A stretch of 64,000 bases of DNA. Origin: an endosymbiont of Galathealinum brachiosum (lineage in GTDB: Bacteria; Pseudomonadota; Gammaproteobacteria; SZUA-229). Location of the stretch: positions 434,001 to 498,000 of the forward strand of contig QFXC01000013.1 in assembly GCA_003349885.1 (NCBI GenBank), in the 5' to 3' direction. This document shows, in pieces, positions 1-64,000 of this stretch. Below the pieces are notes generated by a model, which saw only the letters and a program-made list of their open reading frames with translations, made no database searches and was not told the DNA's origin. How positions within the stretch are numbered: the first letter of the stretch is position 1; every line of letters starts with the position of its first letter. A program made the position numbers and the translations under genes.

Positions 1-220
1 TACCTGCTACACCTATGTCTGCTGCCCCATACTGCACATATGTTGGAACATCAGTGGCACGGATAATAACCAGTTTCACATCATCCTGATTAGTATCAAG
101 AATTAACTTACGGCTTTTTTCCGGGTCATCTTTAGGTGTAATTCCCGCCGCTTCTAGCAACGGTAATGTTTCTTTAAATATTCTGCCTTTCGACAAGGCG
201 ATGGTTATATTTTTACTCAT
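1..220 (-). CDS. hisG: ATP phosphoribosyltransferase HisG, N-terminal part (cut by window edge)
   Basis: The reverse strand from an ATG at 220 reads [20 protein letters not shown] and continues in frame to the window edge. This matches the beginning of HisG, which condenses ATP with PRPP in the first step of histidine synthesis. The start, with no N-terminal extension before ITIALSKGR, resembles the short HisG form that works with the regulatory subunit HisZ; this is inferred from the N-terminus only. It lies downstream of murA on the same strand, separated by a 142-base repeat-bearing spacer, so co-transcription is possible. Only about 73 residues are visible. Confidence 0.9.
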
Positions 221-257
221 GATTATTACGTAACTTAGTTTTCATTAATCTTAAATT

Positions 258-355
258 CTAAGTCGTAAGTCATAGGCTGTAAGTTATTAAGTCAAAAGCA
301 ACTCCCCGCAGGTGAGTCAACTTTGGACTTATGACTTAAGACTATAAACTTAAGA
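258..355. repeat. Intergenic inverted repeat, copy A of a dispersed element
   Basis: Between murA and hisG. The outer arms agtcgtaagtcata (264-277) and tatgacttaagact (about 336-349) are near-perfect reverse complements. The core gtcaaaagc, then ctccccgcagg, then acttatgactta recurs in the same order at 16858-16955 after ptsI. This suggests a small dispersed intergenic element with a cruciform-forming structure rather than a simple terminator. Confidence 0.6.
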
Positions 356-362
356 CTATGTT

Positions 363-1622
<1,260 letters not shown>

Positions 1623-1648
1623 TCAATTTTCTAATTTTAAACCTGAGT

Positions 1649-1951
1649 TCAGGTTGATGTTAACGGCAACTCATGATGGAAGCCATAAGCTTGCGCAATT
1701 TTCATGAGTTGTTCAGGGGCGCTATGATACTTGATTTGAAGACCTTTTTGATCAGCCATTTTCATCCATTCGATCAAAAGTGCCAAAGAAGCGCTATTAA
1801 AACGGCTAATTTGAGATAAATCGACCTCGATCTGGTCATTTTCAACACAATCGAAGTCAATTTCCGGTTTATTTAACAATCGCGACACCGTATCGAAATT
1901 GAGCTGACCGAAGAGTTTAACCTGACTTTTATTCTGTTCGAGTTTAAACAT
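1649..1951 (-). CDS. mlaB: MlaB, STAS-domain subunit of the phospholipid ABC transporter
   Basis: A 100-residue single STAS domain protein. The stretch ending FNSASLALLIEWMK corresponds to the conserved STAS loop and helix (VDTAGLALL in E. coli MlaB). MlaB binds the ATPase MlaF and stabilises the MlaFEDB inner-membrane complex, which handles phospholipids to keep outer-membrane asymmetry. It lies between mlaC and murA with short gaps (31 and 26 bases), as expected for the last mla gene. Sequence similarity in STAS proteins is low; the operon position makes the assignment strong. Confidence 0.88.
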   Translation of the reverse strand: MFKLEQNKSQVKLFGQLNFDTVSRLLNKPEIDFDCVENDQIEVDLSQISRFNSASLALLIEWMKMADQKGLQIKYHSAPEQLMKIAQAYGFHHELPLTST

Positions 1952-1982
1952 ATGGTTTTCAGACCTTAAATTGGGACAAAAC

Positions 1983-2603
1983 CTAGGCTTTATTCTGCTT
2001 ATCTGAAGATTTAGCCAGTAGTTTGTTAATCAGACCATCAATGCCTACTTTTCGAATATCTGAAGCAAAACTATTGCGGTAATTGGTTACCAGACTAATG
2101 CCATCAATTTTAATATCATATACTTTCCAGATATTATTCTTAATACGCAAACTATAGATAATAGGAATATCAGGTCCTGTACCCTGGTTAATCACTGTTT
2201 TCACCTTGGTTGTTCGCTTACCCTCTGCAGGCGGACGATAAGGTAGAAATTCAATTTCCTGCCCCGCATACTCTGTTAACGACTTACTGTAGGTACGAAT
2301 TAACATTGTTTTAAAGGCTTCGGTAAACCGAATCTGCTGCTCATCATTTGCCTTACGCCAGTTTTTACCCAGCGCCAGTTTACTCATGGCACGAAAATCC
2401 AGATGCGGCAATATAATGTCATTTACCAGTTTGAATATTTCTTCCGGCCGGGAATCATACTTTTCTTTATTTTGCTCCAGCGCACTAAGCACTTTTTCGG
2501 ACGTTTGCTTAATCAACTCATCCGGCTGAACATTGCCTGCATAACTGTTAAAAGCAAACGAGCTAACAAATATAGCCAACAATAATTTAGATAGGTTTTT
2601 CAT
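1983..2603 (-). CDS. mlaC: MlaC, periplasmic phospholipid shuttle protein
   Basis: Soluble periplasmic carrier that passes phospholipids between the outer-membrane MlaA complex and MlaFEDB. I start it at the ATG at 2603 (about 206 residues): this gives a clean signal peptide (MKNLSKLLLAIFVSSFAFNSYA) and has GGGAAG seven bases upstream. An adjacent ATG at 2606 is equally possible. The longer open frame to 2753 would run inside mlaD and bury the signal peptide, so I reject it. The body shows the MlaC-type pattern (DIILPHLDFRAMSKLALGKNW, later YDIKIDGISLVTNYRNSF). It lies 28 bases after mlaD. Confidence 0.93.
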   Translation of the reverse strand: MKNLSKLLLAIFVSSFAFNSYAGNVQPDELIKQTSEKVLSALEQNKEKYDSRPEEIFKLVNDIILPHLDFRAMSKLALGKNWRKANDEQQIRFTEAFKTMLIRTYSKSLTEYAGQEIEFLPYRPPAEGKRTTKVKTVINQGTGPDIPIIYSLRIKNNIWKVYDIKIDGISLVTNYRNSFASDIRKVGIDGLINKLLAKSSDKQNKA

Positions 2604-2631
2604 CATAATACTTCCCAATATACGGTTTATT

Positions 2632-3093
2632 CTATTCTTCCTGAGCCTTAGAATAAAGAAACTGACCAATAACCTGCTCAAGCACCAGTGCAGACTGGGT
2701 AATATCAATTTCACCACCCTGTACGAGATTCTCTTCATCTCCGCCTGGCTCAAGCCCTACATACTGCTCTCCCAGCAAACCGGCGGTTAAAATACTTGCA
2801 GATGTATCAATCGGGAACTGATAACCACCTTGAATTTGCATAGTCACAACAGCTGTAAACTCTTCGTTGTTATAATCAATAGCTGAAACCTTACCCACAC
2901 GCACACCACCAGCACTAACAGGTGAACGCTCTTTTAAACCACCAATATTGTCAAACTGGGCAATTATTTCATAAGCGTCTTCATCATCACCATAACTCGC
3001 CAGATTACTGACCTTAAGTGATAACATCACCATGGCGATGACAGCCAGTACGACAAAGCCACCAACCAGAATTTCTATATTTCGAGTATTCAT
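2632..3093 (-). CDS. mlaD: MlaD, MCE-domain substrate-binding subunit
   Basis: A 153-residue protein with one N-terminal membrane segment (residues about 8-27) followed by a single MCE domain (FDNIGGLKERSPVSAGGVRVG). MlaD forms a hexameric ring on the periplasmic face of MlaE, through which phospholipids pass. The length matches short gammaproteobacterial MlaD. It lies in the order mlaF-mlaE-mlaD-mlaC-mlaB, 31 bases after mlaE. Confidence 0.95.
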   Translation of the reverse strand: MNTRNIEILVGGFVVLAVIAMVMLSLKVSNLASYGDDEDAYEIIAQFDNIGGLKERSPVSAGGVRVGKVSAIDYNNEEFTAVVTMQIQGGYQFPIDTSASILTAGLLGEQYVGLEPGGDEENLVQGGEIDITQSALVLEQVIGQFLYSKAQEE

Positions 3094-3124
3094 TATTTAA
3101 TTATTCCTGTCTCGATTGTATTTT

Positions 3125-3907
3125 TTATACACTAAACATCAGCGCTGTTAGTATAAAATCCAGCCCTAACACCGCTAAAGAACCATGCACTACCGTACGG
3201 GTCGTTGCCTGCCCCAGACCTTCCGAGGTAGGCATACAGTCAAAACCTTCAAAAACCGCTATCCATACCACAACAAAACCAAATACCAGACTTTTAATCA
3301 TGCCGTTTATTACATCGGTATAAAAATCCACATTATTCTGCATCTGCGACCAGAAAACACCTTCATAAATTCCCAGCATTTCAGTAGCTACAAAAAAACC
3401 ACCTAAAATAGCGATAGCCATAAATATACTGGTCAATAAAGGCACCGCTATCACACCCGCAAGAAAACGCGGTCCGATAATATATTTCATCGGATTAACG
3501 GCCATCATTTCCATTCCGGAGAGTTGCTCGGTACTTTTCATTAAACCAATTTCGGCGGTTAATGCTGAGCCTGCTCGACCCGCAAATAGCAAACCTGTAA
3601 ATACCGGGCCAAGTTCGCGCAAAATACTCAAAGAAACCATCAAACTAATCGAGTCTTCCGCACCAAAATCCACCAGTACAATATAGGCCTGCAAGGCCAG
3701 CACCATACCAACAAACAAACCTGCCACCAGAATAATTAACAGGGTTTGCACACCCACATAATATAACTGGCGAATTAATAATTTAGGCCGTTGAATCATA
3801 TAGGGCAAACTTAACAGAACCTGCCACAGGAACAGGGTAGCTCTACCTACCCGGCTGAACCGGCTTAGTGTTTTGTAACCAACTTTCTGTAACATGTCAC
3901 CAATCAT
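3125..3907 (-). CDS. mlaE: MlaE, permease subunit of the phospholipid ABC transporter
   Basis: A 260-residue integral membrane protein of the MlaE/Ttg2B permease family. The family signature is complete: LRELGPVFTGLLFAGRAGSA followed by EIGLMKSTEQLSGMEMMAVNP. It forms the transmembrane dimer beneath the MlaD ring and is driven by MlaF. Its ATG overlaps the mlaF stop by four bases (ATGA), a sign of translational coupling. Confidence 0.96.
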   Translation of the reverse strand: MIGDMLQKVGYKTLSRFSRVGRATLFLWQVLLSLPYMIQRPKLLIRQLYYVGVQTLLIILVAGLFVGMVLALQAYIVLVDFGAEDSISLMVSLSILRELGPVFTGLLFAGRAGSALTAEIGLMKSTEQLSGMEMMAVNPMKYIIGPRFLAGVIAVPLLTSIFMAIAILGGFFVATEMLGIYEGVFWSQMQNNVDFYTDVINGMIKSLVFGFVVVWIAVFEGFDCMPTSEGLGQATTRTVVHGSLAVLGLDFILTALMFSV

Positions 3908-4734
3908 GATTTAACACTCTTTACGCTTTCCATTAAATCATCCATTAATGTATTGGCAGCATAATGAAAAGGTACAGGCCCATCCGCGTCCCCATCGAGA
4001 AACTGCTTCACCCAGGCAGAGCTTGAATGTGCAAGTTCATCAGGGGTGCCGCTTTGCACAACTTTTCCATCTGAAATCACATAAATATAATCAGAAATGC
4101 TGGCTGTCTCATTAACGTCATGGGACACCACCACCGAGGTCATTCCCAGCGCATGATTCATATCATGGATCAGTTTTACCAACACTCCCATAGATATTGG
4201 ATCCTGGCCAGTAAAGGGCTCATCAAACAGAATCATCTGCGGATCAAGCGCAATCGCACGCGCCAGAGCAACACGGCGAGCCATGCCACCTGACAGTTCA
4301 GCGGGCATCAGGTGCCGTGCTCCGCGTAAACCTACTGCTTCAAGCTTAAGTAATATTAAATGATGGATAGCTGCTTCAGGTAATGACGTATGCTCACGCA
4401 GAGGAAAAGCGACATTGTCGTATACAGACAGATCGGTTAACAGGGCACCACTTTGGAATAACATACCCATGGTACGTCGGCGTAATTCATACAATGCCGA
4501 CTGACTTAACTCGTGTACGTTTTCACCATCTACAAAAACAGTGCCCGAATCGGGTTTAAGCTGCCCCCCTATTAACTTCAACAGAGTTGTTTTACCCGTG
4601 CCACTTGGGCCCATTATCGCCGTGACTTTACCTCGCACAATATCCATATCAATATTATCGAAGATTTTTTTACTGCCGCGTGAAAAACTTAAACCACGAA
4701 TTTTAACTATAATATCTGATGAGTCGACGGAGAT
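3904..4734 (-). CDS. mlaF: MlaF, ATPase of the phospholipid transporter, with a non-canonical start
   Basis: ABC ATPase powering MlaE. Counting from a start at 4734, the P-loop GPSGTGKTT is at about 42-50, followed by LSGGMARR and ILFDEPFTGQDP; the C-terminus FLDGDADGPVPF is typical of MlaF. The first ATG in frame (4647) would give 247 residues and remove the first strand and A-loop region. The sequence before it still reads as MlaF (IIVKIRGLSFSRG, KKIFDNID), as in the 269-residue E. coli protein. Between that homologous segment and an in-frame TAA at 4738-4740 there is no ATG, GTG or TTG. AAGGA lies nine bases before an ATC codon at 4734, which I use as a tentative start. The alternatives are GTT at 4737, a sequencing error, or a shortened protein from 4647. 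Confidence 0.85.
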   Translation of the reverse strand: MSVDSSDIIVKIRGLSFSRGSKKIFDNIDMDIVRGKVTAIMGPSGTGKTTLLKLIGGQLKPDSGTVFVDGENVHELSQSALYELRRRTMGMLFQSGALLTDLSVYDNVAFPLREHTSLPEAAIHHLILLKLEAVGLRGARHLMPAELSGGMARRVALARAIALDPQMILFDEPFTGQDPISMGVLVKLIHDMNHALGMTSVVVSHDVNETASISDYIYVISDGKVVQSGTPDELAHSSSAWVKQFLDGDADGPVPFHYAANTLMDDLMESVKSVKS

Positions 4735-4790
4735 AACTTAGGTTCCTTAAACAGTATGATCTGGAATAATGCCCGTACTATATACAAGTC

Positions 4791-4851
4791 TGAATCACTA
4801 TCAAAGAAGTCAGACGATAATTCTATGACCAGGTTCACGCTTAGTGATTCA
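4791..4851. repeat. Perfect 10-bp inverted repeat between mlaF and the DUF72-like gene
   Basis: tgaatcacta (4791-4800) and tagtgattca (4842-4851) are exact reverse complements with 41 bases between them. They lie just after the stop of the DUF72-like gene and before the mla operon on the same strand. No U-run follows, so this is not a clear terminator. It could be an operator pair or a weak hairpin. Confidence 0.4.
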
Positions 4852-4871
4852 ATTATTCTACAATTGATATG

Positions 4872-5348
4872 TTACAAACCCATCAATTGAACCAGTGACT
4901 GAAATTCTGATAGCTGTTTAATACCTGGATTTTCATCAGTTAAAAACACGACTTTACTATCTGCTTCCTGTAACCAGCCCTTCCACTCTCGTAAACTTTT
5001 ACTTTCAAAATGAATTAAATCAACCTGGTCGTTTCCTTCAGGCTGAACAAAACCGGCAAACATGTCTCCCAGATATATATTAACCAATGAGACAACACTG
5101 CCATCCTCCTCATCCGCCCGGGATGTTAAAAAGTAGAATCTGAAACCCTCAGGCACATCATCGGCCCATTGCTCAAAATCAGCCTCTTTACTGCGCCACT
5201 TACTCTCTGGCACCAGAACAGCAGAATACTCATTTGCGTAATACGTTAAACGCCAGTCGACAGGTAAGTCATCCGGATAAAAACTTCCCTGCCAATGAGC
5301 ATGATCCCAGTCACATGCCCCCACTCTTATTGTTTTATCGTGTATCAT
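4872..5348 (-). CDS. DUF72 (YecE)-like protein, short form
   Basis: The N-terminus IRVGACDWDHAHWQGSFYP, then LTYYANEYSAVLVPESKWR and PEGFRFYF, follows the layout of DUF72/YecE proteins (IGTSGWSY..HWKG.FYP, then YY...F..VE.N..FY, then P..F.F). DUF72 proteins are usually about 240 residues with a TIM-barrel-like fold; this one is 158 residues and the C-terminal half is reduced. The family function is not established. It is divergent from the cation exchanger, with only 32 bases between start codons, so the two promoter regions must overlap the neighbouring coding sequences. Confidence 0.6.
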   Translation of the reverse strand: MIHDKTIRVGACDWDHAHWQGSFYPDDLPVDWRLTYYANEYSAVLVPESKWRSKEADFEQWADDVPEGFRFYFLTSRADEEDGSVVSLVNIYLGDMFAGFVQPEGNDQVDLIHFESKSLREWKGWLQEADSKVVFLTDENPGIKQLSEFQSLVQLMGL

Positions 5349-5380
5349 TGCGCTCTTTTATAAAATAACTGAATATATCT

Positions 5381-6385
5381 GTGTCTATTCTAATTGATTT
5401 TACCGCTATTCTCGCGGGCTTTGCCCTGCTTATCTGGAGTGCCGACCTTTTCGTCACTGGCGCATCGGCCACTGCACGTAATCTGGGAGTTTCACCTCTG
5501 ATTATAGGCCTGACCATCGTCGGCTTCGGCACATCGGCTCCTGAAATGCTGGTGGCCAGTATTGCAGCCTATGGTGGCAACCCGGGACTAGCGATAGGTA
5601 ATGCAATCGGCTCCAATATCACTAATATAGCACTGGTTCTGGGCGCTACCGCAGTTATCGTACCGTTAACCGTGCACTCAAGCATACTTAAACGAGAATA
5701 CCCTCTACTAATTGCTGCCACCTTATTAGCGGTTGTTTTAATGGCTACTGATAATGCATTAAGCACAATAGACGGTATTTTAATGATGCTGTTACTGTTT
5801 GTACTCATGACCTGGGTTGTTTATCAGGCATTAGAACAGAGAAAATGTGTTGCTGGAAATGAGTGTGATGTAGATCCTTTAAGCTCAGAATTTGATCAGG
5901 AAATTCCTGATGATATGCCCATGGGCAAGGCGATCTGGTTACTATTAAGCGGTATTGTGCTACTGCTTATCAGCTCCAAGATGCTGGTATGGGGAGCGAT
6001 TAACGTCGCAACCGCATTTGGCGTGAGTGACTTAATTATAGGCCTGACTATTGTAGCTATTGGCACTAGCTTGCCTGAACTGGCAGCTTCAATTATGAGC
6101 GCCCGTAAAGGTGAACACGATATTGCTCTGGGCAATGTAATTGGATCAAATATGTTCAATACATTGGGTGTACTCGGCCTGGCAGCAATCATAAACCCAT
6201 CAGAGCTTGCAGATGGTGTTTTAACTCGCGACCTGCCCTTAATGGTGACCCTGACCGTAATTATGTTTATTATGGCATTTGGGCGACGAAGTAGTGCGGG
6301 GGAAATCACCCGGGTAGAAGGCTCTATTTTACTTGCTATATTTATTACCTATGAAGTCGTTTTATACTTTAGTGCCACAGCATAA
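5381..6385 (+). CDS. yrbG: Calcium/sodium:proton (CaCA) antiporter, YrbG family
   Basis: A 334-residue inner-membrane protein with about ten hydrophobic segments arranged as two inverted halves. Each half has the CaCA alpha-repeat: GFGTSAPEMLVAS (about 49-61) with GNAIGSNITNIALVLG, and AIGTSLPELAASI with GNVIGSNMFNTLGVLG. The acidic residue in each repeat forms the cation site. The start is a GTG at 5381 without a clear Shine-Dalgarno sequence; no other start gives a complete first helix. The position before kdsD-kdsC-lptCAB matches E. coli yrbG. Confidence 0.93.
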   Translation: MSILIDFTAILAGFALLIWSADLFVTGASATARNLGVSPLIIGLTIVGFGTSAPEMLVASIAAYGGNPGLAIGNAIGSNITNIALVLGATAVIVPLTVHSSILKREYPLLIAATLLAVVLMATDNALSTIDGILMMLLLFVLMTWVVYQALEQRKCVAGNECDVDPLSSEFDQEIPDDMPMGKAIWLLLSGIVLLLISSKMLVWGAINVATAFGVSDLIIGLTIVAIGTSLPELAASIMSARKGEHDIALGNVIGSNMFNTLGVLGLAAIINPSELADGVLTRDLPLMVTLTVIMFIMAFGRRSSAGEITRVEGSILLAIFITYEVVLYFSATA

Positions 6386-6408
6386 AAATCTTGAGGGAGC
6401 CTGTAAAA

Positions 6409-7410
6409 TTGGATCTGGACAAAATACAATCTAAACAAATTCATCCTGAACAAATCAAAAAACTGGGTTTGGCTGTCATTGATACCGAGTTATCAGCCGT
6501 CGATGCACTCAGAGCTCAAATTGATGATAATTTTGTCAGTGCCTGTAAGTTAATGCTGGGCTGCGAAGGACGAGTTGTTGTCATCGGCATGGGCAAATCT
6601 GGGCATATCGGTAATAAAATCGCAGCGACAATGGCAAGCACCGGCACTCCGGCTTTTTTTGTTCATCCAGGAGAAGCCAGTCACGGTGATCTGGGCATGA
6701 TCACCCCGAAAGACGTTGTCATTGCCCTTTCAAATTCAGGTGAAACCGGTGAAATACTCACCATTATCCCGATTCTCAAACGTTTATCTGTCCCTATGAT
6801 CAGCATTACCGGTAACCGCTCATCTACCCTGTCTACAGAAGCAGATATTAATTTACATGCGGGGGTAGAGAAGGAAGCCTGCCCACTGGGGCTTGCTCCC
6901 ACATCAAGCACAACCGTTGCACTGGTTCTAGGTGATGCTTTAGCCGTCGCCCTGTTAGATGCCCGTGGATTTACTGAAGAAGATTTTGCCCTGTCACACC
7001 CCGGTGGAAGCCTGGGTAGACGTTTACTGCTTCATGTAAAAGATATTATGCACACCGGTGAGCAAATACCTCAGGTACATGAAAATGACACTTTACGTGA
7101 TGCCCTGTTAGTCATGACTGAAAAAGGTCTGGGCATGACCGGAATTGTAGATGATAATCAAAAAGTATTAGGCATTTACACTGATGGTGATTTGCGTCGC
7201 ACACTGGATAAAAATTTCGATGTGCATAAAGCCATTATAAAAGATGTGATGACCGCAAACTGCAAAACTACGCGGGAGCACCTTCTGGCAGCTGAAGCAT
7301 TAACTGAAATGCAGCAAAACAAAATAAATGCCATGTTAGTTGTTGATGAAAACGATAAATTAATTGGTGCACTGAATATGCATGATTTATTGCGTGCAGG
7401 TGTCGTGTAA
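6409..7410 (+). CDS. kdsD: D-arabinose 5-phosphate isomerase KdsD
   Basis: Converts ribulose 5-phosphate to arabinose 5-phosphate, the first step toward Kdo for LPS. The N-terminal SIS domain contains VVVIGMGKSGHIGNKIAATMASTGTPAFFVHPGEASHGDLGM and SNSGETGE; two CBS domains follow (KDIMHTGEQIP..., KDVMTANCKT...). I place the start at TTG 6409 (333 residues) because AGGGAG lies nine bases upstream. A TTG at 6391 in the same frame would place that AGGGAG inside the coding region. E. coli KdsD has 328 residues. Confidence 0.93.
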   Translation: MDLDKIQSKQIHPEQIKKLGLAVIDTELSAVDALRAQIDDNFVSACKLMLGCEGRVVVIGMGKSGHIGNKIAATMASTGTPAFFVHPGEASHGDLGMITPKDVVIALSNSGETGEILTIIPILKRLSVPMISITGNRSSTLSTEADINLHAGVEKEACPLGLAPTSSTTVALVLGDALAVALLDARGFTEEDFALSHPGGSLGRRLLLHVKDIMHTGEQIPQVHENDTLRDALLVMTEKGLGMTGIVDDNQKVLGIYTDGDLRRTLDKNFDVHKAIIKDVMTANCKTTREHLLAAEALTEMQQNKINAMLVVDENDKLIGALNMHDLLRAGVV

Positions 7411-7434
7411 AAAAATATTAATTAGCATCATAAA

Positions 7435-7488
7435 CCAGTCGCGACCTGAAGGTCGCTCCTACAGTTATAATATATAGAATACGACTGG
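7435..7488. repeat. REP-like palindromic element between kdsD and kdsC
   Basis: Outer arms ccagtcg (7435-7441) and cgactgg (7482-7488) enclose an inner hairpin cgacct-ga-aggtcg (7442-7455) followed by ctcctacag. The nested palindrome fills the short gap between two genes that otherwise look co-transcribed. This resembles repetitive extragenic palindromes, which often sit between genes of one operon. No second copy was seen in this window. Confidence 0.55.
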
Positions 7489-7507
7489 GGTAACAGGAAA
7501 ATAAACA

Positions 7508-8035
7508 ATGCAAGATATTTTAGAAAAAGCTAAAAAAATTAAACTGGTTATTTTTGATATTGATGGTGTACTGACAAGCGGTGCCCTTTTTATTGGCGAT
7601 GACGGGCAGGAATATAAAGCATTTAACTCAAAAGATGGTCACGGTCTGCGTATGTTACAGGACGGTGGAGTAGAAGTTGCCATTATCACCGGCCGATCAT
7701 CTAATGTAGTTGAACATCGTGCAAAAGATCTGGGTATTACCCGTATTTACCAGGGAAAACGTCAGAAACTTCCAGCCTACGAAGAGTTAATAAAAGAAAT
7801 GGGCGTGAGCCATGAAGAAGTTGCTTACGTTGGTGATGATGTGGTTGATTTACCCGTCATGAGTAAAGTAGGTCTGGCCATTTGCGTTCAGGACGGTCAC
7901 TCATTTGTAAAACAGCATTCCCACTGGATTACGGAAAGTAACGGGGGCTGTGGTGCTGGCCGTGACGTTTGTGAAATGATTCTGGATGCTCAGGGCAAGC
8001 TTCATGACATGTTGCAGTCTTATATAAGCGTCTGA
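7508..8035 (+). CDS. kdsC: 3-deoxy-D-manno-octulosonate 8-phosphate phosphatase KdsC
   Basis: HAD-family phosphatase that removes phosphate from Kdo-8-phosphate. The 175-residue length fits the small capless C0 type that forms tetramers. The catalytic DIDGVLT motif is at residues 17-23 (nucleophile Asp17); the ITGR motif and VGDDVVDLPVM provide the remaining HAD residues. It lies 97 bases after kdsD across the REP-like palindrome and 14 bases before lptC. Confidence 0.96.
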   Translation: MQDILEKAKKIKLVIFDIDGVLTSGALFIGDDGQEYKAFNSKDGHGLRMLQDGGVEVAIITGRSSNVVEHRAKDLGITRIYQGKRQKLPAYEELIKEMGVSHEEVAYVGDDVVDLPVMSKVGLAICVQDGHSFVKQHSHWITESNGGCGAGRDVCEMILDAQGKLHDMLQSYISV

Positions 8036-8049
8036 TATTTTAAAGAGTT

Positions 8050-8607
8050 ATGCGAACCTATATTACGCTAGCGATATTTATTCTTATTGCCATTGGAAGT
8101 TTCTGGTTTTTACAGGATCTGACTAAAGAGCCGATTACAGAAAAAAAACCGGACTCTCAGTTTCCTGATTACTTTATGGAAAATTTCTCTGTAACCAATA
8201 TGAACGCTCAGGGTCAACCTGAGTACATACTTAAAGCAAAAAAAATGCTGCATTTCTCCGATGATGACAGAGCTGAGCTTGAGCAGCCTTTTATAAATTT
8301 CCTTCAGACGAATACTAATATCACTCTTCAGTCATCCCGAGCCGTTTTCCTTGAAAAGGAAAATATTATACACCTGCACGATAAGGTCATTATTCACCGT
8401 GCGGCATCAAAAAATCAAAGTGAACTTTCTATCTATACTGACTATCTTAAAATAGACACTCAATCACATATAGCAGAAACAAATTTAGCCGCGAAGCTAA
8501 AAACACCAGAGGTCGAGCTAAATACTATCGGGCTGGTACTGGATAATAAACAGGGTACGGTCAAATTAAAATCACAGGTCAGAGGAATTTATGAAGCAAC
8601 TAACTAA
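8050..8607 (+). CDS. lptC: LptC, inner-membrane LPS transport protein
   Basis: A 185-residue bitopic protein: one N-terminal membrane helix (residues about 5-22) and a periplasmic beta-jellyroll with the LptC pattern (PDYFMENFSVTNMNAQGQPEYILKA, then FLEKENIIHLHDKVIIHR). LptC receives LPS from the LptB2FG extractor and hands it to LptA. It overlaps lptA by 17 bases. The sequence is divergent, as is normal for LptC; context settles the call. Confidence 0.92.
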   Translation: MRTYITLAIFILIAIGSFWFLQDLTKEPITEKKPDSQFPDYFMENFSVTNMNAQGQPEYILKAKKMLHFSDDDRAELEQPFINFLQTNTNITLQSSRAVFLEKENIIHLHDKVIIHRAASKNQSELSIYTDYLKIDTQSHIAETNLAAKLKTPEVELNTIGLVLDNKQGTVKLKSQVRGIYEATN

Positions 8608-9115
8608 ATTAAACCTGAAATTGATTTTTCTGTTTTTACTGTCTTTTAGCTTTAATTCCCTGGCAAAATCAACAGACAAAGATGCGCCATTACATATTGA
8701 AGCAGATCAACTTGAAATGCGAGAAAAGGACAATATAAGCATTTATAAAGGCCATGTGAAAATTTCCAAAGGCAGTATGAAAATTACCGGTGATGAAATT
8801 ATTATAAAGAATAAAGACGGCAGTCTTCATAAAATACATATCATGGGAAAACCAGCCACTTTTTATCAGTTAAATGATCTGAATGAAGTTATCAGTGCTG
8901 AAGGCCATTTAATGGACTATAAAGCAAAAACAGGCATACTTGAACTGAAAGAAAAAGCACTACTGGTAAAAAATAAAAATCGATTTAGTAGTGAACATAT
9001 TATTTATAATACTCTTAAAGATATTGTAAAAGCAGGTAATCACAAGACATCTACCGAAGAAGAAACACCCAGAGTAAAAATAACCATTTATCCCGAAACC
9101 AAAAACAATAAATAA
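8591..9115 (+). CDS. lptA: LptA, periplasmic LPS bridge protein
   Basis: A 174-residue protein with a signal peptide (residues about 1-25, ending NSLAKS) and an OstA-type beta-jellyroll (APLHIEADQLEMREKDNISIYKGHVKISKGSMKI). LptA monomers form the bridge that carries LPS across the periplasm. Its start lies inside the end of lptC, and lptB follows after 9 bases, so the three are one translationally coupled unit. The lysine-rich tail after KITIYPE is ordinary for the family. Confidence 0.93.
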   Translation: MKQLTKLNLKLIFLFLLSFSFNSLAKSTDKDAPLHIEADQLEMREKDNISIYKGHVKISKGSMKITGDEIIIKNKDGSLHKIHIMGKPATFYQLNDLNEVISAEGHLMDYKAKTGILELKEKALLVKNKNRFSSEHIIYNTLKDIVKAGNHKTSTEEETPRVKITIYPETKNNK

Positions 9116-9124
9116 TCTAAATAT

Positions 9125-9850
9125 ATGAATATTCTTCGCGCCGAAAACATGGTTAAACGCTTTAATAAACGCACAGTGGTTAACAATGTTTCGATACATG
9201 TACAAAGTGGTGAAGTTGTTGGCCTGTTAGGCCCAAACGGAGCGGGCAAAACCACCAGCTTTTATATGATGGTGGGATTAATTCCCGTGAACGAAGGGCA
9301 CATCACCCTTAACCAGCATGACATTACCCTTCTACCTATGCATAATCGAGCCAAACTGGGCATCGGTTATTTGCCTCAGGAAGCCTCTGTATTTCGCAAG
9401 CTAACCGTCGCTGAAAATATTCTATCCATTTTACAAATACGCCCCGAACTTAATAATGAACAACGCGATTTACTTCTACAAAATCTATTAGATGAGTTAC
9501 AGATAGATCACATCCGTGACAATACGGGCATTAGCCTGTCCGGTGGTGAACGCCGTCGTGTTGAAATCGCCCGTGCCCTGGCAACTGAACCCGAGTTCAT
9601 CCTGCTCGATGAACCTTTCGCCGGTGTTGACCCGATTTCTGTACTGGAAATTCAGCGCATCATTAAACAGCTCACTGAAAAAAATATAGGTGTTCTCATT
9701 ACCGACCATAATGTTCGTGAAACACTGGGCATATGTGAGCGAGCTTATATTTTAAGTTCTGGCGAGGTTATAGCAGAGGGCAGCCCGCAAGTTGTATTAG
9801 AAGACCAACAGGTAAAAGATGTTTATCTGGGTCAAAATTTTAGTCTATAA
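9125..9850 (+). CDS. lptB: LptB, ATPase of the LPS export ABC transporter
   Basis: Cytoplasmic ATPase that drives LPS extraction with LptF and LptG. Walker [10 protein letters not shown] is at residues about 36-44, the LptB-type segment [17 protein letters not shown] at 79-95, signature LSGGE at 138-142 and Walker B FILLDEP at 158-164. The 241-residue length is the family norm. lptF and lptG are not in this window, as in E. coli where they are elsewhere. Confidence 0.97.
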
Positions 9851-10025
9851 ACACCTCAGTATTGTTTCAGATCAAAACAAAAAAAGAAGAATTTGCAAGT
9901 ATAAAACTACATATTTAGACAATAGTAACAGGCTATATTGTGATGTATTCAATAGTAACAAGATTGTACTGAATATTTAAAATATGTTGCTATACTGTTT
10001 ATAACACCTTCATAAAAAAACATAA

Positions 10026-10041
10026 TGGCACAACTTCTGCA
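10026..10041 (+). promoter_or_regulatory. Candidate sigma-54 promoter in front of rpoN
   Basis: TGGCAC at 10026-10031 and CTGCA at 10037-10041 give the -24 GG and -12 GC dinucleotides at exactly the canonical spacing (consensus TGGCACG-N4-TTGCA). A start about 12 bases downstream would lie near 10052, leaving a leader of roughly 48 bases before rpoN. This suggests autoregulation of sigma-54. It is a single motif hit and no activator site was identified. Confidence 0.5.
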
Positions 10042-10099
10042 TAACGTGCAAAATTGAAGTACACTGTAGGAAAACACTAAGAAGTTTTAATCTAAAAGA

Positions 10100-11617
10100 A
10101 TGAAGCAATCCCTACAATTACGCATTGGCCAATCACTGACCATGACTCCCCAGCTGCAACAGGCTATCCGTCTGTTGCAATTGTCGACGCTGGAACTACA
10201 GACTGAAATTCAGGAAGTGCTGGAATCCAACCCGATGCTGGAGGTTGAAGAAGACCATACAACATCCGATCCGCTTGAAGACAACAAACAAAAAACCGAC
10301 GATAATAACGACAATCAACAGGATAGTACTGAAGGACTGGAAACCACTGACCTGCAAAACGATGCTGCTGCTCAGGATGTAGACCTTAACACTCAGGAAA
10401 TGCCTGACGAACTGCCGGTAGATTCACAATGGGATGATGTTTATGAACCCGCAATGTCTACCAGTGCTACCCCATCAGGTGATGATGACAAAGCGCGTGA
10501 ATTCCTCGAAAACCAGTCTAGCAGTGATGGTCGATTAGTTGATCACTTACTGGATCAGTTACTGGTCACTAATATGAGTGATGTAGATAGAACCATCGCA
10601 CTGGCAATTATTGATGGTATTGATGAAGACGGTTATTTACAGGAATCAGCAGAAGAAATACATTCGGGCCTGGTTAATGACCTTGAAATAGAGCTCGATG
10701 AAGTTGAAGCTGTTTTACATTTAATTCAACATTTCGACCCTGTTGGTGTAGCCGCACGCGACTTAAAAGAGTGCCTGTTATTACAGATGGAGCGATTTAG
10801 TACAGAAGACTACCCTGTACTGAAAAAAGCCCGACAAATTATAAAAGATCATCTGGATCTGCTTGGTAATCACGACTATGCCAAGCTCAAGCGCTACAAT
10901 CGTATTACAGATGATGAATTAGCTGATATTATTCGTTTTATCCAGTCGTTGAACCCGAAGCCTGGCGGTAATATAAGCAGGTCTTCTACACAATATGTGG
11001 TACCCGATGTATTTGTCACTAAATCAAACGGCCGATGGAATGTCAGGTTAAACGGTGAAACAGCACCTAAACTGAGAATTAATCCAACCTATGCATCTTA
11101 TATACAACGCGGCAAACAGAGTGATGATAATACCTTCATGAAAAATAACATGCAGGAAGCCCGCTGGTTTATAAAAAGCTTACAAAGCCGTAACGAAACA
11201 TTAATGCGTGTAGCAACATCAATAGTTGAACATCAACGCACTTTCCTCGATTATGGTGAGGAAGGTATGAAACCGCTGGTATTACGTGAGATCGCAGAAG
11301 AACTTGAACTGCATGAATCCACTATCTCCAGAGTAACAACTCAAAAATATATGCATACACCCAAGGGTGTATTTGAATTCAAATACTTCTTTTCCAGCCA
11401 TGTGGGTACATCAGATGGCGGGGAATGCTCAGCTACGGCCATACGAGCCATGATCAAAAAGCTGGTAGAAGGTGAAGAACCCCGAAAACCATTAAGTGAC
11501 AATAAAATTGCCAATTTACTGGTTGATCAGGGAATTAATGTGGCGCGTAGAACCGTGGCTAAGTACCGTGAAGCTATGATGATACCACCCTCAAATGAAC
11601 GTAAACGCCTAGCTTAG
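10100..11617 (+). CDS. rpoN: RNA polymerase sigma-54 factor RpoN
   Basis: A 505-residue sigma-54. The glutamine- and leucine-rich activator-contact region I is at residues 1-50 (QSLTMTPQLQQAIRLLQLS). An acidic region II follows at about 50-130, then the core-binding region and the helix-turn-helix that reads the -12 element. The RpoN box ARRTVAKYR is at about 482-490. It directs transcription from -24/-12 promoters with enhancer-binding ATPases. The location between lptB and hpf-ptsN is the conserved one. A candidate sigma-54 promoter lies 60-75 bases upstream. Confidence 0.97.
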   Translation: MKQSLQLRIGQSLTMTPQLQQAIRLLQLSTLELQTEIQEVLESNPMLEVEEDHTTSDPLEDNKQKTDDNNDNQQDSTEGLETTDLQNDAAAQDVDLNTQEMPDELPVDSQWDDVYEPAMSTSATPSGDDDKAREFLENQSSSDGRLVDHLLDQLLVTNMSDVDRTIALAIIDGIDEDGYLQESAEEIHSGLVNDLEIELDEVEAVLHLIQHFDPVGVAARDLKECLLLQMERFSTEDYPVLKKARQIIKDHLDLLGNHDYAKLKRYNRITDDELADIIRFIQSLNPKPGGNISRSSTQYVVPDVFVTKSNGRWNVRLNGETAPKLRINPTYASYIQRGKQSDDNTFMKNNMQEARWFIKSLQSRNETLMRVATSIVEHQRTFLDYGEEGMKPLVLREIAEELELHESTISRVTTQKYMHTPKGVFEFKYFFSSHVGTSDGGECSATAIRAMIKKLVEGEEPRKPLSDNKIANLLVDQGINVARRTVAKYREAMMIPPSNERKRLA

Positions 11618-11638
11618 GCACTGCACTAAGGAGTCCTT

Positions 11639-11968
11639 ATGCAACTCAATTTAACTGGACACCACATAGAGATAACCGATTCACTTCGCAACTATGTAGA
11701 TGAAAAGATGGAACGCATTGAGCGTCATTTCGACAAGGTCACTAATACCCACGTGATTCTGACAGTTGAAAATGTACGCCATAAAGCGGAAGCCACCGTT
11801 AATATGCGCGGCAATAATATCTTTGCTGAAAGCACTGAAGATAATATGTATGCAGCCATTGACAGTCTGACGGATAAGCTTGACCGGCAAGTTAAAAAAC
11901 ACAAAGAAAAAATAACCGACCATCATCAGAAAGAAAGTATTCCACTGGTGGATACGGAAGAAGAATAA
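11639..11968 (+). CDS. hpf: Ribosome hibernation promoting factor, short HPF
   Basis: A 109-residue protein with the S30AE fold (MQLNLTGHHIEITDSLRNYV, HFDKVTNTHVILTVEN, FAESTEDNMYAAIDSLTDKLDRQVKKHKEK). Short HPF binds the 30S decoding centre and, with RMF, promotes 100S dimers in stationary phase. The acidic tail after residue 95 is short, so this is not the long dimerising form. It sits between rpoN and ptsN, two bases before ptsN. An AAGGAG lies before the start. Confidence 0.95.
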   Translation: MQLNLTGHHIEITDSLRNYVDEKMERIERHFDKVTNTHVILTVENVRHKAEATVNMRGNNIFAESTEDNMYAAIDSLTDKLDRQVKKHKEKITDHHQKESIPLVDTEEE

Positions 11969-11970
11969 CG

Positions 11971-12489
11971 ATGGAGATCAGCCAGCTAATTACACCTGAA
12001 CGAGTTCAATGCCTTGGTGGTATTAAGAGCAAGAAACGTGCGCTTGAATCACTCAGTCAGCTGCTTGCTTCAGGTGTCATTGGCGTTGATCCAACCGATA
12101 TTTTTCATCAACTTATTGAACGAGAACGCCTGGGTTCAACCGGTCTTGGTCATGGTGTAGCACTACCCCATGGGCGATTCTCTCCATCACAGGATGATTC
12201 AGATGATGCTCAGTTTGATCTGGGTATGACTCCTAAGATGACCCTGGGCTGTTTTATTAAACTGGATCAGGGCGTAGATTTTGACAGCCCGGATGCAAAA
12301 CCCGCAGATTTACTATTTGGTCTGCTGGTTCCTGAACACTGCACAGATGAACATTTACAGGTTCTGGCTGCACTAGCGCAAATGTTCAGTGATACAGAAT
12401 TTTGTGAGCAACTACGAAACACTAAGACCAATGAAGAGTTATACACAATGCTCTCTAGCTGGAAGCAATCTCATCAGGAAGCATCCTGA
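11971..12489 (+). CDS. ptsN: Nitrogen-type PTS EIIA protein PtsN
   Basis: A 172-residue EIIA-Ntr. The phosphorylated histidine is His67 in LGHGVALPHGRF. It ends the nitrogen phosphotransfer chain and acts by protein contacts, for example on potassium transport and regulators, not on sugar uptake. An insertion rich in Asp and Ser follows the active-site loop (SPSQDDSDDAQFD), slightly longer than in E. coli. hprK follows after 17 bases. The donor is probably the HPr at 14.8 kb. Confidence 0.95.
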   Translation: MEISQLITPERVQCLGGIKSKKRALESLSQLLASGVIGVDPTDIFHQLIERERLGSTGLGHGVALPHGRFSPSQDDSDDAQFDLGMTPKMTLGCFIKLDQGVDFDSPDAKPADLLFGLLVPEHCTDEHLQVLAALAQMFSDTEFCEQLRNTKTNEELYTMLSSWKQSHQEAS

Positions 12490-12506
12490 TTACAGGGTAA
12501 TCCAGC

Positions 12507-13448
12507 ATGCTTGAACAGATAACGCCCCTGGATTTATTCCATTACCTACAGAAAAACATCGATATAAAGTGGCTAGCAGGTAAAGCCCACTCTACACGAG
12601 CGATTAAAAAATCTTTACACCTTAACCAGCAATCAACGCTGGTTGGGCACCTGAACTTAATTCATCCCAACAGAATTCAGGTAATTGGCAAAAAAGAATG
12701 GCACTACCTTAACAAACTCAAACAACAGTCAAACCGTTCATTAAGTGAAATTTTTTCACGGCGCACTGCTGCTATTGTTTTCACTAACGGGCAAACCGTG
12801 CCTGATGAAATGATCCAGCTTGCAGATGAAAAAATGACCCCCCTGTTTCAAAGTGATCTGTACAGTGGGGATTTTATAGATTCTATTCGTTTTTATCTAT
12901 CGGATCTGCTTGCTGAAAAAATCACATTACATGGTGTCTTTATGGAGGTAATGGGTAGCGGTGTATTAATTACCGGTGAAAGCAGCATTGGAAAAAGCGA
13001 ACTGGCTCTGGAGTTAATTACCCGTGGGCACCGTTTAATCGCTGATGATGCTCCCATATTCACTCGAATCGGTCCAAACTTACTCGATGGTAGCTGCCCT
13101 GAAGTGCTGAAAAATTTTATGGAAGTTAGGGGTCTGGGAGTATTGGACATTCGCGCCATGTACGGCGAAAATGCCATTAAACCAAATAAACATCTTAGAC
13201 TTATTATTCATCTGGAGCGAATGACACCAGAAAACCAGCAACAACTGGACAGGCTTTACGGTTCCCGATCTATTAAAACAATACTTGAAGTGCCCGTTAC
13301 TGAAATTAAACTACCGGTTGCCTCCGGTCGAAATCTGGCGGTTATGGTTGAAGCAGCCGTACGCAACCATATATTGATAGAGAACGGGCATAATGCCAGT
13401 GATGAATTTATACTAAGACAACAACAACATATGAATAACAGCAATTAA
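12507..13448 (+). CDS. hprK: HPr kinase/phosphorylase HprK
   Basis: A 313-residue protein with the HprK N-terminal domain and a C-terminal kinase domain. The P-loop GESSIGKS is at about 157-164, followed by LIADDAP and the HprK signature MEVRGLGVLDIR. It phosphorylates and dephosphorylates a serine in HPr. The HPr at 14.8 kb has that serine in NGKSIMG, so both partners are present. Enteric bacteria lack hprK; its place between ptsN and rapZ is known from other proteobacteria. Here it probably tunes a regulatory phosphotransfer chain rather than carbon catabolite repression of the Firmicutes type. Confidence 0.95.
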   Translation: MLEQITPLDLFHYLQKNIDIKWLAGKAHSTRAIKKSLHLNQQSTLVGHLNLIHPNRIQVIGKKEWHYLNKLKQQSNRSLSEIFSRRTAAIVFTNGQTVPDEMIQLADEKMTPLFQSDLYSGDFIDSIRFYLSDLLAEKITLHGVFMEVMGSGVLITGESSIGKSELALELITRGHRLIADDAPIFTRIGPNLLDGSCPEVLKNFMEVRGLGVLDIRAMYGENAIKPNKHLRLIIHLERMTPENQQQLDRLYGSRSIKTILEVPVTEIKLPVASGRNLAVMVEAAVRNHILIENGHNASDEFILRQQQHMNNSN

Positions 13449-13491
13449 TAATCATACAACTTAAAAACGAACATAAAAAAATCAATAAAAT

Positions 13492-14349
13492 ATGAAATTA
13501 ATAATCATTAGCGGCCTCTCGGGTTCGGGTAAAACAGTCGCCTTGCACACGCTGGAGGACGAGGGTTTTTATTGTGTCGACAATTTCCCATTAGGTCTTT
13601 TAAACGACTTTACAGACCATATAAATAATCAGCAAATACAAATTTATCAGGAAGTGGCCGTTGGTATAGATGCACGTAGTGGCGCTAATGATTTAAAGCG
13701 ATTCAATCAAATCATTAAAGCCATAAAAAATAAAAAAATTGAAGTTGAAGTAATTTATTTTCAGGCAGAAATTAATGAACTAATAAAACGCTTTAGCGAC
13801 ACTCGTCGTCGTCACCCTTTAACTCGAAAAGGCATTCCATTAGCAGAAGCCATTGATATAGAGCGCAACCTGTTATTGCCGATTTCACAGGATGCAGACC
13901 TTTGTCTGGACACTACACACACCAATGTTCACCAGCTCAGAGCTATTGTAAAAGACAGAGTCGTTTCCAGAAAGAACCAGGAACTATCAATCCTTTTCCA
14001 GTCATTTGGTTTCAAACATAACACACCAACTGATTCTGATTTTGTATTTGATGTTCGCTGTCTACCAAATCCTCACTGGGAACCAGCACTGCGCCAACTT
14101 ACCGGACAGGACCCGGAAGTTCAGGAGTTTTTCAGAAGCCAGGATGATGTTGCTGACATGTTTAATCACATCAGAAATTTTATGGAATACTGGATACCAA
14201 AATTTGCAGAACAAAGCCGTTATTACCTGACCGTTTCAATAGGCTGCACCGGTGGTCAGCATCGTTCTGTCTATATTACAGAACAGCTAAACCATTATTT
14301 TCGTGATAAATTTACTAATGTTTCACTACGCCATCGTGAGATGGAATAA
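13492..14349 (+). CDS. rapZ: RNase adapter protein RapZ (YvcJ family P-loop protein)
   Basis: A 285-residue protein with an N-terminal P-loop GLSGSGKT at residues 8-15 and the conserved C-terminal block VSIGCTGGQHRSVYITEQL. In E. coli RapZ guides RNase E to the small RNA GlmZ and binds glucosamine 6-phosphate; related proteins occur widely next to hprK or ptsN. Whether GlmZ-like RNAs exist here cannot be seen. It lies 43 bases after hprK and 50 before the EIIA gene. Confidence 0.95.
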   Translation: MKLIIISGLSGSGKTVALHTLEDEGFYCVDNFPLGLLNDFTDHINNQQIQIYQEVAVGIDARSGANDLKRFNQIIKAIKNKKIEVEVIYFQAEINELIKRFSDTRRRHPLTRKGIPLAEAIDIERNLLLPISQDADLCLDTTHTNVHQLRAIVKDRVVSRKNQELSILFQSFGFKHNTPTDSDFVFDVRCLPNPHWEPALRQLTGQDPEVQEFFRSQDDVADMFNHIRNFMEYWIPKFAEQSRYYLTVSIGCTGGQHRSVYITEQLNHYFRDKFTNVSLRHREME

Positions 14350-14399
14350 TAAAATTCAGCTAAACTCATGACCATTAATTTTAAATACAGAATAAGAAT

Positions 14400-14804
14400 A
14401 TGAGTGTCGGACTACTACTTATTACACATAAAAACATTGCTTCAAGCTTGCTAGAAACAGCCAGACAAATGTTAGACACATGTCCGTTAGCAACCCGTGC
14501 GCTCGAAGTGCCACTTGATTACCCTGTTGCAGATATTTTATCCCAGGCAAAAGAACATATAGGCACACTGGACACAGGCAATGGCGTATTAATTTTGACA
14601 GACATTTATGGATCAACACCAGCCAACATAGGCAAACAACTATGCGAGGATTTTAATTGCACACTTGTTGCGGGTATTAATTTACCCATGCTTGTTCGCA
14701 TATTAAATTACCCTCAACTGAACATGACAAGCATGGCACTAAAAGCGGTAAGTGGTGGACACGACGGTATCTTGTTATGTGAGTGTCAGGATGAAACAAA
14801 ATAA
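14400..14804 (+). CDS. PTS EIIA component of the mannose family
   Basis: A 134-residue single-domain protein of the EIIA-Man (ManX N-terminal) type. The phosphorylation site is expected at His10 (GLLLITHKNIASSLLETA), and the LTDIYGSTPANI segment matches the family core. No EIIB, IIC or IID gene is in view, so it is likely a regulatory phosphate acceptor, as in other proteobacterial hprK-rapZ-EIIA-HPr-EI clusters. Its end overlaps the HPr gene. Confidence 0.88.
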   Translation: MSVGLLLITHKNIASSLLETARQMLDTCPLATRALEVPLDYPVADILSQAKEHIGTLDTGNGVLILTDIYGSTPANIGKQLCEDFNCTLVAGINLPMLVRILNYPQLNMTSMALKAVSGGHDGILLCECQDETK

Positions 14805-15081
14805 TATGGGACAGATAAATCAGGATATTGAAATCATAAATAAACTGGGCATGCATGCTCGAGCAGCAGCAAAATTTGTCAGTATTGCTTCGGGGTTTTC
14901 CAGCCATGTTGATGTAGAGAAAAACGGCCAGCGAATTAATGGAAAAAGCATTATGGGTGTCATGATGTTAGCCGCGGGGAAAGGTAGTTTTATCACCTTA
15001 CATATTGATGGTGATGATTCAGAGGCATGCGTCAGTGCACTTTCTAATTTAATTAATAATCGTTTTGATGAGGACGAGTAA
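14791..15081 (+). CDS. Phosphocarrier protein HPr/NPr
   Basis: Single HPr domain. The histidine phosphorylated by enzyme I is in NKLGMHARAAAKF, and the serine target of HprK is in NGKSIMGVMMLAAGKG, 31 residues later as in classical HPr. Start choice: ATG 14791 (96 residues) overlaps the EIIA gene by 14 bases; ATG 14806, two bases after the EIIA stop, would give 91 residues, closer to the family norm. Neither has a strong ribosome binding site at ideal spacing. The protein links HprK, PtsN, the EIIA and enzyme I of this cluster. Confidence 0.9.
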   Translation: MKQNNMGQINQDIEIINKLGMHARAAAKFVSIASGFSSHVDVEKNGQRINGKSIMGVMMLAAGKGSFITLHIDGDDSEACVSALSNLINNRFDEDE

Positions 15082-15084
15082 ATA

Positions 15085-16851
15085 ATGTCTTCTAAACTTC
15101 AGGGAATAGGTGTTTCCAAAGGCATATGCATAGGCCCTGCTTATGTATATTACCGTGAATTGCCCGAAGTTTTAGAATACTCCATTTCAAAGTATTCAGC
15201 TGATGATGAAATAAAACGCTTTGAAGATGCACGAATAGAAGCACAGCAACAATTAAATAATATTAAAAACAATATCGCCAGTGATACGCCTCACGATATA
15301 ACTCTATTTATTGATACACACTTACTGATGCTTGATGATCCTGTTTTATATGAGGATACGGTCAGTCATATTCGTGCTCGTTTATGCAATGCTGAATGGG
15401 CTTTACAGGTTCAGGTTGAACGAATAGTGAAAGTATTCGATGACATGGACGATCCATATTTAAAAACACGTAAAGACGATATCATTCATGTAACCGAACG
15501 CATTCAACGCTGCCTGATGAATGAACCGGAGTTTAATCACGCTGAAGACAAACTGGATTCGGATAAACTGGGTGATCATTTAAAAGATCGAATTATTGTT
15601 GCTGATGATCTAACACCAGCCGATACATTATTAATGCAACATCAGAAAATTGCCGGATTCATAACTGAATACGGTGGTCCATTATCACACACTGCAATAC
15701 TTGCGCGTAACCTGGGTATACCCGCCATTGTTGGTGTTCATGATGCAAAACACCTGATTCAGGCAAATGAATTAATTGTACTCGACGGAAATACCGGCAC
15801 GATTCATATCAATCCGGCGAAAAAAGAATTAACGCATTTTAGAAGCCTGATGCGCGATGAACGTCAACGACGCAAACTTTTATTCGATTTAAAAAACAAA
15901 CCTGCAAAAACAAAAGATGGTTTTAAAATAAATCTACATGGCAATATTGATCGTCCAGCAGATGTACGTGCTTTACGTCAGTATGACCACACAGGTGTAG
16001 GTTTATATCGAACCGAAATGCTCTTTATTGAACATAACCAGCTCCCCAGCGAAGAGGAACAATTTGAAACCTACCGTCGTGCACTTCGCTCATTAAAGGG
16101 GCATCCCCTTACTATTCGCACAACCGATTTAGGTGCAGATAAAGAGCTTGCCAATACCACCCAACATGGCCCACTGGTACATAACCCTGCTTTAGGGTTA
16201 CGTGCAATCAGGCGATGCCTGAAAGATCCATCAATGTTTTTACCGCAAATAAAAGCTATATTACGCACTGCCGGATATGGCCCGACTCATATGATGATAC
16301 CAATGATAAGTTGTGTATCAGAACTGGAACAGGCGCTTGAACTTATTGAGCAGGCAAAGTCAGAATTAAAATCCCGCCGTGTTAGGTTTGATCCTGAAAT
16401 TAAAATTGGTGCCATGATTGAAGTTCCATCAGCAGCACTGGTTGCAGATAGCCTTGCCAGTAAACTTGATTTTCTATCTATAGGCACCAATGATTTAATT
16501 CAATACACGCTCGCTTTTGACCGGATTGATGATGAAGTTAGTTACCTGTACAACCCATTACATCCTGCAGTATTAAAATTAATACAAATGACACTCAATG
16601 CAGGCGAGGCACAGGGTATTCGAGTTTCAATGTGCGGAGAAATGGCTTCAGACACATTGTATACACGTTTATTACTGGGCATGGGGCTGCAATGCTTTAG
16701 TGTACAGGCTAACAGTTTACTGGATGTTAAACACATTATTAACCACAGTGAAATAACCCATCTACGCCCACTTACAGAAAAAATTATGAGTCTGTCTGAT
16801 CCACGCGAAATTAAACTCGCAGTTGATGAATTAAATCAACAATTCTCGTAA
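15085..16851 (+). CDS. ptsI: Phosphoenolpyruvate-protein phosphotransferase (enzyme I)
   Basis: A 588-residue enzyme I that takes phosphate from PEP and gives it to HPr. The active-site histidine is His202 in GGPLSHTAILARNLGIPAIVG. The PEP-binding TIM barrel contains GVGLYRTEMLFI, a nucleotide-sparing DRIDDE segment and VSMCGEMASD with the catalytic cysteine. There is no N-terminal GAF domain, so by architecture it is the sugar-type enzyme I rather than PtsP. It starts three bases after HPr. It ends the hprK-rapZ-EIIA-HPr-EI run. Confidence 0.95.
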   Translation: MSSKLQGIGVSKGICIGPAYVYYRELPEVLEYSISKYSADDEIKRFEDARIEAQQQLNNIKNNIASDTPHDITLFIDTHLLMLDDPVLYEDTVSHIRARLCNAEWALQVQVERIVKVFDDMDDPYLKTRKDDIIHVTERIQRCLMNEPEFNHAEDKLDSDKLGDHLKDRIIVADDLTPADTLLMQHQKIAGFITEYGGPLSHTAILARNLGIPAIVGVHDAKHLIQANELIVLDGNTGTIHINPAKKELTHFRSLMRDERQRRKLLFDLKNKPAKTKDGFKINLHGNIDRPADVRALRQYDHTGVGLYRTEMLFIEHNQLPSEEEQFETYRRALRSLKGHPLTIRTTDLGADKELANTTQHGPLVHNPALGLRAIRRCLKDPSMFLPQIKAILRTAGYGPTHMMIPMISCVSELEQALELIEQAKSELKSRRVRFDPEIKIGAMIEVPSAALVADSLASKLDFLSIGTNDLIQYTLAFDRIDDEVSYLYNPLHPAVLKLIQMTLNAGEAQGIRVSMCGEMASDTLYTRLLLGMGLQCFSVQANSLLDVKHIINHSEITHLRPLTEKIMSLSDPREIKLAVDELNQQFS

Positions 16852-16857
16852 AAAGAT

Positions 16858-16955
16858 AATCATAAGTTTTAAGCTATTAGTCTTGAGTCAAAAGCGGGCT
16901 CTCCTGCGAGGAACACCTTTTACTTATGACTTAGCACTTCCAACTTTAAACTACA
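16858..16955. repeat. Intergenic repeat, copy B of the dispersed element
   Basis: Between ptsI and mgtE. It contains cataagt (16861-16867) and acttatg (16922-16928) as inverted arms, and the ordered blocks gtcaaaagc, ctcctgcgagg and acttatgactta shared with copy A at 258-355. The shared order with different spacing points to a mobile or REP-like intergenic family. The same hairpin might attenuate read-through from ptsI. Confidence 0.55.
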
Positions 16956-17018
16956 CTTAACATCAATACTTCGTTAAACTCCAAACAATAATTAAACCAT
17001 GCACCGGGCTGAGAAAAC

Positions 17019-18380
17019 ATGGTAGACAGTACTGACATCACAGAAAAAACTGAACAACAGTTACAGGCTTTATCAGAAGCACTGGAGTCTGGCACTCTGC
17101 ATCACGCAAAAGGTATGCTTAATGCCCTGCATCCTGCCGAAATTGCTCACCTTTTAGAATCTTTACCTTCCCACGAACGACTCGTCATCTGGCCACTTGT
17201 TTCCAAAGACCTGGAAGCCGAGGTACTCATTAATCTGGGTGATGAAATTCGTCACGGTTTAATCAAGGACATGTCACCCGAGCAGCTCGTAGAAGTTGCT
17301 GAAGATCTGGAAGTTGATGACTCTGCCGACTTTGTGCAATCACTGCCCGACTCTGTAATTGATCAGGTTTTACACTCACTGGATAGTCAGCACCGCAAAA
17401 TGCTTGAATCTGTACTTTCTTTCCCGGAAGACAGCGCCGGCGGCATGATGAATACCGACACCATTACGGTGCGACCTGAAGTCACCCTGGATGTGGTATT
17501 ACGCTATTTACGCCTACTGGGTGATATCCCGAAACCAACTGATCATCTTATCGTTGTTGACAGAGATAACCGCTATCTGGGTATCCTTGCATTATCAGAG
17601 TTACTCATTAATGAACCTGAAAATACAGTCGAAGATATTATGGATGATCAGGTTACTGCCATCCCGTCTGACATGGAGGACAACGATGTCGCCATGGTTT
17701 TCGAAGATCTGGATCTGATTTCAGCACCGGTCGTGGACGGCAACAATATGCTGCTCGGTCGAATCACAGTTGATGACGTAGTTGACGTTATTCGTGAAGA
17801 AGCCGATCACTCCGTATTAAGTATGGCCGGTTTGAATGATGAAGAAGACCTGTTTTCACCCGTATTACCTAGCTCACGTCGACGAGCTATCTGGTTAGGC
17901 ATTAATTTAATTACTGCTTTTATGGCATCCTGGGTAGTCAGCAACTTTGAAACCACGCTTGAAAGAGTCGTCACCGTCGCCATTTTAATGAATGTAGTGG
18001 CCAGTATGGGCGGTATAGCTGGTAGTCAGACGATTACTCTTGTTATACGCAGTATGGCGTTAGGCCAGTTTGCTAGAAATAATCGCTGGTGGGTTTTCAA
18101 TAAAGAAGTAATGGTAGGGCTCTTTAACGGTCTAATATGGGCCGTGGTTGTCGCACTTATCGCTACTTTCTGGTTTGATGACTACTCTGTTGGTCTGGTC
18201 ATCGCTGCAGCACTGATCATAAATCTTATTTTTGCAGCTGCATCCGGAGTCGCCATCCCTATCATTCTGAAAAAATTGCACATCGACCCGGCGATCGCAG
18301 GCAGCGTTATATTAACCACCATTACAGATATTGTAGGTTTACTGGCCTTTCTTGGGCTAGCGACCATATTCCTGCTATAA
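17019..18380 (+). CDS. mgtE: Magnesium transporter MgtE
   Basis: A 453-residue magnesium channel. The N-terminal helical domain (residues about 1-130) contains HPAEIAHLLESLP; a CBS pair follows at about 135-255 (MMNTDTITVRPEVTL, VEDIMDDQVTAIPSD). Five membrane helices fill the C-terminal third, with the pore motif VVASMGGIAGSQT. The cytosolic domains close the pore when magnesium is plentiful. An MgtE beside hpf-ptsN-type genes is common in proteobacteria; I see no magnesium riboswitch in the repeat-filled spacer. Confidence 0.95.
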   Translation: MVDSTDITEKTEQQLQALSEALESGTLHHAKGMLNALHPAEIAHLLESLPSHERLVIWPLVSKDLEAEVLINLGDEIRHGLIKDMSPEQLVEVAEDLEVDDSADFVQSLPDSVIDQVLHSLDSQHRKMLESVLSFPEDSAGGMMNTDTITVRPEVTLDVVLRYLRLLGDIPKPTDHLIVVDRDNRYLGILALSELLINEPENTVEDIMDDQVTAIPSDMEDNDVAMVFEDLDLISAPVVDGNNMLLGRITVDDVVDVIREEADHSVLSMAGLNDEEDLFSPVLPSSRRRAIWLGINLITAFMASWVVSNFETTLERVVTVAILMNVVASMGGIAGSQTITLVIRSMALGQFARNNRWWVFNKEVMVGLFNGLIWAVVVALIATFWFDDYSVGLVIAAALIINLIFAAASGVAIPIILKKLHIDPAIAGSVILTTITDIVGLLAFLGLATIFLL

Positions 18381-18446
18381 GATACCTGCATTCTCAGTCT
18401 ATAATCACCGATCTGGCTGGAAGATGGGGAATAATGTAATTCCTTT

Positions 18447-18475
18447 ATGAAATATCACGTCAATTTCGCTATAAT
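18447..18475 (+). promoter_or_regulatory. Candidate sigma-70 promoter for thrC
   Basis: A perfect -10 TATAAT at 18470-18475 lies 35 bases before the thrC ATG. The -35 region 17 bases upstream (around 18447-18452) is poor, so activity may need an activator or an extended contact. Confidence 0.4.
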
Positions 18476-18510
18476 TTGCACCTTTATAAATTTAAGCAAA
18501 CTCACATCAT

Positions 18511-19980
18511 ATGAAATTTATCGAAACCCGCGGCAATGACGGACAGCGTCCAAGCCATATTAATTTTTCTGAAGCCATTCTAGGTCCTATATCTTCATTT
18601 GGCGGTATTTATTCACCCGAATCTTTGCCCGATCTAGGTGAAGATTTTTTACAGAATCATCTGGATAAAGACTACAAAACACTGGCTCGTGATTTACTCG
18701 CAGCATTTGAAATAGACATAGATCAGGATGTAATTGAAAAAGCGCTGAGCCTGTATGACGAGTTTGATGACAACAATAACCCGGTACCGGTTAATAAAGT
18801 CTATGACGACCTGTATGTAAGCGAGTTATACCACGGCCCTACCCGTGCATTTAAAGACATGGCATTACAACCTTTCGGCCTGGTTTTATCAGCACTTGCT
18901 CAGAAACGTAATGAAAATTACCTGATACTTGCAGCGACATCTGGCGACACCGGACCAGCAGCATTAGAAACATTTAAAAACCGTGAAAATGTGCAAGTTG
19001 CCTGCCTGTATCCTGAAGGCGGCACATCTGATGTACAGCGACTACAAATGGTAACAGAAGATGCGAAGAACCTTAAAGTAATCGGTATTCACGGTGATTT
19101 CGATGATGCCCAAAAAGCACTAAAACAACTTTTAGGCTCCGACACTTTCAAACAGAAATTACAGGAAAAAAACATATTTTTGTCAGCGGCTAACTCGGTA
19201 AACTTTGGCCGAATTATATTCCAGACTATTTACCATATTCATTCATATCTTGAACTGGTTCGCCAGAAAGCCATTACTTTAGGTGAAAAGGTATATTTAA
19301 ATGTGCCAAGTGGTAACTTTGGAAATGCACTGGGTGGCTACTATGCAATACAAATGGGTTTACCAGTTGAGAAAATATTAATTGCATCTAACAACAATAA
19401 TATTTTAACTCAACTAATTAAAACCGGTTCATACGACTTACGTAATAAATCAGTTATTGCAACTACCTCTCCTGCTATGGACATTTTAAAATCATCAAAT
19501 ATCGAACGTATATTATTTGATTTATTTGGTGAATCAAGAACCAGAGAACTGATGTTACAGCTGGACAAGGAAAACCACTATCAGCTCACTGATGAAGAGC
19601 TGTCAGAAATACAGAAAATTTTTGTTGCTGATTACTGTAATGATGACGAAGGGAAGAAATACATTAAAGATGCTTTTGCAAAAGGTTATTTAATGGACCC
19701 ACACACAGCCACCTGTTTTAAAGCATATGAAACATGCAGAGATAAACCACTAAAAACCATTGTTTATTCAACTGCAGAGTGGACCAAGTTCTCACCAGTC
19801 ATTGCTAATGCATTAACAGGTGAAGTTGATACCCATGACCTTGACGCATTAAAGTCTATCGCTAAAGAAGCCTCTATTGAGATACCTGGCGTTATCAGTG
19901 ATTTATTTGAAAAAGAAATTGCGCAAAAAACAGTTATTGATAAGGAAAATATAGAAGCTGAAATACTGTCATTTCTCTAA
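18511..19980 (+). CDS. thrC: Threonine synthase
   Basis: PLP enzyme that converts O-phosphohomoserine to threonine. The PLP lysine is Lys115 in HGPTRAFKDMA; AATSGDTGPAAL and the phosphate-binding glycine loop VPSGNFGNALGGY follow. At 489 residues it is the long class with the N-terminal FGGIYSPESLP segment. It appears monocistronic, with a -10 box upstream and an inverted repeat downstream. Confidence 0.96.
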   Translation: MKFIETRGNDGQRPSHINFSEAILGPISSFGGIYSPESLPDLGEDFLQNHLDKDYKTLARDLLAAFEIDIDQDVIEKALSLYDEFDDNNNPVPVNKVYDDLYVSELYHGPTRAFKDMALQPFGLVLSALAQKRNENYLILAATSGDTGPAALETFKNRENVQVACLYPEGGTSDVQRLQMVTEDAKNLKVIGIHGDFDDAQKALKQLLGSDTFKQKLQEKNIFLSAANSVNFGRIIFQTIYHIHSYLELVRQKAITLGEKVYLNVPSGNFGNALGGYYAIQMGLPVEKILIASNNNNILTQLIKTGSYDLRNKSVIATTSPAMDILKSSNIERILFDLFGESRTRELMLQLDKENHYQLTDEELSEIQKIFVADYCNDDEGKKYIKDAFAKGYLMDPHTATCFKAYETCRDKPLKTIVYSTAEWTKFSPVIANALTGEVDTHDLDALKSIAKEASIEIPGVISDLFEKEIAQKTVIDKENIEAEILSFL

Positions 19981-19983
19981 TAG

Positions 19984-20025
19984 TTCAGGAGCTAGTTGTA
20001 TAAGCATTTATAATTAGCTCCTGAA
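19984..20025 (+). terminator. Inverted repeat after thrC
   Basis: ttcaggagcta (19984-19994) and tagctcctgaa (20015-20025) form an 11-bp stem with a 20-base loop immediately after thrC, in the gap before the convergent peroxidase gene. There is no T-run, so intrinsic termination is uncertain. Confidence 0.45.
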
Positions 20026-20084
20026 ATATCACTTCAGAATCGAAATACTTTTTTATTATCTTTTACAGTTCGGTATTGCTTTGA

Positions 20085-21434
20085 TTAATTCACTGACAGC
20101 TCAGGTAAAACGAATACCTTATATCTGGTAGTAAGTGCTTTTAAAAATTCAACTAAATCCTCTTTTTCTTGCTGAGACAATGCAAGTGGTAACATATTAG
20201 GATCCAGCCCCTCCTTTACATCTCCACCACGATTATAATGTTCCACCACATCCATCAGGGTACTAGCCGAACCATCATGAAAATAAGGCGCTGACAACTC
20301 TATATCTCTTAATGTTGGTGTTTTAAATGCTGACTTTAACACTTTTACTTTACGTATTGCATAGCGCCCTAAATCATTACCTTCAGCATTACTTTTCAGT
20401 CCAATATTATGAAATCCATCATCGACAAAGTTAGGTGCAGAATGACAAATTTCACAGTTCCCCTTAGCCGGATCAATAAATAATTTAAAGCCTCTGATCT
20501 GTTGCCGTGACATCGCATTTCCATCACCTCGAATCCATTGATCAAAAGGTGAATCATTACTCACTACTGTTCTTTCAAATGAAGCTAGTGCTTTTGCTAT
20601 TGTTTCTCGAGTTATGTTTTCATCAGGGTATGCTTTTTTAAAAGCATCACGATAGTTTGAATCGTTTTTTAAATAATCAATTGCTACTAAAAAATCAGTA
20701 TGCATCTCAGCATGAGAATCAAGGGGTGCCAGAGCCTGATTTTCTAAACTTTTTATTCTACCATCCCACATTTGTAAATAATTATAAGCCGCATTCGTAA
20801 TCACAGGTGAAGAACGTTTAAGAACTACCCCGTTAATACCAACACTTTTAGATAAGCCATCAGACCAGCCAAGTTCAGGATTATGACAACTTGCACATGA
20901 AATCGTTAAATCACGACTTAAATGTTTATCAAAAAATAACATCTTACCTAACGAGGCGCGCGCTTTATTCCATTTATTATTTTCTGGTGCTATGGGTGGC
21001 TTCTTAATCAACCACTTCTGAAAATACAAGTTATTATTAGATTTTGATATAACACTTTCAAAAGAACTAGATTGTCGTATCTCTTTTAAATATAAAATAA
21101 GCGATGAAACCTGTGCCGCACCGAACTCATTACCCCAGGGCGGCATATATGAGGAACGAATAATTTTTTCACCACCTTTAACAATTATTTCTCTCATATA
21201 TTGATCAGAAGCAGAGCTTAGTATTAAATTAGTCGGCGAGGGGTGTTTCATGTTACCTGCAATTCGGCCATTGCCATCTGCGTTTTCACCATGACAAAGA
21301 GCACAATATTCCTGATAATACTGCTTACCACAAACAACATTTACTGACAGCTCAAAGCATTCTGAAGCAATAGAAGTAGTACTTGTTATAACAAAGAAAA
21401 ATATAAATTTTATATAAAAGAGATTATTCAACAT
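20085..21434 (-). CDS. Tri-heme cytochrome c peroxidase (MauG/CcpA family with extra N-terminal cytochrome c)
   Basis: A 449-residue exported protein: hydrophobic signal (residues 1-24), a mono-heme c domain with CALCH at 44-48, then a di-heme peroxidase of the CcpA/MauG family with CASCH at 180-184 and CEICH at 327-331. PYFHDGSASTLMDVVEHYNRGG is typical of the family C-terminus. Classical enzymes have two hemes; the extra N-terminal domain probably feeds electrons to the peroxidase, as in other tri-heme members. The substrate could be hydrogen peroxide or a protein side chain. It overlaps the upstream cupredoxin gene by 11 bases, so that protein is a likely electron partner. Confidence 0.88.
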   Translation of the reverse strand: MLNNLFYIKFIFFFVITSTTSIASECFELSVNVVCGKQYYQEYCALCHGENADGNGRIAGNMKHPSPTNLILSSASDQYMREIIVKGGEKIIRSSYMPPWGNEFGAAQVSSLILYLKEIRQSSSFESVISKSNNNLYFQKWLIKKPPIAPENNKWNKARASLGKMLFFDKHLSRDLTISCASCHNPELGWSDGLSKSVGINGVVLKRSSPVITNAAYNYLQMWDGRIKSLENQALAPLDSHAEMHTDFLVAIDYLKNDSNYRDAFKKAYPDENITRETIAKALASFERTVVSNDSPFDQWIRGDGNAMSRQQIRGFKLFIDPAKGNCEICHSAPNFVDDGFHNIGLKSNAEGNDLGRYAIRKVKVLKSAFKTPTLRDIELSAPYFHDGSASTLMDVVEHYNRGGDVKEGLDPNMLPLALSQQEKEDLVEFLKALTTRYKVFVLPELSVN

Positions 21435-21738
21435 TTATCGTCATGTGCATCTTTGGGTGTATTGCACACTCCACTTCAATCACACCGGGTTTATTAAATG
21501 TCACTTTACGGGTATCGCCTTTTTTGTACGATCCCAAATCAAACTTTTTAGTGCCAGAATAGCTAAAAACATTATGATAAAAAGGGTCATTATTTGGAAA
21601 ACTAACCGTATCACCTACTTTAATACTTAGTTGCTTAACTGAAAAAACTTTACCTTTTTGCTCGACAATATATTCTTCTGAAAAAGCTAGAGTTGAGAAA
21701 CTCATCAATAATACGACCAGAGACATTTGTTTATACAT
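21424..21738 (-). CDS. Periplasmic cupredoxin (plastocyanin/azurin-like blue copper protein)
   Basis: A 104-residue protein with a signal peptide ending near residue 20 (STLAFSEE). The type 1 copper ligands are visible: His55 (PFYHNVF), Cys91 and His94 (VECAIHPKMHM), and Met97 or Met99. The C-x2-H-x2-M spacing fits small methylamine-utilisation-type cupredoxins. It overlaps the tri-heme peroxidase, so it is probably its electron donor in the periplasm. It appears to start its own transcription unit after a 204-base AT-rich gap. Confidence 0.85.
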   Translation of the reverse strand: MYKQMSLVVLLMSFSTLAFSEEYIVEQKGKVFSVKQLSIKVGDTVSFPNNDPFYHNVFSYSGTKKFDLGSYKKGDTRKVTFNKPGVIEVECAIHPKMHMTINVE

Positions 21739-21942
21739 TTCTCACTCCGAAAAATAGCAATAAAAATAAAAATAAAAACCAGGGCTACAACACTTTAAAG
21801 CATTTTATTAAAGATCCATGTGACCTCTAATCAAGCCTTGATATTACATAATATTAAAGTATAGAAAATACACAGTTATTTACAAGTCAATAAACGCATA
21901 AGAAACGCCTAATAAAGAAACTATAGATTATTTATTTAGCCA

Positions 21943-22911
21943 CTACTCAAAAGCCAGCAACATTCTCTTATGCAAGCTCTCCAGCTCATCAAGTAACGGA
22001 ACAATTGCAATTCGATTATGATTATTTAAGTGTGTTTTTATCATTACTGCAAGATCTGTTATCAACATAAAACCATAATTGCCACCGGTCGATTTAATAT
22101 CATGCAATAACATTTCAAATTCACTCCCATCTGTATACTCAAATGTTTTTTTTAAATCTTGAATCATGCTGGGGTATTTTGCCGTATATTTTTTTATCAA
22201 ATCCAGTAACTCAGGTTCATCATCTAACAAACTTGAACGAAGAGGAATAATTTTATCTGGAGAGGCCGCTAAATATTTCCGTAACACTTGATAAAATCGA
22301 CTACGATCAATTGGTTTAGTTAAAAAACCGCGACAGCCAGCATTAATACAATCTTCTGCCATATCTTCAAATGCATTAGCCGTAAGCGCAACTATTGGTG
22401 ACTTACATGCCTGCTCATTTAATAATGCTGCTGCTTCCAGACCAGACATGACTGGCATTTTCATATCCAGCAAGATTAAATCATAATTATGCTGTTTTGC
22501 CATTTCCACCGCTTGTTGACCATTGTTCGCAACATCAACTTCTGCACCTGCGGTTCTTATATATAAAGAAACCAGTTCCTGATTATCCTGATTATCCTCA
22601 GCGAGCAAAATACGTCCACTTACAATATTGCTGTATAAACCAGGATAGATAATTTCTTTAACAATTTTTTTTAAATCAACTTCATTCTTTTGATCTTCAT
22701 TTTGGCGAATGTCAGAGATATTATTAACTATCTCCTGTAATTGACGACCACTTCGAATAATAGTATTAATAGAATTAATACGGTCGCTTTCTGACTGTCT
22801 GTTATCTAACAACAATTCAGAGTAACCAAGAATAGCTGTTAGCTGAGTCCTGATTTCATGTTTCAAATTATCAAGGAAAATATTTTCCATTTTATCTTCT
22901 GGCGAACTCAT
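21943..22911 (-). CDS. Phosphorelay protein with HisKA, receiver and HPt domains but no ATPase domain
   Basis: Residues about 10-60 carry a HisKA H-box (NLKHEIRTQLTAILGYSELL). After a short linker a full receiver domain follows (RILLAEDNQDNQELV; phospho-Asp in LILLDMKMPVMSG; Lys in GFLTKPIDR). The last 90 residues look like an HPt domain with the acceptor histidine in LLHDIKSTGGNYGF. I find no N, G1 or G2 boxes, so it cannot make its own phosphoryl groups. Start: ATG 22911 overlaps the stop of the REC-EAL gene as TAATG; a GTG at 22932 would add seven residues. It is last in the rhodanese-led operon and probably takes phosphate from the hybrid kinase two genes upstream. Confidence 0.75.
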   Translation of the reverse strand: MSSPEDKMENIFLDNLKHEIRTQLTAILGYSELLLDNRQSESDRINSINTIIRSGRQLQEIVNNISDIRQNEDQKNEVDLKKIVKEIIYPGLYSNIVSGRILLAEDNQDNQELVSLYIRTAGAEVDVANNGQQAVEMAKQHNYDLILLDMKMPVMSGLEAAALLNEQACKSPIVALTANAFEDMAEDCINAGCRGFLTKPIDRSRFYQVLRKYLAASPDKIIPLRSSLLDDEPELLDLIKKYTAKYPSMIQDLKKTFEYTDGSEFEMLLHDIKSTGGNYGFMLITDLAVMIKTHLNNHNRIAIVPLLDELESLHKRMLLAFE

Positions 22912-24095
22912 TACAAACGTGTTTTCACCCACTCAACCAGATCATTTTCAGCTACTGGACGACTAATAAAATAACCCTGCGCAACATCACAACCAAGAAG
23001 CCTTAATTGCTCAAGCGTTTCTTTATCCTCAACACCTTCTGCCACTACTTTCATATCAAGCTCATGCCCCAGCATAATACAGGTTTTAACAATTGCTCTT
23101 GCTTCATCATCTACTGAAATTTTTCCTACAAAACTCTGATCAATTTTTAATTCTGTGAAAGGAACCTTATGTAGTTGTGATAATGAAGAATACCCGGTAC
23201 CGAAATCATCTATTGATAACTTCAGGCCTTTTAAACGTAAACGGGTTAAAATATCTAATGATGTAACCAGTTCACCCATTAATGCACTTTCAGTCACTTC
23301 TAAAACAAGGCGATTGGGGTCGAGCTTGTTGTCTTCCAGCAATTTACTCAGCTGCTCTGGCAAGGCCAAACTGGTAATGTTCTCAGCAGAAATATTTACT
23401 GATACCGTAACAGCCATTCCTTTTTCCTGCCATTGCTTCTCCTGGTTGACTACCGCCCTGATAACCCACTGAGTTAATATGCCAATTAAACCATTCTTCT
23501 CTGCAACATCAATAAAATAATTCGGGTAAATTAAACCATGCACCGGGTGCTGCCAGCGTACCAATGCTTCAACACCTGTGAGCATACCTGTTGCTACGGC
23601 AACTTGTGGCTGATAATGTATAACCAGTTCATTATTATTGATCGCTTTCTCAAGCTCAGACGGGGTTATGTTAATATTATTTGATGTTACTTTCTGACTT
23701 CCTTCTGCTGATGCTCGATTAGTATACTGATTCAATAATTTACGAATTCGATCAAGAGACAAGGGTTTTCCAAGCGAGGCAATTAATTCTAGTTTATGTG
23801 CCTCACATAATTTTTCTGCCGAATGTAATACACCAGCATCATGGCCACTCATTAAAATTAATGCTGGCGGATTATTCATGCCTGCTAACCGGCGCATTAC
23901 CTCGATACCATCCATTTCAGGCATATTTAAATCAAGAATTAAAACCGAATTTTCAGCAAACACTTCGATCTGTTCAAAAAACACGCTAGCCTGAATAAAA
24001 GCCTGTGCATTTAAACCAATCATTTCTACTACTTCACTCAGTAGCTCAACCATTTCTGGCTCATCATCAATAAGGTATACTGTGGTGTGTGACAT
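22911..24095 (-). CDS. Response regulator with EAL domain (c-di-GMP phosphodiesterase)
   Basis: 394 residues. The receiver is at 1-125 (YLIDDEPEMVELL; phospho-Asp in LILDLNMPEMDG). The EAL domain is at about 145-394 and keeps the catalytic set: EALVRW, NISAENI, EVTESALMG, DDFGTGYSSLSQL, KIDQSFV and AEGVEDKE. It should cleave c-di-GMP to pGpG when phosphorylated, as in other REC-EAL regulators. It starts 6 bases after the kinase and ends overlapping the HisKA-REC-HPt gene, so the three are almost certainly made together. Confidence 0.9.
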   Translation of the reverse strand: MSHTTVYLIDDEPEMVELLSEVVEMIGLNAQAFIQASVFFEQIEVFAENSVLILDLNMPEMDGIEVMRRLAGMNNPPALILMSGHDAGVLHSAEKLCEAHKLELIASLGKPLSLDRIRKLLNQYTNRASAEGSQKVTSNNINITPSELEKAINNNELVIHYQPQVAVATGMLTGVEALVRWQHPVHGLIYPNYFIDVAEKNGLIGILTQWVIRAVVNQEKQWQEKGMAVTVSVNISAENITSLALPEQLSKLLEDNKLDPNRLVLEVTESALMGELVTSLDILTRLRLKGLKLSIDDFGTGYSSLSQLHKVPFTELKIDQSFVGKISVDDEARAIVKTCIMLGHELDMKVVAEGVEDKETLEQLRLLGCDVAQGYFISRPVAENDLVEWVKTRL

Positions 24096-24101
24096 TATTT
24101 A

Positions 24102-26684
24102 TTAATCCAATACTTCCCGTATACGCATTGCCAGGCCCTGCCTGCTATAAGGCTTACTAAGCAGTTGACTGGTAAAGCGCGCCTGTCCATTTCTTGCAAT
24201 TGCCTTCTGAGTATAGCCTGAAGTAAGCAATATTTTTAACTGTTGATAGTTTTCTGTAGCCAACTCCGCAAGTTCGTAACCATTAATTCCTCCGGGCATC
24301 ACTACGTCACTAAACAATAAATTAATCCTGCTATTTTCTTCAAGCATCTTCAGTGCTTTTTTACCATCATTACTGGTTAAAACGTTATAACCCAGGCTCT
24401 GCAATGTCTCTTTAGCTAATTCGAGTAGACTTTCTTCATCATCCACCACTAATATCGTTTCAGTTCCTCTAGGCAACACTTCACTCTTCAGGTTATCTCC
24501 GCCTATTTCTGTATCTGATTTTGTTTTTTCATAAACTCTGGGTAAATATATTCTGAATGTAGTCCCAATACCCTTTTCTGAATAAACTTTAATATACCCG
24601 TTAGAACGTTCTATAAATCCGAATACCATAGCAAGCCCCAAACCGGTACCACTATCCTCAGCCTTAGTTGTATAAAAAGGCTCAAATATTCGTTGCTGCT
24701 CTTCATATGACATTCCCTCACCATTATCGCTAAATATAAGCTGTACATAATCCCCTTCTTTAACCTCTGGATTATGCCTGCAATATTTTTCATCCAGATG
24801 ACAGTTACCGGACTCAATGGTTAAATGACCACTTCTGTTCATAGCATCACGGGCATTTATAACAATATTAAGTACTGCGTCCTGAAAATCTCCGGTATCA
24901 ATATTAGTTAACCATAAATCGCCCGCTAACTGGTACACAACTTCAATTTCAGGCGTTACCGAATGAACTATCAGGCTTTTCATATCACCAATCTGCTGAT
25001 TAATATTAGCTGTAGTTAATTGATCAGATTTACGACGTGAAAATGACAGTAGCTGTTTCGTTAGCTTGGCAGCACGCTCTGCTGATTTTTTAATTGGAAT
25101 TAGACGTTTATTAATTTTATCATCATCAATATCCTGCAGCTCAAGCAACTCAACATTACCCAGAATAATCCCCATAATGTTATTGAAATCATGCGCTATA
25201 CCACCTGTAAGCTGACCTACCGCATCCATTTTCTGAGAACGTCTAAGTGCCTCCTCCGTATGTTTACTATGTGTAATATCATGCACTACACCAATTGACC
25301 TTAAAGCCCTTCCCGTTTCATCATAATAGGTTTCGCCCTGTTCCCTGACTATTTTAATTCGACCATCCTTCATTAATAATCGATGCTCTATCTCATATGA
25401 TCGACGATTTTTCAGTGACTCCTTATAAGTTGCATTAACTTTATCTCGATCATCTGGATGAATAGTTTGTAAAAATAGCTCATATGTAGCTGAATATTTT
25501 TCAGGATCAATTTCAAAAATCCTATATATTTCATCGGACCAGCTCAATTCTTCATTTATTAAGTCTAACTCCCAACTGCCAATATGTACCATTTTTTGAG
25601 CACGAGCCAGATTTGCTTCTGCTCTGTTTTGTTTTGTAATATCAGTACGCATAGCCATATAACTTAATGGCTTTCCATTTTCTCCCATAAATGGAACGAT
25701 GGTTGTTGCAACCCAATACTCTCTACCATTTTTTGATTTATTACAAATATTGCCACGCCATATTTTTCCAGAAGCAATTGTTTTATACATATCTCTAAAA
25801 AAATCATCATTATGTACGGATGACCTTAAAATACTGTGATTTTCACCTATCAGCTCTTCTTTACTATAACCACTGATTTTAACAAACATATCGTTTGCAT
25901 AAGTTATTATCCCTCTCACATCCGTAATACCAACAATACTGTGCTGATCAAATGCAAACTGCTGATCCTGTAACGCTTTCTTTTCTTCCTCTATCTGATT
26001 TTGTAAATAATTAAATCCTTTAAATAAATCACCTATTTCATCGCCTCGTTTCATTGATAAAGGATGCGAATAATCGTGTGTTTCTGCTGTTTTTCGTAAA
26101 GCTGATACAAGTGTTAAAATTGGGTTTGAAAAATGCTGCTGAATCAACCATGAAAAGATAAAAGACGCTATTAATAAAACAAACAGAATAATAGCAGCTT
26201 GTTCTAATTTGCTATTAATCACTTCTTTTATTTCCTTTGTAGACAACTGAACAAACACATAACCATATGCACTGCCCTGATAATCTAAAGAGTCAAACAA
26301 TAATAAAGAGCCCTTAATAAACTTATGTTTTAGAGGTGACTGTTCTGGAAGTTTAGATATTTTTTTAAACCCTTCCTGTTCATACGAATAAACAGGAATT
26401 TTTTTTTCATCATAAACAATTAAGCCCTGAACTTTATTCAGAGCACGTAACCTTGACGTAATATCTGCTGCCTTATCAACTTCACCAAGCGCCACTAGTG
26501 ACACAAAATCCTGATTAAGCAACTGATTAAATACACGTGCTTCATCTATTAATTTATTATTACCATGATTTATTTCCTGTTTAATAATAAACCCAAAGCT
26601 AATAGTAATAATTACAAACAATACAATATAAACTGAAAAAATTAGTTTGTATTTAATTGGCATATTATTAAAAAAAGAGATCAT
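24102..26684 (-). CDS. Membrane-bound hybrid sensor histidine kinase (HAMP, two PAS, HisKA, ATPase, receiver)
   Basis: 860 residues. Membrane helices at about 12-34 and 164-183 flank a periplasmic sensor region of 130 residues. A HAMP segment follows (184-235), then PAS1 (about 245-350, ITYANDMFVKISGYSKEELIG), PAS2 with PAC (about 362-475), HisKA with phospho-His498 (GGIAHDFNNIMGIILGN), an HATPase with FSDNGEGMSYEEQQRIFEPFYTTK and GTGLGLAMVFGF, and a C-terminal receiver (ILVVDDEESLL, FSDVVMPGG). The GGIAHDFNN box is typical of NtrB-like hybrid kinases. It follows the exported rhodanese by five bases, so the periplasmic domain may read something linked to that enzyme; this is inference. Confidence 0.9.
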   Translation of the reverse strand: MISFFNNMPIKYKLIFSVYIVLFVIITISFGFIIKQEINHGNNKLIDEARVFNQLLNQDFVSLVALGEVDKAADITSRLRALNKVQGLIVYDEKKIPVYSYEQEGFKKISKLPEQSPLKHKFIKGSLLLFDSLDYQGSAYGYVFVQLSTKEIKEVINSKLEQAAIILFVLLIASFIFSWLIQQHFSNPILTLVSALRKTAETHDYSHPLSMKRGDEIGDLFKGFNYLQNQIEEEKKALQDQQFAFDQHSIVGITDVRGIITYANDMFVKISGYSKEELIGENHSILRSSVHNDDFFRDMYKTIASGKIWRGNICNKSKNGREYWVATTIVPFMGENGKPLSYMAMRTDITKQNRAEANLARAQKMVHIGSWELDLINEELSWSDEIYRIFEIDPEKYSATYELFLQTIHPDDRDKVNATYKESLKNRRSYEIEHRLLMKDGRIKIVREQGETYYDETGRALRSIGVVHDITHSKHTEEALRRSQKMDAVGQLTGGIAHDFNNIMGIILGNVELLELQDIDDDKINKRLIPIKKSAERAAKLTKQLLSFSRRKSDQLTTANINQQIGDMKSLIVHSVTPEIEVVYQLAGDLWLTNIDTGDFQDAVLNIVINARDAMNRSGHLTIESGNCHLDEKYCRHNPEVKEGDYVQLIFSDNGEGMSYEEQQRIFEPFYTTKAEDSGTGLGLAMVFGFIERSNGYIKVYSEKGIGTTFRIYLPRVYEKTKSDTEIGGDNLKSEVLPRGTETILVVDDEESLLELAKETLQSLGYNVLTSNDGKKALKMLEENSRINLLFSDVVMPGGINGYELAELATENYQQLKILLTSGYTQKAIARNGQARFTSQLLSKPYSRQGLAMRIREVLD

Positions 26685-26689
26685 ATATA

Positions 26690-27586
26690 TTATTTAATAT
26701 TTTCTATAGGCAGGCTTTCATCATTTCCCCACTCATACCATGAACCATCATAATGAGCAGCATCATGACCCAGTTGACGTAAAATCGTGTAACTTAATGA
26801 AGACTGCTTGCCTTTATTACAATAGAGCAATACCTGCTTATCCTGAGCGATATCATTGTAAATAAACTGTAGCTCCTCTATTGGCTTAAGCATTTTAATA
26901 CCATCTATTTCAATGAAATTTTCTGTCCAGGGTATACTCACTGCATTAGGGATATGGCCTGATCGTAATGCAATTGACTCAATTCCAGTAAATTCTTCTT
27001 TTGTCCTGGCATCAATAATCACTTTCCTCTTATCAGACAGTGCCAGATGCATACTAAGTTTTGTGACAAGTCGTTCAGGCTCAACCGCGGGAATATAAAC
27101 TGTTTTTTCAGGTTTAACGATTACCTGACTTAATGACTGTCCCGAATAGACGCTCCACCCCGTTATACCTCCATCAAGTAACATTACATTTTTGTGACCA
27201 TAAACCTCAAGCACCCAGAACACTCGCCCTGCATCAATATATGTATTGCCGTCATAAATCACGATTTTATGATCATTTCGTATACCCGCATTACTAAATA
27301 ATGCACTGATATGACGAAGGTTACCGACTCTATCTGTATTGCTAACAGGGTTGAATGTATCACCTACTGGTATATTAACCGCCCCTTTAATGTGCCCCTT
27401 TTTGTACTCCTCATAACTACGCGCATCAACAATAACAAGACCATCATCATTTTGATGCTTTACTAACCAGTGAATATCGACCAGAACCTGACCAGCCAGA
27501 CCGGCCACAGCAACTTTGCTCATACAGGTAAAAAGTATAAGACACAAGATACCGCATGCATTGAAGGTGTTGCTTATTGGGGGCAA
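26690..27586 (-). CDS. Exported two-domain rhodanese (thiosulfate or 3-mercaptopyruvate sulfurtransferase-like)
   Basis: A 298-residue protein with a hydrophobic signal (residues about 10-29, LCLILFTCMSKVAVAG) and two rhodanese domains. The N-terminal domain (ARSYEEYKKGHIKGAVNIP) lacks the active-site cysteine, and the C-terminal one has Cys256 in LLYCNKGKQSS. It would move sulfane sulfur in the periplasm. The loop CNKGKQ differs from the CRKGVT of E. coli GlpE-like and the CGSGVT of SseA-type enzymes, so the substrate is uncertain. It is the first gene of a four-gene unit with a hybrid kinase, REC-EAL and HisKA-REC-HPt, an unusual partner set. Confidence 0.82.
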   Translation of the reverse strand: MPPISNTFNACGILCLILFTCMSKVAVAGLAGQVLVDIHWLVKHQNDDGLVIVDARSYEEYKKGHIKGAVNIPVGDTFNPVSNTDRVGNLRHISALFSNAGIRNDHKIVIYDGNTYIDAGRVFWVLEVYGHKNVMLLDGGITGWSVYSGQSLSQVIVKPEKTVYIPAVEPERLVTKLSMHLALSDKRKVIIDARTKEEFTGIESIALRSGHIPNAVSIPWTENFIEIDGIKMLKPIEELQFIYNDIAQDKQVLLYCNKGKQSSLSYTILRQLGHDAAHYDGSWYEWGNDESLPIENIK

Positions 27587-27708
27587 GTTAAAACTCCATA
27601 TACCGTTAGTAAAGAGTACTTAGAGTATAGACTATGAATTAGCGTCAAGAGCCTGACATGATGGGATAGAAAGTTATTATTAACACTCTCTATTGAGATA
27701 AAAGTACA

Positions 27709-27732
27709 AGCCCGTTCACACTAAAACGGGCT
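27709..27732 (-). terminator. Hairpin downstream of argG
   Basis: agcccgtt (27709-27716) and aacgggct (27725-27732) pair with an 8-base loop. On the minus strand this follows the argG stop by about 18 bases and is followed by TGTACTTTTATC, a weak T-rich tract. A plausible terminator for argG. Confidence 0.55.
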
Positions 27733-27750
27733 CATATGGAACAACAAAAA

Positions 27751-28965
27751 CTATTTATTACGCTTGGCCGCAATACGTAGACGCAATGCATTTAGCTTGA
27801 TAAACCCTGCAGCATCTTTCTGATCATATGCTCCATCATCATCTTCAAATGTTGCAATCTTTTCATCAAACAGTGAATCGTTTTCAGATCGACGGCCAAC
27901 CACAGAAACAGAACCTTTATATAATTTCAGACGTACATCACCATTTACATACTGCTGTGATTCATCGATCATTTTCTGCATCATTTCGCGCTCTGGGCTC
28001 CACCAGTAACCGTTATAAACTAATTCAGCATATTTAGGCATTAATGAATCTTTAAGATGAGCAACTTCGCGATCCAGAGTTAATGACTCAATTGCACGGT
28101 GCCCTTTCATCATAATGGTTCCACCAGGCGTTTCATAACAACCGCGAGATTTCATACCGACATAGCGATTTTCAACAATATCTAAACGGCCAATACCATT
28201 ATCACCGCCCAGTTTATTCAATGCTTCCAGAACCGTTGCTGGTGACATCGCTTTACCATCAATAGCAACGATATCGCCTTTTTCATAGGTTAATTCAATA
28301 TATGTAGGTTTGTCTGGTGCATTTTCAGGTGATACTGACCAACGCCACATATCATCTTCAGCTTCTGCCCACGGGTCTTCCAGAATATCTCCTTCATATG
28401 AAATATGAAGCAGGTTAGCATCCATGGAATAAGGTGATTTTTTCTCACTTTTAGCAAAATCCACCTCTATTCCGTGATTTTTTGCATAAGCCATTAACGA
28501 TTCACGTGAACTCAGATCCCACTCACGCCACGGAGCTATCACTTCTACACCCGGCTTAAGCGCATATGCACCTAATTCAAAACGAACCTGATCATTACCT
28601 TTACCCGTAGCGCCATGTGAAATCGCATCCGCACCGGTTTCATTAGCAATCTCAATCAGACGTTTGGCAATTAATGGACGGGCAATTGACGTACCCAGCA
28701 GGTATTCACCTTCATAAATAGCATTAGCACGGAACATGGGGAATACATAATCACGAACAAACTCTTCACGCAGGTCCTCAATATAGATCTCTTTAATACC
28801 CATCGCTTCAGCTTTCACACGCGCAGGCTCTACTTCTTCACCCTGACCAATGTCTGCAGTAAATGTAACTACTTCACAATCGTAAGTATCTTCCAGCCAT
28901 TTAAGAATAATGGATGTATCAAGACCGCCTGAATAGGCTAAAACGACTTTATTTACCTTGGACAT
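27751..28965 (-). CDS. argG: Argininosuccinate synthase
   Basis: Cytoplasmic enzyme joining citrulline and aspartate with ATP in arginine synthesis. The N-terminal PP-motif is intact ([18 protein letters not shown]), along with [13 protein letters not shown] and the citrulline-binding region [12 protein letters not shown]. The 404-residue length is normal for the bacterial type 1 enzyme. It is probably monocistronic: a TATAAT-like box on the minus strand near 28993-28998 precedes it and a hairpin follows. No ARG box was recognised. Confidence 0.97.
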
Positions 28966-29096
28966 ATCTGCTCCGCGTGCTTTAAAAGGGCTGGCATTAT
29001 ACCTTAGAGAGAGTTTTTGTGTGGGAGCTTTTTATGCTTTTTACGCCAGTCTATTATGCACCGAACAGATCTAATCCAGATTGCACGAATACATTA

Positions 29097-29975
29097 TCAA
29101 TTATGTGTAATTAAAACATCAACACGGCGGTTATTCTTACGCCCTCGATCGCTTCGATTACTGGCAGACGGGCGACTTTCTCCGTGTGCATTCTGGCTAA
29201 TTTGTGCTTCAGGCACACCCTGAGATATCAGATATTTCTCCACAGAACCGGTTCTACGGGCTGAGAGTTTTTTATTGTAGATACGTCGACCACGTCCATC
29301 TGCATGGCCTTTCAGCTGAATTTTCATACCTTTATCAATTTTTGCAAATAACACTATTTCATTTAATTTTCTGCGCTCTGCTCTGGTTAAACCCGACTTA
29401 TCAGATGCAAAAAATATCGCTGTATCTTTAACTTTATCAGCACCATAAGGCAGTGCATTGCTGATGCAGCGCATAAATTCATCTATCTGCTGATGAAAGT
29501 TAACCGATGAAATCGAAACATAAACATCATCTTCAAAATCTGCCCAATCTTTATAATGGAAGGTAGGATGGTGCCCTGCTTTTAACTCATATAAGATTCG
29601 ATATGCCAGCGACCCACCCACATAAACCGGCATATTACCTTTTGAAACAATCAATTGTGCCAGATCTTTTTCTTTGTTTTCTCGCCAGAAAGGCGCAATA
29701 GAATACAGGCTTGCAACGCTTTCTCGCCGAGCAGATTCTAATGAGTGCAACTGAAAGGCTAACTCACCTCCTGATGAGAAAACAAATTGCCCATGACCAT
29801 AATGATCAATGTCATGCACCATCTCACATTGTATTGGACTACTATGCACATGCCAGTCAGAGCCTGCTACAGGCGCCTGATAGCGCTGCACGGCGTACAG
29901 GTTTGATGAAAACACTAAACTGGCAAGTAATATATACAGTCTGGGCATATGCGCATTAATGGTTGTCTTAAACAT
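29097..29975 (-). CDS. MotY-like OmpA-family protein (flagellar motor T-ring type)
   Basis: A 292-residue exported protein. The signal peptide is at about 10-28 (LASLVFSSNLYA). The N-terminal domain matches MotY features: RYQAPVAGSDWHV, a conserved cysteine in PIQCEMVHDI, GHGQFVFSSGG, and YVGGSLAYRILYELKAGHHPTFHYKDW. The C-terminal OmpA domain (KGHADGRGRRIYNKKLSARR, SDRGRKNNRRVDV) binds peptidoglycan. In Vibrio and Pseudomonas MotY helps stator units attach to the flagellar basal body. No other flagellar gene is nearby, as is common for motY. An OmpA protein of other role cannot be excluded. Confidence 0.78.
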   Translation of the reverse strand: MFKTTINAHMPRLYILLASLVFSSNLYAVQRYQAPVAGSDWHVHSSPIQCEMVHDIDHYGHGQFVFSSGGELAFQLHSLESARRESVASLYSIAPFWRENKEKDLAQLIVSKGNMPVYVGGSLAYRILYELKAGHHPTFHYKDWADFEDDVYVSISSVNFHQQIDEFMRCISNALPYGADKVKDTAIFFASDKSGLTRAERRKLNEIVLFAKIDKGMKIQLKGHADGRGRRIYNKKLSARRTGSVEKYLISQGVPEAQISQNAHGESRPSASNRSDRGRKNNRRVDVLITHN

Positions 29976-30045
29976 ATTATCGTCAGAATAATCTAAAACT
30001 TTAAAGAATGATTAAACTTCACCCGAACATTATCAATATATATGC

Positions 30046-30074
30046 TTGACCATATATATGTTTAACCATATATT
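30046..30074 (+). promoter_or_regulatory. arsR promoter with overlapping operator-like repeats
   Basis: TTGACC (30046-30051) and TATATT (30069-30074) are separated by exactly 17 bases. Two near-copies, gaccatatata and aaccatatatt, lie across the -35/-10 region and are good candidates for the ArsR operator. The ATG of arsR is at 30081, six bases after the -10 box, so a start at the usual distance would fall on the start codon itself, giving a leaderless mRNA. Confidence 0.65.
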
Positions 30075-30080
30075 TACGCG

Positions 30081-30434
30081 ATGCAAAATGAAATTGATAC
30101 TTTTTTTAAAATGCTCTCAGACAGCACTCGCCTTCGAAGCCTTATGTTAATGCAGGCTGAGGGAGAACTGTGCGTATGCGAACTAACCTATACCCTCAAT
30201 TTATCTCAACCCAAAATTTCCCGTCACCTTGCACATTTACGTGAAGCAGGTGTACTGGTAGCGCGTCGTAAAGGCACCTGGATGTATTACCGCATCAACC
30301 CGGACATACAAAACTGGGCACTGGAAATACTACAAAGCACGTTCAATGGCACAGGCAAAACTGAGCCCTTTATGTCTGATCAAAGAAAGCTCAAAACTAT
30401 GGCTAATCGACCGGGGCTTGAATGCTGTGCATAA
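30081..30434 (+). CDS. arsR: ArsR-family arsenical-responsive repressor
   Basis: A 117-residue winged-helix repressor. The arsenic-binding motif ELCVCEL has Cys31 and Cys33 in the alpha-3 region, as in plasmid-type ArsR. The recognition helix is LSQPKISRHLAHLREAGVLVARRKG, and the wing ends in TWMYYRI. It represses its own operon until trivalent arsenic binds. It precedes the GAPDH-arsJ pair by 49 bases on the same strand. Start at ATG 30081; a later ATG at 30111 would cut the first helix. Confidence 0.92.
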   Translation: MQNEIDTFFKMLSDSTRLRSLMLMQAEGELCVCELTYTLNLSQPKISRHLAHLREAGVLVARRKGTWMYYRINPDIQNWALEILQSTFNGTGKTEPFMSDQRKLKTMANRPGLECCA

Positions 30435-30483
30435 GAAAGCTGAAGTCACACTATAAATTTAAATACTCTACTGGAATTAACAC

Positions 30484-31497
30484 ATGACAATACGCATCGG
30501 CATCAATGGCCTTGGCCGCATGGGTCTACTGGGTTTTCGCGCAGGCTGGGATAATCCCGCCTATGAAATTATCCATGTAAATGAAATATCTGCAGATAGT
30601 GCAACACTTGCCCATTTACTGGAGTTTGATTCTGTACATGGACGCTGGGGGCGTGAACCCTCATCCGACGCTTCAGGTATTTTGCTTGAAGGAAAAAGAG
30701 TCAGTTGTTCATGTGAAAAAAATCCCGCTAATATTGACTGGGTTGGCATGGGTATAGATCTGGTTATTGAATGCACGGGGCAGTTTAAAACCGAAGCCGA
30801 TCTACAATGTTATTTTGATCAGGGAGTAAAAAAAGTACTCGTTTCTGCACCTGTTCCGAACCCGGCGATTAACATTGTGTACGGCATAAACCACCATGAA
30901 TATCAACCTGAAAAACATCACATTGTTACTGCTGCTTCCTGCACAACAAACTGTTTAGCGCCTGTTGTAAAAATAATGAATGATAACATTGGTATTAAAC
31001 ATGGTTGCATGACAACAATACATGACATAACCAATACTCAGACCATTGTTGATAAAGGCCATAAAGATTTGCGTCGTGCTCGCGCATGTAGCAATTCATT
31101 AATTCCAACCTCAACCGGTTCTGCAAAAGCTATCACTAAAATTTTTCCTGAACTGGAAGGAAAATTAAATGGACATGCAGTTCGCGTTCCACTGCTTAAT
31201 GCCTCGCTAACCGATTTTGTTTTTGAAGCAAAACGAAAAACCAGCATCGAAGAAATTAACTCTTTATTTAAACAGGCTGCTGAAAATAAACTGCAAGGCA
31301 TACTGGGTTATGAAGAACGTCCACTGGTATCAATAGATTACGTCAACGACCCACATTCATCGATTATTGATGCACTTTCCACCATGGTAATAAATGATAC
31401 ACAGGTAAAAATTTATGCCTGGTATGACAATGAATGGGGTTACGTTAACCGCATGATGGAGCTGGCTGCATTTATTGCAAAAGATTTAAATGACTAA
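30484..31497 (+). CDS. ArsJ-associated glyceraldehyde-3-phosphate dehydrogenase
   Basis: A 337-residue GAPDH with the Rossmann motif [18 protein letters not shown] and the catalytic Cys153 in TAASCTTNC. Paralogues placed next to arsJ use arsenate in place of phosphate and make 1-arseno-3-phosphoglycerate, which ArsJ exports. The gene is between arsR and arsJ and overlaps arsJ by eight bases, so the resistance role is a confident inference from context. A separate glycolytic gapA would be expected elsewhere. Confidence 0.93.
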
Positions 31498-32716
31498 CGG
31501 TTTAAAAAATTATTTATTAATCACTGCAGGCTACTGGGCATTTACCGTAACAGACGGTGCCATTCGTATGCTAGTTGTATTGTATTTTCACCTGCTTGGT
31601 TACTCACCATTTGAAGTAGCCATGTTATTTATATTTTATGAATTTTTTGGCATTGTCACCAATTTAATAGGTGGCTGGTTAGGCTCTCGCATTGGACTGA
31701 ATATGACAATGCATATAGGCATGGCCTTACAGGTTTTTGCACTCGCCTCTTTAATGGCTCCTGAGACCTGGTTAAGCATCAGTTATGTAATGGTTGCTCA
31801 GGCATTATCAGGCATTGCAAAAGATCTGAATAAAATGTCAGCAAAAGCCAGTGTAAAAATCTTATTACCTGAGGACGAAAACAGTGAATCCAGATTATTT
31901 AAATGGATTGCTGTGCTTACCGGTTCAAAAAACACACTCAAAGGCGTTGGTTTTTTTCTGGGTGCATTATTATTACAGCTATTTGAATTCAGGGGTGCAC
32001 TGGCTATTTTATCAGGCAGCCTCTTCATTGTTTTAATCACTTCAATAATAATGCTACCCGCTGGACTGGGAAAAACTAAAAACAAAACAAAATTCACCCA
32101 GTTATTTTCAAAAACACCCGCCATAAACTGGTTGTCTGCAGCACGATATTTTCTATTTGGTTCCCGTGATGTCTGGTTTGTCGTAGCATTACCGGTATAT
32201 CTTTATTCAGTATTCGAATGGAGCTTTATGCAGGTCGGTGGTTTTCTTGCGCTCTGGATTATTGGTTATGGCATGGTGCAGGCGAGCGCACCAAAACTTA
32301 TTCGTTCAACACACAAAAATGAATCACCAGATGGCGCAACTGCAAAACACTGGGCTTTTATTCTATTTTTTATTCCAGCCATTATTGCACTTGCCCTGTC
32401 ATCGGGTTATCACCCTAAACCTGTTCTAATTATTGGCCTGATTGTATTTGGTATTATCTTTGCCATAAATTCTGCCGTACATTCATATCTAATCATTAGC
32501 TGGTCAGAGCACGACAATGTATCTACCAATGTAGGTTTTTATTATATGGCGAATGCAGCCGGCCGTTTAATGGGGACTATATTATCAGGATGGATTTATC
32601 AAACTCAAGGGTTATCGGGCTGTTTATGGTGGTCGAGTGGATTTATATTAATGGCAACCTTACTATCATCTCGTTTACCTGTACAAAAAATCACTACAAA
32701 AAACATTATGAACTAA
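31490..32716 (+). CDS. arsJ: ArsJ, organoarsenical efflux permease (MFS)
   Basis: A 408-residue major facilitator protein with about twelve membrane segments, starting [27 protein letters not shown], characteristic of ArsJ. It expels 1-arseno-3-phosphoglycerate; the compound then breaks down to arsenate outside. It is translationally coupled to the GAPDH gene. Its end overlaps the convergent greB gene by 11 bases, so there is no spacer for a terminator between them. Confidence 0.92.
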
Positions 32717-33215
32717 ATGGTTTATACTGAACCCGGTTAATATAATAATTAATCACACCTCCCGGTGTTGTAATAGTGACATCATCCCCTTCAAGCTTTT
32801 TCATTAACGCAGTTGCGACTGGCGAATCCATACTGATATAACCTTTATCAGAATCGAACTCATCTGGCCCCACAACTCTATATTGAAGCTTGACACCCTC
32901 ATCATCTTCCAGTTCAACCCATGCACCAAAAAATATCTGATCGGTTTTTTTCGGTGTATCACTCACCACTTTCACTTCATCAACACGCTTAGACAGAAAG
33001 CGAACTCGGCGATCAATTTCACCTAATTCTTTTTTACGGTAAATATATTCTGCATTCTCAGAACGATCACCTTCCGCTGCTGCAGTCGATAATGCTTTCA
33101 CAACTAAAGGTCGGCGTTTATTCCACAGGTAATCTAATTCCTGTTCAAGCACAGCCATGCCTTCAGCAGTAATATAAGGTGAGCCTTTTTTGGCGGGGGG
33201 ACGATATCTACCCAT
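32706..33215 (-). CDS. greB: Transcript cleavage factor GreB
   Basis: Rescues backtracked RNA polymerase by stimulating transcript cleavage. From ATG 33215 the protein is MGRYRPPAKKGSPYITAEGM..., about 169 residues. The coiled-coil region is RPLVVKALSTAAAEGDRSENAEYIYRKKELGEIDRRVRFL, with the catalytic acidic tip GDRSENAEY; the C-terminal FKBP-like domain has FFGAWVELEDDEGV, a GreB rather than GreA signature. A longer frame to 33248 adds 11 hydrophobic residues atypical for the family, so I chose the later start. Confidence 0.95.
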   Translation of the reverse strand: MGRYRPPAKKGSPYITAEGMAVLEQELDYLWNKRRPLVVKALSTAAAEGDRSENAEYIYRKKELGEIDRRVRFLSKRVDEVKVVSDTPKKTDQIFFGAWVELEDDEGVKLQYRVVGPDEFDSDKGYISMDSPVATALMKKLEGDDVTITTPGGVINYYINRVQYKPFSS

Positions 33216-33239
33216 AATTAATATAATCTTTAATAACAA

Positions 33240-33350
33240 TGTTGCCACAGAGACACAGAGTGCACAGATAAAATCCTTTTATTGTTATTAAGCGCGTATC
33301 GCTTAATAACAATAAAACTCTGTGACTCTGTGACTCTGTGACTCTGTGGT
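33240..33350. repeat. Nested palindromic element with 8-bp tandem repeats
   Basis: The centre is a perfect 15-bp inverted repeat with a 5-base loop: tattgttattaagcg (33280-33294) and cgcttaataacaata (33300-33314). Outside it, ccacagagacacagagt (33245-33261) faces four exact tandem copies of actctgtg (33317-33348). The outer parts are therefore inverted copies of a ctctgtg motif. It lies between phoH and greB on the minus strand. A related ctctgtgg/gtgtctctg stretch occurs at 34738-34760. It resembles a small non-coding mobile element. Confidence 0.65.
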
Positions 33351-33379
33351 AAAAAAACAAAAGGGCGCAAAATGCGCCC
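33351..33379 (-). terminator. Rho-independent terminator of phoH
   Basis: On the minus strand, gggcgca-ttt-tgcgccc (33363-33379) forms a 7-bp GC-rich stem and is followed at once by TTTTGTTTTTTT (33362-33351). It begins about 40 bases after the phoH stop. A textbook intrinsic terminator. Confidence 0.85.
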
Positions 33380-33418
33380 CGTAAGTATATTACAAATTAT
33401 TATTATAATTCGGTTTAG

Positions 33419-34171
33419 TTATTTCTCATAACATTCAATTATATCTTTAACCAGCCCGCTTCGAACAATGTCTTCATGCTCAAAAGCATGAACATAAACA
33501 GAGTTAAGATGCCCCAGCCTGTTTATTGCATCTTGCAAACCAGATTGATTACCGATATCCGACTGACGAATATCCCCATTTACAACAACGCGACAGTTTT
33601 CACCAATCCGAGTTAAAAACAACTTTAACTGTGCCCTGGTACAGTTTTGCGCTTCATCTAAAACAACAAACGCATCGTTAAATGTTTTACCCCGCAAATA
33701 AGCCATTGGCGCAACGACAATACGATCATTTTTCAAACCGCATTCAACCGCTCCCTTACCTAATCGTTCGATCAGACAATCACGAAATGCATCAAAATAA
33801 GGATCAAACTTTTCCTGCAAATCACCCGGTAAAAAGCCCATATTTTCACCCGCCTCAACTGCTGGTCGGGTAATAATTATTTTCTCTATACGTCGAGCCT
33901 CCAACTCTTCTGCGGCAATTGCACCCGCCACATAACTTTTCCCGGTTCCCGCAGGACCCGTTCCGAAAGTTAATTTATGGGATTTTATTGCCGTGATATA
34001 TTGACCTTGAGACAAGGTTTTTGCCTGAAGCGGCGGCGCAGCTCGTGCTGTTATAGTTTGCGTTTCAATAAAGGAGTTGCGTGATTTAATATCAACAACA
34101 ACCGATGGATCTGAGTTACGTTTTCTTGCTTGTTTCGCAGCTCTTTTCTGTGAAGCAGAACGTCTTGGCAT
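33419..34171 (-). CDS. phoH: PhoH family ATPase
   Basis: A 250-residue single-domain PhoH protein. The basic N-terminal tail is RRSASQKRAAKQARKR; the P-loop GPAGTGKS is at residues 72-79, Walker B AFVVLDEAQN and sensor-like NGDIRQSD follow. PhoH proteins are RNA-binding ATPases related to SF1 helicases, with roles in RNA metabolism. The start at 34171 has AAGGTG 6 bases upstream; an in-frame stop precedes it. The gene has its own promoter, a leader of about 110 bases and its own terminator. Confidence 0.92.
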   Translation of the reverse strand: MPRRSASQKRAAKQARKRNSDPSVVVDIKSRNSFIETQTITARAAPPLQAKTLSQGQYITAIKSHKLTFGTGPAGTGKSYVAGAIAAEELEARRIEKIIITRPAVEAGENMGFLPGDLQEKFDPYFDAFRDCLIERLGKGAVECGLKNDRIVVAPMAYLRGKTFNDAFVVLDEAQNCTRAQLKLFLTRIGENCRVVVNGDIRQSDIGNQSGLQDAINRLGHLNSVYVHAFEHEDIVRSGLVKDIIECYEK

Positions 34172-34248
34172 ATGGCACCTTTTGATAATTAATTAAACAA
34201 TGCAAATCAGCAGTACTGTTTGTCAGGGTCTTCTTATCAAGTTTGCGA

Positions 34249-34261
34249 GATCACCTCCTTA
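34249..34261 (-). promoter_or_regulatory. Perfect 16S-tail complement in the phoH leader
   Basis: The minus strand reads TAAGGAGGTGATC, the exact complement of the last 13 bases of 16S rRNA (GATCACCTCCTTA on the plus strand). It lies 78-90 bases before the phoH ATG and some 20 bases after the predicted transcript start. No ATG, GTG or TTG stands at a working distance: the nearest is a TTG 13 bases after GGAGG opening a five-codon frame. phoH has its own AAGGTG. It may be a ribosome standby or decoy site. Confidence 0.6.
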
Positions 34262-34287
34262 GTCTTTTTACATTTTTGTTAACTAAT

Positions 34288-34316
34288 TTTATAGAGGATT
34301 GAATATGACAGGTCAA
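34288..34316 (-). promoter_or_regulatory. Sigma-70 promoter of phoH
   Basis: On the minus strand TTGACC (34316-34311) and TATAAA (34293-34288) are separated by exactly 17 bases. Predicted start of transcription is near 34281, giving a leader of about 110 bases before phoH. Confidence 0.7.
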
Positions 34317-34356
34317 GAAAAAAACGAATAAAAACAATAATTAAGGGAAAACATCA

Positions 34357-34569
34357 CAAAATAAAATATATTTCTTTACTTCGTTTTTTTGTAGTGTTAT
34401 TTTGGGGATTCGCTGTCAGTAAAATCATCTTTTTTTACCTCGGTTATCTTTCTTTTCCTTTCAACCTATTAGTTAATTAAACAGCTCAAAATAAAATAAA
34501 TTCCTTTACTTCATTTTTTTGTAATGTTATTTTGAAGATTCGGCGTCAATAAAATCTTCTTTTTTACGC
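34357..34569. repeat. Two degenerate direct repeats, 130-bp period
   Basis: Copy 1 (34357-34438) and copy 2 (34487-34569) share about 85% of bases by eye over about 82 bases, including ctttacttc-ttttttgta-tgttatttt, gattcg-c and gtca-taaaatc. Each has caaaataa at its start and ttattttg 40 bases later, which could pair. A shorter fragment (caaaataaacttcgtt) follows near 34613. They lie upstream of phoH, beyond its promoter. No coding frame spans them. Confidence 0.6.
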
Positions 34570-34815
34570 CCACCTTAATTCTTGAAATTCATCACTTAAT
34601 ATTCTAAAAATTCAAAATAAACTTCGTTAATAAACTTGATGCAAAGATGATATTTAATTGAATTCACAATACTTATTTAATCTAATCCTGATTAAAATAC
34701 ATTAACTATGAATTATTTTTTTAAAGTGAATAGACTTTGCTCTGTGGCTCCGTGTCTCTGCATCATTTTTTAAAACACGCAGCGACACCACCACACATGA
34801 AAGATAACTAATGTT

Positions 34816-35322
34816 TTATCTGGGTTTTTTACGACGATCTTCGAACAGTTCTATTTTGAAATACCAGGCCAGGTACCCAAATGCAGATAACAGAGTTCCC
34901 AATACAAGAAACACCAATGAACCTAAAAACAAAATTCGCACTTCATTCATTATGTGTTTTTTTTCACTACTTGATCCAACCAGATCAAGCTGTTTTTCCT
35001 GCATATGAAGCCGGATACTCGCCTGCTCATTTCTAAGGCGTTCTATTTCATATGTTGAATAATCAATTCCATCTACTTTTGTTTTTTTACCTTCAGACAC
35101 TTCACCTGATTGCACCAGCACTTTATCGATATGCACCAGCTCCTGTTGCAAACCATCAAATTCCATCTGATTTGTAACCATTGACTCAAACACATTCGTT
35201 ACATTGTTTTCAAATGTCTGGATACGCATCCATGAAAAAGCAATATCCACAATAATGATTAGCGTACCCAGGAGTGCACATATTTTATAAAAGCGTAATG
35301 CAGAAAGCTGATCAGAAGGCAT
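34816..35322 (-). CDS. Unknown two-helix membrane protein with a coiled-coil-like loop
   Basis: 168 residues, family not recognised. One hydrophobic segment at about 10-32 (ICALLGTLIIIVDIAFSW), then about 90 charged residues rich in Glu, Gln and Leu that look helical (EFDGLQQELVHIDKVL, TYEIERLRNEQASIRLHMQEK), then a second segment at about 125-150 (ILFLGSLVFLVLGTLLSAFGY) and a basic tail EDRRKKPR. It starts three bases before the end region of the next upstream gene (35326), so the two are likely co-transcribed. Function unknown. Confidence 0.7.
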   Translation of the reverse strand: MPSDQLSALRFYKICALLGTLIIIVDIAFSWMRIQTFENNVTNVFESMVTNQMEFDGLQQELVHIDKVLVQSGEVSEGKKTKVDGIDYSTYEIERLRNEQASIRLHMQEKQLDLVGSSSEKKHIMNEVRILFLGSLVFLVLGTLLSAFGYLAWYFKIELFEDRRKKPR

Positions 35323-35325
35323 GAC

Positions 35326-35760
35326 TTAAGCTAGTGCGTGCAAATAAGCCAGTTTGGCCCATTGCTTCAATTCAGGCATGTCCACCCGATGCCTCTTTTC
35401 ATCATCAGGCCAGAAAGGGTTAAAGCTGATCCATGGTTCGCCAACTTCTTTAAAAATCTCTCCCCCTTTGACCAATGCACCAGACATTGACTGCTTTGGC
35501 AAACGATACATTAGTGCACTCATACCAATCGCCGCAGCAAAAATAACACCATCAGGCGTATGCGCAAGGTAATAAGCATGATTATCTGTATCAGGACAAT
35601 AGAACTTTATACTCGCCAGCTCACTAGTTGATTCAACCAGCAGCTGAACAATATCGGAATGGGCCGATGGCTGGTACTGTTTCAGGAAATCAATTATCTG
35701 CTGATTTTCTGGACGATCCAGCTCCCCATCAAATTCTTTTACTGGCTCAGATAAACTCAT
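35326..35760 (-). CDS. Conserved-looking protein of unknown function
   Basis: About 144 residues from ATG 35760, chosen because AGGTG lies six bases upstream; a frame start at 35778 has no such site. It is soluble, acidic at the N-terminus, with a compact hydrophobic core (YLAHTPDGVIFAAAIGMSALMYRLP) and a Trp- and Pro-rich end (EPWISFNPFWPDDEKRHRVDMPELKQWAKLAY). I do not recognise the family. It runs three bases ahead of the two-helix membrane protein, suggesting a two-gene unit. Confidence 0.65.
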   Translation of the reverse strand: MSLSEPVKEFDGELDRPENQQIIDFLKQYQPSAHSDIVQLLVESTSELASIKFYCPDTDNHAYYLAHTPDGVIFAAAIGMSALMYRLPKQSMSGALVKGGEIFKEVGEPWISFNPFWPDDEKRHRVDMPELKQWAKLAYLHALA

Positions 35761-35981
35761 AATACACACCTGTCTCACTCTTTTAGATTGAGTGTTTTAA
35801 TTATAATAGTCGTCAGATTATGCCAGAGCCAGTGTAAACATCAAACTGGCAGGCTATTTATTGGTTGAATTGAGAGCTGGTTCAAGCTTATTAAAGCCTA
35901 TTCTGACAGAGAACTGGAGGCACTCTACCTTAAATAACCAGAACAGGCCTCCAGTTATTAAATAATCTAAAGAACAGCTAA

Positions 35982-37103
35982 TTACAATGACTTAAATACA
36001 TTATCAGCAGCCTGGATGGCCTGATCAACATTATCCGATAACAGATTGAAGTGCCCCATTTTGCGCCCGGGTCTGGCTTCATGTTTACCATAAAGATGAA
36101 GTTTAAGAGCCGGGTCATCAAGGCAAAGCTGCCAGTTAACCGGCCATAAATCACCTAACAGATTAATCATCACAACAGGGCTAACTAATCGAGTATCACC
36201 CGGTGTTAAGCCACACATTACACGCACCTGCTGTTCAAACTGTGAGACGACAGTCGCATCCATTGTGTAATGCCCACTATTATGTGGACGAGGTGCCATT
36301 TCATTAAATATAAGCTGATTATCCGTGGTAATAAAAAACTCTATTGCCAGTATACCGACATAATTAATTTTGTTTGCCAGACCAATAGCTTGCTGTCTAG
36401 CTGCTTCAGCAATAGCGTCATCTACTCTTGCAGGCACAATACTTTTATGAAGAACACCATTAATGTGCTCATTTTCAGCCGGCGGATAACAGGCCACTTC
36501 ACCTTTGGAATTTCTTGCCAGAAGAACGGATATCTCTAATGCCAGATCCATTTTACGTTCTAACACGCACTCGACCTGATCTAAATCATTAAATGCCGCT
36601 TCCAGCTGAGTTTTATCTTTAATAACCTGCTGGCCTTTCCCGTCATACCCCAACGTTGTGGTTTTTATGATAGCGGGAAAACCGGTTACCGTAATCGCGT
36701 CATCAAAATCATCTGTCGAACGAATTAAGGCATAGGGAGCAGGACTAAGACCCGAGTTTTTCGCGTAATCTTTTTCCTCAATTCTATGTCGCGCAATTGC
36801 TACTGCTTCTGCCGATGGATGCACCGGTTTATGAGAAGACAGAAATTTCAGACTTTCTGCCGGCACATTTTCAAATTCGGTCGTAATGGCATCGCACATA
36901 TTTGCCATTTCAATCAGCGATTCACTGTGAGTATAATCAGCCTGCAGATGATGGTCTGCAACCTCAGCAGCAGGGCTTTTGGGGTCAGGATCAAGCACAA
37001 CCGTACGATACCCCATATTACGGGCAGCCATACAAAACATACGACCTAACTGTCCGCCGCCTAAAACACCTAAGGTTGCACCTGGTAATAATTGAGATGA
37101 CAT
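35982..37103 (-). CDS. purK: 5-(carboxyamino)imidazole ribonucleotide synthase PurK
   Basis: An ATP-grasp enzyme that carboxylates AIR with bicarbonate and ATP in purine synthesis. 373 residues; the start GATLGVLGGGQLGRMFCMAARNMGY is the PurK glycine loop, and NEMAPRPHNSGHYTMDA is the family signature. It starts three bases after purE on the same strand, the standard purEK pair. Confidence 0.97.
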   Translation of the reverse strand: MSSQLLPGATLGVLGGGQLGRMFCMAARNMGYRTVVLDPDPKSPAAEVADHHLQADYTHSESLIEMANMCDAITTEFENVPAESLKFLSSHKPVHPSAEAVAIARHRIEEKDYAKNSGLSPAPYALIRSTDDFDDAITVTGFPAIIKTTTLGYDGKGQQVIKDKTQLEAAFNDLDQVECVLERKMDLALEISVLLARNSKGEVACYPPAENEHINGVLHKSIVPARVDDAIAEAARQQAIGLANKINYVGILAIEFFITTDNQLIFNEMAPRPHNSGHYTMDATVVSQFEQQVRVMCGLTPGDTRLVSPVVMINLLGDLWPVNWQLCLDDPALKLHLYGKHEARPGRKMGHFNLLSDNVDQAIQAADNVFKSL

Positions 37104-37105
37104 AT

Positions 37106-37597
37106 TTATTCTTCTGGTGGAAGCTGCATAGCAAGAACGGCTTCCTGCTGATCAGCACGAAAATCAGCCAGTTTCTCAGCTAACGCATCATCCTGATTTG
37201 CCAGTATAGACACAGCATATAAGCCGGCATTCGCAGCACCAGCCTCACCTATAGCAAATGTTGCCACGGGGATACCTTTGGGCATTTGCACAATCGATAA
37301 CAGTGAATCCATACCCTTCAGGTATCTGGAATTAACCGGCACACCTAATATGGGCAGTGTGGTTTTAGACGCTAACATACCCGGTAAATGAGCTGCGCCC
37401 CCAGCACCTGCAATAATACAGGCTAGTCCCCGTTCACGTGCTGTCGCAGCATATTCAAATAACAAATCAGGGGTGCGATGAGCAGACACAACACGCGCCT
37501 CGTATTCAATACCAAATGCTTCCAGCTGTTGTACAGCATGTTGCATAACGGGCCAGTCACTATTACTGCCCATTACCACGCCAACCTTTTTATTCAT
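37106..37597 (-). CDS. purE: N5-carboxyaminoimidazole ribonucleotide mutase PurE
   Basis: 163 residues, class I PurE. The signature [16 protein letters not shown] and the active-site loop [13 protein letters not shown] with the catalytic histidine are present, as is the [12 protein letters not shown] loop. It moves the carboxyl group made by PurK to form CAIR. It is the first gene of the purEK pair. Confidence 0.97.
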
Positions 37598-37682
37598 ACA
37601 TCACCTTAGGGTGCGAAACGGAGAAAACCGACGATTTTATAGAATTTTAATGGTTTTGTCGAAGCCTATGAACCTTATGTTT

Positions 37683-38612
37683 TTATTTCGACAGATGGAT
37701 ATTGTCGAGATGAATCACTTTAGCCTCATTCAAGCTATACATAAATAAGCTAAAACCCACAATATTCTCTACGTCCATACTTCTACTACGAGGTGAATTG
37801 AGTATATTCTGAATTTCAATTTTCAGTATATTCCAGCCAGGCTTAATACTAAGCTCATAATTAAACCTGTCATTGTAATCATATCCATTTTGTCTATGTA
37901 TCTGATCATAAATCTTTAATTCCATTTCCAATATCTCATTTTGAGCATTGTGAATACTCATGTTTAAATATTCAAAACCGGACCAGTTTGGGTAAAGCAC
38001 ATCAAGTGACACATCAGGATATTTTCCTACCTGAAACTCAACTAAAGCTGAGGCCGCCCCCTCAATATAAAACTGACTATCTATTTCTAAGCGTCCCACA
38101 TGTTTGCTATCCCAGCGTCCCAGCGTTCTTTCTAATTCAAAATTAGCTATCACAGGAAATTCTGATTTAACATTCAAATCATCCTGAATAACATTAAATA
38201 CTGGAATAAAGGCTATCAGTATCACAATAATTGATAACAAAATAATGGCAGGTTTCCCCAATAATCTACGTTCATCAGACACAAATAACTGAACAGTTAA
38301 AAAACCGAGCATTCCTCCTAATACATCTGTGAGTAGATCCTGCCATTCCATATAACGACCAACCTGATACTGTACTATTTCTATCAACCCACCCAAAATC
38401 AAGCTAAACAACAAACTCACTATTAGTATTTTTCTCCAGCTCTCTTTTAATAAGGCCGTATGCATAATCAAAAGCCAGGTTAATAATGCAAAGAAAAACA
38501 GATGTCCCGTATTCCAGAGAGCCTGATAAAGCCTGATAGAGTTATCTATCGGATTACTTGTAAAAAGCATAACCGACATGATGAGTGTAATAATGAGTAT
38601 TATATTTCGCAT
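37683..38612 (-). CDS. VanZ-like membrane protein fused to an extracytoplasmic beta domain
   Basis: 309 residues. The N-terminal 140 residues hold about five hydrophobic segments with the VanZ pattern (NTGHLFFFALLTWLL, GGLIEIVQYQVGRYMEWQDLLTDVLGGMLG). The rest is a soluble domain rich in beta-strands and aromatic residues (FELERTLGRWDSKHVGRLEID, LDVLYPNWSGFEYLNMSIHN, VENIVGFSLFMYSLNEAKVIHLDNIHLSK), resembling carbohydrate-binding jellyrolls. VanZ proteins are linked to teicoplanin resistance in Gram-positives; in Gram-negatives their role is unknown. The tail may bind an envelope glycan. Confidence 0.75.
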   Translation of the reverse strand: MRNIILIITLIMSVMLFTSNPIDNSIRLYQALWNTGHLFFFALLTWLLIMHTALLKESWRKILIVSLLFSLILGGLIEIVQYQVGRYMEWQDLLTDVLGGMLGFLTVQLFVSDERRLLGKPAIILLSIIVILIAFIPVFNVIQDDLNVKSEFPVIANFELERTLGRWDSKHVGRLEIDSQFYIEGAASALVEFQVGKYPDVSLDVLYPNWSGFEYLNMSIHNAQNEILEMELKIYDQIHRQNGYDYNDRFNYELSIKPGWNILKIEIQNILNSPRSRSMDVENIVGFSLFMYSLNEAKVIHLDNIHLSK

Positions 38613-38882
38613 ATAACTTTATTTAGAGTCTGATTTATTATTCTAACTATTCCGATAATATTTAAATTTCTATGTTTTATACTATTTAACTGTGATTTAA
38701 CCAAAATAATATTATATTTCAATTATTTACAAAATATTATAATTTATTAAAACAATTAAATTACTGTTCCGTTCGGCGCTTAATTTGTAGATTTGTTCAC
38801 AAATATATTTAATTCTGGTATTTTATTTTTTTATAACGATTAAAATATGAAAAGCCTGAACACGCCAATATAAGTAAATGAT

Positions 38883-39224
38883 ATGAAAAAAACCAGACAA
38901 TCCACTAATACTCATACAACTAAACCTGAAGCCTATACTCCCGATCCTGAATCAGCAGGTTTGTCTGATTTACAGAAATATACTGCAGGTGTTCTTAATA
39001 GCACCTCTCAGTGGGGTTTTGGTAAGAGCAAACTAAAAATTAATCGCCACAAGCTAGATAATAACACCTGGCAACTCACAGTTGTAAATCCCAAAACACT
39101 TAAAACCATTCTGCAGGCAGAAGGGCATGGGGATACCGTTTTTGCTAATGAAGATAATCTGGCACGTATGGCTGAAACCCTTATGGCACAAGGACTGACT
39201 ATTCGAACGCAGTTTAACGACTGA
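38883..39224 (+). CDS. Small protein of unknown function
   Basis: 113 residues, not recognised. A hydrophilic, threonine-rich N-terminal 30 residues is followed by a compact part with an alternating pattern (KLKINRHKLDNNTWQLTVVNPKTLKTILQAEGHGDTVFANEDNLARMAETLMAQGLTIRTQF). No signal peptide or membrane segment. It stands alone after a 270-base AT-rich spacer. The even codon pattern suggests a real gene. Confidence 0.6.
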   Translation: MKKTRQSTNTHTTKPEAYTPDPESAGLSDLQKYTAGVLNSTSQWGFGKSKLKINRHKLDNNTWQLTVVNPKTLKTILQAEGHGDTVFANEDNLARMAETLMAQGLTIRTQFND

Positions 39225-39470
39225 ACACAGATCACCAGAAAAATCCGTGTGCTAGATCACCCTCTGAATACATTAGCACATATCAATACATCAGCAAAAA
39301 TAGCCTAACCACCTGTTTTATTTAGCTTTTTAAATCATCCTCTTTTACATCCCCCAAACGTGTGTAGGATTTTTCTGACACGAGTTTCAGCCTGAATAAC
39401 AACCAGCACACCACTAAACACAGTAGAATCTTCTCAAACGAAAATGCTAAATAAATAAATGAGGGGCAAA

Positions 39471-39800
39471 ATGGACATTCTAAATAAGCTTCATGAATTA
39501 CAACAGGAAATTCTATATTTTGGTGACGTTGTTAGCCAGACTGAAAACCCGGCCGACATTGATTTTCGTAATGCCTGCGATTTATTTAGTCAGCACCTGA
39601 ACTTTGAGCTCCAGTCCATTAATACAAATATTTGCCTGAAGGATATTCGTCCTGAAATGCAAAGAACAACAGCCCAGTTATATGAACTTAGTGAATTAAT
39701 CACACCAGATACATCAGGTAATAATGAAAACTGCCAATGGTCTTCAAAATTACTAAATTTCTGCAGCCAGTTACAGACACTTAAGAGTATCGCTGCATGA
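39471..39800 (+). CDS. Small helical protein of unknown function, first of a paralogous pair
   Basis: About 109 residues from ATG 39471, preferred over 39459 because GAGGGG lies just before it. It is helical and soluble. A 46-residue stretch (LHELQQEILYFGDVVSQTEN... to LQSINT) aligns without gaps to the protein encoded next door at 39797, with matches L, I, F, D, F, L, F, Q, H and T. The stop overlaps the next start (ATGA), so the two are coupled. Family not recognised. Confidence 0.62.
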   Translation: MDILNKLHELQQEILYFGDVVSQTENPADIDFRNACDLFSQHLNFELQSINTNICLKDIRPEMQRTTAQLYELSELITPDTSGNNENCQWSSKLLNFCSQLQTLKSIAA

Positions 39801-40030
39801 AGCATCACCAGCATTTGGTAATAAACACCACAAAAAAGACTAATTGTATTGATGAGATGGATGCTCTTCTGGATCAGATTGCTGATTTTAAAAAGCTAAT
39901 CCAGTCACCACACAAAGCATCTGATCCTGGCTTTTTACAGGAATACCGTTTATTCAAACAACATGTTGAGTGGGTCAGCGAAGACCTTGCGACCAGCAGT
40001 TTTATTACCCGTTCAAATCTACGCTCCTAA
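39797..40030 (+). CDS. Small helical protein of unknown function, second of a paralogous pair
   Basis: 77 residues, not recognised. The core MDALLDQIADFKKLIQSPHK, later YRLFKQHVEWVSEDLAT, aligns gap-free over 46 residues with the upstream gene product, including the shared LF-x-QH. This suggests a duplication that remained as an overlapping pair, perhaps forming a heteromer. It overlaps the upstream gene by four bases and converges on the methyltransferase-like gene. Confidence 0.58.
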   Translation: MKHHQHLVINTTKKTNCIDEMDALLDQIADFKKLIQSPHKASDPGFLQEYRLFKQHVEWVSEDLATSSFITRSNLRS

Positions 40031-40055
40031 AAGCAACCGCTCTCAAAGTCTTTTC

Positions 40056-40805
40056 TCAGACTAACTTACGAATACGATATCTGAGCTTACTGGTTTTAAG
40101 GTTCGGGTTTAATTTCGGTGTTTTAACTAAATTTTTTCTCAATACCGCACTACTGATAAGAGATTTTGAATAAACACCCACAAAATTTTCATTCAGACAA
40201 CTGGTCAACTGAAATATAGATGCAAATTTATTACTAATCGCTTTATTATTGATACCTGCTGAGTCCAGCAACTCTTCTTTACTTACAAAATTTCTAACAA
40301 TGACGCCATTTTTATTTAAATGTTTCAACAAATGAGAAAACCACTTCCCATTGGCTTCTACAACCGAAACAGGCTCTCCATCTTTTTCCGAAAACAGATC
40401 ATCAACAATCATATCAAATTTTTCACCCTGGTAATTTTCAAGCCAGGTAATTGCATCTGCTTCTATTAAATTTATTGTTTTATGCTTTAAATTAAAAAAT
40501 CGTCGGGCGACTGATAAATGAACTGGATTAAGCTCTACTCCGGTTATACTTTCAGGTGAAACAAAATAACGCAACATATGAAGTGAGGCACCACCTCCCA
40601 CACCTAGCACCAATACACGCTTAATTGTATTTTCAGGATAAAAAAATGCCGGGATCATTAATAAATCCCAAACATGTCCTGTTAGTATCTGTTCAGGATT
40701 ATACTGACTATGAAACACGCCATCAGTATACAATCGCATGCTTTTTCCTGCAGAACGGACTTCATACTGAACACCAGAAACACATTTATGCCACACTAAT
40801 GCCAT
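40056..40805 (-). CDS. Spermidine synthase-like SAM-dependent methyltransferase fold protein
   Basis: 249 residues. The nucleotide-binding motif VLVLGVGGGASLHMLRYF, then ITGVELNPVHLSVARRFF, a DA-motif IEADAITWL and FDMIVDDLFSE follow the spermidine synthase order. The catalytic Asp of true aminopropyltransferases is replaced by the DDLFSE context, and the N-terminal beta domain is short, so polyamine synthesis is not assured. A basic C-terminal tail (KTSKLRYRIRKLV) is unusual. Many such stand-alone proteins have unknown substrates. Confidence 0.72.
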   Translation of the reverse strand: MALVWHKCVSGVQYEVRSAGKSMRLYTDGVFHSQYNPEQILTGHVWDLLMIPAFFYPENTIKRVLVLGVGGGASLHMLRYFVSPESITGVELNPVHLSVARRFFNLKHKTINLIEADAITWLENYQGEKFDMIVDDLFSEKDGEPVSVVEANGKWFSHLLKHLNKNGVIVRNFVSKEELLDSAGINNKAISNKFASIFQLTSCLNENFVGVYSKSLISSAVLRKNLVKTPKLNPNLKTSKLRYRIRKLV

Positions 40806-40947
40806 TTATTTGAATACTTAATTTTAAAAAAAGATTTAATCGTGAAGAAAATAGAATTTGATAGACACATCAAAGGAAGACATATAAATCTTTCTATTTT
40901 CTCCATGAAAACCTTAAAAAATAGTTAATATTTTATTATATAAATTA

Positions 40948-41379
40948 CTAATTAATTTTTGCAACCATATAATCTACAGCCGCCTTCAACTCTTCATCAC
41001 TACAGACTGCACATGTTCCTTTAACCATCATTGCTGTCCCCGGAACACCATTGATAGCAGAAGAATATAGTGATTCAACACCCTTTTCAATGCGTGTTTT
41101 CCACGCTGTCGTATCACCTAACTTTGGTGCACCTGCTGCACCTGAAGCATGACATGATACACATGATTTATTATAAACCTGCTCACCGTTCATGCTAATT
41201 TCTGGTTCTGCTTTTACAACTTCAGCCTTAGGAGTGACCACCACCTCTTCTTCCACAGCTGTAGGCGTAGTTTTTATAAGCGGTTCTACTTTAGCAGCAG
41301 TTGATTCATTATCCTGACCTGAGTCACAACCCACTAATAACACCATCGAAAACAATAAAACTAAACCTGACTTTTTCAT
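40948..41379 (-). CDS. Lipoprotein cytochrome c5-like monoheme cytochrome
   Basis: 143 residues. Signal and lipobox LLVGC with the acylated Cys18, a Pro/Glu/Val-rich linker (residues 30-62), then a cytochrome c domain with CVSCH at 73-77. The sixth ligand is probably a methionine in GTAMMVKG, and the pair of cysteines in GTCAVCSDEEL forms the disulfide typical of cytochrome c5. It is an envelope electron carrier anchored to a membrane. It follows the membrane protein gene by 11 bases. Confidence 0.85.
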   Translation of the reverse strand: MKKSGLVLLFSMVLLVGCDSGQDNESTAAKVEPLIKTTPTAVEEEVVVTPKAEVVKAEPEISMNGEQVYNKSCVSCHASGAAGAPKLGDTTAWKTRIEKGVESLYSSAINGVPGTAMMVKGTCAVCSDEELKAAVDYMVAKIN

Positions 41380-41390
41380 ATTTATTCCCT

Positions 41391-42143
41391 TTATTCAATA
41401 ATCGTTGTAGCTTCTACACCAAATACATTTCTATACAAAATACCATAAGCAATCATTAGCATTGGTAACACCCAGATAAGACCGATGACAGTAAACATCG
41501 CAATCATAACAATAACAAACATGACTATGAATAAAAAAAACACCGAAAACCAACGATGTGTTATCGCTTTACGTGATGTTTCCATAGCCTGCCAGGGCCT
41601 CATACCTTTTTCAACAATCAGGGGCATTGCAAAACCATAAGAAATCATCAGATAAATGCCTGGTATAACCAGCAGAATAAACCCAAAGATAACTAGAACA
41701 TTAATCAATATAACAGCAACAAATAACGGCAACATTTTTGAAAAATAATTAAAAATCATTCCAGAACTTATAGGTGCATCAACAGATCGCCTAACACCCA
41801 TCATAAAGATACCCATGACCATTGGCATCACAATCAGGTTAATACCTAACTGAATAACAAACTGAAAGAAACCGACAATCGCTGGTTCCTGAGTAACCGC
41901 AGTCAAACCGGCAATAACAATACCTAAAGCAATAATAATGCCTACAAAAGTCAGAAAATATAAAATAAACCCAAGCATGAATATCCATTTACTTCCACCC
42001 GTTTTAGCCCATGCTTCACTCAATATACTGCCAATTGTAAACTGGTATTCTCCTCTTAATGCCTTTTCTACTGAGCCATAATCTCCTGTAGATACATTCT
42101 CATTAACTAAATTTGATTCTGGTGTCTGATATACATTTGACAT
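41391..42143 (-). CDS. Polytopic membrane protein of unknown function
   Basis: 250 residues: a hydrophilic start (NVYQTPESNLVNEN) followed by six or so hydrophobic segments. The end KGMRPWQAMETSRKAITHRWFSVFFLFIVMF is like proteins annotated as BPSS1780-type or glycerophosphoryl-diester-phosphodiesterase membrane domains. No catalytic motif is seen. It sits between tmcA and the cytochrome gene with short gaps (37 and 11 bases), probably one transcription unit. Confidence 0.7.
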   Translation of the reverse strand: MSNVYQTPESNLVNENVSTGDYGSVEKALRGEYQFTIGSILSEAWAKTGGSKWIFMLGFILYFLTFVGIIIALGIVIAGLTAVTQEPAIVGFFQFVIQLGINLIVMPMVMGIFMMGVRRSVDAPISSGMIFNYFSKMLPLFVAVILINVLVIFGFILLVIPGIYLMISYGFAMPLIVEKGMRPWQAMETSRKAITHRWFSVFFLFIVMFVIVMIAMFTVIGLIWVLPMLMIAYGILYRNVFGVEATTIIE

Positions 42144-42180
42144 AACACTCTCCTTATATTTTTAACTAGATTAGCTAATC

Positions 42181-44298
42181 TTAATTAAATTTAAAATCCT
42201 GTAATCGTCCTATTGAAGAACGCAGTAGTTTAATAGCCTGATTTTTACTATTTACGCAGGTTTTATCTTTATCACGCATTTTACTCACTACCATCTTCCA
42301 GTCATTAGTATATTTCTGGTTTAAATTAATTATTTCCATCTGCTGATCGCTCAGAACTTCATTAATATCATCATGTAACGTGAAAATATGCTTTATATAA
42401 CGTGTTATCGCAGGCATACAGGCATCGTAATTTCTATTAAACTTTGAAAAAGATCCAATATCATCTAAATCCATTTTTGTAAGTTGCCAGGATTCTTCAT
42501 CCTGACATTGCAGTAAGATATAATTTTTAATTTCTTCAGTTAAATCGGACAATGGCCCCTGTAACCATAAAGATATATTACGTCTGAACTTTAAAGATAA
42601 CTCATCAATAACCGTTACACCTTTATCCGTTAAGGCTTTTGCCATAACGGCTGAATGAGAGGCGGTTACATGATCCCGGCTAAAACCTAACCGTAACATC
42701 GATAAACCTGCTTTATTCCAGAAATCCAGTAGATCTGCAGTTGCAGAAAAACTACTGCCAAATATATCCATTCCTAACTTCTTTTCCTTACTAATCACCT
42801 GCGTTAACAAATAACTACCCAGTCCAGATTGCTGTAATTGAGGATGAATAGCTATACGCATAACTCTTGCGTAACGTAAAGTCGCGGCCTGCTCAGAACC
42901 ACCGTGATAACAAAGTGTCTGCGCCAGTAAATTACCTTTAGGCCTTCGTTCACCCCTGTAAATAGCAGTTGATAAGGCAGAATCGAAACCGCCTTCCTGA
43001 TTTACGACAACTATACCCAGAGTTTCACCATTAAATTCGAGACTATAAATTCTTACATCTTCACTATCAAGTAAATACTGAAAATCTGAAGGACTGGTGC
43101 GATAGTGAGCAAATACTAACAGAGAAAATATTTCAGCTAATTTATTCTTATTTACCAGTAGTTCAGATCTATCTATCAAACTAACATGACAGTCTGATAT
43201 TTCACCCGGCATCTCAGGCTTAACTGTAAGCTTAAGATTAAGAAACAGCATTTCTTCAATCCACTTTTCTAATGGGTCGTGTCTTGCCCATCGAACAGGC
43301 TGATGTAATTCAATTTTATCCCAGCCAGGTTTCGTTTCATCAAGCAGGGTATAAAATTTTAATATAAACCCTCGCCCCGTACCTTCATAGCCATGAGTTG
43401 TCGTTGAGAAAATAATTTTTGAATAATGCCTGAGTAAGCGTTGTAGCATTGAAAGCGGTATGACGGCTGCTTCATCAATCAACAACACATCGGCAACAGG
43501 TAGTGTTTCCAGCAATAAATCAGGTGCTATAAAACTCACAGATGATTTTTTATATTTAAAGGCCGAGCGCTCAGAAACACCTTCAGAGCATTGATTATGT
43601 AAATGCTCAAATAAAGGTTCCGCTACTGATAATTTAGGTGCACTAATCAGGATAGTGTTATCTTGTTGCTCAATCAATAATGCAGACAATAACCCCAGAG
43701 CTGAAGATTTTCCTCTGCCACGACCCGATGTTAGAACACAGCAATAAGCATCATTATTTTTTATCGAACTAAACATTGATTCAACCGCGGACTTTTGATC
43801 ATGCGTTCGATAGAGAGAATTATCCCTACCCTGTTCATTTATCGGTGCTATTACGTCTAAAGACAATACTTCTGTAACAGGGCGATTTTTTATAAAGTAA
43901 TAAATACCTGATTTATAATTCAATAACGTCTTTACATGACTTAAAAATAAACTGTCATTTTCATCCCACTTATTCTCTTGCGGTAACAAAATAATCAAAT
44001 ATCCACCACCACATAACACACCCGATACAATACCCAACGCATCAGGGTAGAATGACTCACGCACATCAAACACAACCAGATCATATTCCTCACCCAGTTT
44101 TGTAACTGCTCTTTCAGGTGCCAGGGAATTTTCAATTTTTGGCGAAATAATTAACTTGTTTTCAAACCAGAGGTTGTTTATAAAACCAGCAAGCTCATTT
44201 TCAGAATAGCTTTCATGAAAAGCCACCGCCAGTCGTTGCTGTGATTGCAACAGGTTACTTTCATGTGTTTTCAGAAATGAAGTGATAGTATCAAACAA
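42181..44298 (-). CDS. tmcA: tRNA(Met) cytidine acetyltransferase TmcA
   Basis: A 705-residue enzyme that acetylates cytidine 34 of elongator tRNA-Met with acetyl-CoA and ATP. An N-terminal DUF1726-like domain is followed by a RecD-type helicase module with P-loop TSGRGRGKSSALG and Walker B DVLLIDEAAVIP, then a GNAT acetyltransferase domain (RVMRIAIHPQLQQSGLGSYLL) and a tRNA-binding tail. Length and order match E. coli TmcA (671 residues). Confidence 0.95.
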   Translation of the reverse strand: MFDTITSFLKTHESNLLQSQQRLAVAFHESYSENELAGFINNLWFENKLIISPKIENSLAPERAVTKLGEEYDLVVFDVRESFYPDALGIVSGVLCGGGYLIILLPQENKWDENDSLFLSHVKTLLNYKSGIYYFIKNRPVTEVLSLDVIAPINEQGRDNSLYRTHDQKSAVESMFSSIKNNDAYCCVLTSGRGRGKSSALGLLSALLIEQQDNTILISAPKLSVAEPLFEHLHNQCSEGVSERSAFKYKKSSVSFIAPDLLLETLPVADVLLIDEAAVIPLSMLQRLLRHYSKIIFSTTTHGYEGTGRGFILKFYTLLDETKPGWDKIELHQPVRWARHDPLEKWIEEMLFLNLKLTVKPEMPGEISDCHVSLIDRSELLVNKNKLAEIFSLLVFAHYRTSPSDFQYLLDSEDVRIYSLEFNGETLGIVVVNQEGGFDSALSTAIYRGERRPKGNLLAQTLCYHGGSEQAATLRYARVMRIAIHPQLQQSGLGSYLLTQVISKEKKLGMDIFGSSFSATADLLDFWNKAGLSMLRLGFSRDHVTASHSAVMAKALTDKGVTVIDELSLKFRRNISLWLQGPLSDLTEEIKNYILLQCQDEESWQLTKMDLDDIGSFSKFNRNYDACMPAITRYIKHIFTLHDDINEVLSDQQMEIINLNQKYTNDWKMVVSKMRDKDKTCVNSKNQAIKLLRSSIGRLQDFKFN

Positions 44299-44431
44299 AT
44301 AATTTAAACCTTCTGCTATTAAACAGCCAGGCTGCTTGTTTTTGCTAATTTTCTTGCTTATTATGAGAAGTCATATTTCTCAGTTTTTGAATATAACATG
44401 ATAACAATACGATTAAAAAGGCATAACTAAA

Positions 44432-44851
44432 ATGTCAGACATTACTGTTTCAGGAAGCTGTTTATGCGGTTTAGTTAAATACACCGTTACTGGTGAGACA
44501 AAACGCTTTTACCACTGCCATTGTCAACGCTGCAGAAAAGCAACCGGAACAGGCCATGCTAGTAATTTATTAATTACACCGCACACCAGCATAAGCTGGT
44601 TACAGGGTGAAGATAAGCTTTCACGCTACAAAGTGCCCGAAGCAGAAAGATTTTATAACTGTTTCTGTCAAAACTGTGGCAGCCCTATGCCAAGGGTAGT
44701 ACCAGAGTTAGATGCAGTATTAATTCCTGCTGGTTCTCTCAATACGAAACCACCGGTAAATCCACAGGGGCATATCTTCTGGGATTCACGTGCTGACTGG
44801 TCATGCAAAGATCAACTACCTGTATATGCTGAATATCCGCCTAATAGTTAA
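44432..44851 (+). CDS. GFA-family zinc protein
   Basis: 139 residues. Cysteine pattern of the glutathione-dependent formaldehyde-activating (GFA) fold: GSCLCGLVKY, HCHCQRCRKATGTGHAS, and NCFCQNCGSPMPR, which bind structural and catalytic zinc. Most members have unknown substrates, and only a few act on S-hydroxymethyl-glutathione. It precedes a small exported protein by nine bases. Confidence 0.85.
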   Translation: MSDITVSGSCLCGLVKYTVTGETKRFYHCHCQRCRKATGTGHASNLLITPHTSISWLQGEDKLSRYKVPEAERFYNCFCQNCGSPMPRVVPELDAVLIPAGSLNTKPPVNPQGHIFWDSRADWSCKDQLPVYAEYPPNS

Positions 44852-44860
44852 GAACCCATT

Positions 44861-45244
44861 ATGAATATTACTACTAAAATAATATCTCTTTTTTTAAGTA
44901 TTCTACTTTATTCATCAAATATTTTTTCAGGTCAGGCCATAATTGAAAAAGTAGAAGCTGAATGCAATTACAAAAGACTCTGCAAATTTAATGTCACCAT
45001 TCGCCACGCTGACGAAGGCTGGACACATTTTGCTAATGGCTGGCAAATTTTTACTCCAAATGGAGATTTAATTGGACACCGGGCACTCGCTCACCCACAT
45101 GTAAATGAACAACCTTTTACTCGTTCTATAAGAAACATAAAAATACCTGCTAATGTAGACACAGCGATATTAATTGCCAATGATTCCGTACATGGCAAAA
45201 GCGATCGGAAATACGTTATTAAGCTTACTTTTACCGACTACTAA
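44861..45244 (+). CDS. Small exported protein of unknown function
   Basis: 127 residues with a signal peptide (residues 1-24, ending NIFSGQA). Two cysteines close together (ECNYKRLCKF) may form a disulfide. The middle is Trp- and His-rich (RHADEGWTHFANGWQIF, GHRALAHPHVNEQPFTRS), followed by strands and ending in KYVIKLTFTDY. The pattern suggests a periplasmic immunoglobulin-like fold, perhaps metal binding, but I do not recognise a family with certainty. It directly follows the GFA gene. Confidence 0.68.
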   Translation: MNITTKIISLFLSILLYSSNIFSGQAIIEKVEAECNYKRLCKFNVTIRHADEGWTHFANGWQIFTPNGDLIGHRALAHPHVNEQPFTRSIRNIKIPANVDTAILIANDSVHGKSDRKYVIKLTFTDY

Positions 45245-45267
45245 ACATTTTTTAACAACCAAGAAAA

Positions 45268-46017
45268 TCAGCTCATTGATTTATATAACAACATAAAGCC
45301 ACTTATCATCAATAAAAGACTAATGACCTGATTAAATTTTTTCTGATCAAACTTCACATGTAAATGATGCCCCGCATACATCCCCGCAAATAAAACTGGA
45401 AATAACATAAGCAACATCCATAACACCTCTGCAGTATAAAGACCGCTCAAAGCATATCCAATAATACGCACACCGCCATCAACAAAAAATATCATTGCAA
45501 TCGTTGCTCTGAATTGCCCCTTATTTAACTGGCGCATTTTTAAGTACACAACATAAAAAGGCCCGCCAGTGCCAAACAGAGCACCTACCATTCCTCCGAA
45601 TCCACCCGCCAGAATAGCCCACTTACGTCCACCCTGCGGGTTTGGTAATGGCAATAGAGAGTATATTGAATAACACAGAACAAAACCGCCCAGCACTCTA
45701 ACAAGAAGCTCTTCATCTATATTAACCAGCAACCAGATCGCTATGGCAATGCCTGCTAACGAAAAAGGAATCAACGGCAACATATCAGCCCATGAAACCT
45801 GTTTTCTTAAATGATAACTCTGCATCAATGTGCCACTGTAATTTAATAAACCCAGAACCGGCACAATAAAGGTTAGCGGAAAGACAAAAGCCAATAAGGG
45901 AATTGCAATTAAACCTGAGCCGAAACCTGATAGCCCTTTTATAATGTAAGCCAGAAAAATAACCGCAATGGAGAACACCATTTGCAGCATGGTAAGCTCA
46001 AGTGAATCAATTAACAT
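45268..46017 (-). CDS. TSUP-family (TauE/SafE) anion permease
   Basis: 249 residues with about eight membrane segments in two repeats. The N-terminal half has IKGLSGFGSGLIAIPLLAF; the second has GGFGGMVGALFGTGGPFYVVYL. This is the TauE/SafE (DUF81) pattern. Members move sulfite, sulfoacetate, taurine-related or other small anions. Nothing nearby fixes the substrate. Confidence 0.87.
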   Translation of the reverse strand: MLIDSLELTMLQMVFSIAVIFLAYIIKGLSGFGSGLIAIPLLAFVFPLTFIVPVLGLLNYSGTLMQSYHLRKQVSWADMLPLIPFSLAGIAIAIWLLVNIDEELLVRVLGGFVLCYSIYSLLPLPNPQGGRKWAILAGGFGGMVGALFGTGGPFYVVYLKMRQLNKGQFRATIAMIFFVDGGVRIIGYALSGLYTAEVLWMLLMLFPVLFAGMYAGHHLHVKFDQKKFNQVISLLLMISGFMLLYKSMS

Positions 46018-46035
46018 GAGTAGGTATCAAAAAGA

Positions 46036-46365
46036 TTAAAAGTCGATAGACAGGTAAAAGAAAATAAACCGACCCTGTTCAATGTCAATCTTTAAGGTCG
46101 CCCCATGATATAGGGCATAATCAATATATCCGGGAATAGCGCTATTAACATGACATTCACTTGCATGTTGAGGTGACTCAAAATCCCTGTCTTTGTCATA
46201 CCAGGCCAGTAACATCGCATCCTCATAATGCTTAGCCGCTTCATCTTTTGCCAGATCCATCGCCTGTAAATAATCATTAAGAGGTGTTTCTGGTGATATC
46301 TCGACTATCTCAACCCCTGTATAATCAGGCTCAGTTGGCATATTACAATGTGACTCATTTGACAT
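46036..46365 (-). CDS. Small protein of unknown function, possibly AF1514-like
   Basis: 109 residues. The run ETPLNDYLQAMDLAKDEAAKHYEDAMLLAWYDKDRDFESPQHASECH then YALYHGATLKIDI resembles, from memory, the small AF1514/DUF5619 family; I hold this loosely. No signal peptide. Conserved-looking residues are the LAWYD and ECH groups. It is 18 bases upstream of the TSUP permease start on the same strand, so the two may be co-expressed. Confidence 0.55.
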   Translation of the reverse strand: MSNESHCNMPTEPDYTGVEIVEISPETPLNDYLQAMDLAKDEAAKHYEDAMLLAWYDKDRDFESPQHASECHVNSAIPGYIDYALYHGATLKIDIEQGRFIFFYLSIDF

Positions 46366-46510
46366 GGTTAATGACTTCTACTTATTACTCTTAATATGAA
46401 TGACTTATCTCTCCACTTACAATAACATGCGACAGTCCTGTATACGAATACTATGACGTATCGATTACGGAGACCTCCCTACCACCACTGATTACAAGAC
46501 AGAAGAAGTT

Positions 46511-47374
46511 ATGACACAACAAGATGATAGCGTTAAAACCCAGCATGAAATGATTAAACAGGGTGGACAGATAGAAAAATTTGCCGAGGCAATGGCCCAG
46601 TTTTGCAAAGTAGAAGGCTGGAAAAAGCTAAACGATGAGGAAGGAGCCCCTTTTAAAACATTACGTCATTACATTGAAGCTAAACCACCTTACGGTGCCG
46701 GTTACCCCGGAAAAACCGGCATGGAAAAAATTGAAGCTTATTTATCTCTTAGCCCGGTAATTAAAGATTACTTTCAACATTGCCATGCTAACTGTTTGTT
46801 TGAAATGGCCAAAGAAGAAGGCAGCTCTCCCAATGTTGTCGCTAAACGAGAATGGAATGATGTTAAAGGCGCCAGCCTTGCACGAGCGATACAGGAAAAT
46901 CCGGAGGAAATATACCTTGAAAAAGCAGCTGCATATGTAGAGGGCAAAGAAAGAGTAAAAGCCAAACCAAGAAAAACATCTGTTGCATCACCTGTCAGGT
47001 TAAGTGCAACCCCCGGCCAGCCATATGCATTAGTTAAAAAAATAAAAGAAAGTTTTGATCGTGATTTTATAAAAAGTTTTCTTAATGGTTTTAACATTGA
47101 GTCGCTGGATGAAATGATCGAATTAGAAAAAAAATTCTCATTAGCCCTGGTTGCTTTTAACAAGTCAAAACAGACTGATGGCTGGGGCTCAAACAATGTC
47201 AAATGCCCTGACTCACTAATAAAAAGAGAACCTGTTATGGAAAAATCCAGTTTTATAGGTGATGAAAGTGAAGAAAAAAATATTCTCTCACTAAAAGATG
47301 ACGAAGGTAAAATTGTTATTGTAAGATTTCGTGGAACAGGCGTGGGTGCATTATCATTTGACGATAAGAACTAA
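46511..47374 (+). CDS. Protein of unknown function
   Basis: 287 residues, soluble, not recognised. Three parts: a helical N-terminus (QIEKFAEAMAQFCKVEGWKKL...) with an acidic-aromatic motif and a His-Cys pair (DYFQHCHANCLFEM); a basic linker at about 150-165 (KAKPRKTSVASPVRLS); and a C-terminal part that ends in beta-strands (GKIVIVRFRGTGVGALSF). The start ATG has AGAAGAAG upstream. It is alone between divergent and tandem neighbours, so context gives no role. Confidence 0.6.
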   Translation: MTQQDDSVKTQHEMIKQGGQIEKFAEAMAQFCKVEGWKKLNDEEGAPFKTLRHYIEAKPPYGAGYPGKTGMEKIEAYLSLSPVIKDYFQHCHANCLFEMAKEEGSSPNVVAKREWNDVKGASLARAIQENPEEIYLEKAAAYVEGKERVKAKPRKTSVASPVRLSATPGQPYALVKKIKESFDRDFIKSFLNGFNIESLDEMIELEKKFSLALVAFNKSKQTDGWGSNNVKCPDSLIKREPVMEKSSFIGDESEEKNILSLKDDEGKIVIVRFRGTGVGALSFDDKN

Positions 47375-47593
47375 CAAACTTTAATTGAAAAAATTAAATT
47401 ATTTATAGTAAGCCTCTCCCTCATAACCTGTTATTGAAGATATTAATTTACCAGTTTCTCCAAATTCTATAAAAAAGATCTAAAATTATATTATAGAAAT
47501 AAAGTAATTCAGGCGTATCATATTCTTATGGGTAACATTTAATTACCCTCATGCCCTTTCTGTCAAACATTCTAATCTGGAGGCGTGTTACTA

Positions 47594-49840
47594 ATGACAG
47601 ACAAAAACTACCGTTTATCCATTTCTGGAATGTCCTGTGCAGGCTGCGTATCCAGTGTTGAGAAAGCCTTAAACGATGTCACGGGCGTGACATCAGCCAA
47701 TGTGAACTTTGCCGAACATACCGCCAGTGTAATCGCCTCAGTCGCCGCTGAAACACTGATACAGGCCGTTAAGGAGGCGGGTTACGATGCAGCTGAACTA
47801 ACCGCCAGTGATGCTGATATAATGGCCAAAAAACAACAGCAGGACTTAACTCATTACAAAGAACTCATTAAAAAATCTCTGGCTGCAGCACTCATCGGTT
47901 TACCCTTATTCATTGCCAGCTTACTCGGTATATTGCCCTCATTAGAGAGTTTTTCTAACAGATTATTCTGGTTATTAACGGGCGTTCTTACACTCGTTGT
48001 TATGATTTATTCAGGCAGGCATTTTTATCTTGGGGCCTGGAAATCATTACACAATCATAATGCAAATATGGATACACTAATTGCACTGGGCACGGGCACA
48101 GCCTGGTTGTTTTCAATGATCGTTGTGATATTCACTAATATATTACCGTCTAATGTGCAGCATGTTTATTTTGAAGCCACCGCTATCATTATTGCACTGA
48201 TTAACTTTGGCTCTGCATTAGAAACTAAAGCCCGGGGGAAAACATCTGAAGCAATAAAAAGACTCATTGGCCTGCAACCCAAAACAGCACGCGTAATACG
48301 AAATGGCGAAGAGATAGATATTCCCATTGAAGAAGTTGGTTTACAGGAAATCCTGCGCATACGCCCGGGTGAAAAAATCCCCGTTGATGGAATAATAATA
48401 GAAGGTTCATCAACGCTTGATGAGTCTATGCTAACCGGCGAACCCATGCCTGTAGAAAAAAAGACAGGTGATGATGTAGCCACCGGCACAATTAATAAAA
48501 CAGGTTCTTTTTTACTTAAATCAACCCGTATCGGAAAAGATACCGCACTGGCACAAATAATTGATATGGTACGTAAAGCCCAGTCCAGTAAACCTGCTAT
48601 CGGTAGACTGGTAGACAGAGTCGCCGCAATATTTGTTCCTGTCGTACTCATTATCGCCGTCATTACTTTTCTACTCTGGTTTAATCTGGCGCCCGAACTC
48701 GGGATCACTTATGCGTTAGTTGCAACCATGACAGTATTAATTATTGCCTGCCCCTGCGCTCTGGGTCTGGCAACACCCATTTCAATTATGGCTGGAGTAG
48801 GTAAAGCAGCTGAATCAGGCATACTAATTAGAAATGGCGATGCTCTGCAGCAGGCAGGCAAACTCACTACGATTGTTCTGGATAAAACCGGCACCGTAAC
48901 ACAAGGCCGACCGGCAGTAACCAGCATTAAATCATTAGCACATATATCTGAAGAAGACTGCCTTAGCCTCGCTGCAAGCATCGAAGTATCTTCTGAGCAC
49001 CCACTCGCTAACTCCATTATTGAAGCTGCAAAAAAACAACACTTACCAATAAACGACGTTGAAAACTTTCAGGCTGTTACAGGTAAGGGCGTTATTGCCA
49101 ATATAAATAAGCAGCAAGTATTATTGGGTAACAACAAACTAATGCAACAGCAGAATATTGATGTAACGGCGTTACAGGATGAAGTAAAAATACGATCAGC
49201 CGAAGCTAAAACACCGGTTTATTTAGCTGTTAACAATAAACTTGCAGGCATTATCACTATTGCAGACCCGGTAAAGAAAGATTCCAGAGAAGCCATAACG
49301 AGACTAAAAGAGGCGGGTTTAAAAATTATCCTTCTCACTGGCGACAATAAACAAACAGCGCAGGCGGTTGCCAAAATGGTAGGAATAACCGACATTATTT
49401 CTGATGTATTACCTGAAGATAAAGCCCACAAAATTAAACAGCTACAACAAGCTGGAGAAATTGTCGGTATGGTTGGTGATGGCATTAATGATGCTCCTGC
49501 ACTCGCCATTGCTGACATTGGTTTTGCTATTGGTACGGGTACAGATGTAGCCATTGAAAGCGCAGATATTACGCTAATGCACGGTTCACTACTGGGTGTT
49601 GTTAATGCCATTATTATTTCAAATGCGACTGTACGAAATATTAAACAGAATTTATTTGGTGCTTTTATTTACAACAGTCTGGGCATTCCAGTTGCTGCGG
49701 GGATTTTGTATCCCGTCATGGGTTTATTATTAAACCCTATGATGGCTGGTGCAGCTATGGCAATGTCATCCGTTACGGTAGTAAGCAATGCCAATCGTTT
49801 ACGTTTTATAAAAACCGTTAAATCAGGAGGTGAAAAATGA
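47594..49840 (+). CDS. copA: Copper-translocating P-type ATPase (CopA type)
   Basis: About 748 residues from ATG 47594, chosen because GGAGG lies ten bases upstream; GTG 47585 sits against that site. One N-terminal metal-binding domain ([15 protein letters not shown]), the CPC ion motif in [13 protein letters not shown], the phosphorylation site DKTGTVTQG, the HP motif [10 protein letters not shown] and [10 protein letters not shown]. The C-terminal helix has the CopA-type [16 protein letters not shown]. It exports Cu(I) from the cytoplasm. A 27-codon membrane-peptide gene begins inside its stop codon. Confidence 0.94.
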
Positions 49841-49920
49841 TTATACTGGTGAATGTACTGGGGCTCACTTTAATCATGCTGATAATCTGGTGGTTCTGGT
49901 TATCTAAAATAAATAGCTGA
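49837..49920 (+). CDS. 27-residue membrane peptide coupled to copA
   Basis: Begins with [10 protein letters not shown] and continues as one hydrophobic helix with WWFW near the end, then SKINS and a TGA at 49918-49920. It has AGGAGGTG five bases before its ATG, the strongest Shine-Dalgarno sequence seen in the plus-strand genes here, and overlaps the copA stop by four bases (ATGA). The segment resembles the membrane anchor of small cupredoxin-domain proteins often found next to CopA genes, but the copper domain is absent: no cupredoxin motif follows in any frame before 50034. It may be a real stand-alone anchor or a truncated remnant. Confidence 0.6.
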
Positions 49921-50033
49921 TTGAAATAAAACCTGTTAAAACGACACATTATTTACAAATAACAAGCTGATAATAATTCGTTATAATATGTACATAGCAA
50001 TCAATCCAGCAACCAGGACCAAAGAACCAGTTC

Positions 50034-50672
50034 ATGAGTGAAATAACAGAAAGTGATTACAGAAAACCCAAACGCCTGACTTTCACTGATGATGAAAAAC
50101 GTCTGCCCTGGCTAACAACTTTGCTGGATGCTTTTTCCATTATTGATAAAGGTGTAAGCGCCGCAATAGAAAGAGAGCACAAACAGGGGCGTGAACTCGC
50201 ATGCGCTAAAGGCTGCAGTAGTTGCTGTACCACACATCAGGACATCCCCGTATACCCGCTGGAACTAATGGGCATGAGCTGGTATGTAATTGAAAAATTA
50301 CAGTCACCCTTACGTGAACAGTTAAAAGCTCAATTATCCAATATCGATAATATACACACATGTCCTTTTTTACTTGAAGGTTCGTGCAGCATTCACCCGA
50401 TGAGACCTGCAGCCTGTCGTCAGTTTAATGTTCTGGATAAACCCTGTAGTGACGGCGAAGACGCATATCACACACGCAAACAGGATGTCATGATACCGAT
50501 ACAGCACTATATTGATAACGCATTCGATACGATGCTGCCCTTTTATGGCATTAAGAAAAAGGGTGAACGTAAAAAAGCCATCAAGCAAGGGACATTACAT
50601 TCAATCGCTAAAGCTATGCGTGAGTGCAACTGGCAGACCTTACCTGAAAAAATGGATAAATTTGATAAATGA
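50034..50672 (+). CDS. YkgJ-family cysteine cluster protein
   Basis: 212 residues with the YkgJ-type cysteine cluster: CAKGCSSCC, then HTCPFLLEGSCSIHPMRPAACRQF, and one more cysteine in DKPCSDG. This arrangement (often called zinc- or iron-chelating) binds a metal; no biochemical function is established. It lies in the copper-related region, 113 bases after the copA-coupled peptide. Confidence 0.8.
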   Translation: MSEITESDYRKPKRLTFTDDEKRLPWLTTLLDAFSIIDKGVSAAIEREHKQGRELACAKGCSSCCTTHQDIPVYPLELMGMSWYVIEKLQSPLREQLKAQLSNIDNIHTCPFLLEGSCSIHPMRPAACRQFNVLDKPCSDGEDAYHTRKQDVMIPIQHYIDNAFDTMLPFYGIKKKGERKKAIKQGTLHSIAKAMRECNWQTLPEKMDKFDK

Positions 50673-50848
50673 ACCTGCTCAACTCATATCCACTTTTAAC
50701 TTTTTATGAGCGAGATCAATAACTACACTATTGCTAAGGTGAAAATGCAAAAGGCAATCAGGTTCGCAAAACTTCTGCCCCTAATATCTGTCTGTTATTT
50801 TCAGCTTTAAATAAAAATCCAGAACATGCAGTCCATAAGGCTAAATTC

Positions 50849-52222
50849 ATGAAAATAAACTTAAAAAAATACCCTGCTCTTTTTATTATTATAGGTATTG
50901 GAATTGTCATCGCTTTTATTCTGGTTAAATCAAAAAATCCGATGCAACATGAAGCAGCCACCATGCCAAGCAAAGCGGTCGATATCATTACCGCCCGGAA
51001 TATCCCGTTTCGTTCTCGAATAACCGCTTATGGTAATGTAGAGCCCGCTATTACACTTAATGGAATGGCCGAAGTAAGCGGCAAAGTTAGTTATGTCCAC
51101 CCAAATTTAAAATCGGGTGAAGCCATTCCAGCTGGCACACTAGTCGTACGTATCGAAGCAAAAGACTATACCGTTAGCCTTAAGCAAACAGAAGCAGACC
51201 TGCGAGCTAGCCGCTCGGCTTTAAAAGAATTAACAGAAGATGAAAAATCAACAAAACGCTCACTGGTACTTGCAAAGAAAAATCTTAAGGTTGGAGAAGC
51301 AGAGTACACAAGAATAGAAAAAATCTGGAAACAACGTGTTATTTCAAAATCAACGCTTGATGCTGAAGAACAGAAAGTATTGCAACTGCGTCAACAGGTA
51401 GAAGAACTACAGGGAAAAATAAATAGCTACGACAGCCGTAAACAATCGGTTAAATCTCAGATAATACGAGCAGAACAGGAAGTGAAAAATCGTCAGACCA
51501 TACTTGGCCGCACTGAAGTCACACTTCCATTTGATGCCCGAATAGGCACTGTAAATATTGAAAAAAATGAATTTGTATCTGTCGGTTCCGTATTATTTGA
51601 AGCCATTGATCTGAAGGGTGTTGAGATTAATGCGCACCTGCCAATGGACTCAATGCGAAAACTGGTAACCCATCTGCAGGACACTCCTTTAGCAGGGCAA
51701 CAGATTGCACATGGCGGCCGTATAAATGACAGTCTGGGTTTAGTTGCCACCGCACGCCTGGTAAATGGTATGCCCGGCGCGGTATGGGAAGCTCATGTAC
51801 TTCGCCTGAGCGATTCTATCGATCCAACACGACAGACTCTGGGCATTGTTGTGGGTGTTGATGACCCCTATGAAAAAATCATACCCGGCATTCGGCCTCC
51901 ACTCATTAAAGGTATGTATACCGCAGTAGATATTTTTGCACCGGTACATTCAGCCATGGTAATCCCTCGCAAAGCGGTTCATCAGGGACGTGTTTACATA
52001 GCCAATACTGACAACACGCTCAGTATTCGTGATATTGATATTCGACTAATTCAGGCTGAGCTTGTCGTCGTAAGCAACGGTTTAGAAGAGGGTGAACAAG
52101 TTATTATTACCGATATGATTCCGGTAATAGAAGGCATGCCTTTACAGGTAAATATCGCAACTGATTTTGAAAAAGAAATGAAACTGCGTGCCTCTGGTGA
52201 GCAACTGAGGCTAGCTCAATGA
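50849..52222 (+). CDS. RND efflux periplasmic adaptor (membrane fusion protein)
   Basis: 457 residues. One N-terminal membrane segment (residues about 8-24, LFIIIGIGIVIAFILV), a biotinyl-lipoyl-like strand region, a long coiled-coil hairpin (residues about 115-215; EKSTKRSLVLAKKNLKVGEAEY, EEQKVLQLRQQVEELQGKINSYDSRK), and a beta-barrel with TEVTLPFDARIGTVNIEKNEFVSVG. It joins the RND pump to an outer-membrane channel. It overlaps the pump gene by four bases. No TolC-type gene is near, so a shared channel is likely. Confidence 0.92.
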   Translation: MKINLKKYPALFIIIGIGIVIAFILVKSKNPMQHEAATMPSKAVDIITARNIPFRSRITAYGNVEPAITLNGMAEVSGKVSYVHPNLKSGEAIPAGTLVVRIEAKDYTVSLKQTEADLRASRSALKELTEDEKSTKRSLVLAKKNLKVGEAEYTRIEKIWKQRVISKSTLDAEEQKVLQLRQQVEELQGKINSYDSRKQSVKSQIIRAEQEVKNRQTILGRTEVTLPFDARIGTVNIEKNEFVSVGSVLFEAIDLKGVEINAHLPMDSMRKLVTHLQDTPLAGQQIAHGGRINDSLGLVATARLVNGMPGAVWEAHVLRLSDSIDPTRQTLGIVVGVDDPYEKIIPGIRPPLIKGMYTAVDIFAPVHSAMVIPRKAVHQGRVYIANTDNTLSIRDIDIRLIQAELVVVSNGLEEGEQVIITDMIPVIEGMPLQVNIATDFEKEMKLRASGEQLRLAQ

Positions 52223-55200
52223 TTCGCTTTTTCGCGGCCCACCCAACCATTGCTAACATTCTTATGCTCATAATATTATTACTGGGCGCAGCCTCTTTGC
52301 CCGGTCTTAATAAGGAAACTTTTCCTGAAATTAAATTCAATCAGGTTCAGGTAACCGTGGCATACCCTGGTGCCAGCGCCAGTGAAGTTGAAGAAGGTAT
52401 CTGTAACCGTCTGGAAGACAGCACCGACGGCATTAGCTTTCTGGATGAACGCCGTTGTGAAGCCCGGGACAATGTGGGCATTATGATACTGGATATGCAG
52501 GAAATTGGTGACATCAAACAGTTTATGGATGATGTGATCAGTGAAGTCGATGCTATTGATGATTTTCCCGATGATGCGGAAGACCCGGTTTTTAGAGAAC
52601 TCGGGCGCACCAAACCTGTCGTCAGTGTTGCAATCAATGCTGACCTTTCACAACCCGAACTTAAAGCACTAGCTGAACATTACCGCTCACGCATGCTTGC
52701 TTTGCCCGCAATTCCTATGGTTGAAGTCAGTGGTTTTTCTACTCACGAATTCAGTGTACTTATAAAAGCTGAAACCCTTCGACGTTTTCAACTTAGCATC
52801 ACTGATATTGCAAACTTAATTCAGCAACAGGCCGTAGATTTACCGGCAGGCATACTCGAAGCAGAACAGCGTTCGTACCAGATACGAGTAGAAAATGAAC
52901 GCAGAAGTATTGAGGAACTTTCAGATCTCGTTATTCTCAATGATGAAAAAGGCGGCCGACTTAAATTAGGTGATATTGCCACTATTGTAGATGAGTTTAC
53001 TGACAAAGAAGTCCGGGTAGAATTAAATGGACGCCCTGCCGCCCTACTTAAAATCAGCAAAAATACCACCGATGATACCCTCAGCGTATTCAATGCCGTA
53101 AAGAATTTTGTAGAAAGTGAAAATGCCGTACTACCAGACTCTACTCGACTGGTTATCACTCAGGATTCTGCCTCCGTTGTTCAGGAACGTCTAAGCCTGT
53201 TACTCACTAACGGGTGGCAGGGTTTGTTTCTCGCCACACTTTCACTCTTTCTATTTTTCAGCTGGCGTTACACATTCTGGGTTGCACTTGGTTTACCTAT
53301 TTCTTTTGTCGGCGGCCTGATGTTCATGACCGTTTTAGGCATTAGTATAAACATGATTTCTATGGTGGCGCTTTTAATGGCTATCGGTATTCTCATGGAT
53401 GATGCCATCGTTATCTCCGAAAGTATCGAGCACGAGTACCAGAAAGGAAAAACACCACTAGATGCCACCGTTGATGGCATTGGAAAAGTAGCCCGGGGAG
53501 TATTGGCCTCTTTCGCCACCTCAGCTATGTTATTTGGCAGCCTGTTATTTCTCAAAGGTGACATGGGGCAGATAATGGGCGTATTACCCGTTGTATTATT
53601 ATCCGTCCTTACCATTAGCCTTGTGGAGGCTTTTTTAATACTGCCCCACCATCTCAAACATTCTCTTGAAAAACATCAGAATGAAAAAAAGAGTCAATGG
53701 CGATTAAATTTCGAAAAAAAATTTGATCACCTACGGGATAGAGTTGTGCAATTTGCAAAGCTGGCAATTACATATCGTTATCTCACCGTTGGCGTTGCTA
53801 TTGCGTTATTGATTATGACCATCAGTTTATTCCCGGCTGGTTTTATCAAATTTAAAGCGTTTCCCGATCTGGAAGGTGACATACTTGAAACACGCCTGAT
53901 CATGCCACAGGGAACCCCCTTCAATAGAACAGAAACGGTGGTTGCAGAATTAATTACCAGTCTTCAGACTGCCGTTAAACAGTTACCCCCCGAAAAAAGG
54001 GTAATAGATGAAAACGGTCATGAAACTGAAGGCCAGTTAATAAAACAGATACAGGTGTTTTATGGAACGAATGCAGATGCAGGTGAAGACGGCCCCCATC
54101 TTGCTACCATTAGCCTTGATTTACTCGATGCAGAAAAACGTATTACTTCGCTTAATGAGCTACGCCGCACCTGGTTGAAGATGACACCTCCTATTGCTGA
54201 TGCAATCTCCATTCAATTTAAAGAACCCACCATGGGACCGGCTGGCAAAGCTATCTCTATTCGCCTGCAGGACAATGACCTGCACCGACTATCCAAAGCA
54301 TCCTGGGAATTACAAACCTGGTTGAGTGGTTACCCCGGTGTTTCAAATATAATGGATGACCTTCGTCCTGGTAAACCTCAATTCACTGTTAGCCTGAACC
54401 CGGGCTCGCTTACATCCGGACTCAATGCGCAACAACTGGCATTGCAACTACGTGCAGCCTATCAGGGTGTAAAAATCAACGATGTATACAAAGGCCGTGA
54501 AGCTTATGAAATAAATGTAAAGTTAGATATTGATAGAGAACATGCACTGCGTGATTTCGAACAACTCAGTTTGTTTAACAAACAGGGAATTGATATTCCG
54601 CTGAATGCAATTGCTGATATTTCAGAGAAACGGGAATTTTCTACCATCACCCGCATCAACCATCAACGTACAATAACCATTTCAGGTGATATAGATGCCG
54701 ATATTTCTAATACCAATGAAATCATAAACGATACGCGAAAACAGTTTCTAACTGATTTGCAAGCACGATACCCCGGGATGTATATCAGCCTCGAAGGAGA
54801 AGTAAAAAACAGCAAGGAAACCAATAGTTCAGTACTGGTTGGTTTTATTCTTGGCATAATCGGCGTATATTTTTTACTTAGTTTTCAGTTCAGAAATTAT
54901 CGCGAACCATTCGTCGTATTAATGAATATACCGCTCGCACTTATCGGTGTCGTGTGGGGCCATAAACTCATGGGGCTTGATATCACCATGCCCAGCATGA
55001 TCGGTTTTGTTTCACTCGCTGGTATCGTTGTTAATGACTCAATATTACTGGTAGAGTTTGTTAAACGCAGAAGCCGGGAAGGTTTGCTTTTACACGATGC
55101 CGCCAGTCAGGCTGTGCGAGATCGTTTTCGTGCCATACTTTTAACATCGGTCACCACTGTTGCGGGCATGCTTCCCCTGTTATTCGAAACAAGCTTACAG

Positions 55201-55365
55201 GCTCAAATACTTGTTCCAATCGTGACCAGCGTGGTATTTGGCATGCTGTCTTCTACCGTTTTATTATTATTAGTACTACCCGCTGCTTACGCAATTATGG
55301 AAGACCTGAACTTACGTGAAACGGAAAAAGACCCCATAAACCTGAATAGATCGACTATAAGTTAA
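52219..55365 (+). CDS. RND-family efflux pump (AcrB superfamily)
   Basis: 1048 residues, the normal length for an AcrB-type inner-membrane pump with twelve helices and two large periplasmic loops. The proton-relay Asp pair is in ILMDDAIVISESIEHEY; the second half carries IVVNDSILLVEFVKRRSREG. The start IRFFAAHPTIANILMLIILLLGAASL is typical of hydrophobe/amphiphile pumps of environmental Proteobacteria rather than of CusA heavy-metal pumps. The substrate is unknown. It is coupled to the adaptor gene upstream. Confidence 0.93.
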   Translation: MIRFFAAHPTIANILMLIILLLGAASLPGLNKETFPEIKFNQVQVTVAYPGASASEVEEGICNRLEDSTDGISFLDERRCEARDNVGIMILDMQEIGDIKQFMDDVISEVDAIDDFPDDAEDPVFRELGRTKPVVSVAINADLSQPELKALAEHYRSRMLALPAIPMVEVSGFSTHEFSVLIKAETLRRFQLSITDIANLIQQQAVDLPAGILEAEQRSYQIRVENERRSIEELSDLVILNDEKGGRLKLGDIATIVDEFTDKEVRVELNGRPAALLKISKNTTDDTLSVFNAVKNFVESENAVLPDSTRLVITQDSASVVQERLSLLLTNGWQGLFLATLSLFLFFSWRYTFWVALGLPISFVGGLMFMTVLGISINMISMVALLMAIGILMDDAIVISESIEHEYQKGKTPLDATVDGIGKVARGVLASFATSAMLFGSLLFLKGDMGQIMGVLPVVLLSVLTISLVEAFLILPHHLKHSLEKHQNEKKSQWRLNFEKKFDHLRDRVVQFAKLAITYRYLTVGVAIALLIMTISLFPAGFIKFKAFPDLEGDILETRLIMPQGTPFNRTETVVAELITSLQTAVKQLPPEKRVIDENGHETEGQLIKQIQVFYGTNADAGEDGPHLATISLDLLDAEKRITSLNELRRTWLKMTPPIADAISIQFKEPTMGPAGKAISIRLQDNDLHRLSKASWELQTWLSGYPGVSNIMDDLRPGKPQFTVSLNPGSLTSGLNAQQLALQLRAAYQGVKINDVYKGREAYEINVKLDIDREHALRDFEQLSLFNKQGIDIPLNAIADISEKREFSTITRINHQRTITISGDIDADISNTNEIINDTRKQFLTDLQARYPGMYISLEGEVKNSKETNSSVLVGFILGIIGVYFLLSFQFRNYREPFVVLMNIPLALIGVVWGHKLMGLDITMPSMIGFVSLAGIVVNDSILLVEFVKRRSREGLLLHDAASQAVRDRFRAILLTSVTTVAGMLPLLFETSLQAQILVPIVTSVVFGMLSSTVLLLLVLPAAYAIMEDLNLRETEKDPINLNRSTIS

Positions 55366-55424
55366 ATACCTATTTATCAAAAATACAGTAAAAATTATTT
55401 TAAATTGAAAACAAGGAATAAAAA

Positions 55425-55763
55425 ATGAAAGTAGCTTACATTTTCTCTACTCAAGGTCATTCTGTCTCGTTCAAACTTGGAAAAATGATATTACCTCAAC
55501 TTGAAGAAGACGGTCATGGCGTAGACGTTGTTGGTATGTTCTTTTTTGAGGATAACAATTACGTTTTGCAAAAAGGCAATCCCATAGGCGAGCGTCTGGC
55601 TAAAATCGCTGATAAAAAAGGCATGTTATTAATGGGATGCGACCAATGTTGCGAAGAACGAGAAATTGAAGATGGTCTTGTAGACGGTGCAGTTATCGGC
55701 TGTTTTCCTAACCTGTATAAAGCTTTATCTGGAAATATGCCCGATCACATAATTACTCTATAA
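55425..55763 (+). CDS. DsrE-family protein (SaoD-like)
   Basis: 112 residues: MKVAYIFSTQGHSVSFKLGKM, then VVGMFFFEDNNYVLQKGNPIGERLAKIADKKGMLLMGCDQCC, and a Cys in VIGCFPNLYKALSGN. The DsrE fold and the CDQCC group fit small sulfurtransferase-like proteins; the wording SaoD is from memory of similar sequences and is tentative. The vicinal cysteines could carry sulfane sulfur. It lies 59 bases after the RND pump, with AAGGA before the start, and ends in a hairpin. Confidence 0.7.
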   Translation: MKVAYIFSTQGHSVSFKLGKMILPQLEEDGHGVDVVGMFFFEDNNYVLQKGNPIGERLAKIADKKGMLLMGCDQCCEEREIEDGLVDGAVIGCFPNLYKALSGNMPDHIITL

Positions 55764-55776
55764 AACTATACGCTTA

Positions 55777-55812
55777 TGTCGGGAATAACATATACGATTA
55801 TCATTCCTGACA
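55777..55812 (+). terminator. Hairpin after the DsrE-like gene
   Basis: tgtcgggaat (55777-55786) and attcctgaca (55803-55812) pair at 9 of 10 positions with a 16-base loop, starting 13 bases after the stop codon. No T-run follows, so it is only a probable terminator or stabilising stem. Confidence 0.4.
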
Positions 55813-55887
55813 GTAGCAATATAAGCAACTGAATAAATACACTGAAATGATAAAGCGATATACCCGGACTAAATCATAAATTTAAAA

Positions 55888-56211
55888 TTATACTTTAGAT
55901 TTATGATTTGCTTCATACATACCATTCATAAATTCAGCCATAACCCACAGGTAATTATCAATTTGTTCACTATGGATATCACTTTCAGAACAGTTATGTT
56001 CAATTGCCGGAGGGTTATCTATTAAATGCCTCAGGTGAGCAGTATAACGAAGTAATCGTACTTTATACTGAGTATCATTAAACGATGTTGCAGGTACATG
56101 ATTTTCGGTTTTAGGACTTAACCGTTTTGAATTATCATTCAATTTAGCTGAACTAAAACCTAAGGGGATATTAACAACGCGAACAGCCTGCTCAGATTTC
56201 AAATTATTCAT
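55888..56211 (-). CDS. Small protein of unknown function
   Basis: 107 residues, not recognised. Hydrophilic and Asn/Ser-rich at the start (RVVNIPLGFSSAKLNDNSKRL), helical at the end (YKVRLLRYTAHLRHLIDNPP, QIDNYLWVMAEFMNGMYEAN). No signal peptide or metal motif. GGAGAATATTTT precedes the ATG, giving a reasonable ribosome binding site. It stands alone, convergent with the DsrE-like gene. Confidence 0.55.
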   Translation of the reverse strand: MNNLKSEQAVRVVNIPLGFSSAKLNDNSKRLSPKTENHVPATSFNDTQYKVRLLRYTAHLRHLIDNPPAIEHNCSESDIHSEQIDNYLWVMAEFMNGMYEANHKSKV

Positions 56212-56423
56212 AAAATATTCTCCATAAACTAAAAAGTTCGACTTAAGGTCTAAAACCTTTTATCTATTTAGTGAATTTTCATTTCTCTGAAACCAGCTCC
56301 CTGTATTCCTTCAGGGTATATTTAGCCTACCCCTTTCAATATACAAACTACGTTACATCTGTCACAAAAAATCATTACGATAAGAGATATATATCTCACT
56401 TTTTAGCTAGAACGAATAAGTCA

Positions 56424-57365
56424 CTAACAAAGTGATTCAATAACATCATTCCAGGCTGCCTGTATATTTTTCAAATTATATCCACCTCCACCCATAGCGA
56501 GTATTCGGCCTTTACATACTCTGTCTGCTAATAAACTCAAGCGTTTTGCTACAAACGCATGAAAATCTGATGTTAGATCAAGCTGCGTTATAGGATCACC
56601 GGCTAAACTATCAGCGCCGCATTGAAATAAAATAAAGTCAGGATTAAATTTAGAAATAAATGTTTCTGCTTTCTCCCACAGTGCTGTGGCTGTTTCATCC
56701 GTAGTATACGGCGCAAGAGGAATATTAAGCTTTGTACCCTTTGCATTACCAGTACCCGTCTCCAGTATGCTGCCTGTACCTGGATAAAGCGTTGAACCAT
56801 CCTGGTGAAAATCTACACAACAAAGATCCGCATCATCTTCAAATGAATAAAAAACACCATCACCATGATGTGCGTCAATATCGACATACGCAATACGTAG
56901 AACATTATACTGATGTCTTAAATACTCTATTGCAATTCCACAGTCATTAAAAACACAAAAGCCGGCGGCAGAACCCCGAGTTGCATGATGCAAACCCGCT
57001 ATGGGAATAAAAGCATGGTTACACTTCTCAGACACGATATTATCAACAGCACTTAAAACGCTACCTACCACTACACATGCAGCATCATAAATTCCTCTAC
57101 GAGCAGGTGTATCACCCGCGTCTAAATAACCCTCTCCACTTATAGACCGTTCAATAACTTTCTGCACATATAACTCTGTATGAAAGAGTTCAAGCTGTTC
57201 AATAGTTGCAATCTGACCGGCACATAAACTCACTTTATCGCTAAATTCCCTACGCTCAAACTCCTCTTTGAATTCCCAGTAACGTTTAGGCCCAAATGGA
57301 TGATCTTCACCAAAATGATATTCCGCTAGTTGATCACTCAATACCAAACATAGTTTAGTTTTCAT
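56424..57365 (-). CDS. Histone deacetylase-family deacetylase (AcuC/HDAC type)
   Basis: 313 residues with the complete zinc site of the arginase/deacetylase fold: PIAGLHHATRGSAAGFCVFND (His-His dyad), VDIDAHHGDGV, CGADSLAGDP and GGGGYNLKN. Bacterial members act on acetyl-lysine, acetylpolyamines or acetoin-related targets; AcuC is the nearest named group by length and layout. The context (a cNMP-binding gene divergently placed 220 bases away) gives no substrate. Confidence 0.9.
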   Translation of the reverse strand: MKTKLCLVLSDQLAEYHFGEDHPFGPKRYWEFKEEFERREFSDKVSLCAGQIATIEQLELFHTELYVQKVIERSISGEGYLDAGDTPARRGIYDAACVVVGSVLSAVDNIVSEKCNHAFIPIAGLHHATRGSAAGFCVFNDCGIAIEYLRHQYNVLRIAYVDIDAHHGDGVFYSFEDDADLCCVDFHQDGSTLYPGTGSILETGTGNAKGTKLNIPLAPYTTDETATALWEKAETFISKFNPDFILFQCGADSLAGDPITQLDLTSDFHAFVAKRLSLLADRVCKGRILAMGGGGYNLKNIQAAWNDVIESLC

Positions 57366-57585
57366 TTTGTTTTCCAGATATGATGATAATGGTAATATGA
57401 TTAAGCTATTTTGTTAAAAACGTTATAAATATCAAAAATCAATCTATAATTACTCATAAGACATAACATCAAATCGTCGGTTAATATTTTTAACCTGATG
57501 TTTGATTTAGCTTACTATATATTTTTAACGGTCTCTATCAATTGCTTATATTAATAATACAAAATATTTTAATGGGGATTTACTT

Positions 57586-58071
57586 TTGGGTTTAATAAAA
57601 ACACCCTCTTCCGAAGATGAATTAGCGAATAGCCTGGAACTTACAAACTGGGCGAAAGATTTTTCATGGCATCAAATTTGCACTATCAGCAAACACATGG
57701 AAGCATATACTGCCACAAAAGGCACAGTTATTTTTGATGAGGGATCTGAAGACAATACCATGGCGATCGTTATTAAAGGAAAAATTGATATTATTAAAAG
57801 AGAATCAGGCTCGAAGGTAAATATAATAGCCTCAATTTTTCCCTCACAAAGCTTCGGTGAAATGTCATTAATTGATGGTGAAGCCAGATCTGCCCAGGCA
57901 ATAGCCTCGACAGATGTTGATATGCTATTTTTATCAAAAGATAAGTTATTCGGTTTACTAGAGGACAGTCCAAAATTAGCATTTAAATTACTGCTGATAA
58001 TTTCACAAATGCTAAGTCAGCGTTTACGTCGAACCAGCGGCAATCTGGTAGCCCAATTAAACAAAGACTAA
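57586..58071 (+). CDS. Cyclic nucleotide-binding domain protein
   Basis: 161 residues, essentially one cNMP-binding beta-roll: GTVIFDEGSEDNTMAIVIKGKIDII, then the phosphate-binding cassette FGEMSLIDGEARSAQAIASTDVDML, with the Glu and Arg that contact the nucleotide. There is no helix-turn-helix, so it is not a CRP-type regulator; it may act by protein contact. The start is a TTG at 57586, with GGGGA seven bases upstream. Confidence 0.83.
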   Translation: MGLIKTPSSEDELANSLELTNWAKDFSWHQICTISKHMEAYTATKGTVIFDEGSEDNTMAIVIKGKIDIIKRESGSKVNIIASIFPSQSFGEMSLIDGEARSAQAIASTDVDMLFLSKDKLFGLLEDSPKLAFKLLLIISQMLSQRLRRTSGNLVAQLNKD

Positions 58072-58077
58072 AACAAA

Positions 58078-58104
58078 AAAGCCGTGATTAAAAATCACGG
58101 CTTT
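58078..58104 (-). terminator. Strong rho-independent terminator (for the 34-codon minus-strand gene)
   Basis: A 12-bp perfect stem aaagccgtgatt (58078-58089) / aatcacggcttt (58093-58104) with a 3-base loop. On the minus strand it is followed by CTTTTTTGTTTT; on the plus strand only TTT follows. It therefore works best for minus-strand transcripts and may also stop the cNMP-binding gene. Confidence 0.8.
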
Positions 58105-58128
58105 ACACATAAAACACACTATACAATA

Positions 58129-58233
58129 TTAGATAATAAAGTTGGCAATCGCAATCAGCATAAACATAACTCCGATCAAAACCCCCACCGTTGTTGCTAC
58201 ACGAGTTAAAATATAACGATCTTCCGTCTGCAT
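58129..58233 (-). CDS. 34-residue single-helix membrane protein
   Basis: A complete reading frame from ATG 58233 to TAA at 58129. It begins MQTEDRYILTRVATT, then one hydrophobic helix (VGVLIGVMFMLIAIANFII) to the C-terminus, with its soluble, charged N-terminus probably in the cytoplasm. GAGAGG lies five bases before the ATG, and a strong minus-strand terminator begins 24 bases after the stop. Start, stop, ribosome site and terminator together support a genuine small gene. Family unknown; similar small proteins often assist larger membrane complexes. Confidence 0.72.
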   Translation of the reverse strand: MQTEDRYILTRVATTVGVLIGVMFMLIAIANFII

Positions 58234-58249
58234 ATCTACCTCTCGATAA

Positions 58250-58274
58250 CTGTCACTCACAATTTGAGTAACAG
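58250..58274. promoter_or_regulatory. Inverted repeat upstream of the 34-codon gene
   Basis: ctgtcactca (58250-58259) and tgagtaacag (58265-58274) pair at 9 of 10 positions with a 5-base spacer, just before the small membrane gene on the minus strand. It could be an operator or a leader hairpin. Confidence 0.4.
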
Positions 58275-58402
58275 TAGCTTAAATATACGTCTAAAATATT
58301 TTATTGAGAAATATCAATAAAAATAATTATCATAATTTATAAATATTATTAAAGAATAATGTTTGGTTATATTAAACTAGAATTTAAATAGATACATATC
58401 TA

Positions 58403-59194
58403 ATGAGACCAATGAATATATCGAGAAAACTTCATAACTGGCGTGTTTTAAGATCATTAAAAAATCACCCTGTAAAATTTTCAAACTGGAAACATATAAG
58501 AACCCTTAGCTGTATTCGATATCTCAGTTCTGTTGAGAAAGCTCGTTTACGCACTTTATGCTCTGTACTCTTATCTCAAAAGGAATTTATAGGTGTTCAG
58601 GGATTAGAACTTACTGATAATATGTCACTAATAATTGCCGCACAGGCATGTGTTCCCATATTAAAACTTGGTCTAAACTATTATTCTGGTTTTATACAGA
58701 TAACAGTTTATCCGAGCGCATTCTGGGTAGTACGCAATGAAATGGATGAAGCGGGAGTTATTCATCGAAAACGTGTTTTACTATCAGGTGAATCCTGGTC
58801 TCGAGGCCCTGTTATTCTTTCATGGCAAGACATACAACATGATATAGAGCATCATGACGAAGGACACAATGTGATTATTCATGAGTTTTCTCATAAAATT
58901 GATATGTTAAATCGTGGGGCAAATGGCACACCACCAATTCCTGCCGCTACAAGCGAAAAAAAATGGAATGATATTTTTAATTATGCCTATAAGAACCTTC
59001 TGGAAAAAATACGCCATCACCATAAACCCAGCATTAACCCTTATGCTGCACAATCACCTGTTGAGTTCTTTGCTGTTGTCAGTGAATACTTTTTCACCGC
59101 ACCAGAGGTTTTAGGTAAAAATTTTATACAGGTATATAACGAGCTGGCTCTGTTTTATCAACAGGATCCCATCAGACGTAAAACAAAGAACTAA
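58403..59194 (+). CDS. MtfA-like zinc peptidase (M90 family)
   Basis: 263 residues. The zinc-binding motif HEFSHKID is at 160-167 (His160, Glu161, His164), with the third ligand in the FAVVSEYFF helix. The N-terminal SVEKARLRTLCSVLLSQKEFIGVQGLELTD matches MtfA (YeeI). In E. coli MtfA is a peptidase that binds the repressor Mlc. No Mlc or sugar operon is near, so a different partner is likely. The start is ATG 58403; ATG 58412 is also possible. Confidence 0.88.
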   Translation: MRPMNISRKLHNWRVLRSLKNHPVKFSNWKHIRTLSCIRYLSSVEKARLRTLCSVLLSQKEFIGVQGLELTDNMSLIIAAQACVPILKLGLNYYSGFIQITVYPSAFWVVRNEMDEAGVIHRKRVLLSGESWSRGPVILSWQDIQHDIEHHDEGHNVIIHEFSHKIDMLNRGANGTPPIPAATSEKKWNDIFNYAYKNLLEKIRHHHKPSINPYAAQSPVEFFAVVSEYFFTAPEVLGKNFIQVYNELALFYQQDPIRRKTKN

Positions 59195-59242
59195 CCTTAG
59201 CTATAATCACATTGTCTGAAGCACATCACCAAGCTGAGAAAT

Positions 59243-59539
59243 TTATTGATTATCGATTATTCTGGAAAGGCAATTACTTTCAAAAGCCAGGTGTTTGAGA
59301 AACACATTGATATCAATGCCAGAAGAATCCAGCTCATATAATGTTTCTGCTATTAATCTCTGTTCATCAGCTTCAGCCTGAAGAATTGAATCAATCACAA
59401 ACTTATTATCGATAACATGATTGACGCCATCAACAATAATATCCCACTTTTGATAGGGTATTTTTTTATTTTTAAAGAATAATGAAATATACGAGCTGCT
59501 CGTTGCAGCAAGTGACTGCCCTTTAGATTTCGAATCCAT
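59243..59539 (-). CDS. Small protein of unknown function
   Basis: 98 residues, not recognised. A Ser-rich N-terminal 17 residues (SKSKGQSLAATSSSYIS) is followed by a mainly helical remainder (FVIDSILQAEADEQRLIAETLYELDSSGIDINVFLKHLAFE). No signal or membrane segment. Convergent with the MtfA-like gene. It could be spurious, but its length and base usage resemble the neighbours. Confidence 0.45.
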   Translation of the reverse strand: MDSKSKGQSLAATSSSYISLFFKNKKIPYQKWDIIVDGVNHVIDNKFVIDSILQAEADEQRLIAETLYELDSSGIDINVFLKHLAFESNCLSRIIDNQ

Positions 59540-59910
59540 GATACTTTTAATTCCATCTGCCTACAGAATAACATTACTCTATATCTTACTTCGTATACTA
59601 CTCCTACAGCAGATCAATGTATGTAACTTGCATTACATTGGAAAAGGTCATATTCCATATGCATTTGCATTTACAGATGAATCAGACATTTATTATCAAC
59701 TAAGGACATACTTGCGGACACTAATAGGACATATGAGTTAAGTTTACCTGTAACCCCCCCTAAATATTATAAAAAATCTTCGAAAATGCAAGACCGTTAA
59801 TTAATGTGGACACATCATGTCCGATTAAGTACATGGTGATTTACGCATATAGCTAACATATCGTAATATTCTGTTAAACATAAATGATTAGACGAATATA
59901 AAGGGCACAC
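59540..59910. other. Gene-free spacer
   Basis: 371 bases between an unknown minus-strand gene and the receiver gene. A 67-codon frame at 59538-59741 has no good ribosome site and irregular composition, so I do not call it. A short ggaca/tgtcc hairpin lies near 59808. No other feature was seen. Confidence 0.6.
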
Positions 59911-60306
59911 ATGGTAGTACCCATCTCAAAGACATTAGATAACCTAAGGGTTTTAATTGTTGATGATAATAAGGATCTTGCCGAATTCTATAGTGACTTA
60001 CTGTCATTAAACGGCTGTGTTACAAGCGTCTTCAACAATGGTATTGATGCGTTAACAGATTTTAAATTCAAGATTAACAATTACGATCTTATTCTTTCAG
60101 ATATATCCATGCCAGGCATGACCGGGGATGAACTGGCTGTAGAAGTATTAAAACTTAAACCTGATATGCCTATTATTTTATGTAGTGGCTTTCATCCAGA
60201 TTTATCAACTGATGACTTAATGAAATTGGGTATTAAACATTTTTTACCTAAACCAATAGATAGTACTAAACTATTAGATATTATTAATGAGTTAAAATTA
60301 TGTTAA
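59911..60306 (+). CDS. Stand-alone receiver-domain response regulator
   Basis: 131 residues, a CheY-like domain without output. Acidic pocket VLIVDDNKDLAEF, phospho-Asp in LILSDISMPGM, switch Ser in IILCSGF and Lys in FLPKPIDS. AAAGGG precedes the start. The partner kinase is not adjacent. The next gene downstream (68 bases) is a possible DNA- or signal-binding protein, so they may share a pathway. Confidence 0.88.
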   Translation: MVVPISKTLDNLRVLIVDDNKDLAEFYSDLLSLNGCVTSVFNNGIDALTDFKFKINNYDLILSDISMPGMTGDELAVEVLKLKPDMPIILCSGFHPDLSTDDLMKLGIKHFLPKPIDSTKLLDIINELKLC

Positions 60307-60374
60307 TCTCGTTAGATACTTTTATAATTCAACAGGGTATTTAGAATAAACTCGTTTTAAATAAGCAGGAAAAA

Positions 60375-60950
60375 ATGGGAACCAAGAGTAACGTTATTAG
60401 TCGGCTGGATATTATACAAAATGAAATCAGCGCGACAAATCAGCAATTTAAAAAATCTCTCTCCACTATAACGGGTAAAAACCCAAGAACAATACGTCGT
60501 TGGTATTCTCTTGAAGCCTGCATACAGGACATCGATCTAAATAAAATTGCTGTACATTTTGGCCATCATGAAAACTGGCTTAAATTTGGTGCTCATAATA
60601 ACAGCCCATCTTTAATTGATGAAATAATGACATCAAATCATTATGGCGCAGTAATAATGAAAGATGGTGCCGCTGAAAAAATGAATCATAAATTTATAGA
60701 TATGATGAAACTAACAAAACTTACCCTCGACGCTGATGAAGCATGTAAACACGTATTAAGCTTACAAACTGATGAGACCGTTGGTTTATGTGAAATTTCA
60801 GGTCAGATTGCGATGCAAAGCGGTTCACACCACCATACTATGGTTATGGTGATGGGAGACGATAAATCTCATACGGTTGATGTAACAACACTCAATATAA
60901 ATAATGGCCGTGTATTACGAATTATTGCAGACAAAGGGTTAACACCTTAA
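60375..60950 (+). CDS. Putative regulator of unknown family
   Basis: 191 residues, family not recognised. Residues about 15-60 look like a helix-turn-helix (QQFKKSLSTITGKNPRTIRRWYS, then IDLNKIAVHFG). A C-terminal part (residues about 95-190) has alternating strands and a His-rich loop (SGSHHHTMVMVMGDDKSHTVDVTTLNI, VLRIIADKG), reminiscent of a PAS-like sensor fold. AGGAAAAA precedes the ATG. It directly follows the stand-alone receiver gene, so it may be an output or sensor partner. Confidence 0.6.
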   Translation: MGTKSNVISRLDIIQNEISATNQQFKKSLSTITGKNPRTIRRWYSLEACIQDIDLNKIAVHFGHHENWLKFGAHNNSPSLIDEIMTSNHYGAVIMKDGAAEKMNHKFIDMMKLTKLTLDADEACKHVLSLQTDETVGLCEISGQIAMQSGSHHHTMVMVMGDDKSHTVDVTTLNINNGRVLRIIADKGLTP

Positions 60951-60975
60951 ACCCCGTTATCTCCATACATTAAAT

Positions 60976-61638
60976 TTAGTTAAACTTTTTGGTAATTGAC
61001 TCATGAACATAAGCAATCATGAGTTCATTGCCTTCAGACTTAATCACCCGATACCATTCATTCACTTTACCCACTATTTTCAACTTAGTACCATCCTGAA
61101 CGGTCGCGATCACCCTGCCCTCAGGCGAGGCTCGTAATCTACCTCCGTTTGGTGCAACAATAACTAAAATATCAGTTTTATACCCCGGACATGCATGACT
61201 ACCAAAATACTCTAGTAGGCTTTTATTTTCATTTTCCGCAATTAATGCACCAGTACTGCTTTCAGACAACAAACAATGATTAGAACGAAACAGTGATTCA
61301 AGCAAACCCTCATAAGTAACTCTATTTTTATACTTACTTACCTTTTCACGTATATCACGATTACTTAGCGGTAAAGCTATTACCTGTTTTTTTCGTGTTA
61401 GTGCGTCATTAAGAATATGACTCAGGCGTTTACTCTGCTCTTTACTTAATACATTTTTTCTACCACAACCTAACAGCATAACAAGTGACTCTAACTGATT
61501 CATAGAGTCGCGCCACTGATTGCCCGTATCAATACCTTCATAAGCGTCCATCCAGTTATCCACAGTACCACATGCTAAAACAGACGAACTAAATGAAATT
61601 ATCAGATTAAAAACACAAATTCTAATTAATATCATCAA
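60976..61638 (-). CDS. Exported bacterial SH3-domain protein
   Basis: 220 residues with a signal peptide (residues about 1-22, ending SSVLACG; a cysteine at the end could be a lipobox-like or disulfide residue). The C-terminal 70 residues form a bacterial SH3 domain (PNGGRLRASPEGRVIATVQDGTKLKIVGKVNEWYRVI), often found in cell-wall-associated proteins. The middle is helical with several cysteines. It lies 25 bases downstream of the diguanylate cyclase gene on the same strand. Confidence 0.72.
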   Translation of the reverse strand: MMILIRICVFNLIISFSSSVLACGTVDNWMDAYEGIDTGNQWRDSMNQLESLVMLLGCGRKNVLSKEQSKRLSHILNDALTRKKQVIALPLSNRDIREKVSKYKNRVTYEGLLESLFRSNHCLLSESSTGALIAENENKSLLEYFGSHACPGYKTDILVIVAPNGGRLRASPEGRVIATVQDGTKLKIVGKVNEWYRVIKSEGNELMIAYVHESITKKFN

Positions 61639-61663
61639 ACACTCTCAAATTTAATATGAAAAT

Positions 61664-62749
61664 TTATACAACGCAGTTTCTTCCATTATTTTTAGCTTCG
61701 TATAAACGCTCATCAGCAAGCTTTATAATTCTGTCCAGATTATTGTCTTTATGATAAGTTGCCACGCCAATACTGACCGTTACCGTAATTTCATTTCCAT
61801 TACACCTTAAAATATTACAGGCTATTTGAGAACATATTTTTTCAGCAACCATCGATGCATACTTTCCATCTGTTTCGGGTAATAGAACCAGAAACTCCTC
61901 ACCTCCCCAACGTGATATCTGATCCTGCACCCTCAAACCAGCCTGAATATCATTTGATATTATTTTAATAACCTCATCACCACAATCATGCCCGTTTTTA
62001 TCATTAATATACTTAAAGTGATCAATATCAATCAGTAATACACTGAGCGGCTTTTCATTTCTTTGTGTTCTTGCCTGCTCATAAACCATCAAATCTGAAA
62101 TAGCCCTGCGATTAAGTAAATTCGTCAGTGGGTCATGCATTGCAGCATGATAAAAATCCTGACTTAACTGATTAATTTTACCCTGTGATAAAAACAGAGC
62201 ATTTTCACCAATTCGAGCCGTTAAAAATATACCAATTTGTGAAGCGATATATCTCACTCTAAAGTCATCGCTATACATATTGTTCCAGTACGGGTCTATA
62301 GCAAACAAATAAATAGCCGCCAGAGAAATAAACAAAAAAGCTAACCAGTTACATGCAGGGGAGCCATAAATAAATACAATTAACACTATGTATATATAAC
62401 CCCATAATGGCCCTGTACCATTCACACCACCATCAATTATCAGGAAAAAATACATAATGGCTATTGACAGTATAAGCAGACCTTTACTGATACCTTCATG
62501 CTTCTTTCTGACTGCATAGAGCTGAGAAATCACCAGTAACGCAAACACACTATAACAAACCGCTGTTATATGCAGATACCCCTGATAACCACTATAAGTA
62601 CCAAAAATCAGAAGAAATACCATGCCTAATTTTGTAAATAAATTAAGAATACGCAATCTTCTTTCATGATCAATAGACTGCAGTAACTGCTCAAGACCAA
62701 GCTTGCTTTCTATTTCTGGTGATTTATGTGTTAACTTGTTTAAAGACAT
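61664..62749 (-). CDS. Membrane-bound diguanylate cyclase
   Basis: 361 residues. The N-terminal part (residues about 35-190) has six or seven hydrophobic segments of MASE type. The GGDEF domain starts near 200 (HDPLTNLLNRRAISDLM) and has the active motif GGEEF. The inhibitory I-site RVQD stands five residues before it, so product feedback is expected. It makes c-di-GMP; the REC-EAL protein at 22.9 kb could break it down, although a direct link is not shown. Confidence 0.92.
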   Translation of the reverse strand: MSLNKLTHKSPEIESKLGLEQLLQSIDHERRLRILNLFTKLGMVFLLIFGTYSGYQGYLHITAVCYSVFALLVISQLYAVRKKHEGISKGLLILSIAIMYFFLIIDGGVNGTGPLWGYIYIVLIVFIYGSPACNWLAFLFISLAAIYLFAIDPYWNNMYSDDFRVRYIASQIGIFLTARIGENALFLSQGKINQLSQDFYHAAMHDPLTNLLNRRAISDLMVYEQARTQRNEKPLSVLLIDIDHFKYINDKNGHDCGDEVIKIISNDIQAGLRVQDQISRWGGEEFLVLLPETDGKYASMVAEKICSQIACNILRCNGNEITVTVSIGVATYHKDNNLDRIIKLADERLYEAKNNGRNCVV

Positions 62750-63010
62750 AATTTAATTCGATACCGCATTGATTAAATAGTTTGAAATGGCTCATTTATG
62801 ACGCATGTATATTACATCGACTATTCAAATAAGATATGAAACAGATCAATATATAATATACGATTATAACTCATTTAGACTCCGCCCTCCATATAAGATG
62901 AGAAGTTAACTTATTGATAATATTGATTTTATCAAACACCACATTATTAAAGCAGACAAATCGATTGAAATATTATTAACAGCAATGATACTTAATGCTG
63001 GAGATGTAAC

Positions 63011-63610
63011 ATGAATTTATTTAACTATGATCCAGCTTTAAATCTGTTGCCCTGTGATGGAGAGGTCAATTGCTTCGGCAATATTTTTTCAGTCCGGGAA
63101 AGTGAGCTTTATTTACAGGGGTTACTCAACAATATTGAGTGGAAAAATGATGAGGTTATAATTTATGGCAAACACATTACTACCAAACGCAAAGTAGCGT
63201 GGTACGGTGACAATAATTTCGCTTATCGTTATTCAAATATTACCAGACATGCACTTTGCTGGACAAAAGAGCTTTTAACGTTAAAAGCAATCGTTGAAAG
63301 CCACACAAATGTAACCTATAACTCCTGTTTATTAAATTTATATCATAATGGGGATGAGGCAATGTCCTGGCATTGTGATGATGAAAGCACATTAGGTAAA
63401 AACCCGAATATTGCCTCACTTAGTTTTGGTGCTGAGAGAAAGTTCTCTCTAAAACATAAAACCAGCAAGCAAACAGTTTCACTTTTATTAGAACCCGGTA
63501 CTCTATTAGTAATGAAAGGCACCACACAGAATAACTGGTTGCATTGTTTACCTAAAATGAAAAACATCCCTTCACCAAGAATTAACCTCACCTTTAGAAC
63601 ATTTGGTTAA
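63011..63610 (+). CDS. AlkB-like 2-oxoglutarate/Fe(II) dioxygenase
   Basis: 199 residues. Iron site His121-x-Asp123 in MSWHCDDESTLG and a distal His (about 178) in NNWLHCLPK; the 2-oxoglutarate arginine is in RINLTFR. The substrate loop AYRYSNITRHALCW is like the ALKBH2/3-type proteins found in many bacteria. It repairs N-alkylated bases in DNA or RNA. The start has GGAG eight bases upstream. Confidence 0.88.
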   Translation: MNLFNYDPALNLLPCDGEVNCFGNIFSVRESELYLQGLLNNIEWKNDEVIIYGKHITTKRKVAWYGDNNFAYRYSNITRHALCWTKELLTLKAIVESHTNVTYNSCLLNLYHNGDEAMSWHCDDESTLGKNPNIASLSFGAERKFSLKHKTSKQTVSLLLEPGTLLVMKGTTQNNWLHCLPKMKNIPSPRINLTFRTFG

Positions 63611-63707
63611 TTTATATACATAAAATGCCAAAAATTATACTATTTCACATATTGAAATAAAATAATCAACTAAACTAACATTAGTTTTCTTATCAGGTGC
63701 ATTAAGT

Positions 63708-64000
63708 ATGAACAATTTTAAATTACCACTTTTACTGGCTTTATCACTCGGCACAGGCAACGCAAGTGCAGATGCACTCGGCCTATACGTAGGTGGCGGC
63801 TCATGGAATCATGATGCTAACGGTACATTTGGGACCCTTGGTGATGATGTTATTAATGTAGAATCAGACCTGAGTTATAGTGAAGAATCTGATATTTATT
63901 ATTATGCAGCATTTGAACACTTCATCCCTCTTCTACCAAACCTGCGCATTGAAGGTGCGACTCTGGGGCATACCGGAACCGCAACTAATTTAGATTTCAA
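63708..64000 (+). CDS. Outer-membrane beta-barrel protein, N-terminal part (cut by window edge)
   Basis: From ATG 63708, a signal peptide (MNNFKLPLLLALSLGTGNASA) is followed by DALGLYVGGGSWNHDANG and alternating strands with Gly/aromatic residues (SDIYYYAAFEHFIPLLPNLRIEGA). This start matches the family of TIGR04219-type outer-membrane proteins. CAGGTG lies nine bases before the ATG. About 97 residues are visible. Confidence 0.75.
   Translation, partial: MNNFKLPLLLALSLGTGNASADALGLYVGGGSWNHDANGTFGTLGDDVINVESDLSYSEESDIYYYAAFEHFIPLLPNLRIEGATLGHTGTATNLDF

Follow-up and report, generated by a model that had tools for sequence, protein, structure and literature searches.

The phoH locus

We analysed a 64-kb stretch of DNA (hereafter the window) that carries, on its minus strand, a phoH gene with an unusual leader. 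The features of this leader and its gene are as follows.

34311-34316, minus strand: -35 hexamer TTGACC of the phoH promoter, read directly
34288-34293, minus strand: -10 hexamer TATAAA, read directly; spacer of 17 nt
34281, minus strand: predicted transcription start, placed 7 nt past the -10 hexamer from the promoter
34248-34260, minus strand: start-less extended Shine-Dalgarno (SD) element AAGGAGGTGATCT, complementary to the organism's own 16S tail and conserved in 8 of 10 close orthologues
34176-34183, minus strand: phoH's own, weaker SD, AAAAGGTG, -8.0 kcal/mol
33419-34171, minus strand: phoH coding sequence, 250 aa, Pfam PhoH at 249.6 bits

The best NCBIfam model for the gene is the E. 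coli-type PhoH (PRK10536), with a score under the equivalog cut-off, and a second PhoH-domain gene is located elsewhere in the genome (C7). PhoH probably handles RNA.

The surroundings of the gene contain several repeats. Upstream of the phoH promoter, positions 34349-34435 and 34479-34565 form an 87-nt direct repeat that is 86% identical and has a 130-nt period. The repeat block (GCGAATCCCCAAAATAACACTAC...GAAGTAAAG) is conserved upstream of the promoter in g1 relatives and occurs in a diverged form in other genera. It is possibly the site of an unknown regulator, duplicated in this genome. Short CACAGAGT-type repeats flank the phoH unit at 33317-33348 and 34739-34754 and are probably members of an interspersed repeat family. 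At 30484-32716, the window encodes the ArsJ transporter and its partner glyceraldehyde-3-phosphate dehydrogenase, an organoarsenical export pair in which both proteins score over the NCBIfam cut-offs.

A 16S tail complement in the phoH leader

Positions 34261-34249 of the minus strand read TAAGGAGGTGATC. The first-pass annotation had described this site as a perfect complement to 13 consecutive bases of the anti-SD tail, a description that holds for the tail as textbooks give it for E. coli (...CCUCCUUA). However, the 16S rRNA of the organism itself ends in ...GGGGCTGGATCACCTCCTTTAAAG (that of a second species is identical up to CCTCCTT), so the true match is AAGGAGGTGATC at 34260-34249 (minus strand), with 12 Watson-Crick pairs and one G-U pair to the organism's own 16S 3' end rather than 13 Watson-Crick pairs.

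We ranked all 17-mers on both strands of the window by their pairing with the single-stranded 16S tail. Helix 45 was excluded because its G-rich bases gave spurious top matches. The best 17-mer is the phoH-leader site at -21.9 kcal/mol (z -7.4 for pairing with the own 16S), and the runner-up is a gene-linked SD at 40600 (minus strand) at -19.4 kcal/mol. The site does rank first, as annotated, but to call it much stronger than any gene-linked site is a slight overstatement. When the window was scanned with up to two mismatches allowed, no second place matched TAAGGAGGTGATC. Across the 3.77-Mb genome, AAGGAGGTGATC has exactly two copies, one at the 16S 3' end and the other in the phoH leader. 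Such a single match in a genome of this size is by itself not significant; its significance comes from its position and its conservation.

Position between the promoter and phoH

The promoter TTGACC-N17-TATAAA, read directly at 34316-34288, is the one that had been proposed earlier, and the form TTGAC-N18-TATAA is common to all ten of the close orthologues compared in this study. A consensus promoter scanner omitted it because TATAAA lacks the final T that the scanner requires. Given this conserved upstream promoter, it is unlikely that transcription starts downstream of the site.

In the window, TAAGGAGGTGATC begins 27 positions past the last A of TATAAA, and the phoH ATG follows 77 nt after the site. 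The site therefore lies 78-90 nt from the first base of that ATG (34171), the distance given in the first-pass annotation. GGAGG stands at about +24 from the predicted start and 87 nt before phoH. Across the ten leaders, GGAGG follows TATAA by 24-33 nt (approximately +18 to +27 from the predicted start) and precedes the phoH ATG by 74-173 nt. A site that works with the phoH start codon should keep its distance to phoH; judged by these spacings, the element keeps its distance to the promoter instead. Because it is the distance to the 5' end that is kept and not the distance to phoH, the spacing indicates a role at the 5' end of the message, similar to that of a STAB-SD (a stabilising SD of the Bacillus type).

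The element is not followed by a usable start codon. No ATG, GTG or TTG occurs 3-12 nt downstream of it in any of the 10 leaders, and the earlier statement that a normal start codon is missing at working distance can be extended from the window to all of them.

Conservation among close orthologues

Whole-genome searches provided ten close phoH orthologues, including that of the window, with 73-100% identity and from the genera g1, g3, g5 and g6. All element-bearing orthologues belong to one bacterial family, and five of the ten leaders come from one genus. GGAGGTGRTY is kept at the same place in eight of the ten, spanning all four genera. Conservation in close relatives, which had been proposed as a check on the site, is thus borne out, with core variants that still form G-U pairs. 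In these eight leaders, the element forms 12-14 bp with the 16S tail at -19 to -23 kcal/mol, an energy that is reached by 0-1 of 1000 dinucleotide shuffles, as against -6.5 to -14 kcal/mol for phoH's own SD across the leaders. A chance match was ruled out as an explanation of the site by its conservation and by these shuffles. The two remaining leaders depart from the pattern to different degrees. That of G025 carries GGGGGTGAAA, in which the element is weaker and partly kept (z -3.1, 7/1000 shuffles), and that of G018 carries GGAGATGTGT, in which it is degraded and the pairing lost (z -1.4, 95/1000 shuffles). Judging from these two sequences, the element is not indispensable.

The leader around the element diverges while the element stays. 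In an alignment of seven leaders with a mean identity of 48%, the longest invariant run is GGAGGTG (permutation P 0.0003). Within the 11-nt core, only three positions vary among the eight leaders. All three face a 16S U or G, and the changes are A to G or C to T, each of which keeps a G-U pair. By our own count, the probability that variation would be confined to such G-U-tolerant positions under random placement is approximately 0.02, which is supportive of pairing with the 16S tail, not decisive. Pairing runs into helix 45 in a minority of leaders: those of G004, G002 and G001 go four pairs into the helix, with 17 contiguous pairs in G004 and G002. In most other leaders, the extension meets a mismatch or a bulged base.

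Occurrence beyond the close orthologues

The following genome-wide statements are based on pattern searches. In the organism's own genome, the other matches to GGAGGTGRTY fall in coding sequence or rRNA, except for one in unassigned sequence. Only phoH has GGAGGTGRT within 18-30 nt of TATAA, and this genome yielded no further GGAGGTGRT that is near a promoter and lacks a start codon. Further matches in the relatives are ordinary gene SDs, coding sequence, or, for one match in G004, a site (L141) that is covered by no reading frame and lacks the conserved promoter.

The more distant family orthologues that we examined have weaker sites or none. In the sister genus g11, which belongs to the same family, a weaker GAGGT-like site occurs at a similar distance after the promoter. 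At the position that the start-less SD occupies in the window's clade, some leaders of genus g13 have instead a short inverted repeat (GTTGAATA...TATTCAAC, with variants). This substitution is suggestive, given that stem-loops at the 5' end are a classical means of stabilising an mRNA, although the fold of the whole leader is not significant in all of these cases. In three g13 phoH leaders (L016, L021 and L025), the repeat lies near the predicted 5' end and shows pair-preserving changes (GTTGAATA/TATTCAAC, GTTGGATA/TATCCAAC).

No comparable site was seen, by duplex energy and by eye, in the phoH leader of E. coli K-12 or in five other gammaproteobacterial leaders (L033-L036 and L113). One of these, from Gammaproteobacteria UBA5109 (L035), has a PhoB-box-like TTGTCACTTTATTGTCACTT shortly before a AACAGGAGGCC sequence, approximately 100 nt before the phoH ATG; no PhoB-like box was seen before the window's phoH. 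A phoH of the window type (E<=1e-65) is carried by 4 of 369 genomes across the class, three of them in the same family. A contig scan of genomes recovered mostly other PhoH paralogues and no further close phoH leaders.

A proposed role at the 5' end of the phoH mRNA

The sequences themselves provide the match to the own 16S, the missing start codon, the conservation, the fixed promoter distance, the variable phoH distance, and a genome with RppH and RNase E and without detectable RNase J. From these we infer a transcription start, 30S binding with its footprint, stabilisation, regulation, and a link to ribosome supply. We propose that the conserved start-less SD provides a docking place for a 30S subunit at the 5' end of the phoH message, where the subunit would shield the mRNA from RppH and RNase E, so that PhoH output would follow ribosome supply. 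The element, approximately 18-27 nt from the predicted 5' end, would base-pair with the whole single-stranded 16S 3' tail and hold a 30S subunit there. Going by general 30S footprint sizes, about 50 nt at the start of the mRNA would lie under the docked subunit, with the phoH ribosome-binding site still accessible. The 5' end would then be shielded from RppH and from 5'-end-dependent cleavage by RNase E and, with less certainty, the leader would be kept from folding back onto the weak phoH ribosome-binding site. PhoH output would be expected to rise with ribosome supply.

RNase E, RNase G and RppH all score over cut-off, and no RNase J does so in a genome that is 99.5% complete. Start-less SDs are reported to stabilise the ompA, ermC and cry3A mRNAs (PMC7509114; PMC4113751), and in E. 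coli poor ribosome binding favours 5'-end-dependent decay (PMC3997798). We nevertheless hold the 30S docking explanation with no more than medium confidence, mainly because stable binding of a ribosome at the 5' end is reported to have left downstream lacZ unprotected from RNase E in E. coli (PMC3997798). In organisms with RNase E, such binding may thus give little protection farther along the message. A second point against the explanation is that a constant spacing from the promoter would also remain after the loss of a leader gene. The first-pass annotation had listed a ribosome standby site, a decoy sensing free 30S subunits, and leader-peptide control as possible roles. Docking of a 30S, as standby or in a related form, fits the comparative data, and leader-peptide control does not, since neither a start codon nor a reading frame is conserved after the site.

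The closest rival is that the docked 30S mainly holds the leader open and hands ribosomes to the weak phoH site, with effects on stability being secondary. The opening cost of the phoH binding site is computed at 3.6-11 kcal/mol across the leaders. In nine of ten leaders, blocking a 30S footprint (32 nt downstream) in the folding model makes opening cheaper by 0.8-4.9 kcal/mol, an effect that is mostly above that in shuffled leaders (for example, 1/150 shuffles as good in G000 and 0/150 in G006). Two segments of the window leader are predicted to pair.

34234-34240, minus strand: TTGATAA, within the expected 30S footprint; predicted to pair with TTATCAA with probabilities of 0.75-0.98; not conserved in all relatives
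34182-34188, minus strand: TTATCAA, predicted to pair with the segment at 34234-34240; overlaps the phoH SD at its edge

In G009 and G006, a GCCAUA or GUCAUA beside the element pairs instead with the phoH start region UAUGGC. However, the pairing partners differ among species without a consensus structure, the window leader folds no better than its shuffles (z +0.95), and with a shorter footprint the effect is weak or absent in several leaders. Moreover, with half of the leaders from one genus the cases are not independent, and the distance to phoH is as great as 173 nt. We therefore consider it rather unlikely that unmasking is the main function, and we retain it as a rival or an addition to 30S docking at the 5' end, not as a result. 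Alternatively, the leader could be a sensor of free 30S subunits or mature 16S 3' ends: by titrating free tails, it would tie the synthesis of PhoH, a relative of the YbeY partner YbeZ, to the state of 30S maturation. Pairing that spans the entire single-stranded tail, and reaches into helix 45 in G004, G002 and G001, goes beyond the need of ordinary initiation, and the PhoH-like protein YbeZ interacts with the 16S 3'-end maturation factor YbeY (PMC5101352). This link to 16S maturation through YbeZ and YbeY is speculative. The gene belongs to the PhoH type found in E. coli and is not ybeZ, the other PhoH-domain gene lies elsewhere, and in leaders other than those three the extension into helix 45 is mismatched or bulged. 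We judge a pure sensor to be very improbable. A combined form, in which the start-less full-tail complement captures free 30S, protects the message and frees the phoH site, with PhoH, as an RNA-handling ATPase, produced in step with the amount of free or mature 30S, seems to us doubtful, if less so.

Conservation alone cannot identify the binder, and the motif might serve an RNA-binding protein such as CsrA/RsmA, or be a DNA operator just past the transcription start. It contains AGGA, a CsrA-like sequence. Yet what is conserved is the stretch complementary to the 16S tail, with a core that tolerates only those A to G and C to T changes with which a G-U pair survives. The motif is not palindromic, and no conserved hairpin presents the GGA; another binder is thus quite improbable. 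A structured riboswitch or attenuator was rejected, given that no Rfam family matched the window at the gathering score, that there is no consensus fold, and that a scan of 33350-34800 revealed no terminator between the element and phoH. The most improbable reading, in our view, is an upstream ORF in which the strong SD drives a short peptide coupled to phoH. A TTG 13 nt after GGAGG does open a 5-codon ORF in the window, and some g11 relatives have an ATG or GTG near their weaker site. But this TTG is absent in the nine relatives, stop codons (TAG, TAA) occupy the spot in L004, L005 and L006, and neither start codon, frame nor peptide is conserved after the element, for which reason we ruled out a leader peptide.

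Comparison with known systems

The best-documented start-less SDs that park ribosomes at the 5' end of an mRNA are those of Bacillus, which act as a block to RNase J. The nearest parallel to the phoH element is the STAB-SD of Bacillus thuringiensis cry3A (PMC4113751). Both are strongly complementary to their own 16S and lack a start codon, and the phoH element is placed, in the ten leaders, at approximately +18 to +27 relative to the predicted start. The STAB-SD blocks 5'-3' decay by RNase J1 (PMC4113751), whereas no protein in the genome that carries the phoH element scores over cut-off as RNase J, and RNase E, RNase G and RppH are present. The phoH element also differs in pairing with the whole tail (12-14 bp) and in preceding phoH in a gammaproteobacterium. 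Because the blocking of RNase J1 has no counterpart here and stabilisation is something that we infer, we liken the element to a STAB-SD and do not class it as one.

We also compared the element with systems in which the decay machinery or the mode of ribosome binding is similar. Ribosome-dependent protection in E. coli (ompA without a start codon and the lacZ SD study; PMC7509114) shares with our proposal that ribosomes, bound without or separately from translation of the main gene, protect the message in a bacterium that uses RNase E. Further cases, as cited in PMC3997798, are those of Richards 2012 and Lodato 2012. In the E. coli cases, the SD belongs to a gene or a mini-ORF, whereas the phoH element is a separate upstream SD without a start codon. 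The standby site of E. coli tisB (PMC7708055) is comparable in that binding of the 30S would take place far upstream of a site that is partly closed. It differs in relying on single-stranded RNA and structure near the 5' end rather than on an SD, and its main site is sequestered, whereas structure in the phoH leader is weak. The extended SD of Staphylococcus aureus (PMC13009471) likewise pairs with the 16S 3' end beyond the core, but its additional pairs lie towards the start codon and guide the choice of start; no start codon follows the phoH element. A literature search that combined phoH, leader and Shine-Dalgarno returned nothing relevant.

If our explanation is correct, the same device as in Bacillus arose or survived under different decay machinery, with RppH and RNase E and no detectable RNase J, and the phoH leader would be a natural case in which to see cleanly whether an mRNA 5' end can be guarded by a 30S subunit on its own. 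The phoH case suggests that other leaders should be searched for unannotated start-less SDs, which are overlooked by gene finders.
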